From: Streptomyces sp. NBC_01497
GTDB taxonomy: Bacteria > Actinomycetota > Actinomycetes > Streptomycetales > Streptomycetaceae
Direction: 5' to 3'
Assembly: GCF_036250695.1 (NCBI RefSeq)
Contig: NZ_CP109427.1
Span: 7,130,001-7,194,000, forward strand
Length of the DNA: 64,000 bases
Part shown: positions 1-64,000 of the stretch, piece after piece
Layout of the letters: each line of letters starts with the position of its first letter
How positions within the stretch are numbered: the stretch's first letter is position 1
Program-made: the position numbers and the translations under genes
Notes under the pieces: generated by a model
What the model was told of the DNA's origin: nothing
Seen by the model: the letters and a program-made list of their open reading frames with translations, nothing else
The model's database searches: none

Positions 1-313
1 GCAGCAGCAGGATCGGCGCGACCATGCTGATGATCATGTGCTGCACCATGTGCACACTGAACATGACCATGCCGTAGTCGTTCAGTCCGGTGCACATCGT
101 CACGCCCACCAGCAGGACGCCCAGCACGAACGCGATGCTCCGGCCCGGGGACCACGCGTCGCCCCGGCGCCACAGCCGCAGCACGCCCCATCCGTACAGG
201 GCGATACCCAGGGCGCAGGAGACGAGGAAGAACGGGTCGGACGAGTAGACGAACGCCCGGCCCAGCGTGAACGGCGGCAAATCCATCATCATGCCGTGCA
301 TGCTGTGATCCAT
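1..313 (-). CDS. ctaG: Cytochrome c oxidase assembly protein, CtaG type (5' part only)
   Basis: This is the amino-terminal part of a polytopic membrane protein cut by the window edge. It reads from an ATG at 313 down to base 1 without a stop. The start MDHSMHGMMMDLPPF is Met/His-rich. Hydrophobic segments follow at about residues 28-45 and 60-75, and then a VHMVQHMIISM stretch. The paired histidines in this HMxxHM-like stretch are typical of the caa3_CtaG domain, whose members help deliver copper to cytochrome oxidase in the cell membrane. The copper role is family knowledge and is not shown here. It lies downstream of pfkA on the same strand but behind a strong hairpin, so it is probably a separate transcription unit. 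Confidence 0.8.
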   Translation of the reverse strand, partial: MDHSMHGMMMDLPPFTLGRAFVYSSDPFFLVSCALGIALYGWGVLRLWRRGDAWSPGRSIAFVLGVLLVGVTMCTGLNDYGMVMFSVHMVQHMIISMVAPILLL

Positions 314-368
314 CCGCGTACTCCTGTGGGGGCGTGATTCGTACCTGATGTCCGGGACCAGACTAGAA

Positions 369-400
369 CCGCCCCCGGCCGCGACTGCGGGCGGGGGCGG
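369..400 (-). terminator. Hairpin after pfkA
   Basis: Arms CCGCCCCCG (369-377) and CGGGGGCGG (392-400) pair perfectly around a 14-nt loop. The hairpin lies about 75 nt past the pfkA stop, before ctaG. It is followed on the minus strand by a short T-containing stretch, not a long U tract, as is usual for high-GC terminators. Confidence 0.6.
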
Positions 401-474
401 ATGTCCATCACCTGGCGCGGGGCGCCGGACCGTCCGTCCGGGAGGGGCACCGACACACCGTCAGGAACGCGTGG

Positions 475-1500
475 TCACAGGACGCACTCGGCTTCGGCGT
501 ACCGCTCGGCCGGGACCGTCTTGAGGGTCTCGACGGCCTCCGTGAGCGGCACCATCTCGATGTCGGTGCCGTGCAGCGCCGTCATCATGCCGAATTCGCC
601 CCGGTGCGCCGCCTCGACGGCGTGCCAGCCGAAACGGGTCGCGAGCACCCTGTCGTACGCGGTCGGGGTGCCACCGCGCTGGACATGGCCCAGGATGACG
701 GGCCGTGCCTCCTTGCCGAGACGCTGCTCCAGCTCGACGGCGAGCTGACCCGCGACCCCGGCGAAGCGCTCGTGGCCGTACATGTCGGTGCCGCCCTCGT
801 CGAACTTCATCGAGCCCTCGCGGGGCTTGGCGCCCTCGGCGACCACCACGATCGCGAACCGCTTGCCCGCCGAGAACCGCTTGCCGACCAGTTCGGTCAG
901 CTCGCCGATGTCGAAGGGCCGCTCCGGTACGACGACGGCGTGCGCGCCCGCGGCCATGCCCGAGTGCAGCGCGATCCACCCCGTGTGCCGGCCCATGACC
1001 TCCACGATCAGCACGCGCTGGTGCGACTCGGCGGTGGTCTTCAGCCGGTCCAGGGCCTCCGTCGCGACGCCGACGGCCGTGTCGAAGCCGAACGTCACGT
1101 CCGTGGAGGCGATGTCGTTGTCGATGGTCTTCGGAACGCCGACGATCGGCAGGCCCGCCTCGGACAGCAGGTTCGCCGCCTTGAGGGTGCCCTCGCCGCC
1201 GATCGGGATGATCACATCGAGGCCCAGGTCGGCCACGTGGCCGCGGGCGCGTTCCACGCCGCCGCGCAGGTGCGCGGGCTGCACGCGGGACGAGCCGAGG
1301 ATGGTGCCGCCGCGGGCCAGGATGCCGCCGACGGCGTCAAGGTCGAGCTTGCGGTAGTCGCACTCCAGAAGGCCTTTCCAGCCGTCGTGGAACCCGATGA
1401 CCTCGTCGCCGTGGTCGACGACGGCCCGGTGCACGACGGACCTGATCACCGCGTTCAGGCCGGGGCAGTCACCGCCGGAGGTGAGGACACCAATACGCAT
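475..1500 (-). CDS. pfkA: ATP-dependent 6-phosphofructokinase
   Basis: This 341-residue protein phosphorylates fructose 6-phosphate to the 1,6-bisphosphate, the committing step of glycolysis in the cytoplasm. The start MRIGVLTSGGDCPGLNAV carries the nucleotide-binding glycines at residues 9-11. GGEGT at 101-105, PKTIDNDI at 123-130 with the catalytic aspartate, and MGRHTGWIAL at 169-178 are all in place. The residue after GGE is Gly, which in this family goes with ATP use; pyrophosphate-dependent members usually have Asp there. Glu replaces the more common Asp of the GGD motif, as is often seen in actinobacterial group III enzymes. Length is normal. The gene is flanked by hairpins on both sides and looks monocistronic. 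Confidence 0.95.
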   Translation of the reverse strand: MRIGVLTSGGDCPGLNAVIRSVVHRAVVDHGDEVIGFHDGWKGLLECDYRKLDLDAVGGILARGGTILGSSRVQPAHLRGGVERARGHVADLGLDVIIPIGGEGTLKAANLLSEAGLPIVGVPKTIDNDIASTDVTFGFDTAVGVATEALDRLKTTAESHQRVLIVEVMGRHTGWIALHSGMAAGAHAVVVPERPFDIGELTELVGKRFSAGKRFAIVVVAEGAKPREGSMKFDEGGTDMYGHERFAGVAGQLAVELEQRLGKEARPVILGHVQRGGTPTAYDRVLATRFGWHAVEAAHRGEFGMMTALHGTDIEMVPLTEAVETLKTVPAERYAEAECVL

Positions 1501-1597
1501 GGCCCGGACAACCTTTGCAACGTGTGGGGCGATGGCCGGACCCCGTCGTCCGGTCTGATCGCCGCCACCCTACCGGCGAGGGGCACCGGCGCCGAAC

Positions 1598-1630
1598 CCG
1601 GCGTCCGCCTGCTGGACAGGCGGGCGCCGG
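1598..1630 (-). terminator. Hairpin after gatD
   Basis: A 13-bp stem (1598-1610 with 1618-1630, one G-U type mismatch) and a 7-nt loop lie about 100 nt beyond the gatD stop and about 100 nt before the pfkA start. It is a likely terminator of the murT-gatD unit. Confidence 0.5.
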
Positions 1631-1725
1631 ATCGCCGGTCGCGGTCGCTCAGATGGTGAAGACGCTGCTCAGGAGGGGTGCGAACGGTGCGCGGAACGGA
1701 CCGCTCAGCTGTGCGGCGGCGCCGC

Positions 1726-2454
1726 TCAGGCGGGCTGGACCGCCGCGTTGATCCGCTCGTTGCGCAGGGCGTCGAACCACCGGTCGTCGACCGGAGGCAG
1801 AGCGTTCACATCGAGGGCCAGCTTCAGCAGCAGATCCGCGATGTGCGGGTTGCGCGCCATCACGGGACCGTGCATGTACGTGCCGAAGACGGTGTCGTTG
1901 AACGCGCCCTCCGTGCCGTCCCCGGTGCCGTTGCCCCGGCCCAGCCTGACCCGCGCGAAGGGCCGGGCCATCGGGCCGAGGTGCGTGATGCCCTGGTGGT
2001 TCTCGAAGCCGGTCAGCGGCGGCAGGTTCAGGTGCGGGTCGATGTCGCCGAGGACGTCACCGACGCAGCGCTCGCCCTCACCGCGTGTGGAGACCACGTC
2101 GAGCAGGCCCAGGCCCGGCTCGCGCTGGCCGAGGTCGTTGACGAACTCGTGGCCCAGGATCTGGTAGCCCGCGCAGACGGAGAAGACGATCGCGCCGTTG
2201 GAGACGGCCCGGTTCAGCCCGCCGTCCCGGCGCAGCCGCTCGGCCGCCAGCCGCTGCGGCCGGTCCTCGCCGCCGCCGATCAGGTAGATGTCGCCTGACG
2301 TCGGTACCGGCTGGTCGCTGCGCACGTCCACCCGCGAGACGTTCAGCCGGCGCTGGCGCGCGCGGCGCTCCACGACCAGGGCGTTGCCCTGGTCGCCGTA
2401 GGTGCTCAGCAGGTCGGGGTAGATCCACACCAGCCTGAGGCTGCTGTCGCTCAT
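1726..2454 (-). CDS. gatD: Lipid II isoglutaminyl synthase, glutamine amidotransferase subunit GatD
   Basis: This 242-residue protein is a class I (CobB/CobQ-like) glutamine amidotransferase. It releases ammonia from glutamine and passes it to MurT, which amidates the alpha-carboxylate of D-Glu in lipid II. The nucleophile is Cys94 in SVCAGYQILG and the partner histidine is His195 in GTYMHGPV. The cysteine number equals the one reported for the staphylococcal enzyme. The gene starts 39 nt after the murT stop on the same strand, so the two subunits are co-transcribed. The ATG start follows an AGAGGAACGAG-like purine stretch. Confidence 0.93.
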   Translation of the reverse strand: MSDSSLRLVWIYPDLLSTYGDQGNALVVERRARQRRLNVSRVDVRSDQPVPTSGDIYLIGGGEDRPQRLAAERLRRDGGLNRAVSNGAIVFSVCAGYQILGHEFVNDLGQREPGLGLLDVVSTRGEGERCVGDVLGDIDPHLNLPPLTGFENHQGITHLGPMARPFARVRLGRGNGTGDGTEGAFNDTVFGTYMHGPVMARNPHIADLLLKLALDVNALPPVDDRWFDALRNERINAAVQPA

Positions 2455-2493
2455 GCTCGCTCGTTCCTCTCGTAACGTCGGCGGCTCGACGGG

Positions 2494-3732
2494 TCAGTTG
2501 CCTACGCGCCGGCGCAGGTCCTGGAACGCCGTGTAGTTGGCGATCACCTCGATACGGCCGGGCGGCGCGTACTGCACGGCCTCGTCCAGCGTCTCGCAGA
2601 CGCGGAAGGCCAGGCCCGCCACTTCGAGGCGGACCGCGAGGTCCAGCTTCCGGTCGCCGAGGACGAAGATCGGATGCCCCCCGAGACGGGTGTAGTCCAC
2701 GTCCCACAGCCAGGACGTGTCCGTGCCGTCCGCGCCGCGCGCGTTGACCGAGAGGATGACCGGGGTCGGCGGCGGGTCGATCAGCGAGAAGGTCTCCAGC
2801 CAGCCGGCCGGGTTCTTCGCGAGCAGGAGCCGCAGGTCACGGCCCTGGAAGGACACCACGTCGTAGCGTCCGGCGACCGCCTGCACCTGGTACATGCGCT
2901 GGAGGGCGACTCCCGGCGGCACGCCGAACGTCGCGGCGACCGCCGCGGACGTCGTGGCGTTGGCCTTGTTGGCCCGGCCGGGCAGCTGGAGGTGGATGGG
3001 CCAGGCGGAGCCGTGCGGGTCGAGTACGTGATCGTCGCGCAGGGCCCAGCTGGGGGCGGGGCGGCGGAAGCCGCACTGCGCGCAGAACCAGTCGTCGCCC
3101 GGGCGTTGCATCACGCCGCCGCACGACGGACACGACCAGGCGTCGTCCTTCCACTCCTGTCCCGCCGCGACCCAGACCACGTTCGGCGAGGAGGAGGCCG
3201 CCCACACGATCAGCGGGTCGTCGGCGTTGGCGATCACGACCGCCTTGGTGCCGGCCAGTCCCTCCCGCCACTTCTCGGCGAGCATCCGGGTCTCGGCCGC
3301 GCGGTCGAGCTGGTCGCGGGAGAGGTTCAGCAGGGCGATCGCCTTGGGCGTGGTGTCGCGCGCCACACCGGCCAGGTACTTCTCGTCGACCTCGATCACG
3401 CCGAACTGGGCATCCGAGCCCCCCGCGAGCGCCGAGGTGATGCCCGCGGGCATGTTGGCGCCCAGCGCGTTGGAGACCACGGGCCCGGCGGCGCGCAGGG
3501 CCTCCGCGATCAGGCGGGTGGTGGTGGTCTTGCCGTTCGTCGCGGACACGAGGATGACGTCCAGGTGCTGCGCGAGCCTGCGCAGCAGGTCGGGGTCGAG
3601 CCGGAGCGCTACCTTCCCGCCGATCACCGATCCGCTGCCGCGTCCGGCGGCGCGCGACACCGCTGCTGCGGCCTTCCCCGCCGTCACGGCCAGCTTGGCC
3701 CGCGAAGGCAGCGGCTCCGTGTTGCCTGCCAT
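2494..3732 (-). CDS. murT: Lipid II isoglutaminyl synthase, Mur ligase-like subunit MurT
   Basis: This 412-residue protein is the ATP-using partner of GatD. It activates the glutamate carboxylate of the peptidoglycan stem peptide. The Mur-ligase P-loop is SATNGKTTTTRL (about residues 63-74). A Cys4 zinc ribbon (CPSC at 201-204 and CAQC at 217-220) is inserted in the central domain, as known for MurT but not for ordinary Mur ligases. The C-terminal DUF1727-like part is present, ending in FQDLRRRVGN. The ATG at 3732 gives a plausible cytoplasmic N-terminus. It is divergent from the deformylase gene, with about 125 bp between the starts that should hold both promoters. Confidence 0.93.
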   Translation of the reverse strand: MAGNTEPLPSRAKLAVTAGKAAAAVSRAAGRGSGSVIGGKVALRLDPDLLRRLAQHLDVILVSATNGKTTTTRLIAEALRAAGPVVSNALGANMPAGITSALAGGSDAQFGVIEVDEKYLAGVARDTTPKAIALLNLSRDQLDRAAETRMLAEKWREGLAGTKAVVIANADDPLIVWAASSSPNVVWVAAGQEWKDDAWSCPSCGGVMQRPGDDWFCAQCGFRRPAPSWALRDDHVLDPHGSAWPIHLQLPGRANKANATTSAAVAATFGVPPGVALQRMYQVQAVAGRYDVVSFQGRDLRLLLAKNPAGWLETFSLIDPPPTPVILSVNARGADGTDTSWLWDVDYTRLGGHPIFVLGDRKLDLAVRLEVAGLAFRVCETLDEAVQYAPPGRIEVIANYTAFQDLRRRVGN

Positions 3733-3857
3733 CGTCCCTGATCCTCCTCGCGTCGGTCGTGGGTCAGCCTATCGAGATCCGGCCACGGCCCAGAACCGCG
3801 GCACGAAGCCGCCACCGCGCTGAACACGGCGATCATGCGGACCGTACCCTGACGGTC

Positions 3858-4433
3858 ATGCGAAAGCGTCCGATCCCCGGCAGCGGTGGGCGCGTACGAG
3901 CCATGCGGACGCTCGGCGATCCCGTGCTGCACGCGCCCTGCGCGCCGGTCACCGGCTTCGGCCCCGGACTCGCGGAACTGGTCGAGGACCTGTTCGCGAC
4001 GATGTACGCGGCCCGGGGCGTCGGCCTCGCGGCCAATCAGATCGGCGTGGCACGGCAGGTCTTCGTCTACGACTGCCCGGACGATGATGATGTCCGGCAT
4101 GTCGGCCATCTGGTGAATCCGCGCCTGATCGTGGCCGACGGGATCGTCGTGCGCGGCCCGGAGGGCTGTCTGTCGCTGCCGGGCCTGGAGGCGGGCACCG
4201 AGCGCTTCGACCGCGCCGTGGTGGAGGGGCGGAACCAGGTGGGTGAGCCCGTACGCGTCGAGGGGGAGGGCTTCTTCGCCCGCTGCCTGCAGCACGAGAC
4301 GGACCATCTGGCGGGCGGCGTGTATCCGGACCGGCTGTCCGGGCGCCGCAGGTCGAGGGTGCTGCGGGCGGCCGCCCGCGCGCCCTGGGGCGCCGCTCGG
4401 GCGGCAACCGGTCCCGAGCCGTCCGCCCGGTAG
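3858..4433 (+). CDS. def: Peptide deformylase
   Basis: This 191-residue protein removes the N-formyl group from nascent proteins. All three family motifs are seen: GVGLAANQ (54-61), EGCLS (102-106, metal ligand Cys104) and QHETDH (145-150, metal ligands His146 and His150, catalytic Glu147). The ATG at 3858 was chosen because it starts just before the MRTLGDPVL block; the frame is open further upstream but that part is low in family character. An ATG at 3903 is possible. It is probably one of several deformylases, as is common in Streptomyces. The C-terminus is a short Ala/Arg-rich tail. Confidence 0.93.
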   Translation: MRKRPIPGSGGRVRAMRTLGDPVLHAPCAPVTGFGPGLAELVEDLFATMYAARGVGLAANQIGVARQVFVYDCPDDDDVRHVGHLVNPRLIVADGIVVRGPEGCLSLPGLEAGTERFDRAVVEGRNQVGEPVRVEGEGFFARCLQHETDHLAGGVYPDRLSGRRRSRVLRAAARAPWGAARAATGPEPSAR

Positions 4434-4762
4434 GGCATGTACGTGTCCCCCGCGGCGCACGGCGCGGGGGCGCGGCCCTTCGGGGACCGGGGGGTCCGGG
4501 ATGCGGCGTGCGGGGCGCGTACGCGGCCCGCACGGGGGTTTCGCGGGCCACGGACGCCGCCTGTCGCGCAGGCGCCGCAATCCGCGAAGGCCATCCGCGG
4601 GGGCCCGGCGCGACGTGGCCCGGTGGGTGCGAGAGGTGACGGGGAGTGAGCGCGCGAGGGGCCGCGACGAGTCCCGTCCCCGAGGGCTTTCCGCGGCGGG
4701 CCCCGGCGTTCCCGCCCGTTCCGTGTGCAGGTCTCGTGCGGGTCCCGGCCGGCTCCGGAGGC
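4434..4762. other. Intergenic region between convergent def and tetR, with hairpin
   Basis: No gene is supported. CCCCCGC (4447-4453) pairs with GCGGGGG (4464-4470) just after the def stop, which is a plausible terminator. The rest is GC-rich sequence with no motif that I recognise. Confidence 0.5.
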
Positions 4763-5410
4763 TCAGAAGCCCGGACCGCCCGCCTTGTCCGCCACTCCCG
4801 CGAGACGGCCCCACAGCAGGTCCGCCATCGTCGTGACGAGTTCCTGCCGGGAGCAGGGCCGCTCGCCCAGCCACCAGTCGCCCGCCGCGTGCATCATGCC
4901 GACTATCCCGTGGCCCCAGATCCTGGCCAGTTGCTGGCCGTTCTCGCCCAGGTCGATGCGCTCCTCGATCACGGTCGCCAACTCCTCGCCGAGGCGGCGC
5001 AGCAGCGGCGCCGAGTGGCGGCCGACGTCGAAGCCCTGATCGAGCGGCGGAGCGTCCTCGGCCGGGTGCATCAGGAAGCGGTAGACCTGCGGGTTCGCCT
5101 CGATCGCCGCCAGATACGTGTCGAGCGTGGCCTCCACCCGTCTGCGGCGTTCGGCCGGCGCGTCGAGCGCCGCCCGCAGGGCGCCCAGCAGAGCGTCCGT
5201 GTGGCGTTTGGCGAGTGCCCGGTACAGCCCGCCCTTGTCGCCGAAGTGCCGGTACAGGATCGGCTTCGTGATCCCGGCCTCCGCCGCGATCGCGTTCATC
5301 GAGGCCCGGGGGCCGTCCCTGAGCACCACCCGGTCGGCGGCCTCCAGCAGTTGCCGCCGACGCTGTCCGGCAGCCTGACGCTGCTCCGACGGCTGTGGTG
5401 TCGTCTCCAT
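4763..5410 (-). CDS. TetR-family regulator next to an acyl-CoA dehydrogenase
   Basis: This is a 215-residue cytoplasmic repressor. The N-terminal helix-turn-helix covers about residues 15-62 (RRQLLEAADRVVLRDG, then ITKPILYRHFGDKGGLYRAL). The variable C-terminal ligand domain includes paired tryptophans near residue 183. It is divergent from the acyl-CoA dehydrogenase gene at 5555, and the short gap contains repeated GTAAC/GTTAC half-sites. It therefore probably represses both genes and responds to a fatty-acyl or related CoA ligand. The ligand is an inference from the neighbour; the sequence alone does not show it. Confidence 0.88.
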   Translation of the reverse strand: METTPQPSEQRQAAGQRRRQLLEAADRVVLRDGPRASMNAIAAEAGITKPILYRHFGDKGGLYRALAKRHTDALLGALRAALDAPAERRRRVEATLDTYLAAIEANPQVYRFLMHPAEDAPPLDQGFDVGRHSAPLLRRLGEELATVIEERIDLGENGQQLARIWGHGIVGMMHAAGDWWLGERPCSRQELVTTMADLLWGRLAGVADKAGGPGF

Positions 5411-5514
5411 CGTTTCTCCCCGCCCTTACCGAATCCTTGACGCCCGCGCAACGTAACACCCCTGGCCGAGAGGGTGCTGATCAGGCGTGATCGGTTGACA
5501 GGGACTACTCGTCA

Positions 5515-5543
5515 GTAACAGACTGTGGTTACCAGCGGTAACC
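5515..5543. promoter_or_regulatory. Operator cluster between tetR and acyl-CoA dehydrogenase
   Basis: GGTTACCAGCGGTAACC at 5527-5543 is a perfect inverted repeat with a 3-nt spacer. A further GTAAC half-site at 5515-5519 forms a second inverted repeat with GTTAC at 5528-5532. A TTGACA at 5495-5500 is a possible -35 box. The palindrome ends directly at the AAGGAGG ribosome-binding site (5544-5550), so a bound TetR protein would block the downstream gene. Confidence 0.75.
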
Positions 5544-5554
5544 AAGGAGGGAAG

Positions 5555-6784
5555 ATGGCCGAGTTCACACTCGAACCCAGTGACGAACAGAAGCAGGTCC
5601 GTGACTGGCTGCACGGATTCGCGGCGGATGTGATCCGCCCGGCGGCCGCCGAGTGGGACGAGCGCGAGGAGACCCCCTGGCCCGTCATCCAGGAGGCGGC
5701 CAAACTCGGGATCTACTCCCTCGACTTCTACGCGCAGCAGTACTTCGACCCGTCCGGCCTCGGCATCCCCATCGCGATGGAGGAGCTCTTCTGGGGCGAC
5801 GCGGGCATCGCCCTGTCCATCGTCGGAACGGGCCTCGCCGCCGTCGGCGTCCTCGCCAACGGCACCGACGAGCAGATCGGCACCTGGATACCCCAGATGT
5901 ACGGCGAGCCCGACGACGTGAAGCTCGCCGCTTTCTGCTCCTCCGAGCCGGACGCCGGCTCCGACGTCGCCGCGATGCGCACCCGCGCCGTCTACGACGA
6001 GGCGAAGGACGAGTGGGTGCTGAACGGCACCAAGACCTGGGCCACCAACGGCGGAATCGCTGGCGTCCACGTCGTGGTCGCTGTCGTCGACCCTGACCTC
6101 GGCTCCAAGGGGCATGCCTCGTTCATCGTGCCGCCGGGCACCCCGGGCCTGTCCCAGGGCCAGAAGTTCAAGAAGCACGGCATCCGCGCGTCCCACACCG
6201 CCGAGGTCGTCCTCGACGGTGTCCGCGTACCCGGCGCGTGCCTCCTCGGGGGCAAGGACAAGCTCGACGAACGCCTCGCCCGGGCCCGCGAGAGGGCCGC
6301 GGGCGGCGGGCAGGGCAGCGTGAAGAACGCGGCGATGGCGACCTTCGAGGCGTCCCGCCCGGCCGTCGGCGCGATGGCGGTGGGGACCGCGCGCGCCGCC
6401 TACGAGGTCGCTCTCGACTACGCCACCACCCGGAGCCAGTTCGGCCGCCCCATCATCGACAACCAGGGAATCGCCTTCCAGTTGGCCGACATGCGCACCC
6501 GGATCGACGCCGCCCGGCTGCTCGTGTGGCGCGCCTCCTGGATGGCCACGTCGGGCAAGAAGTTCGAGTCGGCCGAGGGCTCCATGTCGAAGCTGTTCGC
6601 CAGCGAGACGGCCAAGGAGGTCACGGCGCAGGCCGTCCAGATCCTCGGGGGCAACGGCTTCACCCGGGAGTACCCGGTGGAGCGCATGCACCGGGACGCG
6701 GCCATCTACACGATCTTCGAGGGCACGAGCGAGATCCAGCGACTCGTGATCGCGCGCACCCTCTCGGGCGTGCCGATCCGCTGA
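5555..6784 (+). CDS. Acyl-CoA dehydrogenase
   Basis: This 409-residue flavoprotein of the acyl-CoA dehydrogenase family oxidises an acyl-CoA to the 2,3-enoyl form, passing electrons to ETF. The FAD-binding signature AAFCSSEPDAGSDVA is near residues 127-141. WVLNGTKTWATNGG follows near 155. The C-terminal catalytic base is the first Glu of IFEGTSEIQRLVIAR (about residue 389). The ATG at 5555 has a strong AAGGAGG site 4 nt upstream. There is a small insertion (KLDERLARARERAAGGG) around residue 235. It is followed by a strong terminator and not by other beta-oxidation genes. The substrate chain length cannot be told. Confidence 0.93.
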   Translation: MAEFTLEPSDEQKQVRDWLHGFAADVIRPAAAEWDEREETPWPVIQEAAKLGIYSLDFYAQQYFDPSGLGIPIAMEELFWGDAGIALSIVGTGLAAVGVLANGTDEQIGTWIPQMYGEPDDVKLAAFCSSEPDAGSDVAAMRTRAVYDEAKDEWVLNGTKTWATNGGIAGVHVVVAVVDPDLGSKGHASFIVPPGTPGLSQGQKFKKHGIRASHTAEVVLDGVRVPGACLLGGKDKLDERLARARERAAGGGQGSVKNAAMATFEASRPAVGAMAVGTARAAYEVALDYATTRSQFGRPIIDNQGIAFQLADMRTRIDAARLLVWRASWMATSGKKFESAEGSMSKLFASETAKEVTAQAVQILGGNGFTREYPVERMHRDAAIYTIFEGTSEIQRLVIARTLSGVPIR

Positions 6785-6796
6785 CCCCCCACGGGC

Positions 6797-6832
6797 GCGG
6801 CTCCGCTCCCGCCGGTGCGGGAGCGGAGCCGC
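6797..6832. terminator. Bidirectional terminator hairpin
   Basis: A perfect 16-bp stem (6797-6812 with 6817-6832) and a CGGT tetraloop lie between the convergent acyl-CoA dehydrogenase and glutathione peroxidase genes. It can end transcription from both sides. Confidence 0.85.
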
Positions 6833-6864
6833 TGTGCGTGGTGCCGGGCAGCCGGGCGCCGCGC

Positions 6865-7353
6865 TCAGACGGGCAGTTGGGCCTCGACCGCGGAGATCAC
6901 CGCGGGGTCCTCGGGAGCCGTCCTGGTACGGAAGCGGGCCACGGTCTCGCCCGCGGGGGAGATGAGGAACTTCTCGAAGTTCCACCCGACGTCCCCGGCC
7001 TCGCCCTGGTCGTCCGCGGTCCGCGTCAGCTCCGCGTAGAGCGGGTGCCGGGCGTCCCCGTTGACGTCGGTCTTCTCCAGCAGCGGGAACGTGACCCCGT
7101 AGGTGGTCGTGCAGAACGTCTGGATCTCTTCTGCCGTGCCGGGCTCCTGGCCGGCGAACTGGTTGCACGGCACCCCGACGACGGTGAAGCCGCGGTCGCC
7201 GTACGTCTTCTGCAGTTCCTCCAGCGCCGTGTACTGCGGGGTCGCACCGCATTTGGAGGCGACGTTGACGACCAGCACGGCCTTGCCGCGGTAGTCGGCC
7301 AGCGACGTGGGCTCACCGGTCAGTGTGCGCAGCGGAATGTCGTAGAGACTCAT
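6865..7353 (-). CDS. Glutathione peroxidase-family thiol peroxidase
   Basis: This 162-residue protein reduces peroxides. The peroxidatic residue is Cys35 in NVASKCG, not selenocysteine. Gln65 (CNQF) and Trp124-Asn125 (GWNFEKFL) complete the catalytic tetrad. In actinomycetes the reductant is more likely thioredoxin or mycothiol than glutathione; that is family knowledge. The start ATG at 7353 follows a GAGGAGGG ribosome-binding site. The frame is open much further upstream, but that part is Arg/Pro/Gly-rich and is not coding in style. Confidence 0.93.
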   Translation of the reverse strand: MSLYDIPLRTLTGEPTSLADYRGKAVLVVNVASKCGATPQYTALEELQKTYGDRGFTVVGVPCNQFAGQEPGTAEEIQTFCTTTYGVTFPLLEKTDVNGDARHPLYAELTRTADDQGEAGDVGWNFEKFLISPAGETVARFRTRTAPEDPAVISAVEAQLPV

Positions 7354-7716
7354 GAACCAGACCCTCCTCGATCTCCTCGGTGGAGATACGTGCCCGTCCA
7401 TTGTGGACCCGACGGTTGCCTCGCGGACCGGCGCCCCGCCCCGCCCGGGGAGAGTGGTGGAGCCGGGGCGCACGGCGCACGCGACCCCCGCGGGCCCGCC
7501 GCTGCGCGCCGGTGGGCGCCCCGGACGGCGCTCCCGTGCTGCCCGACGGCCCGGACGTCCCCCGTGGCCCTCACGGCGGTCCCCGCCGTCAGCGCGTTCC
7601 CACGCCGTCACCGAGCCGGGCGGAACCGGGGCCGCCCGCCTCGAAAGCCCGCCTCGAAATCCCGGGCCGGGCCGTCGCGCGCTGCCGCGGGGCGGGCTCC
7701 GCACGTCCCCGCGCCG
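7354..7716. other. Intergenic region upstream of the peroxidase gene
   Basis: About 360 bp of GC-rich sequence lie between the peroxidase start and the helicase stop. It must hold the peroxidase promoter, but no clear -35/-10 pair, hairpin or coding frame was seen. Confidence 0.4.
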
Positions 7717-10230
7717 TCAGAGCTGGCCCACCGACGTCACCCGGATGACGGCCAGCCCCTGCTCGTCCGAGGCGGCGAGGTCGACCTCGGCACTGATGCC
7801 CCAGTCGTGGTCGCCGTTCGGGTCCGCGAAGGTCTGCCGCACGCGCCACAGGCCGTGCGGCGCGTCCTCCTCGATCGACAGCAGCTTGGGGCCGCGCGCG
7901 TCCGGGCCGGTCCCCAGGTCCTCGTACTCGTCCCAGTACGCGTCCATCGCCTCGCCCCAGGCGTCCTCGTCGAAGCCCGAATCGGCGTCCATCGCGCCGA
8001 GTTGGCCGACCTTGTCCAGCGCGGCCAGTTCGACCCTGCGGAACATCGCGTTGCGCACGAGGACCCGGAACGCGCGGGCGTTCGCCGTGACCGGCCGCAC
8101 CTGGTCGGCCTTCTCCTGGGCCTGCTCGGCCGTCTCCTCCGCCGGGTTGGCGAGTTGTTCCCACTCGTCCAGCAGGCTGGAGTCGACCTGGCGCACCAGC
8201 TCACCCAGCCAGGCCGTGAGGTCTTCCAGGTCCTCCGACTTCAGGTGCTCCGGAATGGTGTGCTCCAGCGCCTTGTAGGCGCCCGCCAGGTAGCGCAGCA
8301 CGATCCCCTCCGTCCGGGCCAGCTCGTAGAACGAAGTGAACTCGGCGAAGGACATGGCCCGTTCGTACATGTCCCGGATCACCGACTTGGGCGAGACCGG
8401 GTGGTCGCCGACCCACGGGTGACTCCTGCGGTACACGTCGTATCCGTGCCACAGCAGCTCCTCCAGCGGCTTGGGGTACGAGACCTCCTGCAGGCGCTCC
8501 ATGCGCTCCTCGTACTCGACGCCGTCCGCCTTCATCTCCGCGACGGCCTCGCCACGCGCCTTGTTCTGCTGCGCGCCGAGGATCTGCCGGGGGTCGTCCA
8601 GCGTCGACTCCACCACCGACACCATGTCCAGGGCGTACGACGGTGATTCGGGGTCGAGGAGTTCGAACGCGGCGAGCGCGAACGTCGAAAGCGGCTGGTT
8701 CAGCGCGAAGTTCTGCTGGAGGTCCACGGTCAGCCGGACGATCCTGCCCTCCGCGTCCGGCGTCGCGAGCCGCTCCACGACCCCGCCGTCCAGCAGGGAA
8801 CGGTAGATCGCGATGGCGCGCCGGATGTGCCGCAACTGCTGCTTGCGCGGCTCGTGGTTGTCCTCCAGCAGGTGCCGCATCGCGTCGAACGCGTTGCCCG
8901 GCCGGGCGATCACCGAGAGCAGCATCGTGTGCGTCACCCGGAAACGCGAGGTCAGCGGCTCCGGGTCGGCCGCGATCAGCTTCTCGAACGACTGCTCCGA
9001 CCAGGCGATGAACCCCTCGGGCGCCTTCTTGCGCACCACCTTGCGGCGCTTCTTCGGATCGTCCCCGGCCTTGGCCAGCGCCTTCTCGTTCTCGACCACG
9101 TGCTCCGGGGCCTGTGCCACGACGAGGCCCGCGGTGTCGAACCCCGCGCGGCCCGCGCGGCCCGCGATCTGGTGGAACTCCCGCGCGCGCAGGGTCCGCA
9201 CGCGGGTGCCGTCGTACTTGGTGAGCGCGGTGAACAGCACGGTGCGGATGGGCACGTTGACGCCCACGCCCAGGGTGTCCGTGCCGCAGATCACCTTCAG
9301 CAGGCCGGCCTGCGCGAGCTTCTCCACCAGACGCCGGTACTTGGGCAGCATGCCCGCGTGGTGGACGCCGATACCGTGCCTGACGTAGCGCGACAGGTTG
9401 CGGCCGAAGGTGGTGGTGAAGCGGAAGTTGCCGATCAGGTCGGCGATCCTGTCCTTCTCCTCGCGGCTGGACATGTTGATGCTCATGAGCGACTGCGCCC
9501 GCTCGACGGCGGCCGCCTGGGTGAAGTGCACGATGTAGACGGGCGCCTGGTGCGTCTCCAGCAGCTCCGTCAGCGTCTCCGTGATGGGTGTCGTCCGGTA
9601 CTCGTACGACAGCGGGACGGGCCGCGTCGCCGAGCGTACGACGGTCGTCTCACGGCCCGTGCGGCGCTTGAGGTCCTCCTCGAAGCGCTGCATGTCGCCG
9701 AGCGTCGCCGACATCAGGACGAACTGCGCCTGCGGCAGCTCCAGCAGCGGGATCTGCCAGGCCCAGCCGCGGTCCGGCTCCGCGTAGAAGTGGAACTCGT
9801 CCATGACGACCTGGCCGATGTCGGCGTGCTTGCCGTCGCGCAGCGCGATGGCCGCGAGCACCTCGGCCGTGCAGCAGATCACCGGGGCGTCGGCGTTGAC
9901 GGAGGCGTCGCCGGTCAGCATGCCGACGTTCTCCGTGCCGAAGAGCTTGCACAGGTCGAAGAACTTCTCCGACACCAGCGCCTTGATCGGCGCGGTGTAG
10001 AAGGTGACCTCGTCGCGGGCCAGGGCCGCGAAGTGCGCGCCCGCGGCCACCAGGCTCTTGCCGGAGCCGGTCGGTGTGGACAGGATCACGTTGTTCCCGG
10101 ACACCACCTCGATCAGGGCTTCCTCCTGCGCCGGGTAGAGGGAGATCCCCTGTCCCTCGGCCCAGGTCGAGAAGGCCTCGAAGAGGGCATCGGGGTCGGC
10201 GTCCTTTGGCAGCTGATCGATAAGGGTCAC
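7717..10230 (-). CDS. helY: DEAD/DEAH-box RNA helicase, HelY/Ski2-like
   Basis: This 837-residue superfamily 2 helicase belongs to the Ski2/Mtr4-like group known in actinobacteria as HelY and linked to RNA metabolism. Walker A is STPTGSGKS (51-59). The Walker B box is DEFH (144-147), and motif III is SATL. The helicase C domain ends with HQIAGRAGRAGFDTAGLV. The C-terminal half resembles the DUF3516/DSHCT region. The start is the GTG at 10230; the frame stays open for another 40 codons, but that stretch is atypical. It is divergent from the membrane hydrolase gene at 10432. Confidence 0.92.
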   Translation of the reverse strand: MTLIDQLPKDADPDALFEAFSTWAEGQGISLYPAQEEALIEVVSGNNVILSTPTGSGKSLVAAGAHFAALARDEVTFYTAPIKALVSEKFFDLCKLFGTENVGMLTGDASVNADAPVICCTAEVLAAIALRDGKHADIGQVVMDEFHFYAEPDRGWAWQIPLLELPQAQFVLMSATLGDMQRFEEDLKRRTGRETTVVRSATRPVPLSYEYRTTPITETLTELLETHQAPVYIVHFTQAAAVERAQSLMSINMSSREEKDRIADLIGNFRFTTTFGRNLSRYVRHGIGVHHAGMLPKYRRLVEKLAQAGLLKVICGTDTLGVGVNVPIRTVLFTALTKYDGTRVRTLRAREFHQIAGRAGRAGFDTAGLVVAQAPEHVVENEKALAKAGDDPKKRRKVVRKKAPEGFIAWSEQSFEKLIAADPEPLTSRFRVTHTMLLSVIARPGNAFDAMRHLLEDNHEPRKQQLRHIRRAIAIYRSLLDGGVVERLATPDAEGRIVRLTVDLQQNFALNQPLSTFALAAFELLDPESPSYALDMVSVVESTLDDPRQILGAQQNKARGEAVAEMKADGVEYEERMERLQEVSYPKPLEELLWHGYDVYRRSHPWVGDHPVSPKSVIRDMYERAMSFAEFTSFYELARTEGIVLRYLAGAYKALEHTIPEHLKSEDLEDLTAWLGELVRQVDSSLLDEWEQLANPAEETAEQAQEKADQVRPVTANARAFRVLVRNAMFRRVELAALDKVGQLGAMDADSGFDEDAWGEAMDAYWDEYEDLGTGPDARGPKLLSIEEDAPHGLWRVRQTFADPNGDHDWGISAEVDLAASDEQGLAVIRVTSVGQL

Positions 10231-10431
10231 GTCACCATCTTGCCTGCTCCCGGTCCCGATCCGGGAACCGGACGGTCCGAGGAAGATCGCGGACGGTACG
10301 CTGCGGTCCCGACCGGCATGATCGTCGGCGCCGCGGCAGCGGCACCGCACGGCGCGTCACACCGGTCCGCCATGTCCGGCCCGAGGGCCGGCGACGACCG
10401 ACGACAACTCCACAGGGAGACGGGTACGACC

Positions 10432-11226
10432 ATGATGGGACCTGCACACTCACTCTCGGGGGCGGCCGCTTGGCTCGGGGTGGGTGCCGCCGCGTCGGCG
10501 CTCGGACACGGCATGCCCTGGCCCGTCCTCGTGGTGGGGGCCCTGATCTCCTCGGGGGCGGCGCTCGCCCCCGACCTCGACCACCAGGCCGCCACGATCT
10601 CCCGCGCCTTCGGTCCCGTCTCGCGGGGACTGTGCGAGATCGTGGACGTGCTCTCCCATTTCGCCTACCGGCACACCCGGCTCAAGGGCGACCCGAGCAG
10701 CCGCAGCGGCGGCCACCGTACGCTCACCCACACCTGGCTGTGGGCCGTCCTGATCGGCGCGGGCGCCTCGGCGCTCGCGGTGTTCGGGGGCCGCTGGGCG
10801 GTGCTCGGCATCCTCTTCGTCCACATGGTGCTGGCCGTGGAGGGGCTGCTGTGGCGGGCCGCGCGCGTCTCCAGCGACGTCCTCGTCTGGCTCCTCGGCG
10901 CGTTCGCGGCCTGGACGCTGGCCGGGATCCTGGACGAGCCGGGCAACGGCGCCGGATGGCTGTTCACGCAGCCGGGCCACCAGTACATGTGGCTGGGCCT
11001 GCCCATCGTCCTCGGCGCGCTCGTCCACGACCTGGGGGACGCGATCACCATCTCGGGCTGCCCGATCCTGTGGCCCATCCCGATCGGCCGCAAGCGCTGG
11101 TACGCGGTCGGGACGCCGAAGCCGATGCGGTTCCGTGCGGGCAGCTGGGTGGAGCTGAAGATACTGATGCCGGCGTTCATGATTCTCGGAGGGCTCGGCG
11201 GGATCGTGGCGCTCGGCGTCATCTGA
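10432..11226 (+). CDS. Membrane-bound metal-dependent hydrolase (YdjM-like)
   Basis: This 264-residue integral membrane protein belongs to the LexA-binding, inner membrane-associated hydrolase group. His7 of the MMGPAHSLSG start, the ALAPDLDHQ motif (about residues 43-51) and the later GGHRTLTHTW motif (about 92-101) supply His/Asp residues that are likely metal ligands. A further HDLGDAIT motif lies near residue 203. At least five hydrophobic segments can be seen. The real substrate of this family is unknown. The ATG at 10432 follows an AGGGAGA site at 10413-10419. An immediately adjacent ATG at 10435 is an equal choice. Confidence 0.85.
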   Translation: MMGPAHSLSGAAAWLGVGAAASALGHGMPWPVLVVGALISSGAALAPDLDHQAATISRAFGPVSRGLCEIVDVLSHFAYRHTRLKGDPSSRSGGHRTLTHTWLWAVLIGAGASALAVFGGRWAVLGILFVHMVLAVEGLLWRAARVSSDVLVWLLGAFAAWTLAGILDEPGNGAGWLFTQPGHQYMWLGLPIVLGALVHDLGDAITISGCPILWPIPIGRKRWYAVGTPKPMRFRAGSWVELKILMPAFMILGGLGGIVALGVI

Positions 11227-11232
11227 CCGTCC

Positions 11233-11309
11233 GAGCGGCTGAGCGGCTGAGCGGCTGAGCGTCGGGCGTCGGGCGCGGGGGTCCTCCGTCCCTCCGTCCC
11301 TCCGTCCCT
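11233..11309. repeat. Two short 8-bp tandem repeats
   Basis: GAGCGGCT occurs three times in a row at 11233-11256, and CCGTCCCT three times at 11286-11309. Both are in the gap after the membrane hydrolase gene. They look like slippage-prone simple repeats without coding function. Confidence 0.8.
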
Positions 11310-11501
11310 CCGGCGGGACGGACCCCGGCCCTCCGGCTGGACCGGGGGCGCGGTACCTGCGTGTGCTCGCGCCGTGTCCGTGCGTCCCGCGGTGCGGCGC
11401 GGGCCGTTCACCGCGCCCGTCGGCTCCGCTCGGCCATCGGCAACGTACATGTCACCGGAAGTTCGGCCCCCGCAGTGGTACGTGCCGTTAACGTCGGTGG
11501 C

Positions 11502-11948
11502 ATGGCACCCACCGACAGCGAAGAATGGACCGTGGAACGCCACCTCTGCGCCCGGCCTCCGGCGGTCGTCGCGCTCTACCACCGGTTCGTCGAACTCGCC
11601 GAGGACTGCGGCCCCTTCACCTACGCCGTCGCGAGGACGGCGATCACCTTCAAGGGCCCCCGGCGCGGTTTCGCGGGCCTCTCGCCCGGTCCCCGGCACC
11701 TGGCCGGCCACCTGGACCTGCGGCACCGGGCCGCCCACGACCGCACCCCGCGGTCCGCGCCGTACCCGAACAGGCTCCGCGTGCACCACTTCAGGATCAC
11801 CGAACTGGCTCAGCTCGACGACGCGTTCGCCGCTCTCCTGCGTGCGGCGTACGAGGTGGGGAGCGGGGCCCACCTGGGCGCTGCGGGCGGGGCGCCCGCG
11901 CGAGGGCCCCTCGGACAGCCCGCTGCGCGGGCTTCGCTCGAGGACTGA
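11502..11948 (+). CDS. DUF5655-like small protein
   Basis: This 148-residue soluble protein of unknown function reads like the DUF5655 family. It shows ERHLCARPPAVVALYHRFVELAEDCG at the start (given here as one uninterrupted helix-rich block), then TAITFKGPRRGFAGL and LRVHHFRIT. Members are found alone or fused to other small domains; no activity is established. The ATG at 11502 was chosen because the upstream frame is Arg-rich and shadow-like. The C-terminal 25 residues are Gly/Ala/Pro-rich. It is convergent with the ABC exporter gene at 12016. Confidence 0.75.
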   Translation: MAPTDSEEWTVERHLCARPPAVVALYHRFVELAEDCGPFTYAVARTAITFKGPRRGFAGLSPGPRHLAGHLDLRHRAAHDRTPRSAPYPNRLRVHHFRITELAQLDDAFAALLRAAYEVGSGAHLGAAGGAPARGPLGQPAARASLED

Positions 11949-12015
11949 CCGCTCGGTCCGCACGGGCCGGGACCCGTGCGGACCTCCTCGGGCAGCCCGG
12001 CCAGGGCGGGGCCCG

Positions 12016-13806
12016 TCAGCCGTGCCAGGAGCGCCAGAGCGCCGCGTACGCCCCGCCGGCCGCCACCAGGTCCTCGTGCGGCCCCAGTTCGGTGATCCGG
12101 CCGTCCTCCACCACCGCGATCACATCGGCGTCGTGCGCCGTGTGCAGCCGGTGCGCGATCGCGATCACGGTCCTGCCGTCCAGCACCCGGGCCAGTGACC
12201 GTTCCAGGTGGCGGGCCGCTCGCGGGTCGAGCAGCGAGGTCGCCTCGTCCAGGACCAGGGTGTGCGGGTCGGCGAGGACCAGGCGGGCCAGCGCGATCTG
12301 CTGTGCCTGCGCCGGTGTCAGCGCGGTGGCGCCCGATCCGACCCGGGTGTCCAGGCCCTCGGCCAGGGAACGCGCCCAGGTGTCGGCGTCGACCGCCCCG
12401 AGCGCCGCCCACAGCTCCGCGTCCGCGGCGTCCGTCCGCGCGAGCCGGAGGTTGTCACGCAGCGAGCCCACGAAGACGTGGTGCTCCTGGTTGACCAGCG
12501 CCACGTGCCGCCGCACCGACTCGGCAGGCATCCGCGACAGTTCGGCGCCGCCGAGGGTGACCGTTCCGCGCCGGGGCCCGTAGATCCCGGCGAGCAGCCG
12601 GCCCAGCGTCGACTTGCCGGCCCCTGACGGGCCGACCAGTGCGAGCCGGGTGCCCGGTGCGACGGCCAGCGACACCCGGTGCAGGACGTCGACACCGTCC
12701 ACATAGCCGAAGTGGACGTCGTCGGCGCCGACATCGCGTCCGACGGGGGACAGGGCCGCGTCCCCGCCGTCCGGCTCGATGTCCCGCACCCCGACGAGAC
12801 GGGCGATCGAGACCTGGGCCACCTGGAGTTCGTCGTACCAGCGCAGGATCATCCCCACCGGGTCCACCAGCATCTGGGCGAACAGCGCGCCCGTCGTGAG
12901 CTGGCCCACGTCCATCCAGCCCCGGAGCACGAACACACCACCGAGCATCAGGGTGGCCAGGAACACGATGGAGGTCGCCGCGTTGATCACCGGGAAGAGC
13001 ACCGTACGCAGCCACAGCGTGTAGCGCTCCCACGCCGTCCAGCGCGCCACCCGCTGGTCGGAGAGGTCCACGCGGCGCTGACCGAGCCGGTAGGACTCGA
13101 TCGTGCGTCCGGCGTCCACCGTTTCCGTCAGGGACGCGGCGACCGCCGCGTACCCGGCGGCCTCGGACCGGTACGCGGACGGCGCACGCCGGAAGTACCA
13201 GCGGCACCCCACGACGAGCACCGGCACCGCGAGCAGCACCGCGAGCCCGAGGGGTGGCGCGGTCACCGTGATCGCGCCCACCAGCAGCGCCACCCACACG
13301 ACACCGATGGCCAGTTGAGGCACGGCCTCACGCATCGCGTCGGCCAGCCGGTCGATGTCGGTGGTGATCCGGGACAGCAGGTCGCCGGTGCCCGCCCGTT
13401 CCAGAACGCCGGGCGGCAGCCCCACCGACCGCACGAGGAAGTCCTCGCGCAGGTCCGCGAGCATCTCCTCGCCGAGGACGGCCCCGCGCAGCCGCACGGT
13501 CCTGGTGAACACGGTCTGCAGGACGAGCGCGCACGCGAACACCGCGGTGATCAGCGGCAGATGGAGCTCGCCTGCGGTCTTCGCACCGTCCGCGAGCCGC
13601 TGGACGACGGTGCCCAGCAGGTACGGACCGACCATCGACGCCACCACCGAGCCCGCGTTGACGCAGATCAGCACCGTGAAGGCGCGGCGGTGCGCCCGCA
13701 ACAGGCCGCTCACGTAGGCGCGTACGGTCGCGGACGAGCCCACGGGCAGGATGGTCGCCGACTCGGGGGCGGCCGGATCGTGCTCCGGCCTGGCCACGCC
13801 GATCAT
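12016..13806 (-). CDS. ABC exporter half-transporter, catalytically competent Walker A subunit
   Basis: This 596-residue protein has an N-terminal six-helix transmembrane domain (about residues 35-325) and a C-terminal nucleotide-binding domain. Walker A is intact: VGPSGAGKST near residue 392. Walker B is LVLDEATS and the H-loop is AIAHRLHTA. The signature motif is degenerate: LTPAQAQQ stands where LSGGQ is expected. Its start overlaps the stop of the upstream ABC gene by ATGA, which implies translational coupling and equal amounts of both subunits. Together they should form a heterodimeric exporter. The substrate is unknown; a drug or lipid-like molecule is possible given the MarR gene upstream. 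Confidence 0.93.
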   Translation of the reverse strand: MIGVARPEHDPAAPESATILPVGSSATVRAYVSGLLRAHRRAFTVLICVNAGSVVASMVGPYLLGTVVQRLADGAKTAGELHLPLITAVFACALVLQTVFTRTVRLRGAVLGEEMLADLREDFLVRSVGLPPGVLERAGTGDLLSRITTDIDRLADAMREAVPQLAIGVVWVALLVGAITVTAPPLGLAVLLAVPVLVVGCRWYFRRAPSAYRSEAAGYAAVAASLTETVDAGRTIESYRLGQRRVDLSDQRVARWTAWERYTLWLRTVLFPVINAATSIVFLATLMLGGVFVLRGWMDVGQLTTGALFAQMLVDPVGMILRWYDELQVAQVSIARLVGVRDIEPDGGDAALSPVGRDVGADDVHFGYVDGVDVLHRVSLAVAPGTRLALVGPSGAGKSTLGRLLAGIYGPRRGTVTLGGAELSRMPAESVRRHVALVNQEHHVFVGSLRDNLRLARTDAADAELWAALGAVDADTWARSLAEGLDTRVGSGATALTPAQAQQIALARLVLADPHTLVLDEATSLLDPRAARHLERSLARVLDGRTVIAIAHRLHTAHDADVIAVVEDGRITELGPHEDLVAAGGAYAALWRSWHG

Positions 13807-15866
13807 GCCGGTTCCTCGCTCTCGTTGATGTGGTGGTGCCCTGCGCCCGCCGCCGCACGTTCGGGCGCGGGACGGTCGCCCCCGGCGCGGGCGGCCGGGG
13901 TGTCCGCTGCGGCGTGGTCCGTCGCGGTGACGAGCCCGGATCCGGGTCCGCGTCCGCTCACGGCTCCGGGAAGGCGGCCGGGTCCTGTGCCGGGGTGCGG
14001 CCGGGGCGCGGCGTCCGCCTCGCGGGTGACCACGGCGCGGTAGCGGGCGTCCGTGCGGAGCAGGTCGCGGTGCGTCCCCTCGGCGACGGCCTTCCCCTCG
14101 TGCACGAAGACCACCCGGTCCGCGCGGTCGAGCAGGAGCGGTGACGACGCGAACACCACGGTCGTACGACCGGCCCGCAGCCGTTGCACCCCGTCCGCGA
14201 TCCGTGCCTCGGTGTGCGAGTCGACCGCGGACGTCGGCTCGTCGAGCACCAGGACCTCCGGGTCGGCGACCAGCGAACGCGCCAGGGCGAGCCGCTGGCG
14301 CTGACCGCCGGACAGCGACCTGCCGCGCTCGGTGATGCGGGCCCCCATCGCGGCGTCACCGCCGGAGGCCGGGCCCGGCACCTGCGAGGACCGCGGGTCC
14401 TGTGGCGGCGGGGCCGACCTCACCAGCGCCTCCAGTACGTCCTCGCACTGGGCGGCGGCCAGCGCGCGACGCGGGTCGACGGCGCCGGACGAGGGGACGT
14501 CGAGCAGTTCGGCGAGGGTCCCCGACAGCAGCACCGGGTCCTTGTCCTGGACCAGGACGCGGGCGCGGGCCGTCGCGAGCGGTACGTCGTCCAGCGCGAG
14601 GCCGCCGAGAAGGACGGACGACACCTCGTCCGTACCCGGCGCGTCCGCACGCCCGTCGGCCTCCCGATCGGCGCGGGAGTCCGCCCGGTCGTGCGCGGAG
14701 CCCGGGCCGTGCCCGCCCAGGCGCTCCGCGAGCCGTCCCGCGGCGTCGGGGTCACCGCACACCACGGCGGTCAGCAGCCCGGCGGGCGCGATCAGCGCGC
14801 TGACCGGGTCGTACAGGTCGCCGGCGGGCGGCGTGCCCCGCTGCGACCGGACGCCGATATCCCCGGTGTCCGTCCGTACGAGCGCCATGACCCGCGCCGC
14901 GCGCTTCGCCGACGGGCGCGAGACCGAGTACGCGACGGCGATCTCCTCGAACCGCTGGAGCGGTACGAGCAGGAGCGTCACCGCGCTGTACACCGTCACC
15001 AGTTGACCCGGGGTGATGTGGCCGTCGAGCGCCTGCCGCGCGCCGTACCAGACCACCGAGATCAGCATCAGCCCCGGCAGCAGCACCTGGACGGCCGCGA
15101 TGAGCGACCACATGCGTGCGCTGCGCACCGCCGCCCGGCGCACCTCCTGGGAGACCTCGCGGTAGCGCCTGAGGAACAGCTCCTCGCCGCCGATGCCCCG
15201 CAGCACGCGCAGCCCGGCGACCGTGTCCGAGGCCAGTTCCGTCGCCAGGCCCGCCTTCTCCCGCTGCACGTCCACGCGGCGCGTGGCCGGTGCCAGCAGC
15301 GGCAGCACGGCGAGCGCCAGCACGGGCACGCCGATGACGACGAGCATCCCGAGCGACGGCACGTACAGCAGCAGACCCACCGCGATCGCGACCACGGCGA
15401 AGGCCGCGGCGAGGAACCGCGACAGTGCCTCGACGAACCACCCGATCTTCTCGATGTCACCGGTCGAAACAGTGACGATTTCCCCTGCGGCGACACGGTG
15501 CGACAGGGCGGATCCGAGCTCGACGGCCTTGCGCGCGAGGATCTGCTGGAGGCGCGACGCCGCCGTGATCCAGTTGGTCACGGAGACCCGGTGGAGCATG
15601 GTGTCGCCGACGGCGAGCGTGACGGCGCACAGGGCGACGAGCGCGCCCGCCAGCGCGAGGTGGCTGCCCGATCGGTCCACGACGGCCTGCACCGCGATAC
15701 CGGAACCCACCGGCAGCGCGGCGATGCCCGCCTGCAGGAACAGCCCCCAGCCCAGAGCCTTCGCCTGGCCGCCGAGCTGGCTCCGGAACAGCCACCACAG
15801 GAATCTGCCGCCCGAGCTCGCGTCGGGGACACCTGGGTCTGCGTACGGAAGATCGCGAATCTGCAT
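13803..15866 (-). CDS. ABC exporter half-transporter with degenerate ATP-binding motifs
   Basis: This 687-residue protein has a six-helix transmembrane domain (about residues 20-310) followed by an unusual nucleotide-binding domain. Where Walker A should be there is AVVCGDPDAAGRLAERL, with no GxxGxGKS/T. The switch histidine region reads VVFASSPLL, with no His. The signature LSGGQRQRLALARSL and Walker B VLVLDEPTS are intact. A charged RADSRADREADGRAD stretch is inserted near residue 390, and the last 70 residues are a disordered Pro/Gly/Ala-rich tail ending in HHHINESEEPA. The ATG at 15866 was preferred to a TTG at 15902. It is coupled to the downstream partner by an ATGA overlap. Confidence 0.9.
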   Translation of the reverse strand: MQIRDLPYADPGVPDASSGGRFLWWLFRSQLGGQAKALGWGLFLQAGIAALPVGSGIAVQAVVDRSGSHLALAGALVALCAVTLAVGDTMLHRVSVTNWITAASRLQQILARKAVELGSALSHRVAAGEIVTVSTGDIEKIGWFVEALSRFLAAAFAVVAIAVGLLLYVPSLGMLVVIGVPVLALAVLPLLAPATRRVDVQREKAGLATELASDTVAGLRVLRGIGGEELFLRRYREVSQEVRRAAVRSARMWSLIAAVQVLLPGLMLISVVWYGARQALDGHITPGQLVTVYSAVTLLLVPLQRFEEIAVAYSVSRPSAKRAARVMALVRTDTGDIGVRSQRGTPPAGDLYDPVSALIAPAGLLTAVVCGDPDAAGRLAERLGGHGPGSAHDRADSRADREADGRADAPGTDEVSSVLLGGLALDDVPLATARARVLVQDKDPVLLSGTLAELLDVPSSGAVDPRRALAAAQCEDVLEALVRSAPPPQDPRSSQVPGPASGGDAAMGARITERGRSLSGGQRQRLALARSLVADPEVLVLDEPTSAVDSHTEARIADGVQRLRAGRTTVVFASSPLLLDRADRVVFVHEGKAVAEGTHRDLLRTDARYRAVVTREADAAPRPHPGTGPGRLPGAVSGRGPGSGLVTATDHAAADTPAARAGGDRPAPERAAAGAGHHHINESEEPA

Positions 15867-16163
15867 GATGTCCCAGGACTCGTGGGCGGCCAAGGCGTGC
15901 AAGCTTGGCTTTCCGGGCGAGTGGGGTGCAATCGCTTTTCCGCTCCCGGGACGACTTCCGGCCGTGCGGTGCGGGACCGCAGGGGCGGGGGTGAGCGCGG
16001 GACGAAGGAGCGTTGCCGCCGACCGGACCGGCGCGACCGGATGCGCGATGGGGGCGCAGGCCCGGCCGGGTAGGGCCTTCGCCCGGGTCGGGGAAGCGGG
16101 GGACTGTTCGGGCGGACCGTCCTCCGGGCGGGTGATGCGGCGCGGGCGGGTGGTGCGGACGGA

Positions 16164-17021
16164 TCAGGCGGCGCCGCCGGGGCGGGCGGGACGCGCCGGC
16201 CCTTCCGTGGGCGCCACGGGATCGACCGCCGGGTCCGCGTGGTGCGGCACATCCCCGGACGGCACATCCCCGGATGGCGCCGCCCCGGACGGCATGTGCC
16301 CGGCGTGTGCGGCCGGCGCCGGCCCGCCGCCCGCGTCGGGCGTCCCCATCAGGGCCGACAGCAGTTCGCCGAGCGTCTCGCGCTGCTCACCGCTCAACGG
16401 CGCGAGCACTTCCTCGGCCGCCGAACGGCGCGCCGTACGCAGGGCGCGGAGCGTGTCGTGGCCTGAGTCCGTGAGTACGATCCTTCTCACGCGGCGGTTG
16501 GCCGGGTCGGGGGCGCGGCGCACCCAGCCGTTCGCCTCCAGGCCGTCGACCAGCGTCGTCACCGCGCGCGGCACCACTTCCAGGCGCGCCGCGAGGTCCG
16601 CCATCCGGGGCGGGCCGCCCTGATAGGCCACGCAGTAGGCGACGGTGCGCAGCAGCCGCCCCTGCGCGGGAGTGATCCCGACCGGTCCCAGCTGGTGCTT
16701 CTGGATGCGGTGGATGCGGCGGGTGAGCCGCAGCAGCTGCTCGGCGACCTGGCCGTCACGGTCCGCGCCCTCGCCCTCCGCGCCTTCGCCCTCCGCGCCT
16801 TCGCGGTCCGTACCGTCGAGGCCCCTGCCCTCGTGGTCCGCTCCGTCACGGCCGGTCCCTCTGCTCGTTCCGTTCGTTCCGTCGGGACCGGTCCCTTCGC
16901 GAGCCGTGCCGCCGTGCCCGGCGCCGGGGCCCGTGAGGGAGCCCGGTCCGGTCTCCCGCGCGCCTGCGTCGCCGGGGCCGGGGTTGTCGTGGCGCCGGTC
17001 GGCGGGATCGGGGTTGTCCAT
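16164..17021 (-). CDS. MarR-family regulator with low-complexity tails
   Basis: This 285-residue protein has a central MarR winged helix of about 135 residues (QLLRLTRRIHRIQKHQLGPV to about residue 230). A repeated EGAEGEGAEGEG-type acidic N-terminus of about 90 residues and a Pro/Ala/Gly-rich C-terminus flank it. Both tails are longer than usual for the family and probably disordered. Its gene lies between an ABC exporter unit downstream on the same strand and a divergent third ABC exporter. It is thus the natural regulator of both. The palindrome at 17026-17047, 5 nt before its ATG, suggests autoregulation. Confidence 0.85.
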   Translation of the reverse strand: MDNPDPADRRHDNPGPGDAGARETGPGSLTGPGAGHGGTAREGTGPDGTNGTSRGTGRDGADHEGRGLDGTDREGAEGEGAEGEGADRDGQVAEQLLRLTRRIHRIQKHQLGPVGITPAQGRLLRTVAYCVAYQGGPPRMADLAARLEVVPRAVTTLVDGLEANGWVRRAPDPANRRVRRIVLTDSGHDTLRALRTARRSAAEEVLAPLSGEQRETLGELLSALMGTPDAGGGPAPAAHAGHMPSGAAPSGDVPSGDVPHHADPAVDPVAPTEGPARPARPGGAA

Positions 17022-17025
17022 GCGG

Positions 17026-17047
17026 GAACAATATCAGGACTATGTTC
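17026..17047. promoter_or_regulatory. Likely MarR operator
   Basis: An imperfect inverted repeat has GAACA (17026-17030) and TGTTC (17043-17047) arms around an AT-richer core, within otherwise GC-rich DNA. It sits in the divergent promoter region between the MarR gene and the ABC exporter at 17144, 5 nt upstream of the MarR start. Confidence 0.65.
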
Positions 17048-17143
17048 ATTGTGAGCCTAGGTAAGAGTGAGTTACGCTCCCCACGACCCTCCGGGCCGTG
17101 ACCGCCCTCCGGGCCGCCCGCCCGCCGCCCCCCGAAGGAGCCC

Positions 17144-19141
17144 ATGAACCGCCTTCTCTCCACCAGAACCTCCTCGGCCCGCCGCGACGCGGCCGAGCCG
17201 ACGGAACGACCCGCACAGATGCGCCGCATCTTCGGCCTCTTCCGTCCCTACCGGGCCAAGCTCTCCGTGGTCGGCCTGCTGGTCGCCGCCTCGTCGCTGG
17301 TCTCGGTCGCCTCGCCGTTCCTGCTCCGGCAGATCCTCGACGTGGCGATCCCGCAGGGCCGTACGGGCCTGCTGAGCCTGCTCGCGCTGGGGATGATCCT
17401 CACCGCCGTCGTCAACAGCGTCTTCGGCGTGCTCCAGACGCTCATCTCGACCACGGTCGGCCAGCGCGTCATGCACGACCTGCGCACGGGCGTCTACGCG
17501 CAGTTGCAGCGGATGCCGCTCGCCTTCTTCACCCGGACGAGGACGGGTGAGGTGCAGTCGAGGATCGCCAACGACATCGGGGGCATGCAGGCCACCGTGA
17601 CGTCCACGGCCACCTCGCTGGTGTCCAACCTGACCTCTGTGATCGCCACGGTCGTCGCCATGATCGCCCTCGACTGGCGGCTGACGATCGTCTCGATGGT
17701 GCTGCTGCCGGTGTTCGTCTGGATCAGCCGCAGGGTCGGCCGGGAGCGCAAGAAGATCACCACGCAGCGGCAGAAGCAGATGGCCACCATGGCCGCCACC
17801 GTCACGGAGTCGCTGTCCGTCAGCGGCATCCTGCTCGGCCGCACCATGGGCAGGGCCGACTCGCTCACCAAGGCGTTCTCCGACGAGTCCGAGCAACTGG
17901 TCGACCTCGAAGTGCGCTCCAACATGGCCGGCCGCTGGCGCATGTCCGTCATCGGGATCGTGATGGCCGCGATGCCCGCCGTCATCTACTGGGTCGCCGG
18001 GCTCGTCCTGCACGGCGGCAGTGTGGTGATCTCCATCGGCACCCTGGTCGCCTTCGTCTCGCTGCAGCAGGGCCTGTTCCGGCCCGCCGTGAGCCTGCTG
18101 GCCACGGGCGTGCAGATGCAGACGTCGCTGGCCTTGTTCGCCCGTATCTTCGAATACCTGGACCTCCCGGTGGAGATCACCGATCCGGAGCGGCCCGTGG
18201 CGCTCTCCCCGGACGGAGTGCGGGGCGAAGTCCGCTTCGAGAACGTCGACTTCAGCTACGCGGACCCCACGCGTCAGGTGTCCCTCACGAAGGGCGCCGG
18301 TGAGCCGGCGCGCACGACGCTCTCCGGGATCGACCTGAGCGTGCCGGCGGGCGGCAGCCTCGCCGTCGTCGGCCCCACGGGATCGGGCAAGTCCACCCTC
18401 AGCTACCTGGTGCCCCGGCTGTACGACGTGACCGGCGGACGCGTCACGCTCGACGGCGTGGACGTGCGCGAGCTGAGTTTCGACACCCTGGCCCGCGCGG
18501 TCGGCGTGGTCTCCCAGGAGACGTACCTCTTCCACGCGTCGGTCGCGGAGAACCTGCGCTTCGCCAAGCCCGACGCCACCGACGAGGAGATCGAGGCCGC
18601 CGCCAGGGCCGCGCAGATCCACGACCACATCGCGTCGCTGCCCGACGGGTACGACACGCTGGTGGGGGAGCGGGGCTACCGCTTCTCCGGCGGCGAGAAG
18701 CAGCGCCTGGCCATCGCCCGCACCATCCTGCGCGACCCGCCCGTCCTCATCCTGGACGAGGCGACGAGCGCCCTCGACACCCGTACCGAGCACATGGTGC
18801 AGCAGGCCATCGACGGGCTGTCGGCCGGCCGGACCACGATCACCATCGCGCATCGGCTCTCGACGGTCCGGGACGCGGACGAGATCGTCGTCCTGGACGG
18901 CGGGCACATCGTGGAACGCGGCACGCACGGCGAACTGGTGGCCCTGGACGGCCGGTACGCGGCGCTCGTACGCCGCGACAGCGGTGCGCCGGGCCCCGAG
19001 GGCGACGCCGCGGACACCACGGCGCCCGGCGCCCGCGGTTCCGGGCACGGAGCCGCGGTGGGCACGACGGTGACGACCGCCGCGGCGGCGGCCGGGACCA
19101 CGGATCACGGCGCTCAGGCGCCGGCGCCGGTCGCGGGCTGA
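17144..19141 (+). CDS. ABC exporter, fused permease/ATPase (homodimer type)
   Basis: This 665-residue half-transporter has a transmembrane domain at about residues 40-330 and a complete nucleotide-binding domain. Walker A is VGPTGSGKSTL (about 408-418), the signature is FSGGEKQRLAIARTIL, Walker B is LILDEATSALD, and the H-loop is TIAHRLSTV. All catalytic motifs are present, in contrast to the nearby heterodimer. A short loop (LTKGAGEPARTT) is inserted in the first strands of the nucleotide-binding domain. The C-terminal 55 residues are Ala/Gly/Thr-rich. A GAAGGAG site precedes the ATG. It is divergent from the MarR gene and probably repressed by it. The substrate is not evident. Confidence 0.93.
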   Translation: MNRLLSTRTSSARRDAAEPTERPAQMRRIFGLFRPYRAKLSVVGLLVAASSLVSVASPFLLRQILDVAIPQGRTGLLSLLALGMILTAVVNSVFGVLQTLISTTVGQRVMHDLRTGVYAQLQRMPLAFFTRTRTGEVQSRIANDIGGMQATVTSTATSLVSNLTSVIATVVAMIALDWRLTIVSMVLLPVFVWISRRVGRERKKITTQRQKQMATMAATVTESLSVSGILLGRTMGRADSLTKAFSDESEQLVDLEVRSNMAGRWRMSVIGIVMAAMPAVIYWVAGLVLHGGSVVISIGTLVAFVSLQQGLFRPAVSLLATGVQMQTSLALFARIFEYLDLPVEITDPERPVALSPDGVRGEVRFENVDFSYADPTRQVSLTKGAGEPARTTLSGIDLSVPAGGSLAVVGPTGSGKSTLSYLVPRLYDVTGGRVTLDGVDVRELSFDTLARAVGVVSQETYLFHASVAENLRFAKPDATDEEIEAAARAAQIHDHIASLPDGYDTLVGERGYRFSGGEKQRLAIARTILRDPPVLILDEATSALDTRTEHMVQQAIDGLSAGRTTITIAHRLSTVRDADEIVVLDGGHIVERGTHGELVALDGRYAALVRRDSGAPGPEGDAADTTAPGARGSGHGAAVGTTVTTAAAAAGTTDHGAQAPAPVAG

Positions 19142-19381
19142 CGGACACCGGGCCGGCCCGCACCGCGACCGCCCCGGGCCAGGGGACGGGCCTTCTCCGG
19201 AACGCGACGGACCGTCGGGACGGGCGGGCGGCCGGGTCGGTCCCGCCGCCGGGTGGCCGTCCGCCGGGCGAGACGCCGGGGGCGACCCTCCGCCGTGCGA
19301 ACAGCGAAGGTGCGCCCGTGGCAGCGCGGCCGGGCCTCCCGCCTCCCGTGATCGCACCGCGCGGCACGTTACGGTGCCGAT

Positions 19382-20251
19382 ATGACAAACAGGTCATACC
19401 GGCCAGGTGGGAGGCCCCGGCGGCCGAGGCCGGGACGTGCGGCGGGACCGCGCCTGACCCGGAGGGGCCGCCTGGCCCTGTTCGCGACGGCCGTTGTGGT
19501 GCTGGGCGCGGCCGTGCTCGTACCCGTCCTGCTGCTGATGGGCGGTGGCGGGAAGGGCCCCGGGCCGACCGCCTCGCTCGTCGTGCCGGAGGGGCGGCGG
19601 GCCGTGGAGGTCTACGCCTCCATCGACAAGGTGCTCGCCGTGCCGCCCGGCACGACGCGGAGGGCCGCGGCCTCGGCGCATCTCGAACTGGCCGGCCCGG
19701 CGCACGGCAACCCCGAGGGATACCTGTTCCCGGCCACGTATCCGGTGGACGGGCACACCACCCCGGCCGGTCTGCTCGCCTTCATGGTCGACACCGCGAA
19801 CAAGAAGCTCGGTGCCGACCACATCCGGGCGGCCGCCGCACACGGCGGCATGAGCACCTACCAGGCCGTCACGGTGGCCAGTATCGTCCAGGCCGAGGCG
19901 GCGACCCCCTCCGACATGGGCAGGGTGGCGCGGGTCGTGCTCAACAGGCTCGCCAGGAACATGCCGTTGCAGATGGACTCGACACTGAACTACGCCCTCC
20001 ACCGCTCGACCCTGGACACCACCGACGGCGACACGAAGGTGCGCAGCCCGTACAACACATACGCGCACAAGGGCCTGCCGCCCACACCGATCGGCAACCC
20101 GGGGGACACGGCGCTGAAGGCCGTGAGCGCGCCACCGCGGGGCAACTGGCTGTACTTCGTGACGGTCAAGGACGGCGACACCCGGTTCGCCACGAGTTAT
20201 GCCCAACAGCAGGAGAACGTCAAGGAGTTCAACGCCAACCAGCGCGGTTGA
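19382..20251 (+). CDS. mltG: Endolytic transglycosylase-like protein (MltG/YceG family)
   Basis: This 289-residue membrane-anchored protein has a basic N-terminus (30 residues rich in Arg/Pro) followed by one transmembrane helix (about 31-53). The extracytoplasmic part then carries the YceG fold: NPEGYLFPATYPV, ASIVQAEAATPSDMGRVARV, LPLQMDST-like and PYNTYAHKGLPPTPIGNPG. MltG cleaves nascent glycan strands to set their length. The motif that is often ASIVExE in other phyla reads ASIVQAEA here. The second acidic residue is kept and the first is Gln, which I believe is common in actinobacteria. It is shorter than a full MltG because the N-terminal LysM-like domain is reduced, so it may be a paralogue and not the main enzyme. 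Confidence 0.8.
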   Translation: MTNRSYRPGGRPRRPRPGRAAGPRLTRRGRLALFATAVVVLGAAVLVPVLLLMGGGGKGPGPTASLVVPEGRRAVEVYASIDKVLAVPPGTTRRAAASAHLELAGPAHGNPEGYLFPATYPVDGHTTPAGLLAFMVDTANKKLGADHIRAAAAHGGMSTYQAVTVASIVQAEAATPSDMGRVARVVLNRLARNMPLQMDSTLNYALHRSTLDTTDGDTKVRSPYNTYAHKGLPPTPIGNPGDTALKAVSAPPRGNWLYFVTVKDGDTRFATSYAQQQENVKEFNANQRG

Positions 20252-20305
20252 CGGTCCGAGGCGGCGGGCGCCGTGACGATCCGTACGCGCGGTGTGTCCC
20301 GGGTG

Positions 20306-21406
20306 TCAGGCGGCGAGTTCGCCCTCCGGCGTCCGGCCCGCGCCCAGCAGCTTCCTGATGCCGTTCACGGCCTCGCGGCCGGCTCGGTTCGCGCCGATAG
20401 TCGAGGCGGACGGCCCGTACCCGACGAGATGCACCCGCTCGTCACGTACCGCCCGGGTGCCCTCCACCCGGATGCCGCCGCCCGGCTCGCGCAGCCCGAG
20501 CGGTGCGAGGTGGGCCACGGCGGGACGGAAGCCCGTCGCCCAGAGGATGACGTCCGCCTCCACACCGCGGCCGTCATCCCATGCCACGCCGGTCGGTGTG
20601 ACGCGGTCGAACATGGGCTGCCGGTCCAGTACGCCGTCGGCCAGGGCGCGGCGCACGGCGTCGTTGAGCGGCAGACCCGTCACGGACACCACGCTGCGCG
20701 GCGGCAGTCCCTGGCGCACCCGCTCCTCGACGAGCGCCACGGCCGCCCTTCCCTGCTCCTGCCCGAATCCCTCGCGAAAGACGGGCGGGGTGCGGGTGAC
20801 CCAGGTCGTCGACGCGGCGAACGGGGCGATCTCCATCAGGTGCTGCGTACCGGAGGCGCCGCCCCCGACGACGACCACGCGCAGCCCGGCGAACTCCTCA
20901 GGGCCGCGATATCGCGCGGTGTGCAACTGCCTCCCGCGAAAGGAGTCCTGGCCGGGGTAGTGGGGCAGGAACGGCCGGTCCCAGGTGCCCGTGGCGTTGA
21001 TGAGAGCGCGTGTCAGCAGCACCCCGGCCGAGGTCTCCACGCGCAGGCGCCCCGCAGGTCCCTCCCGGACGGCCGGCACGTCCACGGGCCGGTGCACACG
21101 GATACCGAAGCGGTGCTCGTAGTCGGCGAAGTAGCCGGACACCACCTCCGAGGACGGCCGTGCCGCGTCGGTGCCCGTCGTCTCCAGCTCCAGCCCCGGC
21201 AGCGAGTGCATGCCGTGGACCTTGCCGTACGTCAGCGACGGCCAGCGGAACTGCCAGGCGCCGCCGGGGCCGGGGGCATGGTCCAGGACCACGGTGTCAC
21301 GCTCCGGCACGAAGCCGGTACGTCCCAGGTGATAGGCGCTCGACAGGCCGGCCTGACCGGCCCCCACCACGACGACGTCCACCGGGCGCCCACCGAATTC
21401 GTCCAC
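20306..21406 (-). CDS. FAD/NAD(P)-binding flavoprotein oxidoreductase (CzcO-like)
   Basis: This 366-residue protein has two dinucleotide-binding motifs. VVVVGAGQAGLSSAYHLG at the N-terminus (about residues 10-27) binds FAD. VVVVGGGASGTQHLMEI near residue 165 binds NADPH. ATGTWDRPFLPHYPG and the late VILWATGFRP motif are typical of flavin monooxygenases of the CzcO/FMO type. A GTG at 21406 is the most sensible start. The frame is open far upstream, but it would run through the divergent YjbQ gene. The substrate is unknown. The gene is divergent from yjbQ with about 55 bp between the starts. Confidence 0.85.
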   Translation of the reverse strand: MDEFGGRPVDVVVVGAGQAGLSSAYHLGRTGFVPERDTVVLDHAPGPGGAWQFRWPSLTYGKVHGMHSLPGLELETTGTDAARPSSEVVSGYFADYEHRFGIRVHRPVDVPAVREGPAGRLRVETSAGVLLTRALINATGTWDRPFLPHYPGQDSFRGRQLHTARYRGPEEFAGLRVVVVGGGASGTQHLMEIAPFAASTTWVTRTPPVFREGFGQEQGRAAVALVEERVRQGLPPRSVVSVTGLPLNDAVRRALADGVLDRQPMFDRVTPTGVAWDDGRGVEADVILWATGFRPAVAHLAPLGLREPGGGIRVEGTRAVRDERVHLVGYGPSASTIGANRAGREAVNGIRKLLGAGRTPEGELAA

Positions 21407-21461
21407 GCCACGAGAACGTCCCGGGCGGCATCGAACTTCCCCGCGGGGAAAGATGGGCAGC

Positions 21462-21884
21462 ATGGCGGACTCCTTCACGACCAAGACCCTGCACATCTCC
21501 AGCGGCGGCGACGAGAGCGTGAGCGATCTCACGGCCGACTGCGAACGGTTCCTGCGCGAGGCGGCCGCGGGCCGCAGCGGCCTGCTCAACGTCTTCGTCC
21601 CGCACGCGACGGCGGGCATCGCCCTGATCGAGACGGGCGCCGGCAGCGACACCGACCTCCTGGCGGCCCTGCGCGACCTGCTCCCGGCGGACAGCCGCTG
21701 GCAGCACCGCCACGGCTCCCCCGGCCACGGCCGCGACCACGTCCTGCCGGCGTTCGTCCCCCCACACGCGACCCTCCCGGTGATCGACGGCCATCTGGCA
21801 CTGGGCACCTGGCAGTCGGTCTGCCTCGTCGACACGAACGTCGACAACCCGGACCGCCAGGTGCGGTTGAGCTTCCTGGGCTGA
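21462..21884 (+). CDS. YjbQ family protein (secondary thiamine-phosphate synthase enzyme family)
   Basis: This 140-residue protein is of the UPF0047/YjbQ family. The motifs GLLNVFVPHATAGIAL, the DLLPADSRWQHRHGSPGHGRDH-like His-rich block and LGTWQSVCLVD are seen. Conserved histidines and the Glu after IALI may bind metal. The family is named for weak thiamine-phosphate synthase activity of one member; its real role is unclear. The ATG at 21462 is chosen because GGGGAAAG lies upstream at about the right distance. An ATG 9 nt earlier leaves no room for a ribosome-binding site. Confidence 0.85.
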   Translation: MADSFTTKTLHISSGGDESVSDLTADCERFLREAAAGRSGLLNVFVPHATAGIALIETGAGSDTDLLAALRDLLPADSRWQHRHGSPGHGRDHVLPAFVPPHATLPVIDGHLALGTWQSVCLVDTNVDNPDRQVRLSFLG

Positions 21885-22524
21885 GCCCGGCCCTGCCGGG
21901 CACCCTGGAGGGCCGGTCTCAGGTGCCGAGGGTCCTCCAGGGCTTCGGCCGGGGGATCCCGCCCGGGACCAGGGAGGCCGGGCAGTCACATCCCCGGCGG
22001 CCGATGAGCGCACGCGTCGGGGCGGTGCACCGCGGGATGATCCTCGGCGAGAGGACGAGGCTGCTCCCGTGACCGCCCCGGGGTCTTCCCACGACCGTGA
22101 CGTTTCTCCTGAAGGAGACCGCCCGCAGGGCCCGGCGCATCGGCCCCAGGGGTCGCGAAATCCATACGGTCCGTCCCGAGCTCGGCGCCGACGGCTCGGG
22201 GTGTTGACGGCTCGGGGCGCCGACGGCACGGGGAATCACGCCTTCATCGACCTGCTCGTCGCCGGAGGACAATCGCCGTCACTCTCGGCAAGGGCGACAA
22301 CTGCCCCCATTCGACTCCGTGTTGCTTTGCCGACAGACTGCCACGCAATGCAGTGAAACCACACCAAAACAACTTTGCACAGCCATTGCACAGGGGTAGA
22401 CGGCCGCTTTACCGCCCTGGTTTCATTTTCCCCGTCCAGCATTTCCAACGTTGGAAAGATGGTGGAGGCATGCACCTCTGCCGTTTCTGGACGCTGGGTT
22501 CTCCCACGGAGAGGTGTATCCGCA
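21885..22524. other. Long leader region before the GH2 gene
   Basis: About 640 bp hold no convincing gene. Short open frames in the first half are Arg/Pro-rich shadows. The second half (from about 22280) is clearly less GC-rich and contains the LacI-type palindrome at 22442-22457 and the ribosome-binding site of the GH2 gene. It is most likely promoter and regulatory DNA. Confidence 0.5.
22442..22457. promoter_or_regulatory. LacI-type operator before the GH2 gene
   Basis: TTTCCAACGTTGGAAA is a perfect 16-bp palindrome with a central CG, the usual form of a LacI/GalR-family operator. It lies 67 bp upstream of the GTG start of the secreted GH2 enzyme. No LacI-family gene is present in the window, so the repressor must be encoded elsewhere. 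Confidence 0.75.
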
Positions 22525-25161
22525 GTGAGATCAGGCAGATTCCGCTCACCTGACCGACGCCGACTGGCAGCCCTGGTGACGCTGCTGCTGGGCGCGGCGC
22601 TGCTCGTGCCGTCCACGGCCAGTGCCGTGCAGGCGCCGCCGTCCACCGGGTCCGCGGCCGACACCCCGCAGGGACTGCGCGCGGACTACTACCTCAGTTC
22701 CGACGCCACGTCACTGGACTTCGCCCAGTACAGCAGCACCGGCGTCGAGAAGTCCCTGAACGTGCCCGACCTGCTGCCGACGCTGCGCGACAACGCGGGT
22801 TCCACCCTGAACGTCGCCGCGCACTTCACAGGCCGGCTCGACGTCCCGGCCGGCGGGACGTACACGTTCTACATCAAGGGCGACAACGGCTTTCGGATGT
22901 CGCTCGACGGTGCGAGCGTGATCGACCACTGGACGAGCGACTGGGACGTGCAGACGCAGTCCGAGCCGATCACGCTGACCGCCGGCCCACACACCCTGGC
23001 GTACGACTACAACCAGGGCAACGGCGGCGCGTACATCACGACCGAGTGGTCGGGCCCCGGGATCAGCCGGCAGGCGATCCCCGACTCCGCGCTGCACCTG
23101 CCGGAGGGCTTCACCCCGCCCGGCGTCGACGCCGCGGTCACCGCGTCGGGCAAGGCCGCGACCGTACAGCTGCCCGGCCAGGTCACCTCGCTGCCGTCCG
23201 ACATCGGCAAGCACCTGGCGGTCATCGCCGGCAGCAGCCGGTGGACGCCCGACGTCGCGGTCAACCCCGCCGACGCGTCGCAACTCCTGCTGACCGCGGG
23301 GAAGTCCGACATCCCGGCCGCGCTGAAGGCCAAGGTGCGGATCAGCTACGACGGGCAGGGCGGCCTGACCACCGCCGCGGGGCCCGTGCCGCTGTTCTCC
23401 GGCCTGGCGACCAACAACTCCACCTGGTACTTCGCCACCAAGTGGGCCAAGGACGTCAGTCCCAAGAACGCGCTCCCGGACTACCCCCGGCCGCAGTTGA
23501 CCCGCGACACGTGGCAGAACCTCAACGGGACCTGGCAGTTCCAGGCCACCGACGAGAAGGCCCCGCTGCCGAAGGGCAAGCTCAGCGGATCGATCCTGGT
23601 GCCGTACCCGATGGAGGCGCCGCTGTCCGGCGTCGCCGAGCACCACGACTGGTCGCTGTACCAGCGCGCGTTCAGCGTCCCGCAGAACTGGAAGCTCGGT
23701 TCGGGCAACCGGCTGAACCTCAACTTCGGTGCGGTGGACTACGAGACATGGGTCTACGTCAACGGCAAGCAGGTCGCCCACCATGTCGGCGGCTACGAGG
23801 CGTTCACCGCCGACGTCACCGACGCGCTGGCCGGCCGCGGGCCGCAGACCCTCACGCTGAAGGTCAAGGACACCATCGACGACGACACGCCGACCGGCAA
23901 GCAGTCGAGCGACCCCAGCGGAATCTGGTACACCCCGTCCTCCGGTATCTGGCAGACCGTCTGGATGGAGCCGGTGGCCAAGGCGAGCGTCGACTCGCTG
24001 GTCCTGACGCCGAACCTGTCCGACGACACCCTCGCCGTCACCGTGCGCCCGTCGGCCGGCACCCCCGCCTGGTCCCTGGTGAACGCCACCGCGTACGCGG
24101 GGAACAAGCCCGTGGGCACGGTGACCGGCACCGTGGGCACCAAGCTCACGCTGCGCGTTCCGCACCCGGAGCTGTGGAGCCCCGACCACCCCTACCTGTA
24201 CCACCTCAAGGTCAGGCTCACCGACGGCCGTTCGTACGACTCGGTGGGCTCGTACTTCGGTATGCGGTCGGTCTCCGTCGCCAAGGCAGGCGGCGCGAAC
24301 AAGATCGAGCTGAACGGCAAGCCGACCTACCTGCTGGCCAACCTGGACCAGGGCTTCTGGCCGGACGGCATCTACACCGCGCCGACCGACGCGGCCCTCA
24401 GGTCGGACCTGGAGCTGGACAAGCAGCTCGGCTTCAACACGGTGCGCAAGCACATCAAGGTGGAGCCCGCGCGCTGGTACTACTGGGCCGACAAGCTCGG
24501 CCTGATGGTCTGGCAGGACATGCCGAGCCGCAACGTCGGGCCCGGCGCGAGCGAGGCCAGCGACAAGGCGTTCACCGACCAGGCCCACGAGATCGTGGAC
24601 CAGCACCTCAGCAGCCCGTCGATCGTCGTCTGGACGATGATGAACGAGGGCTGGGGCGAGCAGTCCAAGGAAGCCACCGGCGCGCTGGCCGACTCGATCA
24701 AGCAGCAGGACCCGAGCCGGCTCGTCGACGCGGCATCCGGTGTCAACTGCTGTGCCTCGCAGGGTGACTCAGGGCAGGGAGACCTCATCGACTACCACCT
24801 GTACCACGGTCCCGCGTCACCGTCCCCGGACGCGACCCGGGCAGCCGTGGACGGCGAGCACGGCGGGTACTCGCTGAACATCCCCGGCCACATCCTGGGC
24901 GTGGCCGGCGGCCAGAACTACGGTGGTGACGCCTCGACCGTCGCGGAGCTGACCAAGGACTACGTGGACAACACCGGCCAGTTGCTGTCCGGCGCGGCCG
25001 GAAGCCTGTCCGGCTCGGTGTACACGCAGATCAGCGACGTCGAGGGCGAGCTGAACGGGTTGATCACCTACGACCGCAAGGTCCTCAAGGTCGAACCCGG
25101 TCCGGTCCGTGACATCAACCGCAAGCTCATCGCGGCCGGCTCCACGGCGGGCGGGGCGTAG
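22525..25161 (+). CDS. Secreted PA14-domain glycoside hydrolase family 2 protein
   Basis: This 878-residue exoenzyme has a signal peptide: Arg-rich start, LAALVTLLLGAALLV core, cleavage after STASA (about residue 34). A PA14 carbohydrate-binding domain follows (about 45-190, with YTFYIKGDNGFRMSLDG). GH2 then covers about 325-870: sugar-binding jelly roll with NLNGTWQFQ, immunoglobulin-like part, and TIM barrel. The acid/base Glu is in VVWTMMNEGWGEQ (about residue 708) and the likely nucleophile in AVDGEHGGY. GH2 members are beta-galactosidases, beta-mannosidases or beta-glucuronidases; which of these applies is not clear. The GTG at 22525 has GGAGAGG 10 nt upstream; an open frame begins 150 bp earlier but gives no signal peptide at its start. 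The neighbouring ROK/ABC/mannosidase locus suggests mannose-containing glycans. Confidence 0.88.
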   Translation: MRSGRFRSPDRRRLAALVTLLLGAALLVPSTASAVQAPPSTGSAADTPQGLRADYYLSSDATSLDFAQYSSTGVEKSLNVPDLLPTLRDNAGSTLNVAAHFTGRLDVPAGGTYTFYIKGDNGFRMSLDGASVIDHWTSDWDVQTQSEPITLTAGPHTLAYDYNQGNGGAYITTEWSGPGISRQAIPDSALHLPEGFTPPGVDAAVTASGKAATVQLPGQVTSLPSDIGKHLAVIAGSSRWTPDVAVNPADASQLLLTAGKSDIPAALKAKVRISYDGQGGLTTAAGPVPLFSGLATNNSTWYFATKWAKDVSPKNALPDYPRPQLTRDTWQNLNGTWQFQATDEKAPLPKGKLSGSILVPYPMEAPLSGVAEHHDWSLYQRAFSVPQNWKLGSGNRLNLNFGAVDYETWVYVNGKQVAHHVGGYEAFTADVTDALAGRGPQTLTLKVKDTIDDDTPTGKQSSDPSGIWYTPSSGIWQTVWMEPVAKASVDSLVLTPNLSDDTLAVTVRPSAGTPAWSLVNATAYAGNKPVGTVTGTVGTKLTLRVPHPELWSPDHPYLYHLKVRLTDGRSYDSVGSYFGMRSVSVAKAGGANKIELNGKPTYLLANLDQGFWPDGIYTAPTDAALRSDLELDKQLGFNTVRKHIKVEPARWYYWADKLGLMVWQDMPSRNVGPGASEASDKAFTDQAHEIVDQHLSSPSIVVWTMMNEGWGEQSKEATGALADSIKQQDPSRLVDAASGVNCCASQGDSGQGDLIDYHLYHGPASPSPDATRAAVDGEHGGYSLNIPGHILGVAGGQNYGGDASTVAELTKDYVDNTGQLLSGAAGSLSGSVYTQISDVEGELNGLITYDRKVLKVEPGPVRDINRKLIAAGSTAGGA

Positions 25162-25206
25162 CCCCTTGCGGCAGCCGACGCCGACCGGCCACCCGGGACG
25201 GCGCCG

Positions 25207-25245
25207 GCCGGGCCCGGCGGCACGTGACGTGCCGCCGGGCCCGGC
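25207..25245. terminator. Very strong hairpin between GH2 gene and mannosidase relic
   Basis: Two perfect 19-bp arms (25207-25225 and 25227-25245) are separated by a single G. In RNA this folds into a long GC hairpin with a small loop. It stands 45 nt after the GH2 stop and can end transcription from both directions. Confidence 0.85.
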
Positions 25246-25493
25246 GCACGCTCGGGCACCGCACGCCCACCGTCGGTGCCTCTTCGTGTCGTCACCGACG
25301 TTCACCACTCCCCATCACGTGACGCGTGAGCCGGGCAGGTCCGGCATCGCCGGGATCGTCGTCGGCGTCGGTGAACGCCGTCGGGCGACGGCCGGTGTCC
25401 ATGGGGCGCGCGCGGGACCCGGGCGTCCGGCGGTGCGCCGGACGGGCGGTGCGGGCGTACGGGAGTGCTCCGGACGGGCCCTCCCGTACTGCC

Positions 25494-25791
25494 TCATCCC
25501 CGCTCGGGAACCCACCGCACCGTCAGGATCTGGAACGGGCGCAGCCGCAGCCGCACCCCGTCATCCGTGAGTTCGCAGCTCGACTCGTCGGCGACGCGCG
25601 GACGCTCCAGCAGGTCGGTGGCGATGGCCGGCGCGATGCGGAAGCCCGGGGTGAGCAGCGCCGTGGCGCTCGCCCGGGACCTGCCGGACGTCCACGTCGA
25701 GCTGCACGGACACGGCGTGGACGGCGGGCCTGTTGCGTTCGTCGAGTACGTGCCGCAGGCGCCGCTCGACGATGTCGCGGTCGCCACGCAC
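25494..25791 (-). pseudogene. Relic of a GH38 alpha-mannosidase (internal deletion plus frameshift)
   Basis: Only about 100 codons remain of a gene normally near 1,000 codons long. From a GTG at 25791, preceded by a good GAGGAAGG site, one frame reads VRGDRDIVERRLRHVLDERN and RPAVHAVSVQL, the recognisable start of actinobacterial GH38 alpha-mannosidases. Near 25660-25672 the homology jumps to a second frame reading RASATALLTPGF, ATDLLERP and RLRLRPFQILTVR, the family's C-terminal end, stopping at 25494. The middle, with the whole catalytic domain, is gone, and the two pieces are out of frame. It is the last cistron of the sugar ABC operon, 50 nt after the second permease. Recognition of both ends is from memory of the family, so a similarity search is the decisive check. 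Confidence 0.75.
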
Positions 25792-25841
25792 AGAGCACCT
25801 TCCTCAGGACGTACGTGAACAGCAAGAGTACGTCGGTGAGT

Positions 25842-26747
25842 TCACCCCTTCAGGGCGCCGCCGAGCGCGAACCCGCCGCCCAGCTTGCGGGTGAGCAGGA
25901 GGTAGAGCATCACGACGGGCAGTGTGTAGACGAGGGAGAACGCGGCCAGCTGCCCGTACTGCGTCTGGTCGTGGGCGCTGAGGAAGGTGAACACACTCAC
26001 CGACGCCGGCAGCTTCTCCGGCGACAGCAGCAGCACGAAGGGGACGAAGAAGTTTCCCCACATGCTGATGAAGGTGAACACGGTGACGACGATGACTCCG
26101 GGCCACATCAGGGGCAGCACCACCCGTGCCAGGCACTGCATGGCGTTGGCGCCGTCGATCCTGGCCGCCTCCTCCAGGACGATGGGCACACCGTCCATGA
26201 AGTTCTTCATCAGCCAGATCGCGATCGGCAGTGCGGACGCCGTGAGGAACAGCATGGTCGCGGCCATCGAGTCGATCAGATCGACCTGGACGAACATGCT
26301 GTAGACGGGGATCATCACCGCGGTGATGGGCAGCCCGGTGGTGAACAGGACGGTGTACAGGAAGGGGCGGCGCAGCCGGGAGCGGTAGCGCGACAGCGGG
26401 TAGGCCGCCAGGATCGAGACGATCACGCACAGCAGGGTCGCGCCGCCGCACAGCAACAGGCCGTTGAGCAGCGGCCGGAAGGTGGTGTCGGTGTTGAGGA
26501 TCGCGTGGAAGTTGTCCCACGTCGGCGGCGAGGGCAGGCTCAGTTCGAAACTGGCCGTGGAGCTGACGGACGCGAGCACCATCCACACCAGTGGCAGCAC
26601 GAACAGCAGGCAGATCACCAGCAGGACGAGGTTGACCGCGATGCGCGCGGGCCGGATGCGGCGCGCGGTTCCCGCGGCGGGCGCGGGGCGGGCGCCCCGG
26701 CCGTCGCGGCCCGCCGTGGCCGCCGGCCTCAGGTCGGTGGTGGCCAT
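25842..26747 (-). CDS. Sugar ABC transporter permease (MalG-type, second permease)
   Basis: This 301-residue CUT1-type inner membrane permease has six hydrophobic segments. The EAA loop is EEAARIDGANAMQCLARVVL (about residues 195-214), which docks the ATPase. The ATG at 26747 overlaps the stop of the first permease by one base (TGATG), so translation is coupled. The cytoplasmic N-terminus is rich in Ala/Pro/Arg. No ATPase is in the operon. Streptomyces CUT1 importers usually share the MsiK ATPase encoded elsewhere, and that is likely here too. It precedes the mannosidase relic. Confidence 0.93.
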   Translation of the reverse strand: MATTDLRPAATAGRDGRGARPAPAAGTARRIRPARIAVNLVLLVICLLFVLPLVWMVLASVSSTASFELSLPSPPTWDNFHAILNTDTTFRPLLNGLLLCGGATLLCVIVSILAAYPLSRYRSRLRRPFLYTVLFTTGLPITAVMIPVYSMFVQVDLIDSMAATMLFLTASALPIAIWLMKNFMDGVPIVLEEAARIDGANAMQCLARVVLPLMWPGVIVVTVFTFISMWGNFFVPFVLLLSPEKLPASVSVFTFLSAHDQTQYGQLAAFSLVYTLPVVMLYLLLTRKLGGGFALGGALKG

Positions 26748-27673
26748 CAGTCCTCCTCCACCTTGAGCAGCTTGAGGTACACAACGGAGAACAGGGCGCC
26801 CACGACCAGCAGGACGAGCGCGATCGCCGTGCCGTAGCCGATCAGGCTGTTCTGGAACGCCTGCTGGTACATGAAGACCGGCAGCGTCTGGCTCTTGTTG
26901 CCGGGGCCGCCGCGTGTCATGGCGTAGATCAGTCCGAAGACGGAGAGCGTCTGCAGGGTGATCAGCATCAGATTGGTCATGATGGAGCGTCGGATGACCG
27001 GGAGTGTGACGTGCCACAGCCTGTGCCACACGCCCGCGCCGTCCATCTCGGCGGCCTCCACCAGTTCGCGCGGCACCTCGGCGAGCGCGGCGGAGTAGAC
27101 CATCATCGAGAACGCGGTGCCGCGCCACACGTTGGCCAGGCACACGGCGAGGATCGGCAAGGTGTACAGCCAGTTCTGCCGCGGCAGGCCGAGCACGCCG
27201 AGCACCTCGTTGAGCGCACCCTGCTGGTAGAAGAACGCGTACATCAGGTACCCGGCGACGATCTCGGGCAGCACCCAGGCGGCGATGACCACGGCGTTGG
27301 TGAGCGAGCGCACCGGACGGGTGGCCTTCTCGGCGAGGACCGCCAGGCTCAGGCCGAGAGTGTTCTGCCCGACGACGGCGGAGCCGACGACGAACACCAG
27401 CGTCAACCAGAGCGCGTTGAGGAAGTCCGGATCGGCGAACGCGCGCGTGAAGTTGGCCAGCCCCACGAAGTGCGTCTCTGCCGCGCCGGTCAACTGGGCG
27501 TCGGTGAAGGCGTCGTAGACGCAGTAGAGGATCGGCCCGGCCAGGAACACGGCCAGCAGGACGAGGGACGGCACCAGCGGGAGACCACGCAGGAACGACG
27601 AGCCGGCCACGCGGCCGCCTGCCGCACGGCCCGGGGGGCCTGCGCCGTCGGCGGGTGCGGCGGCGGATTTCAC
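26747..27673 (-). CDS. Sugar ABC transporter permease (MalF-type, first permease)
   Basis: This 308-residue permease has six transmembrane segments and the EAA loop ELVEAAEMDGAGVWHRLWHV (about residues 200-219). The GTG at 27673 overlaps the stop of the binding-protein gene (GTGA), and its own stop overlaps the next ATG. The three importer genes are thus translationally coupled. It should pair with the second permease to form the membrane channel for an oligosaccharide. The substrate is inferred to be a mannosidic sugar from the GH38 relic and the ROK regulator, by analogy with similar actinobacterial operons. Confidence 0.93.
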   Translation of the reverse strand: MKSAAAPADGAGPPGRAAGGRVAGSSFLRGLPLVPSLVLLAVFLAGPILYCVYDAFTDAQLTGAAETHFVGLANFTRAFADPDFLNALWLTLVFVVGSAVVGQNTLGLSLAVLAEKATRPVRSLTNAVVIAAWVLPEIVAGYLMYAFFYQQGALNEVLGVLGLPRQNWLYTLPILAVCLANVWRGTAFSMMVYSAALAEVPRELVEAAEMDGAGVWHRLWHVTLPVIRRSIMTNLMLITLQTLSVFGLIYAMTRGGPGNKSQTLPVFMYQQAFQNSLIGYGTAIALVLLVVGALFSVVYLKLLKVEED

Positions 27674-29046
27674 CGGGTGCCCTTGGCAGTGCTGTCGGAG
27701 CCGACGGCCGTGGCCAGGTCCTGGTCGTACGTCTTCGCGGCATCCGAAACCGAACTCTGGCCGGTGGTCACGGACTCCATGGCCTTGGTGATGGCGTTGG
27801 AGACCTGCGGGTACTTCGGCAGCGCCGGACGGAAGTGGGTGTACTTGACCAGGCCGGTGAAGAACTTGTTGGTCGGCGTGGCGTCGAGGTACTTCGGGTC
27901 GGCGGCGACGTCCGTGCGCACAGCGGTGGTCGACTCGATGATGTTCCAGTTCGTCGAGTTGGCCTTGTCCTTGATCGCCTTCGTGAACTGCCATGCCAGA
28001 TCAGGGTTCTTGGCCTTGGCCGGGATGGACCAGGCCCAGCCTCCCGACATGCTGACCTGGCCGGGTGCCTGACCGTGCTGGGTCGGCATGGCGGCGGAGG
28101 CCATCGTCCTGCTCCACCCGGGCCACGGACGCGGCCCTGTCGTGAGCCAGTTGTTCGCCATCCATGAGCCGTCGATGTTGATGGCGAGCTTGTTCTCGGG
28201 GAGCAGCTTCGTGCCGACCTCGGTGCCCGCGTTCGGACCGAGCGCGGTGGACTTGGACAGGCCCAGGTTCTCGCTGTACACGTCGTGGACGAACGTCAGC
28301 GCGTCCTTGAAGCCCTGGGAGCCGACGATCCACTTCTTGGTCTTGGCGTCGTACAGGGAGTCGCCGGCGGCGCCGGTCCCGTACAGCAGCATCTCGAAGC
28401 CCTGCATGGTGGACTGCTCGCCGCCGGCCTGCCCGGTGTAGAGGTTCATCGGCGTCACACCCGGCAGTTTCTTCTTGATCGTCCGAGCGACGTCAAGGAT
28501 GTCCTGCCATGTTTTGGGCTGCCAGGGGGTGGCGATCCCGGCCTTCTTGAGCAGGTTCTGGTTGTACCAGATGCCTCGGGTGTCGGTGTCGTCCGGAACG
28601 CCGTACGTCTTGCCGTCGGCGGGCGAGGAGACGGCGCCCTTGGCGGCGTCGGCGAAGGAGTCCCAGTCCGCCCACTTGGCCACGTACGCGTCGATCGGTT
28701 TGAGGTATCCGCTGGCTATGTCGGAGTTGATCAGCGCGGTGTCCTCGTAGACCAGGTCGGGAGCGGTCGAAGGCGAGCGCATCATCAGCTGGATCTTCGT
28801 GTAGTAGTCGTTCTCGGACGCCGTGACCGGAATGATGTCGATCTTCTTGCCCGGGTGGGCCTTCTCGAAGGACCGCTTCATGGTGGTGAGGAACGTCTGC
28901 TGCTTGTGGTCGTTCTGATCAAGGTGCTGCCAGTAGACGACCTTGATCGAGTTGCCGCCGCTACCGGAGGCGGAGCCGCCGCAGCCTGCGGCGGACAACG
29001 TTGTTGCGACCGTGATCGCGAAGGCGGCGAGAAGTTTCTTGCGCAA
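27670..29046 (-). CDS. Sugar ABC transporter substrate-binding lipoprotein
   Basis: This 458-residue extracellular binding protein is anchored by lipid. From a TTG at 29046 the protein begins MRKKLLAAFAITVATTLSAA, followed by GCGGS: a signal peptide with lipobox LSAAGC, lipidated Cys near residue 22. The TTG is supported by GGAGG 6 nt upstream and by the lack of a better start; the upstream frame is not signal-like. The mature part has the solute-binding fold, with VVYWQHLDQNDHKQQTFL at the start and many aromatic residues typical of CUT1 sugar binders. It is the first gene of the operon and is divergent from the ROK regulator, which should control it. Confidence 0.93.
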   Translation of the reverse strand: MRKKLLAAFAITVATTLSAAGCGGSASGSGGNSIKVVYWQHLDQNDHKQQTFLTTMKRSFEKAHPGKKIDIIPVTASENDYYTKIQLMMRSPSTAPDLVYEDTALINSDIASGYLKPIDAYVAKWADWDSFADAAKGAVSSPADGKTYGVPDDTDTRGIWYNQNLLKKAGIATPWQPKTWQDILDVARTIKKKLPGVTPMNLYTGQAGGEQSTMQGFEMLLYGTGAAGDSLYDAKTKKWIVGSQGFKDALTFVHDVYSENLGLSKSTALGPNAGTEVGTKLLPENKLAINIDGSWMANNWLTTGPRPWPGWSRTMASAAMPTQHGQAPGQVSMSGGWAWSIPAKAKNPDLAWQFTKAIKDKANSTNWNIIESTTAVRTDVAADPKYLDATPTNKFFTGLVKYTHFRPALPKYPQVSNAITKAMESVTTGQSSVSDAAKTYDQDLATAVGSDSTAKGTR

Positions 29047-29232
29047 GGGATCCTCCGAAGGGTGCGGCGCGTGCGCCTTACTCCGGCGCGCGACTGCGGG
29101 TGGCACGGGTCGTAGCTGTGGGGAGATACGGGACGTACGGGAGGGATGTGCTGCTCGCGAACACGGACAGGCGCGGACGGTGCCGGGACGCGGCAGGTGC
29201 TGGTGGGGTGCGTGCTGCGCCTGGCGCATTAC

Positions 29233-29255
29233 CTAAATCCAATGGATGGACTAAG
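29233..29255. promoter_or_regulatory. ROK-type operator in the divergent promoter
   Basis: A 23-bp imperfect palindrome has left arm CTAAATCCA and right arm TGGACTAAG, seven of nine positions matching. It sits in an AT-richer stretch between the sugar ABC operon and the ROK gene. Its position and symmetry fit repression of both by the ROK protein. Confidence 0.7.
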
Positions 29256-29356
29256 TCAACGTCTCTTGCATAATCAGGGTGCCCAAGTTCCGCGGGCAGG
29301 AGTCGCGTTCGTGGCCGCCGGCCGCACGCACCCGCACGAGGGAGGAGCGCCCCACC

Positions 29357-30595
29357 ATGCGAAGCGGTACCAACCTGCCCCGGGTGGGTGGTTACAACCA
29401 GGCCGTCGTCCTGGACGCCATCCGCACGAGAGGTCCCGTCAGCCGCGTCGAGTTGGGGCCGCTCACCGGGCTCACCAATCAGACGGTGTCCAATGTCGTG
29501 CGACGGCTGCTCGACGCGGGCCTGATCACCGAATCGGGGCACGCCCCCTCCAGCGGCGGCAAACGCCGCACCCTGCTGATGCCACGCGCCGACGGCGCCT
29601 ACGCCCTCGGTGTGCACCTCGACCCCGACGCGGCCGTGATCGTCCTCGTCGACCTCGCGGGATCGGTACTGCGCAGCCGCCGGTTCGCGCTGCCTCGGCC
29701 CAGTGTCCCCGAGGAGGTGGTCGACGCGGTGGCGCGCGCCGCACTGCGGCTGCCCGAGCACGCCGCCATCGACCGCGGTCGCCTGCTCGGCCTCGGCATC
29801 GCCGCGCCCGGACCCCTCGACGGTGAGACCGGGACGGTGGTGGAGCCGCCCAACTTCGACGGCTGGAGACGGGTTCCGCTGCTCGACATGTTCGCGAAGG
29901 CGACCGGCATGCCGGTCGCGCTGGACAACGACGCGACGGCCGCGGCGATCGGTGAGCGCTGGATCGGCGGAAAGCAGCGCGCAGACGGCTTCCTGTTCCT
30001 GTACATGGGCGCGGGTATCGGCGCCGGCATCATGCTCAACAACCAGGTCCTGCGCGGCGGCACGGGCAACGCGGGCGAGATCGGGCATGCCCGGATCGAC
30101 GCCGGGAACCGCCTCTGCGATTGCGGGAGCAACGCTTGCCTCGGCCCCCACTGCAACCCTGCCGCACTGGTCGACGACCTGTTCACCCGGCACGGCCGGA
30201 GCGCCGCGGAGCGCATCGGGCTCAGCGGCGAGCCCGACGCGGTGCGCGCCGACTGGAAGCTGCTGCGGCGTGCGACGCGCGCCGGTGATCCGGCGGCCCG
30301 CGAGGTGGTGCGCCTGGCGGGCCGCCGCATGGGGCAAGCGGTGCACGGGGCCGTGGCACTGCTCGACGTGAGCCGGGTGGTGCTGGGCGGCGAGGCACTC
30401 GCAGGCGTCGAGCACGTCCTGGGCGAGGAGATCGACGCCGCCGTCAACACCACCTCGGTGACCCGCGTCCTGGGCGGCGTCACGGTGGAACCCAGCCTGA
30501 TCGGCGAGACGGCAGGAGCGGTGGGCGCCGCGTCGCTGGTCCTCCATGGGCACTACGCGCCAGGCTGGCGCATGCTGACGGAGGCGTCGGGGTGA
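29357..30595 (+). CDS. ROK-family transcriptional regulator of the sugar operon
   Basis: This 412-residue repressor has an N-terminal winged helix (QAVVLDAIRTRGPVSRVELG, TGLTNQTVSNVVRRLLDAGL, about residues 14-65). A ROK sugar-kinase-like domain follows, with LGIAAPGPLDG, DNDATAAAIGE and a cysteine cluster LCDCGSNACLGPHC in place of the usual CxCGxxGCxE zinc site. GHARID just before supplies the metal-binding His. The ATG at 29357 has GGAGGAG 9 nt upstream. It is divergent from the binding protein/permease operon and probably responds to a transported sugar or its phosphate. The kinase function is likely lost in such regulators. Confidence 0.92.
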   Translation: MRSGTNLPRVGGYNQAVVLDAIRTRGPVSRVELGPLTGLTNQTVSNVVRRLLDAGLITESGHAPSSGGKRRTLLMPRADGAYALGVHLDPDAAVIVLVDLAGSVLRSRRFALPRPSVPEEVVDAVARAALRLPEHAAIDRGRLLGLGIAAPGPLDGETGTVVEPPNFDGWRRVPLLDMFAKATGMPVALDNDATAAAIGERWIGGKQRADGFLFLYMGAGIGAGIMLNNQVLRGGTGNAGEIGHARIDAGNRLCDCGSNACLGPHCNPAALVDDLFTRHGRSAAERIGLSGEPDAVRADWKLLRRATRAGDPAAREVVRLAGRRMGQAVHGAVALLDVSRVVLGGEALAGVEHVLGEEIDAAVNTTSVTRVLGGVTVEPSLIGETAGAVGAASLVLHGHYAPGWRMLTEASG

Positions 30596-31141
30596 GGCGC
30601 CCGGCCGGGGTGAGGGGTGGAAGAGGCCGGCTCGCCGGCGCCACCCGGGCGAGCCGCGAGCCGGCCACGAGGTGATCCGGGGGCAGCGGCCGGAGCCGAG
30701 CGGTTTCCTGTCCGCGGGCGCCCCGCCGCCCCCCAGCTGATCATGAACGTGGCGGGCGGCACGGCCCGCTGCCGTTGAACGCCGCGCCCACCGGATCCGG
30801 TGCTTCCGCAGGAGGACCCGCCGGCAGGCCACGCCGACCTCCGTGAGACCGGGGGAGTGATGAGGGACGGCTCCCGGTGGTCCCGAGCCGAGCGCGACGC
30901 CGCTGGGGAGCGCGTCGCCGTCCGGCCCGGCTCGTACGGCGGCGGCCCGCGTACAGGAGGGACTCGTACACGGGTGCGGACGTTGCGGCGATCGAGCGGC
31001 CGGGGACCGACGCCCACGCCGTCCACGATCGGCGTTGCCCGCAGGATCGTGGGGCGGGGGCCCGGAGGAGCACACCCGCTGGGCGGCCGGCGGTGCGAGC
31101 CCCATGAGCCGGCGGCGATCAGGCCCGGGTACTGTCGACGG
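30596..31141. other. Intergenic region between ROK gene and SURF1 gene
   Basis: About 545 bp have no supported gene; the open frames on both strands are Arg/Pro-rich shadows. Arms GGCCGGCTCG (30625-30634) and CGAGCCGGCC (30657-30666) pair perfectly and may end ROK transcription. The promoter of the SURF1 gene is expected near the right end but was not identified. Confidence 0.5.
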
Positions 31142-32146
31142 GTGCTGCGAACGTTGCTGACCCGCCGGTGGGTGATCCTGACCCTGGTGCTGGCTGCCCT
31201 TGTCCCGACCTTCTACCGGTTGGGTCTGTGGCAGTACCACAGGTACCAGCAGGCCAACGAGCTCAATCAGATGATCGACCGCAATCAGAGCGCCAAGCCC
31301 GTGCCGGTCACCTCGCTGTCCGAGCCCGGCGGCACGGTGCCGTTCTCCCGGACGTACCGCACCGTGTCGGCGACCGGCCACTACGACGCCGCGCACCAGT
31401 TCGTCGTCCGCCAGCGCACCAACGCCTCCGGCGACGTCGGCTTCCAGGTCGTCACACCGCTGGTCACGTCCACCGGCGAGGCGGTTCTCGTCAACCGGGG
31501 CTGGGTGGCGCCCGCGTCACAGAGCGGTACGGCCTTCCCGCACGTTCCCGGGGTTCCCACGGGCACCGTCACGGTGACCGGCCGGCTGCGCCCGGACGAG
31601 ACCTACGCCTCCACCGGCATCCACAAGCGTCCCAGCCTGCCGCCGCGCCAGTCCGTGATCATCAACAGCGCGGAGCAGGCGGGGGACGTCTCCGTACCGC
31701 TGGTGTCGGGGTACATGGAACTGACCGCCACCACCCCGGCGCTCCCCGCCGCGGACGAGGCCGAACTCACGCCCGGCCCGCAGGAGGACTCCAACTCGAT
31801 GGCCGTCATCGGCCAGGGCGTGCACCTGCCGTACGCGATCCAGTGGTGGATCTTCGCCGCCGCCGTGCCGGTGGGGTGGTGGATCCTGCTCCGCCGCGAC
31901 ACCGAGATCGACGAGGAGGCACGGGCCGCGGAAGGCACCGCCGGGGAGCCTCCCCGTCCGGGAGCGGAGAACGCCGATCCGGTGGACGGGACGCCCGGGG
32001 AGGACGCGCCCTCGCAGGCGGGTGACGCGGATCAGCCCGCCGCAACCCCGGCGCCCGTACCGGCCGTCGGCACCGGCGTCTCGCCCGCCGCCGACCTGTA
32101 CGCCCTCATCGGCCGGGACCAGCGGCGCCGCTACCCGCGGGGCTGA
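31142..32146 (+). CDS. SURF1-family cytochrome oxidase biogenesis protein
   Basis: This 334-residue membrane protein has two transmembrane helices, at about residues 10-28 (WVILTLVLAALVPTFYRLG, then LWQYHRYQ) and about 230-252 (YAIQWWIFAAAVPVGWWILL). A periplasmic-side domain lies between them, with GFQVVTPLV, AVLVNRGWV and the late Asn/Gly motif VIGQGVHLPY. SURF1 assists heme a/oxidase assembly. A long, acidic Pro/Glu-rich C-terminal tail of about 80 residues is unusual compared with bacterial SURF1 but common in Streptomyces. The GTG at 31142 is the only start near the first helix. The last 16 bp overlap the convergent GMC gene. Confidence 0.88.
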   Translation: MLRTLLTRRWVILTLVLAALVPTFYRLGLWQYHRYQQANELNQMIDRNQSAKPVPVTSLSEPGGTVPFSRTYRTVSATGHYDAAHQFVVRQRTNASGDVGFQVVTPLVTSTGEAVLVNRGWVAPASQSGTAFPHVPGVPTGTVTVTGRLRPDETYASTGIHKRPSLPPRQSVIINSAEQAGDVSVPLVSGYMELTATTPALPAADEAELTPGPQEDSNSMAVIGQGVHLPYAIQWWIFAAAVPVGWWILLRRDTEIDEEARAAEGTAGEPPRPGAENADPVDGTPGEDAPSQAGDADQPAATPAPVPAVGTGVSPAADLYALIGRDQRRRYPRG

Positions 32147-33696
32147 ACCGGACCGGACCACGCCGCGCCTTCGCCGCGAGAGCCCTGCTTCACGAGTTCC
32201 GCCGCGCGTTCCGCGATGGCGTACGTCGTCGCGTTGGTGTTCGCGGAGACGATGGCAGGCATCACCGAGGCGTCGGCCACGCGCAGTCCGGCCAGGCCCC
32301 GTACCCGCAGTCCGGTGTCGACCACGGCCATGGCGTCGTCGCCGATCGCGCATGTGCCGCAGTAGTGGAAGTAGCACATGAGGCTCTGCCGCAGGTACGC
32401 ACGGACGGCTTGCCCGTCCCGGACGTCCGGGCCCGGGAGAGCTTCCTCGCCCCGCCAGCCTGCCAGTGCCCCGGCCTGCCCGATCTCCCGGGCCACGCGC
32501 AGTCCGGCGCCCATCGTGGCGATGTCGCGTTCGTCGCCGAGGTAGTCAGGATCGACCAGCGGTGTGTCCCGTACGTCAGGCCCGGCGAGGCGCACGGTGC
32601 CGCTGCTGTACGGGTTCATCGCCGAGAAGGCGATCGCGTAACCGTCGTCGGGCCCGGGCAGCGTGGGCGCCCTCAAGGGCATGCTCGCGAAGAGGATCTG
32701 GAGGTCGGGTGCGTCGGCGGTGCCGTCCGTCCGCACCAGACCGAGCGCTTCCCCAGGCGGGTTGCCCGGCGTGACGGGCACGGGGCGTCGGGACGCGTAG
32801 GTGAGCGTCGACAGGGGATGGTCCTGGAGGTTGGCTCCCACACCCGGCAGGTCCAGCGCGGTCTCCACTCCCGCCTCCCGCAGGTGCTCCGGCGGCCCGA
32901 CACCGGACACCATCAGCAACTGCGGCGAACCGATCGCGCCGGCACAGAGTACGACCTCCCGGTCGCACTCCACCGGGACCGACCGGTCGCCCGCCGTGTA
33001 CACGACCCCGACGCAGCGGCCGTCGACGATGCGCAGCCGCCGTACCAGTACGTCGGAGAGCACCCGCAGGTTGGGCCGGTCGAGGACCGGGCGCAGGTAG
33101 GCGTCCGCGGCACTCTGCCGGACGCCACTGACGATGTTGTTGTCACACCAGCCGAAACCGACTTCCAGCCCGGCGCTGACGTCCGTCGCCCGGTGGTGCC
33201 CGGCCTCCAGGGCGGCCCCGACGCATGCTTCCACCACGGGGTTGGGTTCCGTGGCGGGAGCCACCGTCAGCGGCCCGCCCACCCCGCGCGCGGAACTGCC
33301 GTGCCCCGGAGCGTTCTCGCTGCGCCTGAAGAACGGCAGGAGGTCGTCGTACCCCCAGCCGGCGGCCCCCCGCCCCGGCCAGCTGTCGTAGCTCGACCGG
33401 TGACCCCTCAGGAAGTTCATGCCGTTGATGCTCGACGACCCCCCGAGCCCCCGTCCGCGCGGTAGGGGTATCTCCGTACCGGTGAACGCCTGCTCGGTGG
33501 TCGTGCCGCCCCAGTCGGCGCTGCCTCCCACCAGGGCGGGCCACGCCCGCGGCACCGCCATCATGTCCAGCGGGCGTTCGGCGCCCGCCTCAAGGAGCAG
33601 GACCCGCACACTCGCATCCTCGGAGAGCCGCGACGCCAGCACACATCCCGCCGTGCCCGCGCCGACGACAACGTAGTCGTAGTTCGCAGATTCCAT
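32131..33696 (-). CDS. GMC-family flavin oxidoreductase (choline dehydrogenase-like)
   Basis: This 521-residue FAD enzyme oxidises alcohols. YDYVVVGAGTAGCVLASRLS is the N-terminal FAD motif (about residues 6-25). LPRGRGLGGSSSINGMNFLR is the GMC signature 1 (about 78-97). GAIGSPQLLMVSGVGP is signature 2. The C-terminal catalytic histidine/asparagine pair is expected in CYFHYCGTCAIG and SANTNATTYAIAE. The ATG at 33696 has AAGGA upstream. The next gene on the same strand is an SDR 217 bp further upstream; the two may or may not share a promoter. The substrate is not evident; GMC members act on choline, glucose, polyethylene glycol or aromatic alcohols. Confidence 0.9.
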   Translation of the reverse strand: MESANYDYVVVGAGTAGCVLASRLSEDASVRVLLLEAGAERPLDMMAVPRAWPALVGGSADWGGTTTEQAFTGTEIPLPRGRGLGGSSSINGMNFLRGHRSSYDSWPGRGAAGWGYDDLLPFFRRSENAPGHGSSARGVGGPLTVAPATEPNPVVEACVGAALEAGHHRATDVSAGLEVGFGWCDNNIVSGVRQSAADAYLRPVLDRPNLRVLSDVLVRRLRIVDGRCVGVVYTAGDRSVPVECDREVVLCAGAIGSPQLLMVSGVGPPEHLREAGVETALDLPGVGANLQDHPLSTLTYASRRPVPVTPGNPPGEALGLVRTDGTADAPDLQILFASMPLRAPTLPGPDDGYAIAFSAMNPYSSGTVRLAGPDVRDTPLVDPDYLGDERDIATMGAGLRVAREIGQAGALAGWRGEEALPGPDVRDGQAVRAYLRQSLMCYFHYCGTCAIGDDAMAVVDTGLRVRGLAGLRVADASVMPAIVSANTNATTYAIAERAAELVKQGSRGEGAAWSGPVQPRG

Positions 33697-33913
33697 GATG
33701 ACGTCCTTCGCGGTGACGACCCGTGGGAGGCGCCGGAACGCGGTCCGTCGTGGTGACCCGCGCCGTGTTCGCGGCCCCCGACGCGGCCGCCCGCCCGGCA
33801 CAACGGCGCCCCGGTGAGCGGAACACGGCTTGCGCGAGAGGCGGGGCGCGCCCGCGCGCCGTCCACCGGGAAGGGCAGCCGTCCTTGGCGGGCGGCCGGC
33901 GGCCGGCGCTCGC

Positions 33914-34804
33914 TCAGGGCCGGGGCGTGAGCAGATCCGAGAGCCGGATGCGTTCGTAGAAGTCCTCGCGGACGTGGTCCGCGACGTCGCTCGCCTCTTC
34001 GGAGCCGTCGTGCGCGGGGTCCACGGTGACACGGAACGGCCGCCGGCCCTTGGGTGTGTCGACGACCCGCACGATGGTCCTGGCCACCTCGGTGGGATCG
34101 GCGTCCGGCGGCGCGAGTTCGGCCAGCCGCTCGGCGACGTCGTCCATGAGCCCCGGGTAGAGCTCGTCGTAAACCTGCGCGGTCTCCTTGTCGTCCGGGG
34201 ACATGGCGTGGGCGAAGTGGTTCGTCCCGGAGGTGAAGGAGCCGGGAATGACCATCGCCGAGTCGATGCCGAACCGGGAGAGTTCGACCGCGTAGCTCTT
34301 GGCCACGTGGTCCTCCGCCGCCTTGGAGGCGAAGTACGGGCTCAGATAGGGCGGCGTCCCTCCGTAGGTGCTGGAGGACCCCACCCACAGCAGCAGACCG
34401 TCGTGGCGCTCGCGCATCTGCGGCAGGACCGCCCGGTTGATGCGCTGGGTCGAGATGACGTTGGTGTCGTAGATCTCCTCCAGCTGTTCCGGTGTGAACG
34501 CCTCGGTCGGACCCAGCACCATGTGGCCGGCGTTGTGTACGACGACGTCGACGCCGTCGCCCTCCTCGGTGACCGTACGGACGGCGGTGTCCACGGAAGC
34601 CTGGTCGGAGACGTCGAGTTCGACCGTGCGCAGGTCCACCGAGTTCTCCTCGGCGTACTGGGCCGCGTCGGCCGCCGCGTGAGCGTTGTGGCCTGCGACG
34701 TCGCGCATACCGGCGTACACGGTGTGCCCGTCGTCGGCCAGGGCCTGCGCTGTCATGGCGCCGAATCCGCTCGACGCTCCGCTGATGAGAATGGTCTGGG
34801 ACAT
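33914..34804 (-). CDS. Short-chain dehydrogenase/reductase
   Basis: This 296-residue NAD(P)-dependent oxidoreductase shows TILISGASSGFGAMTAQALA, the glycine-rich cofactor motif near residues 4-23. VHNAGHM stands for the NNAG motif. The catalytic Ser is in VGSSSTYGG, and YFASKAA gives the active Tyr and Lys. The family is the larger SDR type often called oxidoreductase YbbO-like. The ATG at 34804 follows AGGAG. Acidic residues are frequent (about 15% Asp/Glu). The substrate is unknown; the adjacent GMC oxidoreductase on the same strand may act on a related alcohol. Confidence 0.9.
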   Translation of the reverse strand: MSQTILISGASSGFGAMTAQALADDGHTVYAGMRDVAGHNAHAAADAAQYAEENSVDLRTVELDVSDQASVDTAVRTVTEEGDGVDVVVHNAGHMVLGPTEAFTPEQLEEIYDTNVISTQRINRAVLPQMRERHDGLLLWVGSSSTYGGTPPYLSPYFASKAAEDHVAKSYAVELSRFGIDSAMVIPGSFTSGTNHFAHAMSPDDKETAQVYDELYPGLMDDVAERLAELAPPDADPTEVARTIVRVVDTPKGRRPFRVTVDPAHDGSEEASDVADHVREDFYERIRLSDLLTPRP

Positions 34805-35367
34805 CCTGTGCTCCTGCGCTGTGGAGAGGGTGGAGTGGCCTGGTGTGATCGGTGTGCCCGTCGTCGGCCGCGGGACAAGCCGTGGCCGACGGGCGATGGT
34901 GGGACCTCGCCCATCCCGCCCCGGACGGCGCCCGGTTCCGCGGGTGTTACCTGTGGCGGGACGCGGCGCCGAAAGGAGCGGCCACGCGTGGCGCGAGACG
35001 GTCGCGGGTGCACCGGGAGGGTGCGGGTGCGCGTTTGCGGACGCCCCGGCCGGTCGTGGTGGCCGGGGCGTCCCAGGCGCCCTGTGCGGGCGGGCCACGC
35101 CCCCTCGTCAGCAGAGTCCGTCGTGCACCGGTCGCGCCCGCGGCACGCGTCACGTCTCCTGGCGGAGTCCAGCGCCCCGCCGCACCCGGCCCGCTCTCAC
35201 GAGCCCTCGGCCCACGCCCGCGGTCCCCTGTGCCGGAAGCCCGCTGACGCGTGCCATCCGGTCCCGACGATTCGCGTCATCGATAGCAGATGAGGCGAAA
35301 CGGAGCAATATGTGTTTTTCAGTCTGGTGGGTACGAGCTGCCGGCGCAACCCGGTCGGCGCCAACGT
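34805..35367. other. Intergenic region with a small AT-rich patch
   Basis: No gene is supported in 563 bp. Most is GC-rich, but 35275-35335 is much richer in A and T (around CGATAGCAGATGAGG and CAATATGTGTTTTTCAG). That patch might be a promoter for the SDR gene or a fragment of other DNA; nothing diagnostic was seen. Confidence 0.4.
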
Positions 35368-36165
35368 TCAGGGGGCAGTTGCCCGGTCGTCGGGGCCTCG
35401 CCGCTCCCCGGCGAGTTTGTACGTGAGCGGTACGTGCGTGTCGAAGCGGCGGACGAGCAGATGGTGGACGGAAGCGCCGAGCGCGGCGCCGAGGACGGGT
35501 GCGAGGAGGTAGACCCACAGGTCGGTGGTGTGCCCGGAGATCACGGCCGGGCCGAACTGGCGGACGGGATTGATCGCGCCTCCGCTGTACGGGCCGAGCG
35601 AGGCGACCACACCGGCGACGAACGCGCCCACGGCGTAGGGCACGTAGCGGGCGAATGCCGGGTGGGCCAGGGAGAATCCGATGACCAGCGTGAGAGCGAT
35701 GAGACAACCGGTCTCGGCCTGGAAGACCTCGTCGGGATGCCAGGAGGGCGAGGGCCGGATCACGCCGTAGGACACGACAGGCAGGCCCACTTCGGCCCCC
35801 CACACCGCCCGCGCCAGGGCGGCCCCGGCGACGGAACCGCCGAGCTGCGCGAGGACGTAGGGCGGGACGCTGCGCCCGGGGAAGACGTCCATCAGCCACA
35901 GGGCGGCGGTCACCGCGGGATTCATGTGTCCCCCGCTGCGGCGGCCCGGCGGGGAGAGGATCAGTGCGGTCAGGACCCCTCCGGCCAGCACTCCGACGAC
36001 GGCGATCGCCACGTGGATCCTGGCAATGAAGAGGGGTGAGGACGGATCCAGCACCCAGCGCACGACACTCACCCCCACGAACAGCAGGACGGTGGTGAGG
36101 ACGAACTCGTCGGCGGCCCGTGCCAGCGGGAGCGGCGCCGGGCGGTTCGGTGCCTTGTCGCTCAT
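35368..36165 (-). CDS. Aquaporin-family (MIP) channel
   Basis: This 265-residue membrane protein has six transmembrane helices and two half-helix signatures. The first is GHMNPAVTAAL (about residues 79-89), a normal NPA box. The second is GGAINPVRQFGPA (about 195-207), where NPA is replaced by NPV. The Arg expected shortly after the second box is present (R in VRQ). It probably conducts water or small uncharged solutes such as glycerol. The ATG at 36165 is preceded by a GTG codon that could also serve. The ordinary aquaporin length is 230-280. It appears monocistronic. Confidence 0.9.
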   Translation of the reverse strand: MSDKAPNRPAPLPLARAADEFVLTTVLLFVGVSVVRWVLDPSSPLFIARIHVAIAVVGVLAGGVLTALILSPPGRRSGGHMNPAVTAALWLMDVFPGRSVPPYVLAQLGGSVAGAALARAVWGAEVGLPVVSYGVIRPSPSWHPDEVFQAETGCLIALTLVIGFSLAHPAFARYVPYAVGAFVAGVVASLGPYSGGAINPVRQFGPAVISGHTTDLWVYLLAPVLGAALGASVHHLLVRRFDTHVPLTYKLAGERRGPDDRATAP

Positions 36166-36423
36166 CACGCTCTCCAGGAAGGGGCCTGCTCGGCACGGCC
36201 GTCCGCCCGTTCACGGCGGGGCGATCCGCGCCATTATGACCAGTTCGTGCCCTGAAGGGACGGCCCGGCGCCCCCTCGGTGAGTCGCCGCGTTCCTGCGG
36301 CGGTGCCCCGCACGGCATGGCCGACGTCTGCCGCCCGGCCGCGCCGCCGCCCTGCGCCCGGCGCCCGCGAGCTGACCGTGACCCCATGGACGCTGAGACC
36401 AGGCGGCCTGCCTGACCCGGGCG

Positions 36424-38565
36424 TCACACTGGTGCCGCGTGGCCCGTCCGGAGCAGCAGGAGCGCGATGTCGTCGCTCTTCTCCTGCGTCATCGTCGCCT
36501 CGGCGCCGCTGATGAGCCGGTCGCACAGGGCGCTCAACGGGCCCGGCGGCGCCTCACCGACGCGACGGGCGAGGTCGTCGATGGCGTCACCCAGGTCGGT
36601 ACCCGAGCGTTCGACGAGGCCGTCGGTGTAGAGCGCGAGGACACTGCCGGGCGCCAGCGGGATCTCGGTCGTGGGGAACGAGGCCTCGGGTTCCACGCCG
36701 AGGAGCAGCCCGGGCGGCACGTCCAGCACCTCCGCCCTGCCGTCCGGCCCGCGCAGGACCGGTGGCAGGTGACCCGCGCTCGCCAGCAGGGCCCTCCGGC
36801 GCCGGAGGTCCAGATGGGCGTAGAGACAACTGGCGAACAGTTCCGTGTTGAGGTCCTCCAGCAGGCGGTTGGTGCGCGCGAGGACTTCACCGGGCGGGGC
36901 GCCGACCTGGGCGTGGGTGTGCACGGCGGTTCGGACCTGTCCCATCAGGGCCGCCGCCTGGACGCTGTGCCCCTGCACGTCACCGACGACGGCGACGGCG
37001 ACGGCGTCGTCGAGCGCGATCAGGTCGTAGAAGTCGCCCCCCACATCCAGGGCGCTCATGGCGGGCCGGTAGCGGGCCGCCGTTTGCAGGCCGTCGATTC
37101 GCGGGAGACGGCTGGGCAGCAGGCCCTCCTGCAGGCCGCGGGCCGCCTGGGCATTGAGGTCGTACAGGCGTGCCCGCTCCAGTGCCTGCGCGATCAGCCC
37201 GGCCAGGGATACGAGTTCGGCACGCTCGTTGGGTACGAACGGCTGGGGGCGCTCGTAGCCGAGGACGCAGCAGCCGATCGTCCGGCCGGAAACGGTCAAC
37301 GGCAGGTACGCGAAGGCGGTGACACGCCCGTAGCGTTCGATGGCCGGTTCGGTGTCCGGCAGTCGGGAGGCGTCGGAATGGAACGAGGGGACCCCGCTCT
37401 CCACGGCGCGCACCCCCTCGACGGGGGAGGTCAGCAGGATGCCGTCGAAGAACTCGGCCATCTCCGCGGGGAATCCCTCGCAGGTCACGACCCGCAGCCG
37501 GCCGTCCTCCGCCGTGAGCAACGCGAACGCCTGGACCGCGAGGACGGGCATCATCTGCTCGGTGAGCGCGTTGTCGATCTCCTGCACGGTCTTGGCCTCG
37601 GCGAGCGCCGACGCCAGATGCAGCAGGTGGAACAGGGTTCCCGCATGGGCAGGGGTGTCGGAGGGCGAAGCCGTCACGCCCCGGGCACGGTCGGCGGGAA
37701 GGCCGGCCTGCTCCACCGAGAACGTGACCCCGAAGTCGTCGGCGTACAGGGTGAACGAGAGCCAGTGGCCGCTCGGATGGCGGACCCGCAAAGCGGAGGG
37801 GAGACGGCTGAAGACCGCCGCTAGGTAGGCGTTCTCGAAGGCCGGATCGTGCAGCCAGGGAATCACCTCGAAAGGATCGTGGTGCAGCAGTTCACCGCGA
37901 TCCCGGTCGAGGAGTTCCAACGCCCGGGCATTGATGAACGTCAGCCGCCCGTCCAGGTCGAGTTCGCACATGCCGCCGGGAAGACGGTCGGTGAGGCGGG
38001 CCCGGGGTTCGGCGCTTTCCGGTGGGGGATCGAGTGCGAGCGGGTCGGGCCGGGGGAGCACCGGGTCTCCCGCCTCCGCGGCCATCCGCAGCGCCTTCGC
38101 GGCGCGACGGCAGGCCGCGCCCACCTCGCGTTCCTCCGCGAGGGAGAGCTCCGGGGAGCGCGTGCCCGGCCACAGGAGCAGCAGGGCGCCCCAGGACACG
38201 CCCGCGTCGACCAGCGGTGCCACATACATGGCGACCCGGTACGGGAAGGACAGGGCGGTGCGGGGGAAGCGGCGCGCCAGTTCCTGCTGGCCGGACAGCC
38301 ACACCGGCCGGCCGGAGCGTACCGCCTGGGCCACGGGCACCTGCGCCACGCGCGCCACCCGGGACCAGGACCGGGCGAGCCGCGCGGGCACGCCCCGCAC
38401 GACGGTCATACGGACCAGCCGCTCCTCCGGGACGTCCAGGTACCCCGCCACGATGTGCGCGCCGGTCGAGCGGCCGACCCGGCCCACCTCCGCGTCGAGG
38501 ACGCGACGCGCGTCCTCCTGCGGCAGGTCGACCTGATCGTCGCGCACCGGCCCACTGCCTTCCAT
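36424..38565 (-). CDS. SpoIIE-type PP2C phosphatase with GAF-PAS-GAF sensors
   Basis: This 713-residue signalling protein has a first GAF-like domain (about residues 15-165) and a PAS domain (about 200-310, with MCELDLDGRLTFINARALEL). A second GAF follows (about 335-485, with FALLTAEDGRLRVVTCEG). The C-terminal SpoIIE/PP2C serine phosphatase domain covers about 500-710: DVGGDFYDLIALDD, VGDVQGHSVQAAALM, YTDGLVERSG and SDDIALLLLR. It probably dephosphorylates an anti-sigma antagonist in response to a ligand or redox signal. No kinase or STAS partner is in the window. The ATG at 38565 has only a weak ribosome-binding site; the frame is open further upstream, so the start is less certain than the rest. 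Confidence 0.9.
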   Translation of the reverse strand: MEGSGPVRDDQVDLPQEDARRVLDAEVGRVGRSTGAHIVAGYLDVPEERLVRMTVVRGVPARLARSWSRVARVAQVPVAQAVRSGRPVWLSGQQELARRFPRTALSFPYRVAMYVAPLVDAGVSWGALLLLWPGTRSPELSLAEEREVGAACRRAAKALRMAAEAGDPVLPRPDPLALDPPPESAEPRARLTDRLPGGMCELDLDGRLTFINARALELLDRDRGELLHHDPFEVIPWLHDPAFENAYLAAVFSRLPSALRVRHPSGHWLSFTLYADDFGVTFSVEQAGLPADRARGVTASPSDTPAHAGTLFHLLHLASALAEAKTVQEIDNALTEQMMPVLAVQAFALLTAEDGRLRVVTCEGFPAEMAEFFDGILLTSPVEGVRAVESGVPSFHSDASRLPDTEPAIERYGRVTAFAYLPLTVSGRTIGCCVLGYERPQPFVPNERAELVSLAGLIAQALERARLYDLNAQAARGLQEGLLPSRLPRIDGLQTAARYRPAMSALDVGGDFYDLIALDDAVAVAVVGDVQGHSVQAAALMGQVRTAVHTHAQVGAPPGEVLARTNRLLEDLNTELFASCLYAHLDLRRRRALLASAGHLPPVLRGPDGRAEVLDVPPGLLLGVEPEASFPTTEIPLAPGSVLALYTDGLVERSGTDLGDAIDDLARRVGEAPPGPLSALCDRLISGAEATMTQEKSDDIALLLLRTGHAAPV

Positions 38566-38962
38566 CGCGGGAACGTCTCGCCCACCCGCCCGCCCGCCGC
38601 AACCGGCTTCTCGCCCGGACGTGCCCGGCTCGGCGTGAGCGAACGACCACAAGGCGAAGTGAACGGCGCGCGCCCGGTGACCGGGGGACCGTTCCGCCTC
38701 CTTTTCGAGGATGCCACGTGGCTCCCCGCGGCGCAGGCCGCCCCGGGTCGTCGGGCGCCGGGAGCGCCGTCCGCGGCGGGAACGCCCCGCGGCACCCGTC
38801 CCGTCCTCGCTCGCGAACGCCGACTCGGTGCCAACGGTCGGGTACAGCACGTGACGATCGACGGCCGGTGCCACCCGGGCGGCTCGGTGCGGGACGGCCG
38901 CCGGGCGACGGCGCCGCCGGGGCCCTGACGCGTGTACGCCGGGTCCCGCGCGGCGCGCACGG
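38566..38962. other. Intergenic region before the phosphatase gene
   Basis: About 400 bp lie between two genes on the minus strand. The open frame continues through it, but the composition is Arg/Gly-rich and I see no domain. It must hold the phosphatase promoter; no clear boxes were found. Confidence 0.35.
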
Positions 38963-39850
38963 CTACGCAGGGGGCCCCTCGGCCGGTTCCGTACGGTAGA
39001 TGTCGGCCGCGTCGGGCACCGTGGACACACCCAGTTCCGCCGCGACGGCGCGCACCGCGGCGGCCGCGACGGACGGATCGTGGCGGCCGTCGGTGGTGAA
39101 GTACGGCGCGACGTAGCGCTCGTAGTGCCGACGGGCCTCCGCCTCGGTGAGGCTCGGGATGAGCTCGCGCACGTACCGGGCCGCGAGGTCCGGCTCGTCG
39201 TGGAGCGTGCTCAAGGCGTGGCGGTTGGCCCGTACGACGGCCAGTACCGCAGGATCGTCCGGCGCGACGTAGGTGGGATCCACCGCGACGCCCACCGTCG
39301 GGACGCTGAAGTGGTCCCCGACGAAGGCCAGTACCCGCAGGCCGTTCTCCTCGGCCGTGACCTCGGGCGCCAGAGTGCTGCCGACGAACGCGGCGTCCAG
39401 CGAGCCGTCCGCGAGGAGGCGCAGGTGGCGGCCGTAGTCCCCGGGCGTCATGACGACCGGCTCGATGTCGTGGTCCGGGTCGAGTCCGTGCTTGCGCAGC
39501 ACGATGCGGGAGAAGCACCCGGGCGCGGTCCCCGCCCCGTGCAGGGCGACACGGCGGCCCTTGAGCTCCTCGACCGACGTGAAGGAATCGCGGGCCAGCA
39601 GCCAGAACATCGGCCGATGGGTGTTGACGGACAGAACCGTCCACGGGATGCCGTCGGTCACCCGCGAGAGCACCGCGCGGCCCAGGCCGATCGTCGCGGT
39701 CCGCCGGACCCGTTCGGTCTCCCAGGCGCATCCGTCGCGCAGGGCGACGTGGACCCCCTCCTGCTCGTAGTAGTTCTGCTGGTCGGCGACGTAGGCGACC
39801 AGTTCCTCGTGGATTCCAAGACCGACATGGGTCAGGTCGATGGTGTGCAC
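38963..39850 (-). CDS. NMT1/THI5-like substrate-binding protein without signal peptide
   Basis: This 295-residue protein of the periplasmic-binding type II fold resembles NMT1/THI5 and the aromatic decarboxylase-like group. It starts HTIDLTHVGLGIHEELVAYV and has WFLLAR-like and APGCFSRIVLRKHGLD stretches and a Gly-Asp-Tyr-Gly motif in the middle. Unlike true ABC binding proteins it has no signal peptide or lipobox, so it is probably cytoplasmic and enzymatic or sensory. The GTG at 39850 has AAGGAG upstream. It is the last gene of a TetR-SDR-NMT1 cluster, 25 nt after the SDR stop. The function is unknown; a role in catabolism of an aromatic or heterocyclic compound is possible. Confidence 0.75.
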   Translation of the reverse strand: MHTIDLTHVGLGIHEELVAYVADQQNYYEQEGVHVALRDGCAWETERVRRTATIGLGRAVLSRVTDGIPWTVLSVNTHRPMFWLLARDSFTSVEELKGRRVALHGAGTAPGCFSRIVLRKHGLDPDHDIEPVVMTPGDYGRHLRLLADGSLDAAFVGSTLAPEVTAEENGLRVLAFVGDHFSVPTVGVAVDPTYVAPDDPAVLAVVRANRHALSTLHDEPDLAARYVRELIPSLTEAEARRHYERYVAPYFTTDGRHDPSVAAAAVRAVAAELGVSTVPDAADIYRTEPAEGPPA

Positions 39851-39875
39851 TGCGAGAGCTCCTTGTCCGGACGCG

Positions 39876-40637
39876 TCAGTCCATGGCCATTCCGCCGTTG
39901 ACCGGCGCGATCGTGCCCGTGATGAATGCGCTGTCGTCACCCGCGTAGAAGGCGACGGCCCGGGCCACGTCGTCGGGTGAGGCCATGCGGCCCAGCACGG
40001 TCTGCGCCGCCTGGCGCTGCTTGTGTTCCTGGCCGAAGACGTCGGCGAGGCTGGTCTCGTCCACCGGTCCCGGGGAGACCACGTTGGCGGTGATCCCGCG
40101 AGGCCCCATCTCCTGGGCGACGTAGCGGGCGAACTGGTTCAGGGCCGCTTTGGAGGTGCCGAGCGCGATCATGCGCTCACGCGGCTGCCGGCTCAGTCCG
40201 GTCCCCAGGTAGACGATCCGTCCGTAGCCGCGCGCGGTCATGCCGGGGATGACGGCCTTCGTCACGAGGAAGGCGGATCGCATCTCCTCTTCGAGCTTGC
40301 CGCCGAGCTCCTCCCACGACATCTCGTCGAACGACTTGATGGCGTACGGGATCAGGGCGTTGTGGACCAGCACCTCCACCTCTCCCATGGTGGTCCTGAC
40401 CTGCTCGACCATGGCGGACACGGCGGACTCGTCGCGCACGTCGGCCTGGACGGCGATCGCGTGGCCGCCGGCGGACTTGATGGACGCGACCACGGCGTCC
40501 GCCTCGTCGCTGCTGCTGCGGTAGTTGACGACGACGCGCATGCCCCGGGACGCCAGCAGCCGGGCGACAGCCGCGCCGATGCCCCTGCTCGCGCCCGTGA
40601 TGATGGCGAGCCTGCCGCTCTGCTGACCGTCCGTCAT
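39876..40637 (-). CDS. FabG-like SDR lacking the usual catalytic Ser and Tyr
   Basis: This 253-residue SDR protein has a normal cofactor motif, AIITGASRGIGAAVARLLAS (about residues 11-30), and VHNALIP where NNAG is expected. In the active-site block (YLGTGLSRQPRERMIALGTS, then KAAL) the lysine is present. The position four before it is Leu instead of Tyr, and the position 13 before that is Thr in place of Ser. The rest of the fold, including ITANVVSPGPVDETSL, looks intact. It may bind cofactor without classical chemistry, or use another base. A homologous family with the same change may exist. It is coupled to the TetR gene by ATGA. Confidence 0.85.
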   Translation of the reverse strand: MTDGQQSGRLAIITGASRGIGAAVARLLASRGMRVVVNYRSSSDEADAVVASIKSAGGHAIAVQADVRDESAVSAMVEQVRTTMGEVEVLVHNALIPYAIKSFDEMSWEELGGKLEEEMRSAFLVTKAVIPGMTARGYGRIVYLGTGLSRQPRERMIALGTSKAALNQFARYVAQEMGPRGITANVVSPGPVDETSLADVFGQEHKQRQAAQTVLGRMASPDDVARAVAFYAGDDSAFITGTIAPVNGGMAMD

Positions 40638-41311
40638 GCCGACCTCCGGGGAGTGGTGGATGTGTCCGGTGTGGACGACCTGCCACCCGGTCTGGAGGTC
40701 CCGCCGTCGGGGACCAGCGCCCCGCGCAGCACCACGTCGACGGTCTCGCGCAGGAGGTCGGCCGCGCTCCGGCCGAGTGACTGCGGCAGCTGCGAGGTGA
40801 GGAGTTGCTCCAGGGCGCCGCGCGTGATGACACTGAGCAGTTCGGGCGGTGTGCTGAGCACACCGAGCCGGTGGCCGGTGCGGAAGAGCTCGTCGATCCG
40901 CCGGTACACCACCGCTTCGACGCGTTGCTCCACATACGGGCTGAGCATCGGATCGCCGCGCCCCCAGAGCAGTTGGGGGGCGCCGATCCGCGACAGCTCA
41001 CTCCCCGCCGCGATCAGGAATTCCTCGACCTGGTGCTCGAACGGCTTGCCTTCGGAGGATGCGACGGCCTCGGCGAGAGCCTTCTCGATCCGGGCGAACT
41101 GCCGGTCCAGCACGGCCGCGAGAACACTGCGTTTCCCTGGGAAGTGCCGGTAGATGGTCTTTTTGCTGATATGGAGTTGGTGTGCGATGTCGTCCATGCT
41201 GGTGCGGCTGAAGCCGGTGGTGAAGAAGAGCCGCTCGGCGGCGTCCAGGACCAACTCGGTCACATCCGGGTTGACCAGCTTGGAAACTTCGGAACCTGTT
41301 TGGGTTTCCAC
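40634..41311 (-). CDS. TetR-family regulator heading an SDR operon
   Basis: This 225-residue regulator has its helix-turn-helix at about residues 20-66 (LVLDAAERLFFTTGFSRTSM, then ISKKTIYRHFPGKRSVLAAV). The C-terminal region is of the TetR_C type with many Leu and a Ser/Thr/Pro-rich tail. The GTG at 41311 lies just before a palindrome (41313-41327) that should be its own operator. Its stop overlaps the SDR start by ATGA, so it sits in the operon it probably controls. The inducer is unknown. Confidence 0.88.
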   Translation of the reverse strand: METQTGSEVSKLVNPDVTELVLDAAERLFFTTGFSRTSMDDIAHQLHISKKTIYRHFPGKRSVLAAVLDRQFARIEKALAEAVASSEGKPFEHQVEEFLIAAGSELSRIGAPQLLWGRGDPMLSPYVEQRVEAVVYRRIDELFRTGHRLGVLSTPPELLSVITRGALEQLLTSQLPQSLGRSAADLLRETVDVVLRGALVPDGGTSRPGGRSSTPDTSTTPRRSA

Positions 41312-41312
41312 G

Positions 41313-41327
41313 GTGTAGACCGTACAC
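41313..41327. promoter_or_regulatory. Likely autoregulatory TetR operator
   Basis: GTGTAGACCGTACAC is an inverted repeat with 5-bp perfect arms (GTGTA and TACAC) and a 5-nt spacer. It directly abuts the GTG start of the TetR gene on the minus strand. The region beyond it, 41328-41791, holds only GC-rich sequence in which no gene is supported. Confidence 0.65.
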
Positions 41328-41791
41328 GCCGCGACGCGGGGATGTCACTGGTTCCGGCCACGCCAGGAAGACGCGCCCGCCCGTGCCCGCCGGTCCGGTG
41401 CTCGCCCCGGACCCACGGAAGGCCGCTCCGGGGAGGAGGGTTGGGGGTCATGCCCGAACAGGCCGGTGGGGGCGCGTGCTCGAACGGGCCCTTGGGAGCG
41501 GCGGCTTGAACGCGCCGGGCCGGCGGGTGCGAGGGCTGTCCGTGGTGGGGCGGACGAGCCGCGGGCCGTGTTCACGAAGGGGCGGTCGCGGGGCGAGTCC
41601 TGTGGCGGCCTCTCGCGGCTCGGCGGAAAGGTGCGATGGTGACGGAGAAGCGGCAGGTCGGGGGCGCCCTGTGGGGGCGCGCCCTGCGGGAGGGCGTGCA
41701 GGGCGGGGCTTTGTGGCTGCCGAGCCCGGTCCCGGGCTTCGCCGTCAGGGACCGGTCGTGACCGGCGCTGTGCTACGCGGGGCCTGCGGGG

Positions 41792-42379
41792 TCAGGGGTG
41801 GTGCAACGCCTGCGAGAGCGCGCTCACGCTGATGTCGATGATCGTGTGGAGCTGCTTGTCACTCGCCCCGGCCCTGCTCATCACGGCGAGCGACTGGTTG
41901 ACCGCCGCGATGTGCACGGCGAAGTCCTCGGCGTCGCCTCCCGTCAACTTCGAGGCGGTCAGGGCGGTCCGCAGCCGAGCACGCTGGAGGCCCAGGGCTT
42001 CGACCGCGCGCGCGGCGATGCCGGGGCTCAGGGTCGGTATCACCATCGCGGTCTGGGCGATCAGGCATCCGTCCGGCAGGCCGGGGTCGGCGATGCGCTT
42101 CAGTGTGACGTCGAAGAACGCCCGCACCGCCCGCAGCGGGTCTTCGGAGGCGCCGGAAAGGGCCTGTTCGTACCGGTCTCCGTACCGGGTGGTGTAGCGG
42201 TCCAGGCAGCGCAGATAGAGCGCGTCCTTGTCGCCCAGTGAGGAGTAGATGGAGCTGCGGTTCAGCCCCGTCGCCCTGGAGAGGTCGTCGAGGGAGGTGC
42301 CGGCGTACCCGGCCCGCCAGAACTGGACCATCGCCGCCTCCAGCGCGTCGTCCACGTCGAACTGCTTCTTCCCGGCCAT
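41792..42379 (-). CDS. TetR-family regulator divergent from an alpha/beta hydrolase
   Basis: This 195-residue repressor starts MAGKKQFDVDDALEAAMVQF. Its helix-turn-helix covers about residues 10-52, with TSLDDLSRATGLNRSSIYSSLGDKDALYLR (split across helices 2 and 3). The C-terminal domain resembles the TetR_C_16 type. It is divergent from the hydrolase gene, with a perfect 24-bp inverted repeat between them, so it probably represses that gene and itself. The GTP-free, small-ligand-binding mode is family knowledge. The ligand is unknown. Confidence 0.88.
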   Translation of the reverse strand: MAGKKQFDVDDALEAAMVQFWRAGYAGTSLDDLSRATGLNRSSIYSSLGDKDALYLRCLDRYTTRYGDRYEQALSGASEDPLRAVRAFFDVTLKRIADPGLPDGCLIAQTAMVIPTLSPGIAARAVEALGLQRARLRTALTASKLTGGDAEDFAVHIAAVNQSLAVMSRAGASDKQLHTIIDISVSALSQALHHP

Positions 42380-42441
42380 CGCGCGTGCACCTCGTTGGTG
42401 AGTCTGAGTCTGAGCCGAGCCGTCGCGGCCCGGCCCAGCAT

Positions 42442-42465
42442 ATCTTGAACTGAATGGTTCAAGAT
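42442..42465. promoter_or_regulatory. Perfect TetR operator between regulator and hydrolase
   Basis: ATCTTGAAC (42442-42450) and GTTCAAGAT (42457-42465) are perfect 9-bp inverted arms with the spacer TGAATG. TTGAAC inside the left arm could be a -35 box for the hydrolase gene. Bound TetR would then cover the promoter. An ATG at 42464 lies in the operator and is unlikely to be the hydrolase start. Confidence 0.85.
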
Positions 42466-42481
42466 GCGTTACGCTCCCGGC

Positions 42482-43426
42482 ATGACAGATGCCGCGGCCG
42501 TCGCGAACCGCTCCTTTGGCCAGAACCCGGTCCCCGGGCTGCCCCTGCACGACCTCACTGGCTTCACCCACCACTGGGTCGAGGCGGAAGGCATCCGGCT
42601 TCACGCCGTGGAAGGCGGGCGGCCGAGCGGCCCCGCCGTCGTCCTGCTCGCCGGATTCCCGCAGACGTGGTGGGCTTGGCGCGCGGTGATGCCGGGCCTC
42701 GCCGAGCGATTCCACGTGATCGCGGTCGACCTGCCAGGACAAGGCCACTCCGAGCGCCCTCGGGACGGGTACGACACGCACACCGTCGCGTCCCGCGTCC
42801 AGGCCGCGTTGACCGCCCTCAACGTGCCGAAGTACTGGCTCATCGGCCACGACATCGGAGCCTGGGTCGCCTTCTCGCTGGCTCTGAGGTACGAAGAGCG
42901 CCTGCACGGCGTCGCCCTGCTCGACGCCGGCATTCCGGGCATCAGCCTCCCGGACGCCGTCCCCACGGATCCCGACCGGGCCTGGAAGACCTGGCACTTC
43001 GCGTTCCACCTGGTGCCCGAGCTTCCCGAGACCCTGCTCGCCGGCCGCGAGCGCGACTACGTCGGGTGGTTCCTGAAGGCCAAAGCGCTGGCCCCGAACA
43101 CGTTCGACAGCGCCGAGATCGACCATTACGCCGCCGCCGTCGCCGCGGAGGGCGGGCTTCGGGCGTCCCTCGCCTACTATCGCGACGCCGCCCAATCAGC
43201 GCGCGGGAACCATGACGCCCTGGCCCGAGCGCACCTGAGCGTCCCGGTCCTCGGAATCTCCAGCTCCCACGGCTCGATCCCCGACATGGCCGCTTCCCTC
43301 AGCCCCTGGGCGGACACCGTGAGCGGTGCTGTCATCCCGGGAGCGGGACACTTCATTCCTGACGAGCAGCCCGACGCGGTGGCGGACGCGTTGACCGCGT
43401 TCATCGATCGCGAGCGTGTCCGGTAG
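42482..43426 (+). CDS. Alpha/beta hydrolase (epoxide hydrolase/dehalogenase-like)
   Basis: This 314-residue hydrolase has a nucleophile elbow GHDIGAWVAF (about residues 125-134) with Asp, as in epoxide hydrolases and haloalkane/haloacetate dehalogenases, and not Ser. The oxyanion region is LLAGFPQTWWAW, VDLPGQGHSERP follows, and the catalytic His is in IPGAGHFIPDEQPD. The start ATG at 42482 is preferred to the ATG at 42464, which lies in the operator. There is no clear ribosome-binding site. Under TetR control, it probably detoxifies a xenobiotic epoxide or halide; the substrate is not known. Confidence 0.88.
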   Translation: MTDAAAVANRSFGQNPVPGLPLHDLTGFTHHWVEAEGIRLHAVEGGRPSGPAVVLLAGFPQTWWAWRAVMPGLAERFHVIAVDLPGQGHSERPRDGYDTHTVASRVQAALTALNVPKYWLIGHDIGAWVAFSLALRYEERLHGVALLDAGIPGISLPDAVPTDPDRAWKTWHFAFHLVPELPETLLAGRERDYVGWFLKAKALAPNTFDSAEIDHYAAAVAAEGGLRASLAYYRDAAQSARGNHDALARAHLSVPVLGISSSHGSIPDMAASLSPWADTVSGAVIPGAGHFIPDEQPDAVADALTAFIDRERVR

Positions 43427-43517
43427 TACGGACGTCAACGGCCTGCGGGGCGGGGAGCCAGGGGGCGAGGGACGCCCGGAGTGCTCCGCCCGCGGCTGAC
43501 GATTCCTCGTGCCAAGG

Positions 43518-44513
43518 TCAGCCGGTGCCGGTGCCGGTGCCGGTGCCGGTGCCGGTGCGATGTGTTGTGCTGAACCGCCGCTGATAGGCGGCTGGGCTCA
43601 TCGACACCTGTCTCGTGAAGACGCGCCGCATGCTCTCGTAACTCGGGAAGCCGGCGAGCTCCGCGGCCTGCGTCGTGGCATGCCCCTGGTCGAGCAGCGC
43701 CTTCGCCATGTCGAAACGAATCATCTCCACGTACCGGGCGGGCGTGGTGGACAGTTCCTCACGAAAAAGCCGCGTGAGATGCCGGGGGCTCACACTGAGG
43801 TGCCTGGCAAGTTCGGTGAGTGAGTACGTGCCTTGCGGATTCCCCGTCACCATGTCGGTGATTCTGCGCAGGGAGGGAGAGCGGGGCGGCGGCCCCTGCA
43901 GCGGGGCGGAGAACTGCGACTGGCCGCCCGCACGCTGCAGATAGACCACCAGGGACCGGGCGACATCGCGCGCGAGCGCCGGTCCGTGGTCCTCCTCGAC
44001 GAGCGCCAGCGCCACGTCGATGCCGGCGGTCACCCCCGCTGACGTGTACGTGGAGCCGTCGCGGACGTAGATGGCGTCGGAGTCGACGCTGCTCGCCCGG
44101 GACGCGGCGGCGAGCTCGTGCGCCGCCTTCCAGTGGGTGGTCGCCCGCTTGCCCTCCAGGAGCCCGGCGGCGGCCAGGACGAAGGCACCGGTGCAGACGG
44201 CCACGATCCTGTCGGCGTCCGCCGCCATCACGCTCGCGGCCTCGATCACATCCCGGGCGACGGGACCGCGCGGGTGGAGGTCCGTGCCGGCCACCAGGAA
44301 CGTGTGGGCGGCGGACGGGGCCGCGGCACCGTCGACCCCGATCCGGATGCCGAGGGAGGAGGTGACGTCGGCCCCGGTCGGCGACAGCAGCACCGCGCGG
44401 TAGTCGGCGCCGAACCGGTTCGCCTCCGCGAACACCTCGGCGGGCCCCGCGACATCCAGCAGGGTGACGCCGTCGTAGACCAGCATCGCGACCTTGTGCG
44501 GGGACGGGGTCAT
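43518..44513 (-). CDS. GlxA-family AraC-type regulator
   Basis: This 331-residue protein has an N-terminal DJ-1/PfpI-like domain (about residues 5-175: VAMLVYDGVTLLDVAGPAEV, VCTGAFVLAAAGLLEGKRAT). An AraC-type double helix-turn-helix follows (about 215-315: YSLTELARHLSVSPRHLTRL, EMIRFDMAKALLDQG). The elbow cysteine is present in AVCTGAFVLA, though enzymatic activity is not expected in this family. The tail is GTGTGTGTGTG, encoded by a hexanucleotide microsatellite. The ATG at 44513 has AGGAGG 10 nt upstream. It is divergent from the HD protein gene and may regulate it. Confidence 0.9.
   Translation of the reverse strand: MTPSPHKVAMLVYDGVTLLDVAGPAEVFAEANRFGADYRAVLLSPTGADVTSSLGIRIGVDGAAAPSAAHTFLVAGTDLHPRGPVARDVIEAASVMAADADRIVAVCTGAFVLAAAGLLEGKRATTHWKAAHELAAASRASSVDSDAIYVRDGSTYTSAGVTAGIDVALALVEEDHGPALARDVARSLVVYLQRAGGQSQFSAPLQGPPPRSPSLRRITDMVTGNPQGTYSLTELARHLSVSPRHLTRLFREELSTTPARYVEMIRFDMAKALLDQGHATTQAAELAGFPSYESMRRVFTRQVSMSPAAYQRRFSTTHRTGTGTGTGTGTG
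43521..43556 (+). repeat. Hexanucleotide microsatellite, six copies of GCCGGT
   Basis: Six exact tandem copies form the end of the GlxA-type gene and code for alternating Gly-Thr residues. Units of six preserve the frame when copy number changes. Confidence 0.95.
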
Positions 44514-44639
44514 CAAACCCTTGCCTCCTGTCCTGATTCGAGTGGTTCATGGCCGGAGCGGGGCGGCGGCGAACGCCGGGCGGTGGGATTCTGGAAAAGA
44601 AGGCCCATTCATTCCTAGCACACCGAAAGAACGCAGATT

Positions 44640-45278
44640 ATGACCGAGTTGATCGCAGGAATAGAGATCCCTGAAACAGAGGCCGTCGCCGAGGCCACCC
44701 GGCTTGTCCAGGTGACAACAAGCCCCCTCATTTATCATCACTCCCGGCGCGTCTTCCTGTTCGGGGTGATGCATGCCCGCAGACTCGGCCTGGAGCCCGA
44801 CCCGGAGTTGCTCTACCTCGCCGCGATGTTCCACGACACCGGTCTCCTGCGGCCTTTCTCCGAAGCGGAGCAGCGTTTCGAGGTCGATGGAGCCGACCAC
44901 GCGCGCAGCTTCCTGCTGGAGCACGGCTTCACGGCCCCCGCCGCCGACGCGGTCTGGTCGGCGATCGCCCTCCACACCACGCCCGGAATTCCGGGCCGTA
45001 TGGGTCCTGAGATCGCCGTCACGCATTTCGGTGTGCTGACCGACGCGGTCGGTTTCGCACTGGGCGAACTGGATCGTGGCCAGGTCGAGGAGGTCACCGC
45101 GACGCATCCCCGGGGCGATTTCAAGCACGAGTTCCTGCAAGCCTTCCTCGAAGGACTCAAGTACCGCCCCGACACCACGAACGGCACCGTGAATTCGGAC
45201 GTGCTGGAGCACTTCGTCCCCGGATTCCAGCGCACCACGATGATCGAACGCGTCACCGAATCGCCGTGGCTGACCTGA
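44640..45278 (+). CDS. HD-domain hydrolase, cyanamide hydratase-like
   Basis: This 212-residue protein has metal-binding HD motifs. They are His34 in HHSRRVFLFG, His-Asp at FHDTGL (about residues 65-70), the DGADHARSF histidine and a late IALHTTPG histidine. The overall pattern HSxRxF...HDxG...HA resembles cyanamide hydratase and related HD phosphohydrolases. It may turn over a small nitrile or phosphate compound; this is uncertain. The ATG at 44640 has a purine-rich GAAAGAA upstream. The stop is followed by a repeat TGACCTGAGC (about 2.5 copies) with further stops. Confidence 0.82.
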   Translation: MTELIAGIEIPETEAVAEATRLVQVTTSPLIYHHSRRVFLFGVMHARRLGLEPDPELLYLAAMFHDTGLLRPFSEAEQRFEVDGADHARSFLLEHGFTAPAADAVWSAIALHTTPGIPGRMGPEIAVTHFGVLTDAVGFALGELDRGQVEEVTATHPRGDFKHEFLQAFLEGLKYRPDTTNGTVNSDVLEHFVPGFQRTTMIERVTESPWLT

Positions 45279-45328
45279 GCTGACCTGAGCTGACCGACGG
45301 TGGCCGCGCGTGTGCGCGCGGGCACCGG

Positions 45329-48181
45329 TCAGGTGTACGCCGGTGGCATCGCCGCCTCGGGCGGTCCCTGCCGCTGCTGCTGGATGGCCAGCCGGGTCAG
45401 CTCCACCCGCGTGTTGATGCCCAGCTTGGTGAAGACGTGCTTGAGATGGGTGTTGACCGTGTGGACGGACAGGCAGAGCCGGTCGGCGACAGCGCGGTTG
45501 GTCAGGCCGTCCGCGACGAGCGGGACGACCTTCAGCTCCGACTCCGTCAGGCTCTCCCAGCCCGAGGTCGCGGCGGGACGGCGCAGGACGGCGGTCGAGC
45601 GCACGCCCGCCTCCCGCAGGCGGTGCCGGATCCTTTCCTGATCGCGGACGGCCGCGGCGGGCGTCAGGTGGACCGCCTCCTCCAGGCAGGGTGCCGCGGC
45701 GCCGGTGTCGCCCGAGGCGATCATCGAGGCTCCGAGATCCTCGCAGGCCGTGGCGAGCGCCAGACGCCGGCTGCCCTGCCGGTAGCCCGCGACGGCCCTC
45801 GACAGGTCGGCTTGTCCGCCGTGCAGTAGGCCGTCGACGTGGGCGCAGACGCTACGGATGACGTGCTGGCTGTCGTCCCGCGCGACGAGCGTGCGTACGG
45901 CGGTGGCCACCAGCTCGGCTGTCGACGGGTCGTCGCCCCGCTGGGCCACGCGGACGAGGTGCGGCCACTGGGTGGGGGTCAGCACGAGGAGCCGCGCGGG
46001 GTCGTCGGACCCGAGGACGTCCCTGATCGCGGCGGCGGCCCCGTCGTGGTGGCCCTCGGCCTCGGCCAGCCGGGCGCGGGCGAGCGCCACCCACGGACCG
46101 TAGGGTGATCCGCCCGGGCTGAAGTCCCCCTCTGCGGCGCGGAGATGCTCCTGCGCTCTGGCGAGCTCCCCCCGGTGGACGCTGATGTGCGCGAGCAACG
46201 AGCGCGCCAGCGGGATGGCCCGGGTGATCTCCAGCGCGTCCGAGACCGTGAGACAGGCCTCCGCCTCCACCGCGGCGTCATCCAGTGCTCCGCGTTCGAG
46301 CAGGACCGTGGAACGGCAGGCGTGCCAGTAGGGCAGCGACCACCCGAGACCGAGTGCCTCGGCCTCGCGCTGCCCCTCGCGCAGTACGTGTTCGGCGTCC
46401 TGAAGCCGGTCGGTGGAGGCGAGCACGGTGGCGAGCCACAGCGCGGGGATGCGTGGGGGGCGCAGCCGCAGGGCGTGCGGCTCGGCGTCGGCGCGGCCCG
46501 CGGCCCGCTCCGCGAGGTCCAGGGCTTCGGCCAGCCGGCCGCGGTAGAACAGGGTCTGCGACTGGAAGACCATGGCGCTGACCACGAGGGACGGGTCCCC
46601 GCTGCGGTAGGAGGCGTCGATCAGGTCGGTGTGCTGCTCCGCCGCGGCGATGTCACCGAGGTAGACGTGCCCTGTCGCCTTGGTCTTCAGCAGCCGGGTC
46701 CACAGCTGCGACGGCAGGTCCGGCAGGTCCAGGGCGCGGCTGAGGTGTGTCATCGCGGCCGCGTCGTCGCCCGCCGCCTGATGGATCTCGGCGGCCACCA
46801 GCCGCAGTGCGGCCTCCTGCGCCGTCCGCAGGCCGCCCGAGATCGTGGCGTCGACCAGTTCGAGGGCTTCGTGGACACGCCGGGTCCAGCCGAGCTGTTC
46901 GGCGGCCTCCGTGAGCAGTTCGACGCGGCGCGCGTCGTGCCGGGGCAGCAGTTCCGCCGCCTTCTGGGCCAGGTCCGCGGCGGCCTCGGGGGCGGCCGGG
47001 GCCAGTTCGCGCACCGTGTCCTGCAACGTACGCACGGAGGCGTCGTCGACGGGGCCTCCGGCCAGGACGACGTGCCAGGCCACATCGGCCGCGCGTCCCC
47101 CGGCCTCCCGCAGGATGTCCCCGGCCTCGCGGTGGAGGGCGGAGCGGACCGCCGGCGGCAGGTCGTCGTAGACGGCCTGCCGCATGAGGTCGTGCCGGAA
47201 GGCGAGCCGGCCGCCGGCCGACAGGAGGTCCGCCGCGAGCAGGCTCTCGACTGCGGACAGGAGGGCGCCGACCGGTCTGCCGAGCATCCGCGCGGCGGTG
47301 GCGAGGTCGAATTCGCGGCCCAGCGCGGATCCGACCTGCAGCAGCCGGGTGGCTTCCTCGGGGAGGCGGCCAAGGCGCCCTTCGACGCTGCGCCGGAACC
47401 CGGCGGGTATGTCCTCGCGCACGGGGCTCGCCGTCCCCGCCTCCATCCGGACGGCGTCGGTGTCCACGAGGGCCCGCAGCAGCTCGATCGCCAGGAAGGG
47501 GTTGCCCCCCGCGCCCCGCAGCAGACGGGTCAGGGCGGGCGCGGGTGCCATCCCGAGCACGTCCGTCGCGATCCGGTGCAGTTCGTGCGGCGGCAGCGGG
47601 CCGAGCGTGAGGCGGAGCGCTCCCTGCCGTTCCAGGGTCTCGCGGGTGCGTTCCGCGATCGGCCGTTCGCCCTCGGGCCGTACGGCGAGCACCCACAGCA
47701 CCCGGGAGGCAGACAGCCGCGACGGCAGCATGCGCAGGGCGAACAGGGTGGCGGGATCGGCCCACTGCGCGTCGTCCACGAGGACCGCGACCGAGGCGTG
47801 CTGGGCCCGCTCCTCCAGGGCGTCGGCGATGTCGTCGAGGAGCCGCAGCCGTTGGTCGTCGGTGACCGTGGCCCGGCCGGAGGCGGAGCCGCGTACCGCC
47901 GAGTGGAGCGCGGCCAGTGGCGCGTACTGGTCGAGTTCGGCGGAGCGTACCCACATCACGTCGAAACCGGCGCCTCGTGCGAGTTCGTCCACGTAGGACA
48001 GGAGCCGGCTCTTGCCGACACCGGGGGCACCCTCCACGAGGGCGCACCTGCTGTGTCCTGCGCGTACTTCCCGCACGACGTCGCGCAGCGCCGCGATCTC
48101 CCGCTCCCGCCCCCGGACCGGAAGCGTTCGTCTCGCGGGCGCCGCGGCCGTCCACGGATCCGCACCGTCGGTGTTGCGCAT
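45329..48181 (-). CDS. Large ATP-binding LuxR-family regulator (LAL type)
   Basis: This 950-residue regulator has an N-terminal AAA-like ATPase with Walker A GAPGVGKS (51-58) and Walker B VAVLVDDAQWAD (about residues 128-139). A long TPR-like helical middle follows. The C-terminal LuxR helix-turn-helix (TESELKVVPLVADGLTNRAV, LSVHTVNTHLKHVFTKLGIN) binds DNA. The ATG at 48181 was preferred to an upstream GTG at 48268 because the upstream part is not conserved in style. It is divergent from the HpaB-type monooxygenase gene. The inverted repeat TCACC-TCG-GGTGA between them (48243-48255) could be its site. It probably activates the aromatic cluster. Confidence 0.9.
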   Translation of the reverse strand: MRNTDGADPWTAAAPARRTLPVRGREREIAALRDVVREVRAGHSRCALVEGAPGVGKSRLLSYVDELARGAGFDVMWVRSAELDQYAPLAALHSAVRGSASGRATVTDDQRLRLLDDIADALEERAQHASVAVLVDDAQWADPATLFALRMLPSRLSASRVLWVLAVRPEGERPIAERTRETLERQGALRLTLGPLPPHELHRIATDVLGMAPAPALTRLLRGAGGNPFLAIELLRALVDTDAVRMEAGTASPVREDIPAGFRRSVEGRLGRLPEEATRLLQVGSALGREFDLATAARMLGRPVGALLSAVESLLAADLLSAGGRLAFRHDLMRQAVYDDLPPAVRSALHREAGDILREAGGRAADVAWHVVLAGGPVDDASVRTLQDTVRELAPAAPEAAADLAQKAAELLPRHDARRVELLTEAAEQLGWTRRVHEALELVDATISGGLRTAQEAALRLVAAEIHQAAGDDAAAMTHLSRALDLPDLPSQLWTRLLKTKATGHVYLGDIAAAEQHTDLIDASYRSGDPSLVVSAMVFQSQTLFYRGRLAEALDLAERAAGRADAEPHALRLRPPRIPALWLATVLASTDRLQDAEHVLREGQREAEALGLGWSLPYWHACRSTVLLERGALDDAAVEAEACLTVSDALEITRAIPLARSLLAHISVHRGELARAQEHLRAAEGDFSPGGSPYGPWVALARARLAEAEGHHDGAAAAIRDVLGSDDPARLLVLTPTQWPHLVRVAQRGDDPSTAELVATAVRTLVARDDSQHVIRSVCAHVDGLLHGGQADLSRAVAGYRQGSRRLALATACEDLGASMIASGDTGAAAPCLEEAVHLTPAAAVRDQERIRHRLREAGVRSTAVLRRPAATSGWESLTESELKVVPLVADGLTNRAVADRLCLSVHTVNTHLKHVFTKLGINTRVELTRLAIQQQRQGPPEAAMPPAYT

Positions 48182-48242
48182 GGCGCAAGCATGCCTCACC
48201 GCCCAAACCCCCTCAACGGCGCGTCGCGCCGCTTCCGGGCTT

Positions 48243-48255
48243 TCACCTCGGGTGA
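48243..48255. promoter_or_regulatory. Candidate operator between LAL regulator and monooxygenase
   Basis: TCACCTCGGGTGA is an inverted repeat with perfect 5-bp arms in the 159-bp divergent promoter region. It is short, so chance is possible. Confidence 0.4.
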
Positions 48256-48340
48256 TTGACGGCGCCACCGGCCCACGTCACCCCTTTGCGACGGATGCTG
48301 CGGACCTTCCCGCTCTCCCGTACGAGCAAAGGAGCACGAC

Positions 48341-49855
48341 GTGCGTACAGGCAAGGAATACCTGGCGGCGCTCAACGACGGCCGGAAGGTGTGGGTGGGC
48401 GACGAACTCGTCGAGAACGTGGCCACCCACCCGATGACGCGCGCCTACGCGCACCGCATCGCGGAGTTCTACGACCTGCACCACCGCCCGGACCTGGAAG
48501 AGGTGATGACCTTCGTCGACGACGACGGCGTCCGCCGGTCCATGACGTGGTTCCAGCACCGGTCCAAGGAGGAACTGCAGCGCAAGCGCCGCTACATGGA
48601 GACGGTGCTGCGCGAGCTCGGCGGCGGTGCGACCCCCCGCACGCCGGATGTCAACAACTACCCGCTCCTGACGTACGTCGACGACCCCGCCCCGTGGAGC
48701 AGCCAGTCGGTCGGCACGGGTGGCAGGGACCTCACCGAGGGGATCCTCGACTTCTTCCACGTCGTGCGGGAGGGAGACCTCAACGCAACGCCCGCGTTCG
48801 TGGACCCCCAGACCGACCGCTCGCGCGAGTCCGCGCAGGCGGAGTCACCCGCGCTGCGGATCGTCGCCACCACCGACGAGGGCATCACCGTCCGGGGGGT
48901 GAAGTCGATCAGCACCGGGGCCGCCTTCGGCGACTGGATCCACATCGGTGTGTTCTACCGCCCCGGCATCGTGGCGGAGCAGATCATCTTCGGTGCCGTG
49001 CCGGTGAACGCTCCCGGGGTCACCGTGGTGTGCAGGGAGAGCAACGTCCGCGACGGCGAGGACGTCGAGCACCCGCTCGCCTCGACGGGGGACGAACTGG
49101 ACAGCGTCATCGTGTTCGAGGACGTGTTCATCCCCTGGAACCGTGTGTTCCATGTCGGTAACCCCCAGCACGCGTCGCTCTACCCGCAGCGGGTCTTCGA
49201 CTGGCTGCACTACCAGGCGCTGGTCCGCCAGATGGTCCGCGCGGAGCTCATGCTCGGTCTGACACTCCTGATCACCGAGCACATCGGCACCTACCAACTG
49301 CCGCCGGTCCAGACCCGGATCGCGCAGTTCGCCGGCTTCCACCAGACGCTGAAGGCGCATGTGATCGCCTCCGAGGACGAAGGGTTCACCACCCCCGGCG
49401 GCCTGTACAAACCGAACGTCCTGATGTTCGACTTCGGCCGCGCCTACTACCTGGAGAACGTCGGCCGCATGGTCAACGAGGTCGTCGACCTGGCCGGCCG
49501 CTCCTCGCTCATCTTCCCGACGGAGGGGCAGTGGGAGCGGCCCGAACTGCGGCCCTGGCTGGAGGCGTTGCAGACGGGCCCGGTGGGCAGGCCGCACGAC
49601 CGGCTCAAGATCAGCCGGGTGATCCGCGACCTGTTCCTGTCCGACTGGGGCGACCGCATCAGCACCTTCGAGAACTTCAACGGCACCCCGCTGCTGGCCA
49701 TCCGCACCCTCACCATGAAACGCGCCGAACTCTCCCCGGGCGGTCCTGTCGCCGACCTGGCCCGCAAGGTCTGCGGCATCGGCGGTGCCGAGACCGAGGA
49801 CGAGACGGCGTACACCACGCAGGCGGACTACGCCCGCCGGCAGGACGCCTCGTAG
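48341..49855 (+). CDS. HpaB-family flavin-dependent aromatic monooxygenase
   Basis: This 504-residue oxygenase component uses reduced flavin to hydroxylate a phenol. The family includes 4-hydroxyphenylacetate 3-monooxygenase and 4-nitrophenol and chlorophenol hydroxylases. MRTGKEYLAALNDGRKVWVG is the usual N-terminus, and VPVNAPGVTVVCRES, DVFIPWNRVFHVGN and the C-terminal KVCGIGGAE region are typical. The GTG at 48341 has AAAGGAG 6 nt upstream. With the flavin reductase, ring-cleavage dioxygenase and maleylacetate reductase nearby it probably yields hydroxyquinol. Its last 28 bp overlap the convergent LuxR gene. Which phenol it accepts (resorcinol, 4-nitrocatechol or a chlorophenol) cannot be told. 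Confidence 0.9.
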   Translation: MRTGKEYLAALNDGRKVWVGDELVENVATHPMTRAYAHRIAEFYDLHHRPDLEEVMTFVDDDGVRRSMTWFQHRSKEELQRKRRYMETVLRELGGGATPRTPDVNNYPLLTYVDDPAPWSSQSVGTGGRDLTEGILDFFHVVREGDLNATPAFVDPQTDRSRESAQAESPALRIVATTDEGITVRGVKSISTGAAFGDWIHIGVFYRPGIVAEQIIFGAVPVNAPGVTVVCRESNVRDGEDVEHPLASTGDELDSVIVFEDVFIPWNRVFHVGNPQHASLYPQRVFDWLHYQALVRQMVRAELMLGLTLLITEHIGTYQLPPVQTRIAQFAGFHQTLKAHVIASEDEGFTTPGGLYKPNVLMFDFGRAYYLENVGRMVNEVVDLAGRSSLIFPTEGQWERPELRPWLEALQTGPVGRPHDRLKISRVIRDLFLSDWGDRISTFENFNGTPLLAIRTLTMKRAELSPGGPVADLARKVCGIGGAETEDETAYTTQADYARRQDAS

Positions 49856-52176
49856 GCCGTGCAGGGCCCGGGCGGGAGGACTCCGCACTCCCGGGCCCGC
49901 GCGACCGCGCCGCCGCGGGTGTGCGCGCCGAGCTTGCGGAACACCGAACGCACCTGTGTCTTCACGGTGTTGTGCGAGACGTAGAGCTCGGCGGCGATCT
50001 CCCGCAACGTCAGGGGGCCGCACAGGGCCCGCAGGATCCGCCGCTCCCCGGCGGACAACTCCTGCGGGCCCGGCGGGACGGCCGGGGTGTCCGTTGCCCC
50101 GGAGCGCTCCTCGGGCCGGGTGAGCGGTTGCGCGGACGACAGGGAGAGAGGCCGCGCGAGCAGGTCCCGCAGGACGCCGGGCGACGCGCAGGACCCCGCT
50201 GCACGCACGGCGGCGCCACGCGCCTCGCGCGCCGCGCCGTCGTCGTGCCGGGCCTCTTCGAGCTGCTCCCGCAGCAGGTGGCACAGGACGCGCGCGTGGG
50301 GATCGCCGCCGCTGGGCGCCGTTCGCGCCAGGGCCTCCTCGGCGTGGACGAGGGACGCCGCGCACTCCTCGACGGTGGCCGTCCCCAGGAGCAGCCGGGC
50401 GCGGCCGAGATGGGCGAGAGCCGTGACGAAGTGGCCGCCGAGCCCCTCCGCCGTCGCCCTGTCGAGGGCCTCGTCGCTCAGTGCCCGGGCCTGCTCGCGC
50501 CGCCCGGACAGATGGGCGCACACCGCACGGGCACCGAGGGCGCGTACGAGGACGAGCCAGTGCTGCGCGGCGTGTGCGTCGCGGACCGACTCGCCCAGCC
50601 AGTGGTCGGCCTCGTCGTACCTGCCCTGCCACAACAGGGCGGTGCCCCGCGCCACACAGGCCAGGGCCCGCCAGGCCGTCAAGGGGGCCGCGGCCGGGGC
50701 GGCGGTACCGCTGAGCCGGTCGGCGGAGAGGATCTCGCCCCGCAGACAGCAGGCGATGGCGCGCGCGACGGCCGCCGCACCGGCCACCGTGCCGTCCTCT
50801 CCCAGTCCCTGCGTGCCCGCCCGCCCCGGTTCCGCCGCGCCCGCCTGCCTGGCCTGTGCCACGTCCAGCCACCGCTGGGCCAGGTCCGCGTTGCCGCCGG
50901 CCAGCTCGGTCATGGCCGCCACCACGCACAGCCGTGCGTCGGCGGCGATCGTGCGGGCGGGAAGGAGCCGCAGCCACTGTGCGACGACCGCGCTCCGGCC
51001 CGAGGCGATGGTCTCCTCCCAGACGTCGAGCACCGCCTCGATCGCCAGGGACGGATCGCCGGCCAGGACGGAATACCGTACGGCCGGTGTGGTGTCCCGC
51101 CGCGCCCGGTACCAGCGCGCGGCGGCCAGGCCCAAGGAGGCCGCCGCGGTGGGCTGTTCGGCCGCCAGCATCGCGCGGAGCGCCGAACGCAGCGCGGGGT
51201 GGTGCCGGTACGCCCCAGCGCCGGCGCCCACGGGCACCAGGAGCTGCACGGTCCGGGCCACTTCGCGCAGTGTCACCCCCGCCTGGTCCGTCCCGGTTAC
51301 CACCTGGCACGACGCGGCGCTCAGTTCGTCGAGGACACTGCCGCGGAGCAGGAAGTCGCGCTGTGCGGTGGTGAGCCGGTCGAGCACTTCGGTGGCAAGG
51401 TACTCGCCCACGGCCCGCTCGGCCCGCTCGGCCCGCTCGGGCTCGCCCGCGGGGGAGCCATCGGCGCCGGCGAGGGCGCGCCCCGTGAGGCACAGTCCCG
51501 CCGCCCAGCCCGCGGTGGCCGCGTACACCTCGTCGAGGACGTCGGCGCCGGGCGCGTGCCCGAACAGGCCGGTGAGCAGCACGCGCGTCTCCTCCCGGGT
51601 GAAGGCCAGGTCGGCAGGGCCGAGTTCGGCCACCAGGCCGTGCGCGCGCAGGGCGGGAACGGGAGCACCCGGGACGTGCCGCGTCGCGAGTACCACCCGG
51701 ACTCCGCCCGGCAGCCGGGTCAGGAAGTCCCCCAGGGTGCGGCATGATTCGGGGTCCGTCACGGCCTCCAGCCCGTCCAGGACCAGCGTGAGCGGAGCCC
51801 TGCCGGCCGACACGGCCAGTTCGGCGACCAGAGTGGGCAGCAGCTCCTCGATCCAGCCGTCGAGTGTCCACCGCTGCGCGCTGGTCGCCGCGGTGAGATC
51901 CGGCCGGATCCGACGCAGCGCGTGCAGGACGGCGCCCCACAGCCGGCCGGGCGGGTTCTCGTGCGCGTCGAGACCGAGCCACGCGCAGTCGCCCCGGGCG
52001 ATCAGGTCGCGTGTCCACTCGGTGAGGAGAGCGGTCTTGCCCGCGCCGGGCGGTCCTGACACCACGATCAGCGCTTCCGTGGCGGCGCCCAGCCGTCGCA
52101 GCAGGCGTGGGCGCGGCAGCACGTGCGGCGGCTGCGTCGGGGGACGCAGCTTGAAGTCGGGAACGACGGGCCTCAT
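49828..52176 (-). CDS. MalT-like LuxR-family regulator
   Basis: This 782-residue regulator has an NTPase domain with Walker A GPPGAGKT (41-48) and Walker B LTLVLDGLEAV (about residues 125-135). A TPR-like superhelix and a C-terminal LuxR helix-turn-helix (TLREIAAELYVSHNTVKTQV, about 717-736) follow. The organisation is that of MalT and related large ATP-dependent activators. The ATG at 52176 has GGAGG at short distance. It lies among the aromatic genes, downstream of the flavin reductase on the same strand, and overlaps the monooxygenase gene tail to tail. It is thus a second candidate regulator of the pathway. Confidence 0.9.
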   Translation of the reverse strand: MRPVVPDFKLRPPTQPPHVLPRPRLLRRLGAATEALIVVSGPPGAGKTALLTEWTRDLIARGDCAWLGLDAHENPPGRLWGAVLHALRRIRPDLTAATSAQRWTLDGWIEELLPTLVAELAVSAGRAPLTLVLDGLEAVTDPESCRTLGDFLTRLPGGVRVVLATRHVPGAPVPALRAHGLVAELGPADLAFTREETRVLLTGLFGHAPGADVLDEVYAATAGWAAGLCLTGRALAGADGSPAGEPERAERAERAVGEYLATEVLDRLTTAQRDFLLRGSVLDELSAASCQVVTGTDQAGVTLREVARTVQLLVPVGAGAGAYRHHPALRSALRAMLAAEQPTAAASLGLAAARWYRARRDTTPAVRYSVLAGDPSLAIEAVLDVWEETIASGRSAVVAQWLRLLPARTIAADARLCVVAAMTELAGGNADLAQRWLDVAQARQAGAAEPGRAGTQGLGEDGTVAGAAAVARAIACCLRGEILSADRLSGTAAPAAAPLTAWRALACVARGTALLWQGRYDEADHWLGESVRDAHAAQHWLVLVRALGARAVCAHLSGRREQARALSDEALDRATAEGLGGHFVTALAHLGRARLLLGTATVEECAASLVHAEEALARTAPSGGDPHARVLCHLLREQLEEARHDDGAAREARGAAVRAAGSCASPGVLRDLLARPLSLSSAQPLTRPEERSGATDTPAVPPGPQELSAGERRILRALCGPLTLREIAAELYVSHNTVKTQVRSVFRKLGAHTRGGAVARARECGVLPPGPCTAYEASCRRA

Positions 52177-52331
52177 GGCGCCTCCAGCCAGGTTGCCGGA
52201 ACAGGGAAAGCCCCCGCCGCCGGGCGGTCCAAGGGTGAACACCGGGCAGCGGGGGGCGAGCGTGGCGGGTGCGGGCGAACCCTCCAGGGGGTACGGGCGG
52301 ACCATCCGCGGGGGTACGGGTGGACGTCAGG

Positions 52332-52823
52332 TCATGACGCGTGGCCGCCGAATCCGCCCGCGAAGTACACGAGTGGCCGGCCCTGCGTCTTGTGCTCGAA
52401 GTGCCGGGCGTCGCCCACGAAGATGGTGTGGTCGCCTCCGGGCAGCGCCGCGGAGACATCGCAGACGACGGTGGCGATGGCGTCCTTGAGCACTGGCACA
52501 CCGTGGTCCTCGTGTGTCTCCACACCGGCGAACTTGTCGGGCTTCGAGGCGGCGAAGTGCCGCGCCAGCTCCTCGCCGTCGTGCCCGAGGACGTTGACGG
52601 CGAAGCGCCCGTGCTCCGCGATCGCCGTCCGCGTGTACAGGTGGTTGCTGATGCACACGATCAGCTGCAGCGGGTCCAGGGACAGCGCGGACACGGCGCT
52701 CGCCGTCATACCGATGCGGTCGCTTCCGGCCCGGGTGGTGATCACGCTGACGCCGCTGGCGAGCCGGCCCATGGTGGCCCGGAATGCCGCCGTCCGGTCG
52801 AGGGGTGCGGGAGTTTCGATCAT
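52332..52823 (-). CDS. Flavin reductase component (HpaC-like)
   Basis: This 163-residue protein of the flavin reductase-like split-barrel family supplies reduced FMN or FAD to the monooxygenase. FRATMGRLASGVSVITTRAG is the family start (about residues 15-34). ASAVSALSLDPLQLIVCISN and GRFAVNVLG follow, and the end GDHTIFVGDARHFE is typical. The ATG at 52823 follows GGAGG. It is oriented opposite to its presumed oxygenase partner and lies 155 bp before the MalT-like regulator and 318 bp after the dioxygenase gene. Two-component aromatic hydroxylases of this kind are common. Confidence 0.9.
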   Translation of the reverse strand: MIETPAPLDRTAAFRATMGRLASGVSVITTRAGSDRIGMTASAVSALSLDPLQLIVCISNHLYTRTAIAEHGRFAVNVLGHDGEELARHFAASKPDKFAGVETHEDHGVPVLKDAIATVVCDVSAALPGGDHTIFVGDARHFEHKTQGRPLVYFAGGFGGHAS

Positions 52824-53141
52824 CGGGGACCTCCGTGAAGGGTGAGCGTGCTCTGGGGCTGTCCGGGGCCCGGGTGCGGCCGGCCGGTGACGGGGGGACC
52901 GCCGGGGCGGACCCCGGCCCCCGGTCCGCCGACGCGAGGCCGCGGACGCTCTCGGACGCGGCTGTCCTGCGGTGTATTCGGCTGGGCCGGCGGGTTCAGT
53001 TGGACGGGTTGGACCGGGGGCGCCGCGGGGCCCGCACACGGCACGGCCCCCGGGCGGCGCCGGCACGCACGCGTACCGGAGCCTTGGAGCACCCGCTCCC
53101 CTGGGGGCACCGCCGCGCGGCCGCCGGCAAGGCGCACCGGT
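52824..53141. other. Intergenic region between dioxygenase and flavin reductase genes
   Basis: About 318 bp are GC-rich, with short proline/glycine-rich open frames only. No gene or clear terminator was found. The gap suggests a separate promoter for the reductase. Confidence 0.4.
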
Positions 53142-54026
53142 TCAGCCCTCCGGTACGGGTTCGAGCACGAAGGTGTGGCGCACCACGGTGTAGCGCTCGT
53201 CGGTCAGCTCGCGGCACGGGCCCGTACCGGCTTCGTAGGTGTCGTACGCCGTGATCAGCGACTGCCTGACACCGAAGACCGGATCCCCGCCGAGGTGGGA
53301 ATCGTCTGCGGGGAACAGCATCGTGGTCACCCGCTGGAAGCCGGACGCCTCGATCAGCACGTGCACATGGGCCGGGCGCATCAGGGACCGGCCGGTCGAG
53401 CGCATCAGCTCCCCGACCGTGCCGTCGCCGGGGATCGGATAACTGGCGGGACGGATCGACCGGAAGGTGAAACGGCCGGCCTCGTCGGTGACGAACAGCG
53501 CGCGCATGGCCGGATCGGTGCGTCCGGGCAGTTCGACGTCGTAGGCGCCGTCGCCGTCGCTGTGCCAGACATCGACCCCCGCTCCGGCGACCGGTGTGCC
53601 CCGGTGGTCCACCACCTGGCCCTCGAAGTAGAGCGGTGTGCCCGGCAGGCCTTCGGAGATGTCGGCTCCGTCGGGCCGCCGGGGCCGGTCATCCCGGAAG
53701 TACGGGCCGAGCACGCTGTTCTCCGTCGCGTCGCCCCGGCGCTCGTGGCTTACCGCGTCAACCAGCATGGTCACGCCCAGGACATCGGACAGGAGGATGA
53801 ACTCCTGCCGCGTCGCCGTGCACAACTGCCCGGTCCCGGTGAGGAATTCGATCCCCTTGGCCCATTCCTCCTCCGTCAGGCGGACCTCGCGGACGAAGCT
53901 GTGAACGTGTTGGACCAGCGATTCGAGGATCTCGCCGAGGCGGGCGTCCTTGGTCCCATGCAGGGTGGAGAGCACCGCGTCGGTGATCGTGTCGCTGGTG
54001 AGGTCGGACAGGGCCGTGTCAGACAT
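53142..54026 (-). CDS. Intradiol ring-cleavage dioxygenase, hydroxyquinol 1,2-dioxygenase-like
   Basis: This 294-residue non-heme Fe(III) dioxygenase opens catechol or hydroxyquinol rings between the hydroxyls. The N-terminal helical dimerisation domain (about residues 1-100) belongs to the catechol/hydroxyquinol 1,2-dioxygenase group. Iron ligands are Tyr in LGPYFRDD, Tyr in RPASYPIPGDG and the two His in RPAHVHVLI. The next enzyme in the cluster is a maleylacetate reductase, so the substrate is more likely hydroxyquinol, giving maleylacetate, than catechol. Its ATG overlaps the reductase stop by 8 bp, so the two are coupled. Confidence 0.9.
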   Translation of the reverse strand: MSDTALSDLTSDTITDAVLSTLHGTKDARLGEILESLVQHVHSFVREVRLTEEEWAKGIEFLTGTGQLCTATRQEFILLSDVLGVTMLVDAVSHERRGDATENSVLGPYFRDDRPRRPDGADISEGLPGTPLYFEGQVVDHRGTPVAGAGVDVWHSDGDGAYDVELPGRTDPAMRALFVTDEAGRFTFRSIRPASYPIPGDGTVGELMRSTGRSLMRPAHVHVLIEASGFQRVTTMLFPADDSHLGGDPVFGVRQSLITAYDTYEAGTGPCRELTDERYTVVRHTFVLEPVPEG

Positions 54027-55131
54027 GGGTGGCTCCTGAGGTGCTGGGGGCGACGGATTCGGATGCGGGGGACGCCACGGGCCGATCCCCGGCCCAGGCC
54101 GTCGTGAGCAGGGCGCGGACCGCTGACTTCTCGACCGGCCGGGGGTTCCAGTAGCCGTCCCGCACGACGAGTTCGGCGGCCTCCTCGATCCCCGACTCGG
54201 GCATGCCCAGCTCCCGCAGGGACGTGGGGGCGCCGAGCCGCCCGGCGAACTCGAAGAGGGACGTCGCGGCGTCGGGCCCTGGCAGCGCCCGGGTGATCCG
54301 GGCCATGGCCTCCGGTGCGGCGGGCGCGTTGTGACCGACGGCGTGCGGCAGCACCACCGCGTGGGTCTCGGCGTGCGGAAGCCCGAACGTACCGCCCAGG
54401 ACGTGGCACACCTTGTGGTGCAGTGCCATGCCCACCATGCCCAGGCAGGAGCCGGCGAGCCATGCCCCGTACAGCGCTCCGGCACGCGCCGGGAGATCGT
54501 CCGGACGCTCGGCGATCACCGGGAGGGAAGCGGCCAGGGCATCGAGGGACTCGCCGGCCATGAGGAAGGCCACCGGGTCCTGGTGCTGCGCGTAGAGCGC
54601 CTCGACGGCGTGCGCCATCGCGTTCAGACCGCTCACACCCGAGGCCGCCGGGGGGTACGTCAGGGTCAACTCGACGTCGTACACCACCGTCTTGAGCAGG
54701 ACTTCCGGCAGCCGCCGTGTCGTCTTCCCGCGGCCCTCGGTCTCGCCGAGGATCGGGGTCATCTCCGACCCCGCGTACGTCGTGGGCAGTCCCAGTTGGG
54801 GAAGCCCGGTCCGCGCGGCGATCGCCTTGCCGAGGCCGATCGTCGAGCCCCCGCCCACGGCGATCAGGCAGTCGGCCCGCAGCGAACGGGCGTACTCGAC
54901 TGCCTTCTCGCTGACCTCCACGGGCGTGTGGGGGGCCGCCTCGGCGAAGACGGCCACCGCCCGTGTGCCGAGCAGATCGAACACCTCGGCGGCCTGTGCC
55001 ACCTGTCCGGGCGCGCACAGGACGAGTGCGCGCCGGCACCCCAGAGCATCCACCTCATCGGCGAGGCGACTTCGCGTGCCGCTGCCGAAGACCACTTTCG
55101 TGATCTGTCCCTGACTCACGAACGCTTTCAT
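54019..55131 (-). CDS. Maleylacetate reductase (iron-containing alcohol dehydrogenase family)
   Basis: This 370-residue enzyme reduces maleylacetate to 3-oxoadipate with NAD(P)H. The nucleotide motif is AVGGGSTIGLGKAIAARTGL (about residues 92-111). LPTTYAGSEMTPI and the histidine-rich stretch MALHHKVCHVLGG with GLPHAETHAVVLPH complete the dehydroquinate synthase-like fold. The family start MKAFVSQGQITKVVFGSG is typical of maleylacetate reductases. It is first in the operon, followed by the dioxygenase with an 8-bp overlap. A divergent CoA-transferase operon lies upstream across a 623-bp region with inverted repeats. Confidence 0.92.
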   Translation of the reverse strand: MKAFVSQGQITKVVFGSGTRSRLADEVDALGCRRALVLCAPGQVAQAAEVFDLLGTRAVAVFAEAAPHTPVEVSEKAVEYARSLRADCLIAVGGGSTIGLGKAIAARTGLPQLGLPTTYAGSEMTPILGETEGRGKTTRRLPEVLLKTVVYDVELTLTYPPAASGVSGLNAMAHAVEALYAQHQDPVAFLMAGESLDALAASLPVIAERPDDLPARAGALYGAWLAGSCLGMVGMALHHKVCHVLGGTFGLPHAETHAVVLPHAVGHNAPAAPEAMARITRALPGPDAATSLFEFAGRLGAPTSLRELGMPESGIEEAAELVVRDGYWNPRPVEKSAVRALLTTAWAGDRPVASPASESVAPSTSGATHV

Positions 55132-55147
55132 GGGAATTCCTCACGTG

Positions 55148-55199
55148 CGTCATTCTGTGACGTCTTGGAGTCTGGGGCCGCGTTGAATTGGACGTCAAC
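55148..55199. promoter_or_regulatory. Two inverted repeats before the maleylacetate reductase gene
   Basis: CGTCA-TTCTG-TGACG (55148-55162) is a perfect 5-bp inverted repeat. GTTGA (55182-55186) and TCAAC (55195-55199) form a second one. Two GACGTC words also fall here. They lie 17-68 bp upstream of the reductase start and could bind one of the two LuxR-type regulators. Confidence 0.55.
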
Positions 55200-55444
55200 A
55201 GGAAAGGAGTACGGCGACGGGCGGTGCACCGGATTTACCGTGAATAGGTGATGCCGGGTGTGCCGTTGTCCGCGCCGGGAACCGTCCGCGCGCACCCGGG
55301 CACCCGCACCGGGATCACTCGTATGAGCGATGCGGGGGCGCGGCCGGTGCCGGAGCCTGAGCAGGCAGACGGAAAACGGCCCGCACGGCCGGCCCCGGCG
55401 GACGGCGCACAGAGGCGCCCCGCCGACGAACGGAGAGGGAGCAC

Positions 55445-55612
55445 ATGCCCGTACATCCCCTCGGCACACCGGTGTCCGACGGCCGTCCCGCTGCCGCGGG
55501 CACGGACCGGCACGTCCTCGCGAGGGACGCCCGCAGCGCAGAGATCAGCGAGGGAGAGAGCTTTCTCCGGTACGTCCGTGAATTTCTTCTGGGAAATGGC
55601 GCGGCCGAATAG
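55445..55612 (+). CDS. Small hypothetical protein (55 residues)
   Basis: This short frame lies between the divergent catabolic operons. The ATG at 55445 has a GGGAG site 5 nt upstream. It reads MPVHPLGTPVSDGRPAAAGT and ends ESFLRYVREFLLGNGAAE, with a possible amphipathic C-terminal helix. The first part has GC-rich third positions like real genes; the last 15 codons have more A/T-ending codons. No family is recognised. It could be a leader peptide or a chance frame. A GAACGC x4 microsatellite (55630-55653) lies between it and the CoA-transferase operon. Confidence 0.35.
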   Translation: MPVHPLGTPVSDGRPAAAGTDRHVLARDARSAEISEGESFLRYVREFLLGNGAAE

Positions 55613-55754
55613 GGGCCCGCGCAGACTCTGAACGCGAACGCGAACGCGAACGCGGCTACGGGCGAGGGCGGGGGCCGCCCGGCCGCCCCACACAGACGAT
55701 TGACCGAAGTCCGCCCAGGCGAACAGTCCGAGGGCGGGCAGAACAGGCGGACCC

Positions 55755-56525
55755 ATGGACAAGGTGGTCGCCACCGCCGCACAGGCAGTGGCAGACGTCC
55801 ACGACGGTGCCTCGTTCGCGGTCGGTGGCTTCGGCCTCGGCGGCGTACCGGACACACTGATCCAGGCCGTCCGCGACAGGGGCGTCTGCGGGCTGAGCGT
55901 GGTCTCCAACAACTGCGGAGCGATGGGCTCCGGCCTGGCCGTACTGCTGGCCGCGGGCCGCGTCGCCCGCGTCACCGGCAGCTACATCGGCGCCAACAAG
56001 GAGTTCGCCCGCCAGTACCTCACCGGCGAGCTGGAGGTCGAACTGATTCCGCAGGGCACCCTCGCCGAGCGGCTGCGCGCCGGCGGCTGCGGCATCCCCG
56101 CCTTCTACACCCCAGCCGGCGTCGGTACGCAGGTCGCCGACGGCGGACTGCCGTGGCGCTACGACGGCGACGGGGGCGTGGCGCTCGCCTCCCCGGCCAA
56201 GGAGACCCGCGAGTTCGACGGCGTCGAGTACGCCCTGGAGCGGGGCATCACCACCGACTTCGCCCTGGTCCGCGCGGCCCGCGGCGACCGGCACGGCAAC
56301 CTGGTCTTCAACAAGTCCGCCCGCAACTTCAACCCGCTGGCCGCGATGGCGGGCCGGATCACCGTCGCCGAGGTCGAGGAACTGGTCGAGCCGGGCGGGA
56401 TCGACCCCGACCACGTGCATCTACCGGGCATCTTCGTGCAGCGCGTGGTGGTACTCAGCCCGGAACAGGCCGCTGACAAGAGGATCGAGAAGCGGACGGT
56501 CACGGCCCGGGGGGTGTCGGCCTGA
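55755..56525 (+). CDS. pcaI: 3-oxoacid CoA-transferase, subunit A (PcaI/ScoA-like)
   Basis: This 256-residue alpha subunit of a family I CoA-transferase carries the glycine-rich motif [20 protein letters not shown] (about residues 19-38) near the N-terminus. NNCGAMGSG and [10 protein letters not shown], both characteristic, follow. With subunit B it moves CoA from succinyl-CoA to a 3-oxoacid. In this cluster the natural acceptor would be 3-oxoadipate from maleylacetate, but an acetoacetate-specific enzyme has the same fold. The stop overlaps the start of subunit B by one base. Confidence 0.92.
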
Positions 56526-57181
56526 TGGCCTGGACACGGGACGCGATGGCCGCACGCGCGGCAGCCGAACTGCGCGACGGTGAGTACGTCAACCTCGGTA
56601 TCGGGCTGCCCACGCTGATCCCCAACCACCTGCCCAAGAGCATCGAGGTCGTCCTGGAGTCGGAGAACGGCATCCTCGGTACCGGCCCCTACCCCTATGA
56701 GGACGAGGTCGACCCGGACCTGATCAACGCCGGAAAGGAGACCGTCACGGTCCTGCCCGGCGCGGCCTTCTTCGACTCCGCGCTCTCCTTCGGGATGATC
56801 CGCGGCGGCCACATCGACACCGCCGTGCTCGGGGCCATGCAGGTCTCCGCCCGCGGTGACCTGGCCAACTGGGCGGTCCCCGGGAAGCTGATCACCGGCA
56901 TCGGCGGTGCCATGGACCTCGTGCACGGCGCCCGCCGGGTGATCGTGACGATGACGCACACGGCCAAGGACGGCTCACCGAAGCTCGTCGAGGAGTGTGA
57001 CCTGCCACTGACCGGCCGGGCCTGCGTCGACCGGATCATCACCGACCTCGGCGTGCTCGACGTCACCGAGCGGGGTCTGCTCCTGGTGGAGAGGGCCCCG
57101 GGCGTCACCACCCGGGAGATCCTTGAGCGGACGGCCGCCACCGTGCGCGTCGCCCGATCGCCGGGAGGAGCCCCGGGCTGA
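56525..57181 (+). CDS. pcaJ: 3-oxoacid CoA-transferase, subunit B (PcaJ/ScoB-like)
   Basis: This 218-residue beta subunit carries the catalytic Glu in [16 protein letters not shown] (about residue 50), which forms the thioester with Co[16 protein letters not shown] precedes it, and [20 protein letters not shown] follows. The ATG at 56525 overlaps the subunit A stop (TGATG), ensuring equal synthesis. The last 20 residues are Arg/Pro-rich. It ends 78 bp before the convergent XRE gene. No thiolase (PcaF) follows, so the final cleavage must be done by a distant gene. Confidence 0.92.
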
Positions 57182-57259
57182 GGCCGCGGCCCGCTCGGCG
57201 TCCGGCGGTCCTGCGGCACGGTGCCTCCTCCCGCCCGGTCGAGCAGGCCCGGCGAAGGA

Positions 57260-58177
57260 TCAATCGTGGCGTGAGCCCGCGGACTTGTCCTCCTCGATGT
57301 CGCTGTCCTGGCTGGCCGCCCAGGACGCGAGGAGGGACAGACTGTCGTGCGAGGCCGTACCCGGTTCAGCGGTGTAGGTGATCATCGTCAGGCCGGGTTC
57401 CGCGGTCAGTCGCATGAGGTCGTAGCGCAGTTCGAGCGCGCCCACGACGGGATGCCGGAATCGTTTGACGCCCCGCCCGAGGGCCCGCACGTCGTGGCGC
57501 GCCCACAGGTCGCCGAAGGTGTCGCTGCGGGTGGACAGTTCGCCCACGAGGTCGGTCAGGGAGCGGTCCAGCGGGTTGGCGCCCGCGGCGGCGCGCAGCT
57601 GGGCGGTGAGGTCGTCCGCGACCTGGTCCCAGTCGCGCCAGAACTGGCGGGCCTGGGGGTCGAGGAAGGTGAACCGGGCCAGGCTCGGCGAAGGCCGCGG
57701 TCCGGTGCGGGGTCCGGTGCTCGGACCGGTGTAGAGCACGCTGTACAGCGCGCGGCCGAGGGAGTTGGTGGCGATCATGTCGAGGGTGGGGCTGCGCACC
57801 AGCGCGGGGACACCGACGAGGGCGTCGAGGACGGCCTGCAGCTGCGGTGCGATGGTCGTGGGCGGGGTACGGTGGGAACGGGACGCGGCGGACGGCCTGG
57901 CGGCGCGGGCCAGGTCGATCAGATGGGCCTGCTCGGCGGCGTCGAGCCGCAGCGCGCGGGCGATGGACGCGAGGACGCTGTCGGAGGCGTTGGTGAGCGC
58001 CCCGCGCTCCAGCCGGATGTAGTAGTCGACGCTGAGCCCGGCCAGGGCGGCGACCTCCTCGCGGCGCAGGCCCGGCACCCGCCGCTTGCGCCCTGCCACG
58101 GGCAGCCCGACCGAATGGGGGCTGATCCGCGCACGGCGGGAGGCAAGGAACTCCTGTATCTGCCGGCGATCGTCCAT
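57260..58177 (-). CDS. XRE-family regulator with MmyB-like ligand-binding domain
   Basis: This 305-residue regulator has an N-terminal helix-turn-helix (about residues 25-75, VPGLRREEVAALAGLSVDYY, then IRLERG). The C-terminal PAS-like MmyB ligand-binding domain (about 110-285) probably holds a fatty acid or other hydrophobic effector. It is the type often paired with a divergent oxidoreductase in Streptomyces, and here an SDR gene starts on the opposite strand. It probably regulates that gene. A Gly-Pro-Ser-Thr-Gly-Pro-rich stretch lies near residue 155. The ATG at 58177 is chosen over upstream in-frame starts. Confidence 0.9.
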   Translation of the reverse strand: MDDRRQIQEFLASRRARISPHSVGLPVAGRKRRVPGLRREEVAALAGLSVDYYIRLERGALTNASDSVLASIARALRLDAAEQAHLIDLARAARPSAASRSHRTPPTTIAPQLQAVLDALVGVPALVRSPTLDMIATNSLGRALYSVLYTGPSTGPRTGPRPSPSLARFTFLDPQARQFWRDWDQVADDLTAQLRAAAGANPLDRSLTDLVGELSTRSDTFGDLWARHDVRALGRGVKRFRHPVVGALELRYDLMRLTAEPGLTMITYTAEPGTASHDSLSLLASWAASQDSDIEEDKSAGSRHD

Positions 58178-58488
58178 GCCTTCCACGATAGGCACAGGTG
58201 AGGCGGTTATGGAGGACCTGCCAGTACCCCTGTGACACGTCCTGTCGCACGCCCGGTGATGCGGGTTGTCTTGGCTCCATGACCAGTACGACCCGGCTGA
58301 CGGCACGTAGCCCCGTCCGCACATCGCGTGACCGCTCAGATGGTTCGCCGCAGGAACCGCTGATCGACGCGGATGTCCGCGGTGGCCGCGTACCGCCGGC
58401 TCAGGGGCGTGCGCCATCTCGGCCCCGGGGAACGCCAGGCCGCTGGATGGACGACGTGGCTTCCCACCCCACCGAAGAAAGGACCGTC
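58178..58488. other. Divergent promoter region of XRE regulator and SDR
   Basis: 311 bp separate the two starts. The SDR frame is open across most of it, with an ATG at 58279, but that extension is Arg/Ser/Pro-rich. No exact palindrome was found. Promoters for both genes are expected here. Confidence 0.4.
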
Positions 58489-59148
58489 ATGGCCCTCGGA
58501 ACCGCAGTGATCGTCGGTGTCGGACCCGGCCTCGGCCTCGCGCTCGCCCGCGTGTTCGCCGACGCAGGACACCCGGTCGCCATGCTCGCCCGCGACAAGG
58601 CGAGGCTGGACACCTACGCCGCCGAACTCGCCTCCACCGGCCGGGAGATCCGGGGCTACGCCGCGGACGCCGCGGACCCCGACGACCTGCGCGCCGCGCT
58701 CCACCGCGCGATCGGCGAGCTCGGAGCTCCCGACGTACTCGTCTACAACGTCGGCGTGCTCCGCAAGGACTCGCCCCTCGGCGGCGACGACCGGGACTGG
58801 GCGGACGTGACCGCCATCAACGTCCTGGGCGCCAGGGTGGCGGCCGACGCCGTCCTGCCCGAGCTGCGTGGCGGCCGCGGCAGCCTCCTGTTCACGGGCG
58901 GCGGCTACGCACTCCACCCCTCGCGGACCTTCGCCTCCTTGTCCGTCGGCAAGGCCGCACTGCGCGCCTACGTGTCGGTACTCCACGACCAGCTGGCGGG
59001 AACGGGCGTGCACGCGACCAGCGTCACGATCACGGACGAGATCGGCGGCGCCGACGAGCGTTTCGAGGCGGCGGTGCTCGCCCGGGCGTACCTCGATCTG
59101 CACCAGCAGCCCGAGACCGCGTGGCAGCACGAACTGCTGCGCTACTGA
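58489..59148 (+). CDS. SDR-family protein, atypical active site
   Basis: This 219-residue Rossmann protein has AVIVGVGPGLGLALARVFAD as cofactor motif (about residues 6-25, GxGPGxG instead of the usual TGxxxGxG) and YNVGVL where NNAG is normal. The Lys of the active site is in ASLSVGKAALRAYVS. The Tyr four positions earlier is Leu, and the nearest aromatic residue, Phe, is three further away. The subgroup may lack classical activity or use another residue. The ATG at 58489 has AAAGGA upstream. It is divergent from the XRE/MmyB regulator, a common pair. Confidence 0.85.
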   Translation: MALGTAVIVGVGPGLGLALARVFADAGHPVAMLARDKARLDTYAAELASTGREIRGYAADAADPDDLRAALHRAIGELGAPDVLVYNVGVLRKDSPLGGDDRDWADVTAINVLGARVAADAVLPELRGGRGSLLFTGGGYALHPSRTFASLSVGKAALRAYVSVLHDQLAGTGVHATSVTITDEIGGADERFEAAVLARAYLDLHQQPETAWQHELLRY

Positions 59149-59172
59149 ACCCTCGCGGAGTCCGCTCCCGGG

Positions 59173-59208
59173 CCGCAGGGCTCCACGTGGTGGCGTGGAG
59201 CCCTGCGG
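59173..59208 (+). terminator. Strong terminator hairpin after the SDR gene
   Basis: Perfect 15-bp arms (59173-59187 and 59194-59208) with a TGGTGG loop, 25 nt after the SDR stop. The following 258 bp up to the GNAT gene end hold no supported gene. Confidence 0.88.
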
Positions 59209-59466
59209 CGTCGCCGTTCAGGACCGCCCCAGGCGGACCGCGAGGCCCCTCCGATCCATGTCACAGGCGCCCACGGCGAGTTCATCGGGGCCTCCAGCGG
59301 GGAGGACCTGGCCACAGGCTGGTACCACGTGGTCGGCCGACCCGACGGGCGGAGGGGCGGGCGGGATGCGGGGGAGGCCGCGGACGGTCGCCTGCCGCAC
59401 CGCGGAAACACGTCCGCTGTCCCCGTCCCACGGCCGGCCGCCGCCCCGGTCCCCGGGTGGGCGCCG

Positions 59467-60411
59467 TCAGATACCCGTGCCGGAACCGGGGTGGGGGAGC
59501 GTCATCGAGCGGTTCTCCTCGACGGTGAGGTAACCCGTGCTGGTGTACAGGTTCATGGCGACGGTGTTGCCTCCCCACACGGTGAACATGAGCGCCGAGT
59601 CGCCTGCCGCGAGCGTGGCGTGTTCGCCGGCGGCCATCGCGGTCCGCCCGTATCCCCGGCCGCGGTGCCGTTCGTTCACGTGCAGCGAGTAGCCGTAGGT
59701 GACACCCGGCAGGAAGCCGTGCTTCAGCCAGCCGGTCCCAACGGGTTCGCCCGCCGCTTCGAGCACCAGGAAGGTGTTGTCGGGGGTGCTCAGCCCCTCG
59801 GGGATCAGTTCAGCGAAGTCGTGGTCCGACGTGCGTGCCGCCTCCTCGGGGCTGACGGAGCCCGCCCGGACCATGCCGTGGACGTAGGAGGCCTTCGCGG
59901 CGAGGAGCCAGTCGGGATATTCGGTCGGCGTCATCGGGCGGGCCGTGATGCCGTCCAGGGGTTCGGGCGCCGGGCCGATGACGCGCACCCTGGTCTGCGC
60001 GCGGACGGCGTAGCCCTCGAACGCGGCGCCCGCGGGGCCGGTGATCCGGGCATCCACCCGTCGCGCCCCGCGCCGTACACACCACTGCTCGGCCCAGGCG
60101 CGCGCCGTATGTCCGGGCCCCGCCCCGGATTTCACGGCGTCGGCGTCGGTCTCGGCGTCGACCGAGAGGTCCGTGATCCGGCCCGCGGGCGTTCCGTTGT
60201 CGTCCCTCATGGTGACCGCGACGTACCCGACCGCGGCCCGCCCCTCCAGGATCCCGGCCACGGTCCAGTCCCCGACCGTTTCGAGGAGGTCGACCAGCCT
60301 GCGCTCCACCGCGGCCGCGCCGAGGCCGGCGGCGGTATACGCGGCACGGATTCTTCGTTCGTAGTCCCGCCGCCACGCGTCGTTGTCGTCGAGGACACGT
60401 ATCTCCGTCAT
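59467..60411 (-). CDS. GNAT-family N-acetyltransferase
   Basis: This 314-residue protein has two GNAT-like halves. The C-terminal one is clear: VGTGWLKHGFLPGVTYGYSL, then RHRGRGYGRTAM, the acetyl-CoA-binding Arg/Gln-x-x-Gly-x-Gly/Ala loop, and WGGNTVAMNLYTSTGY, the common NxxAxxLYxxxGF motif. The N-terminal half (about residues 1-150) resembles a degenerate GNAT fold. The acceptor is unknown. The ATG at 60411 has AGGAG 8 nt upstream; the frame extends upstream without family character. It is divergent from the AlkZ-like gene. Confidence 0.88.
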   Translation of the reverse strand: MTEIRVLDDNDAWRRDYERRIRAAYTAAGLGAAAVERRLVDLLETVGDWTVAGILEGRAAVGYVAVTMRDDNGTPAGRITDLSVDAETDADAVKSGAGPGHTARAWAEQWCVRRGARRVDARITGPAGAAFEGYAVRAQTRVRVIGPAPEPLDGITARPMTPTEYPDWLLAAKASYVHGMVRAGSVSPEEAARTSDHDFAELIPEGLSTPDNTFLVLEAAGEPVGTGWLKHGFLPGVTYGYSLHVNERHRGRGYGRTAMAAGEHATLAAGDSALMFTVWGGNTVAMNLYTSTGYLTVEENRSMTLPHPGSGTGI

Positions 60412-60635
60412 CAGGGCACTCCTGTCGCAGAGTTGGGGCCGGGTACCCGCAGGCACCGGGCGGGTCCAGGGGCACCCATCATGCAACCTCCCGCTCCGTG
60501 CCGGCGCCGCACGGCGAGGAACCTGCCCGCGCCCGGAGGCATGCGCGGCCCCGTGCGGGCGCGGGCCGCGCGCCTCGTGCCGGTCGGTGACCCGGCGGAC
60601 CGTGACGGCCGGCTGCCACCGCGCGACAATCGGGC

Positions 60636-61775
60636 ATGAGTCTCACCGCGCGTCAGCTCACCCTGGCCACCTTGGACCGTCAACTCCTGCTCGCACGCGA
60701 GCGCCTCGACGTGGCGGAGGCGGTCCGCCAGGTGTGCGCCCTGCAGGCGCAGAGCCCGGCGTCGCCGTACCTGGCGTTGTGGAACCGCGTGCGGGATTTC
60801 GCCCCCGGGGACCTCGACGCGGCGTTCGCGCAGGGCCGCATCGTGAAAGCAAGCCTCATGCGGATCACCCTGCACACCGTCCATGCCGAGGACTACACGG
60901 CGTATCACGCCGCCATGCGCGACACACTGCGGGCGCCGCGACTGTACGACCGCCGCTTCACCTCGACCGGGCTGTCCCCCTCCGACGCGGACGCGCTGCT
61001 CCCTGACCTCGCCGGGTTCCTGGCGCGGCCCCGTACCGGCAAGGAAGTGGAGAGCCGGATCACCGCGCGTTTCGGTGAGCACGCGCACCGCGTGTGGTGG
61101 GCGTTGCGGACCTACGCTCCGATCCACCATGTGCCGACCGGCGGCCCCTGGTCCTTCACCCTGCCGCATGCCTACCTCGCCTCACCGACGGACCCCGGGT
61201 CCGCCCCGCAGGACGCGGCAGCCGGGGTGCGGCGGTTGCTGCTCTCCTATCTGCGGGCGTTCGGGCCCGCATCGGCCCAGGACTTCGCCCGGTTCACGCT
61301 GCTGGGGCGCTCCGCGATCAGCCAGGCCCTGCGGACACTCGACGCCCGGCTCGTCCGGGTGGCGGGCCCGGACCGCGCTCCCCTGTTCGACCTCGCGGAT
61401 GCCACGGTGCCGGCTGAGGACACCCCGGCACCGCCGAGGCTGCTGCCGATGTGGGACAGCACCCTGCTGGCTCACACCGGCGCAGGGCGGATCGTGCCCG
61501 AGGAGTACCGGCCGCTGGTCGTACGACGCAACGGCGACGCCCTGCCGTGTGTGCTGGTGGACGGGCAGGTCGCCGGAGTGTGGCGCGCGGTCGACGGCGG
61601 GCTGGAGATGACCGCCTTCCACGCACTGGGCAAGGCCGCGTGGCGAGGCCTGACCGAGGAGGCGGAGAAACTGCTGGCGCTGCTCGCCGAACGGGACCCG
61701 GCCGTCTACCGGCGCCACGGGCACTGGTGGAACAAGGGGTTCCCGGGTGTGGAGAGCCTGGTCGTCACGGGCTGA
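60636..61775 (+). CDS. Winged-helix DNA-binding protein of the AlkZ family (HTH_42)
   Basis: This 379-residue protein matches the AZL/AlkZ group, where AlkZ unhooks DNA crosslinks and YcaQ-like members remove alkylated bases. It starts MSLTARQLTLATLDRQLLLA and has the key QxQ motif in ALQAQSP (about residues 37-43). That motif is the catalytic site in AlkZ, so activity is plausible. Later blocks HTVHAEDY, PLVVRRNGDALPCVLVDGQV and GFPGVESLVVTG are also typical. Streptomyces carry such proteins near secondary metabolite clusters as self-resistance, and elsewhere too; no cluster is visible here. It ends 17 bp before the convergent DMT transporter. Confidence 0.88.
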   Translation: MSLTARQLTLATLDRQLLLARERLDVAEAVRQVCALQAQSPASPYLALWNRVRDFAPGDLDAAFAQGRIVKASLMRITLHTVHAEDYTAYHAAMRDTLRAPRLYDRRFTSTGLSPSDADALLPDLAGFLARPRTGKEVESRITARFGEHAHRVWWALRTYAPIHHVPTGGPWSFTLPHAYLASPTDPGSAPQDAAAGVRRLLLSYLRAFGPASAQDFARFTLLGRSAISQALRTLDARLVRVAGPDRAPLFDLADATVPAEDTPAPPRLLPMWDSTLLAHTGAGRIVPEEYRPLVVRRNGDALPCVLVDGQVAGVWRAVDGGLEMTAFHALGKAAWRGLTEEAEKLLALLAERDPAVYRRHGHWWNKGFPGVESLVVTG

Positions 61776-61792
61776 CGGCCGGTGCGCCCCCG

Positions 61793-62763
61793 TCATGTGG
61801 CGATGTCCCGGGTGAGGGGGATGGCCCGGGAGAGGTGGAAGGTGCCGAAGACGATGAGGAGCACACCCGCGAACTCGGGCACGATCCACCAGCCGGTTCG
61901 GATGCTCTCGGAATACAGCACGATGCCGAGGATAAGGCTCACGGTGGCGTCGCCGAGGGTGAGGGCGGGCTGCGAGGCCGCGATCGGGCCCGCCTGCAGG
62001 GCGTTCTCCAGAAGGAACACCGCAGCGATGCCGCTGGCGGCGAACGTGTACGTCTGCCAGGACGTCAGGAACGCGACGAAGCCGTGCCGGGAGAAGGTGT
62101 TGGCGGCGGACTTGATCAGAGCGGCGGTCAGGGCGTTGCCCACCGCCGCAGCCGAGCCCAGAAGGGCCGCCCGGGCCGCGCCGGACGGCAGGCGGCTCGC
62201 CGGCAGCACAGCAAGGCCCATCGCCCCCGCGCATGCGGCGACAGCCGTGATCCACCATGCCGTGGAGGCCGGGGCCCTGCCACCGCTCGGGTCAGCGGCG
62301 CCCAGGGCGATCACGAGCCCGGCCACGACGCAGGCGACCGCGACCCAGCCGGACCGGGGCAGGGCCCGGTGCAGTACCGGCAGGGCGATCAGCAGCGCGA
62401 AGGGCAGTTCCAGGATGAACACCGGCTGGGCAAGGGCCAACGGCCCCTCGACCAGCGCCAGCGCCTGGAAGAGAGCCGCACCGGCGACCCCACGATGCCC
62501 AGCAGCCACACCGGCTGCCGCACCATGTCCAGCAGCAGCCGGGCTCGCAGGGCGTCGCTGCCGGGGACGGCGAGGGCGGCCTTGCGCTGCAGCACCGTGC
62601 CCGTCGCATTGCTCGCCGCTCCCAGCACGGCGAAGACCACGCACAGGATCAGCAGGTCGACCTCCCACGACGATTGCGGCCCCCGGGCCGGCTGCGTAGG
62701 CGGCGCTCCGGATGGGGACCGTGTGGCCTCAGCATCGCCGCCACGGGCCGCCGAGGGGTTCAC
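61793..62763 (-). pseudogene. DMT-family transporter split by a frameshift
   Basis: The gene codes for a drug/metabolite-type transporter with about ten membrane helices, but in two frames. The first part, LILCVVFAVLGAASNATGTV and DMVRQPVWLLGIVG, is in one frame. The rest (AGAALFQALALVEGPLALAQ, ILELPFALLIALPV and on to the C-terminus FGTFHLSRAIPLTRDIAT) is in another. The parts join at GTGGGG on the minus strand (62488-62491 on the plus strand). One lost base there would restore the protein as GIVGVAGAALFQ. It is a true frameshift or a homopolymer sequencing error. The N-terminal start is not clear: the in-frame GTG at 62763 is the only upstream candidate, without a ribosome-binding site. Confidence 0.85.
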
Positions 62764-62793
62764 TGTCACGCGACCGGCCCCACTCTTCACCCG

Positions 62794-63051
62794 ATCGACG
62801 GCCGCGTGCGAGGCGGCAAGGGGCGTGTCTCGTCCGGTCGACGGCCGCGTGCGAGGCGGCAGGGGGCGTGTCTTGTCCGGTCGACGGCCGCGTGCGAGGC
62901 GGCAAGGGGCGTGTCTCGTCCGGTCGACGGCCGCGTGCGAGGCGGCAAGGGGCGTGTCTCGTCCGGTCGACGGCCGCGTGCGAGGCGGCAGGGGGCGTGT
63001 CTTGTCCGGTCGACGGCCGCGTGCGAGGCGGCAGGGGGCGTGCCTCGTCCG
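62794..63051 (+). repeat. 43-bp tandem repeat array (six units)
   Basis: Six near-identical 43-bp units begin at 62794, 62837, 62880, 62923, 62966 and 63009; a partial start (GTCGACGGG) follows at 63052. Units begin GTCGACGGCCGCGTGCGAGG (first unit ATCGACGG). Two linked variable spots (CAAGGGG/CTCG versus CAGGGGG/TTG) give the order A-B-A-A-B-C. It lies upstream of the broken DMT gene. 43 is not a multiple of 3, so successive units shift frame and a coding role is unlikely. The surrounding 62764-63687 contains no gene that I can support. Confidence 0.93.
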
Positions 63052-63687
63052 GTCGACGGGCGCGCCTTGTCCGTCGACCCGCCCCACAGGACCCGACCCG
63101 GACGGGCCGTCAGGAGCCGTCCGATACCGCAGCGGGCCCCGGACACGGCAGTGCCCGCCGGGGTCGTTCAGCCGGGCGCGCGCCGTTCCCCGATGCCCCG
63201 GGCGACACGGACCGGCCCGGCGAAAGCCAGCCGGCACGGTCCCCGGGCGTGGGCGGATCTCCTTCCGGTCCGCTCGTCACGGGGCGTTCCACGCCTGGCC
63301 CGTGGGCCCGTGGGCCCGCAACCAGGGGCGAGGTCGTCGGGCCCGCCTGATCCGGCGCCGCACGGCCGCCGCGTCCTGCGCGGTGGCCGGGTCGGCGGGG
63401 TCGCCCCGGGCGTCGGGCCCACGCGAGCGGGGACCGGCCAGAGAAGGCAAGGCCTGTGCACAGGGCGGGTCTGCGGAGGGGAGCAGCCCCCGGAAGCGGT
63501 CGTCGACATGCGGGAGCCCGGAGGTTCCCCGTGGCCGGGCCCGTGTCACGTGATGATGGGGGCGGGCGAGACCTTGGGCCCTGTTGTGCCGACGTCCGAT
63601 GCGCGCGTCGGCGGGGTCGAAGCGCGCTGCCGCCCCCCGCGCTGCTCGTTCTTCGCCCCGCCGGTGCGGGAAGGCTGAACGTAACCC

Positions 63688-64000
63688 GTGATCCATTTCG
63701 TACTCCTCGTCGTCTGCGCGGTGGCGATCTACCTGTCCTGCGAGTGGTTCGTCAACGCGGTGGAGTGGCTCGGCCGGCGACTGAACGTCGGGAGGATGGC
63801 CGTCGGTACGGTCCTCGCCGCGTTCGGCACCGCGCTGCCCGAATCCGTCGTGACCCTGGTCGCGGTCACCACGGGCGCGAACGAGAACGCCAAGGACATC
63901 GGTGTCGGCGCGGCCCTGGGGGGTCCGCTGGCCCTCTCCACCATCGCGTACGGCGTGACCGGCGTGATGCTCCTGCTCAAACGCCGCCGGGGCCGTCTGA
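63688..64000 (+). CDS. CaCA-family cation exchanger (5' part only)
   Basis: This membrane protein is cut by the window end; no stop is seen. From a GTG at 63688 it reads MIHFVLLVVCAVAIYLSCEW, then the alpha-1-like repeat TVLAAFGTALPESVVTLVAV (about residues 42-61) with the GTALPE motif typical of Na+/Ca2+ and related exchangers, then NENAKDIGVGAALGGPLALS. The LPE carboxylate is expected to bind cation. It has about three membrane helices in the visible part. A GGGAAGG lies 12 nt before the start, further than usual. The ion (Ca2+ or Mn2+ against Na+ or H+) cannot be told. Confidence 0.82.
   Translation, partial: MIHFVLLVVCAVAIYLSCEWFVNAVEWLGRRLNVGRMAVGTVLAAFGTALPESVVTLVAVTTGANENAKDIGVGAALGGPLALSTIAYGVTGVMLLLKRRRGRL

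What the first reader, a model, noticed from the sequence alone, without database searches (positions are those of the whole stretch)
25494..25791. GH38 alpha-mannosidase reduced to its two ends in a living sugar operon
The minus strand opens, after a good ribosome-binding site, with a typical GH38 N-terminus and ends 100 codons later with a typical GH38 C-terminus in another frame. The catalytic body, probably over 2.5 kb, is missing. The importer and ROK regulator upstream are intact, so the cell may still take in a mannoside but cannot cut it with this enzyme. The joint GGGCGAGCG could be a microhomology, as often left by deletion.
Basis: partly seen in the sequence, partly recalled or inferred. 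Interest (0 to 1): 0.75.

Follow-up and report, generated by a model that had tools for sequence, protein, structure and literature searches.

The report
Mannosidase gene gutted, importer kept
A Streptomyces sugar-uptake operon has lost the middle of its sugar-cutting enzyme gene, and two close relatives lost the same gene with different traces left behind, while the importer genes stay intact, so uptake seems to have stayed useful after the linked enzyme was not.

Summary
Confirmed. Window 25494-25791 (minus) holds the first ~41 and last ~58 codons of a GH38 alpha-mannosidase, joined out of frame. Streptomyces sp. HmicA12 and PsTaAH-137 carry the intact gene (~1,020 aa) at the same place behind the same ROK regulator, binding protein and permeases; 2765 bp are missing here. 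The body is nowhere else in this genome, though five other GH38 domains are. The proposed 9-bp microhomology is not supported; the overlap is 0-2 bp.

New: of 33 informative close loci, 31 have GH38 behind the permease. The two without it, S. fuscigenes and Streptomyces sp. 8L, form one clade with the window. 8L keeps gene DNA that the window lost and lacks DNA that the window kept, so their deletions are independent. Importer genes stay full length with dN/dS below 0.35. A conserved 23-bp palindrome occurs perfectly once in each of six genomes. One further GH38 type occurs in 3 of 3 losers and 0 of 17 keepers, but the losers are one clade. Ordinary gene loss, with an interesting repeated pattern.

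The parts
25668..25791 (-). remnant of the GH38 amino end, GTG start and about 41 codons
   Evidence: aligns to the start of the intact GH38 of PsTaAH-137 and HmicA12
25494..25669 (-). remnant of the GH38 carboxyl end, about 58 codons and the stop, in another frame; 25668-25669 (GC) match both sides in HmicA12
   Evidence: aligns to the end of the intact GH38
25842..26747 (-). permease 2 of the ABC importer, intact (301 aa)
   Evidence: BPD_transp_1, 52.5 bits; full length in 6 of 6 loci
26747..27673 (-). permease 1 of the ABC importer, intact; GTG start at 27673 chosen by eye
   Evidence: BPD_transp_1, 63.4 bits for 26747-27619; full length in 6 of 6 loci
27670..29046 (-). solute-binding lipoprotein of the importer, intact; TTG start at 29046 chosen by eye
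   Evidence: SBP_bac_1, 112 bits; full length in 6 of 6 loci
29233..29255 (.). 23-bp palindrome, probable ROK operator
   Evidence: footprint across 11 aligned loci; one perfect copy in each of 6 genomes
29357..30595 (+). divergent ROK-family regulator, intact (412 aa)
   Evidence: ROK 170 bits, MarR_2 28.7 bits; full length in the 5 loci where it could be read

Best explanation
The operon once encoded a ROK-controlled ABC importer and a GH38 alpha-mannosidase to cut what was imported. In the window's lineage a 2765-bp internal deletion removed the catalytic body and broke the frame, leaving a dead 298-bp remnant (shown by comparison). The same gene was lost by a different deletion in Streptomyces sp. 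8L and no trace of it was found in S. fuscigenes (shown; the latter may be independent or not). The importer stays intact in all three, the regulator in the two where it could be read (shown). The likely reason is that other GH38 enzymes in these cells, above all a type seen only in these three species, can cut the imported mannoside in trans, so the linked copy became dispensable (inferred).
For: Intact gene at the same place in three relatives, 31 of 33 close loci with GH38 behind the permease. Window, S. fuscigenes and 8L one clade, 100/99; 8L holds about 55 bp beyond the window's 5' breakpoint and lacks about 150 bp that the window has. Binding protein and permeases full length in 6 of 6 loci, dN/dS 0.07-0.34 over the pairs tested, ROK included. 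Palindrome perfect in losers and near keepers alike. L001-type GH38 in 3 of 3 losers and 0 of 17 keepers. Window differs at 4 conserved residues, not counting the joint, against 0-3 in 29 intact copies.
Against: The losers are one clade, so the L001 association is a single contrast. Keepers too have further GH38 genes: the total of PF01074 places is 6 - 1 = 5 in the window's genome, 4 in S. fuscigenes, 5 in 8L, against 5, 4 and 2 in the near keepers, operon copy included, and L002-like genes occur in 7 of 14 farther keepers, so redundancy alone does not force the loss. The palindrome was not found near L001 or L002, so no shared ROK control is seen. dN/dS of the importer genes is somewhat higher in loser-HmicA12 pairs than between keepers (binding protein 0.31-0.34 against 0.21-0.26; permease 2 0.28-0.33 against 0.16-0.24), though window against PsTaAH-137 is 0.19 and 0.23. 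No substrate is known.
Confidence: 0.5

Rival explanations
1. The importer changed its job: in this clade it serves a cargo that needs no alpha-mannosidase (free mannose, another oligosaccharide or a signal), so the GH38 was useless and decayed while import stayed under selection.
For: Repeated loss of the enzyme with the importer kept. More distant relatives of the permease (under 72% identity) mostly lack GH38 directly downstream: 40 of 46 loci. Slightly higher dN/dS of the binding protein in loser-HmicA12 pairs.
Against: Binding proteins of losers and keepers remain 85-91% identical to that of the window and the palindrome is unchanged in the window and S. fuscigenes.
Confidence: 0.25
2. 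Plain decay: the whole operon is on its way out in this clade, the GH38 went first by chance, and the importer will follow.
For: Enzyme lost at least twice; dN/dS of importer genes somewhat raised in some loser pairs.
Against: No stop or frameshift in the importer genes of 6 of 6 loci, including the three losers, and dN/dS well under 1; operator-like palindrome perfect.
Confidence: 0.17
3. Assembly artefact: the full gene is present and was collapsed.
For: No reads could be examined.
Against: Two-contig assembly, 99.75% complete; no long repeat at the breakpoints in the relatives (by reading); changes at conserved residues in the remnant; two sister assemblies lack the gene with other traces.
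Confidence: 0.03
4. The remnant is kept as a small gene (76 codons from the GTG).
For: Open frame behind a ribosome-binding-site-like stretch.
Against: 8L lacks the start region and S. fuscigenes has no remnant; the frame after the joint is the former carboxyl end read out of frame.
Confidence: 0.02

Closest known systems
GH38 alpha-mannosidase (Pfam PF01074 region) next to a ROK-controlled ABC importer in Streptomyces and Actinacidiphila
   Same: Same gene order and place: ROK, divergent binding protein, two permeases, GH38
   Different: Here only the two ends of GH38 are left, out of frame
Pseudogene by internal deletion
   Same: Both ends retained, body lost, frame broken, neighbours intact
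   Different: Nothing in kind; what stands out is the separate loss of the same gene in sister species
ROK-regulated CUT1-type sugar importer (class name recalled)
   Same: Divergent ROK gene with a palindrome between
   Different: In three species the operon has no hydrolase of its own behind the permease; the palindrome was found once per genome in the six scanned

Membership tests
GH38 alpha-mannosidase (functional enzyme) | catalytic GH38 N domain (PF01074) | tested here: not met
   Search of the whole own genome lists five places, none at the remnant
GH38 alpha-mannosidase (functional enzyme) | one open frame from start to stop | tested here: not met
   First frame stops after 76 codons; the two ends are in different frames
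Pseudogene of GH38 | both ends homologous and collinear with an intact gene at the same place in relatives | tested here: met
   PsTaAH-137, HmicA12; also NBC_01016
Pseudogene of GH38 | relaxed selection on the remnant | tested here: inconclusive
   4 changes at conserved sites besides the joint against 0-3 in 29 intact copies; dN/dS 0.39 and 0.25 against HmicA12, dN of the 3' part as between intact copies
ROK-regulated ABC sugar importer | ROK domain with a DNA-binding domain | tested here: met
   PF00480 170.2 bits; MarR_2 28.7 bits, cut-off 27
ROK-regulated ABC sugar importer | solute-binding protein and two permeases | tested here: met
   PF01547 112 bits; PF00528 63.4 and 52.5 bits
ROK-regulated ABC sugar importer | ATPase subunit | not tested
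   None looked for; in Streptomyces a shared ATPase encoded elsewhere is usual (recalled)
ROK-regulated ABC sugar importer | an alpha-mannoside as transported substrate | not testable with these tools
   Inferred from linkage with GH38 in 31 of 33 close loci

The most novel reading that the evidence does not exclude
In one Streptomyces clade, loss of the linked hydrolase from a ROK-controlled sugar importer was favoured and happened at least twice, giving an import-only regulon with a single operator whose cargo is cut by an unlinked, lineage-specific GH38 or used uncut, for example as a signal.
Probability: 0.3. Interest if true: 0.55.

Novelty: new member of a known kind. Interest (0 to 1): 0.4.

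Why it matters
The remnant itself is an ordinary pseudogene. The comparison gives a small natural experiment: one enzyme gene removed in sister species by different deletions while importer and regulator stay. It makes testable whether an importer and its enzyme are selected as a unit or whether unlinked enzymes take over, and it warns against reading substrate use from an importer alone. It also gives a strong single-copy candidate ROK operator that can be tested by gel shift.

Tried and rejected
Microhomology GGGCGAGCG: rejected; that sequence is absent from the searched last part of GH38 in three intact relatives. A looser candidate, GAGCCCG near both ends in HmicA12, does not predict the window's joint exactly (my reading).

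Relaxed selection by dN/dS: too few codons to decide. Count at conserved sites: leans towards relaxation, modestly; one of the five counted changes is the junction residue and is left out of the figure of 4.

Take-over under the same ROK operator: no site up to 4 mismatches in the 15 and 16 kb around own L002 and L001 (L113, L114) or in L252 (S. fuscigenes); one 4-mismatch site in L251 (8L) at 11460. The 3-mismatch sites of the six-genome scan (1, 4, 1, 2, 2, 4) are not above the reversed-pattern control (4, 5, 2, 5, 6, 4).

Small functional ORF: not supported by 8L or S. fuscigenes.

What follows the permease in the more distant loci (Kribbella and others): ORFs of 10 of those loci listed, not identified; left open.

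Papers: five searches. I saw listings and the starts of abstracts only, read no paper, and none of the titles or abstract starts shown describes this operon or the loss of its enzyme. That is no proof that nothing is in print.

Full report
What is there. On the minus strand, 50 bases beyond the stop of permease 2 (25842), GTG at 25791 opens with a GH38 amino end; after about 41 codons the sequence goes over into a GH38 carboxyl end in another frame, ending at 25494. Both pieces match the two ends of GH38 gene L002 of the same genome. The window is part of a 9.08-Mb assembly of 2 contigs, 99.75% complete. Its close matches are named Streptomyces records; records of its own genome may be left out of that listing, so its species name is not known.

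Intact relatives. A DNA search with the remnant in 100 and then 392 genomes (sets that overlap) found two with strong matches, G083 and G351, where the halves lie at the two ends of one gene; the other matches were much weaker. In PsTaAH-137 the open frame is L066 6597-9710; window 25668-30605 aligns to it at 86%, to HmicA12 at 89% and to NBC_01016, which also has the gene, at 84%. The missing length is 2765 bp against HmicA12 and PsTaAH-137. Beyond the operon, the flanks do not align to the same place in PsTaAH-137 or HmicA12 as far as searched; S. fuscigenes shares the window's outer flanks.

How often GH38 follows this permease. One search kept the best 80 of 508 relatives of permease 2. 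Of these 80, 34 have a permease at least 72% identical; one has no room behind it. Of the other 33, 31 have GH38 directly downstream, some cut by contig ends, and two do not: L116 (S. fuscigenes JBL-20) and L117 (Streptomyces sp. 8L). Of the 46 loci below 72%, 4 have it clearly, 1 weakly (25% identity), 1 has no room and 40 do not; whether these are the same gene by descent was not tested.

The losses differ. The window, S. fuscigenes and 8L form one clade in a tree of 3.3 kb of operon DNA with 13 rows, support 100/99. Against the HmicA12 gene, S. fuscigenes matches up to the permease stop and beyond that only weakly (E 0.004 or worse, taken as chance); the window keeps both ends; 8L keeps a 71-bp piece (58 of 71 identical, E 2e-13) that reaches about 55 bp past the window's 5' breakpoint, and lacks about 150 bp that the window has. 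Neither of these two deletions can derive from the other. An earlier common defect that silenced the gene is not excluded, and the S. fuscigenes loss may or may not be a third event.

What is kept. Binding protein and permeases are full length in 6 of 6 loci (window, three keepers, two further losers), ROK in 5 of 5 readable; 8L's contig ends before it. Pairwise dN/dS is 0.07-0.34. It is somewhat higher in loser-HmicA12 pairs than between keepers for all three importer genes (binding protein 0.31-0.34 against 0.21-0.26; permease 1 0.14-0.21 against 0.07-0.15; permease 2 0.28-0.33 against 0.16-0.24), while loser-loser pairs lie between (0.20-0.29, 0.11-0.16, 0.20-0.25). So constraint is clear, but a slight easing cannot be excluded. 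A 23-bp palindrome between the ROK and binding-protein genes, CTTAGTCCATCCATTGGATTTAG in the window, is conserved in the 11 loci aligned, with 0 or 1 mismatch to the pattern CTWARTCCANNNNNTGGAYTWAG. In 6 of 6 genomes it occurs perfectly once, with no other site at 1 or 2 mismatches. In five of them, by coordinates, that site is the operon's; in 8L it lies at the edge of contig 165, taken to be the missing half of the operon, which was not shown. It is the likely ROK operator (inferred).

Other GH38 genes. The window's genome has five other PF01074 places. L002 lies among a LacI-like regulator, binding protein, two permeases and another hydrolase-like gene; no importer is evident around L001 in 16 kb (functions read from the sequences, not scanned). 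In trees of 18 and 48 GH38 proteins the L001 type occurs in the window, S. fuscigenes and 8L only, and the L002 type in the same three, with L002-like genes in some keepers; HmicA12 has one gene (L206) basal to both. The 48-row tree is a quick one with long-branch warnings. Keepers examined: 3 near and 14 farther, the 14 chosen from 31 keepers. In the 14, 36 matches at E up to 1e-60 were found; 30 were placed by tree and 6 by best match, 4 operon-type and 2 nearest to L002-type. So the L001 type is in 3 of 3 losers and 0 of 17 keepers, and L002-like genes are in 7 of the 14. As the losers are one clade, this is one contrast, not three.

Selection on the remnant. Against HmicA12, dN/dS is 0.39 (38 codons of the 5' part) and 0.25 (58 codons of the 3' part); dN of the 3' part (0.090) is about that between intact copies (0.091-0.109). 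At columns at least 90% conserved among 29 intact copies, the window differs at 5, one of them the junction residue; the intact copies differ at 0-3. Two of the changes hit residues invariant in 29 of 29, besides the joint. This leans towards a gene no longer under selection and against an assembly collapse, without proving either.

Reading. The remnant is a pseudogene made by an internal deletion (near certain from the comparison). That unlinked GH38 enzymes made the operon copy dispensable while uptake stayed useful is the explanation I favour (inferred, about even odds); a changed cargo and plain decay are the main rivals.

Noticed in passing
window 29233-29255: 23-bp palindrome between the ROK and binding-protein genes, perfect once in each of six genomes scanned; probable ROK operator.
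   Followed up: yes
window 22375-25161: Converging gene on the + strand with PA14 and GH2 domains; S. fuscigenes has unrelated DNA at this place.
   Followed up: partly
window 25494-30611 against L066 and L115: The operon is an 84-89% identical block whose flanks do not match the same place in PsTaAH-137 or HmicA12, as if the whole block had moved.
   Followed up: partly
L113 5266-14657: Second operon in the same genome: LacI-like regulator, binding protein, two permeases, a hydrolase-like gene and an intact GH38 (L002) (functions read from the sequence).
   Followed up: partly
L251 at 11460: In Streptomyces sp. 8L a 4-mismatch version of the palindrome, with one half nearly perfect, lies on the contig that carries two GH38 genes.
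   Followed up: no
L118 11052-12209: In NBC_01016 the gene behind GH38 reads like a GH130-type mannoside enzyme (by eye, not scanned), which would fit a mannoside pathway.
   Followed up: no
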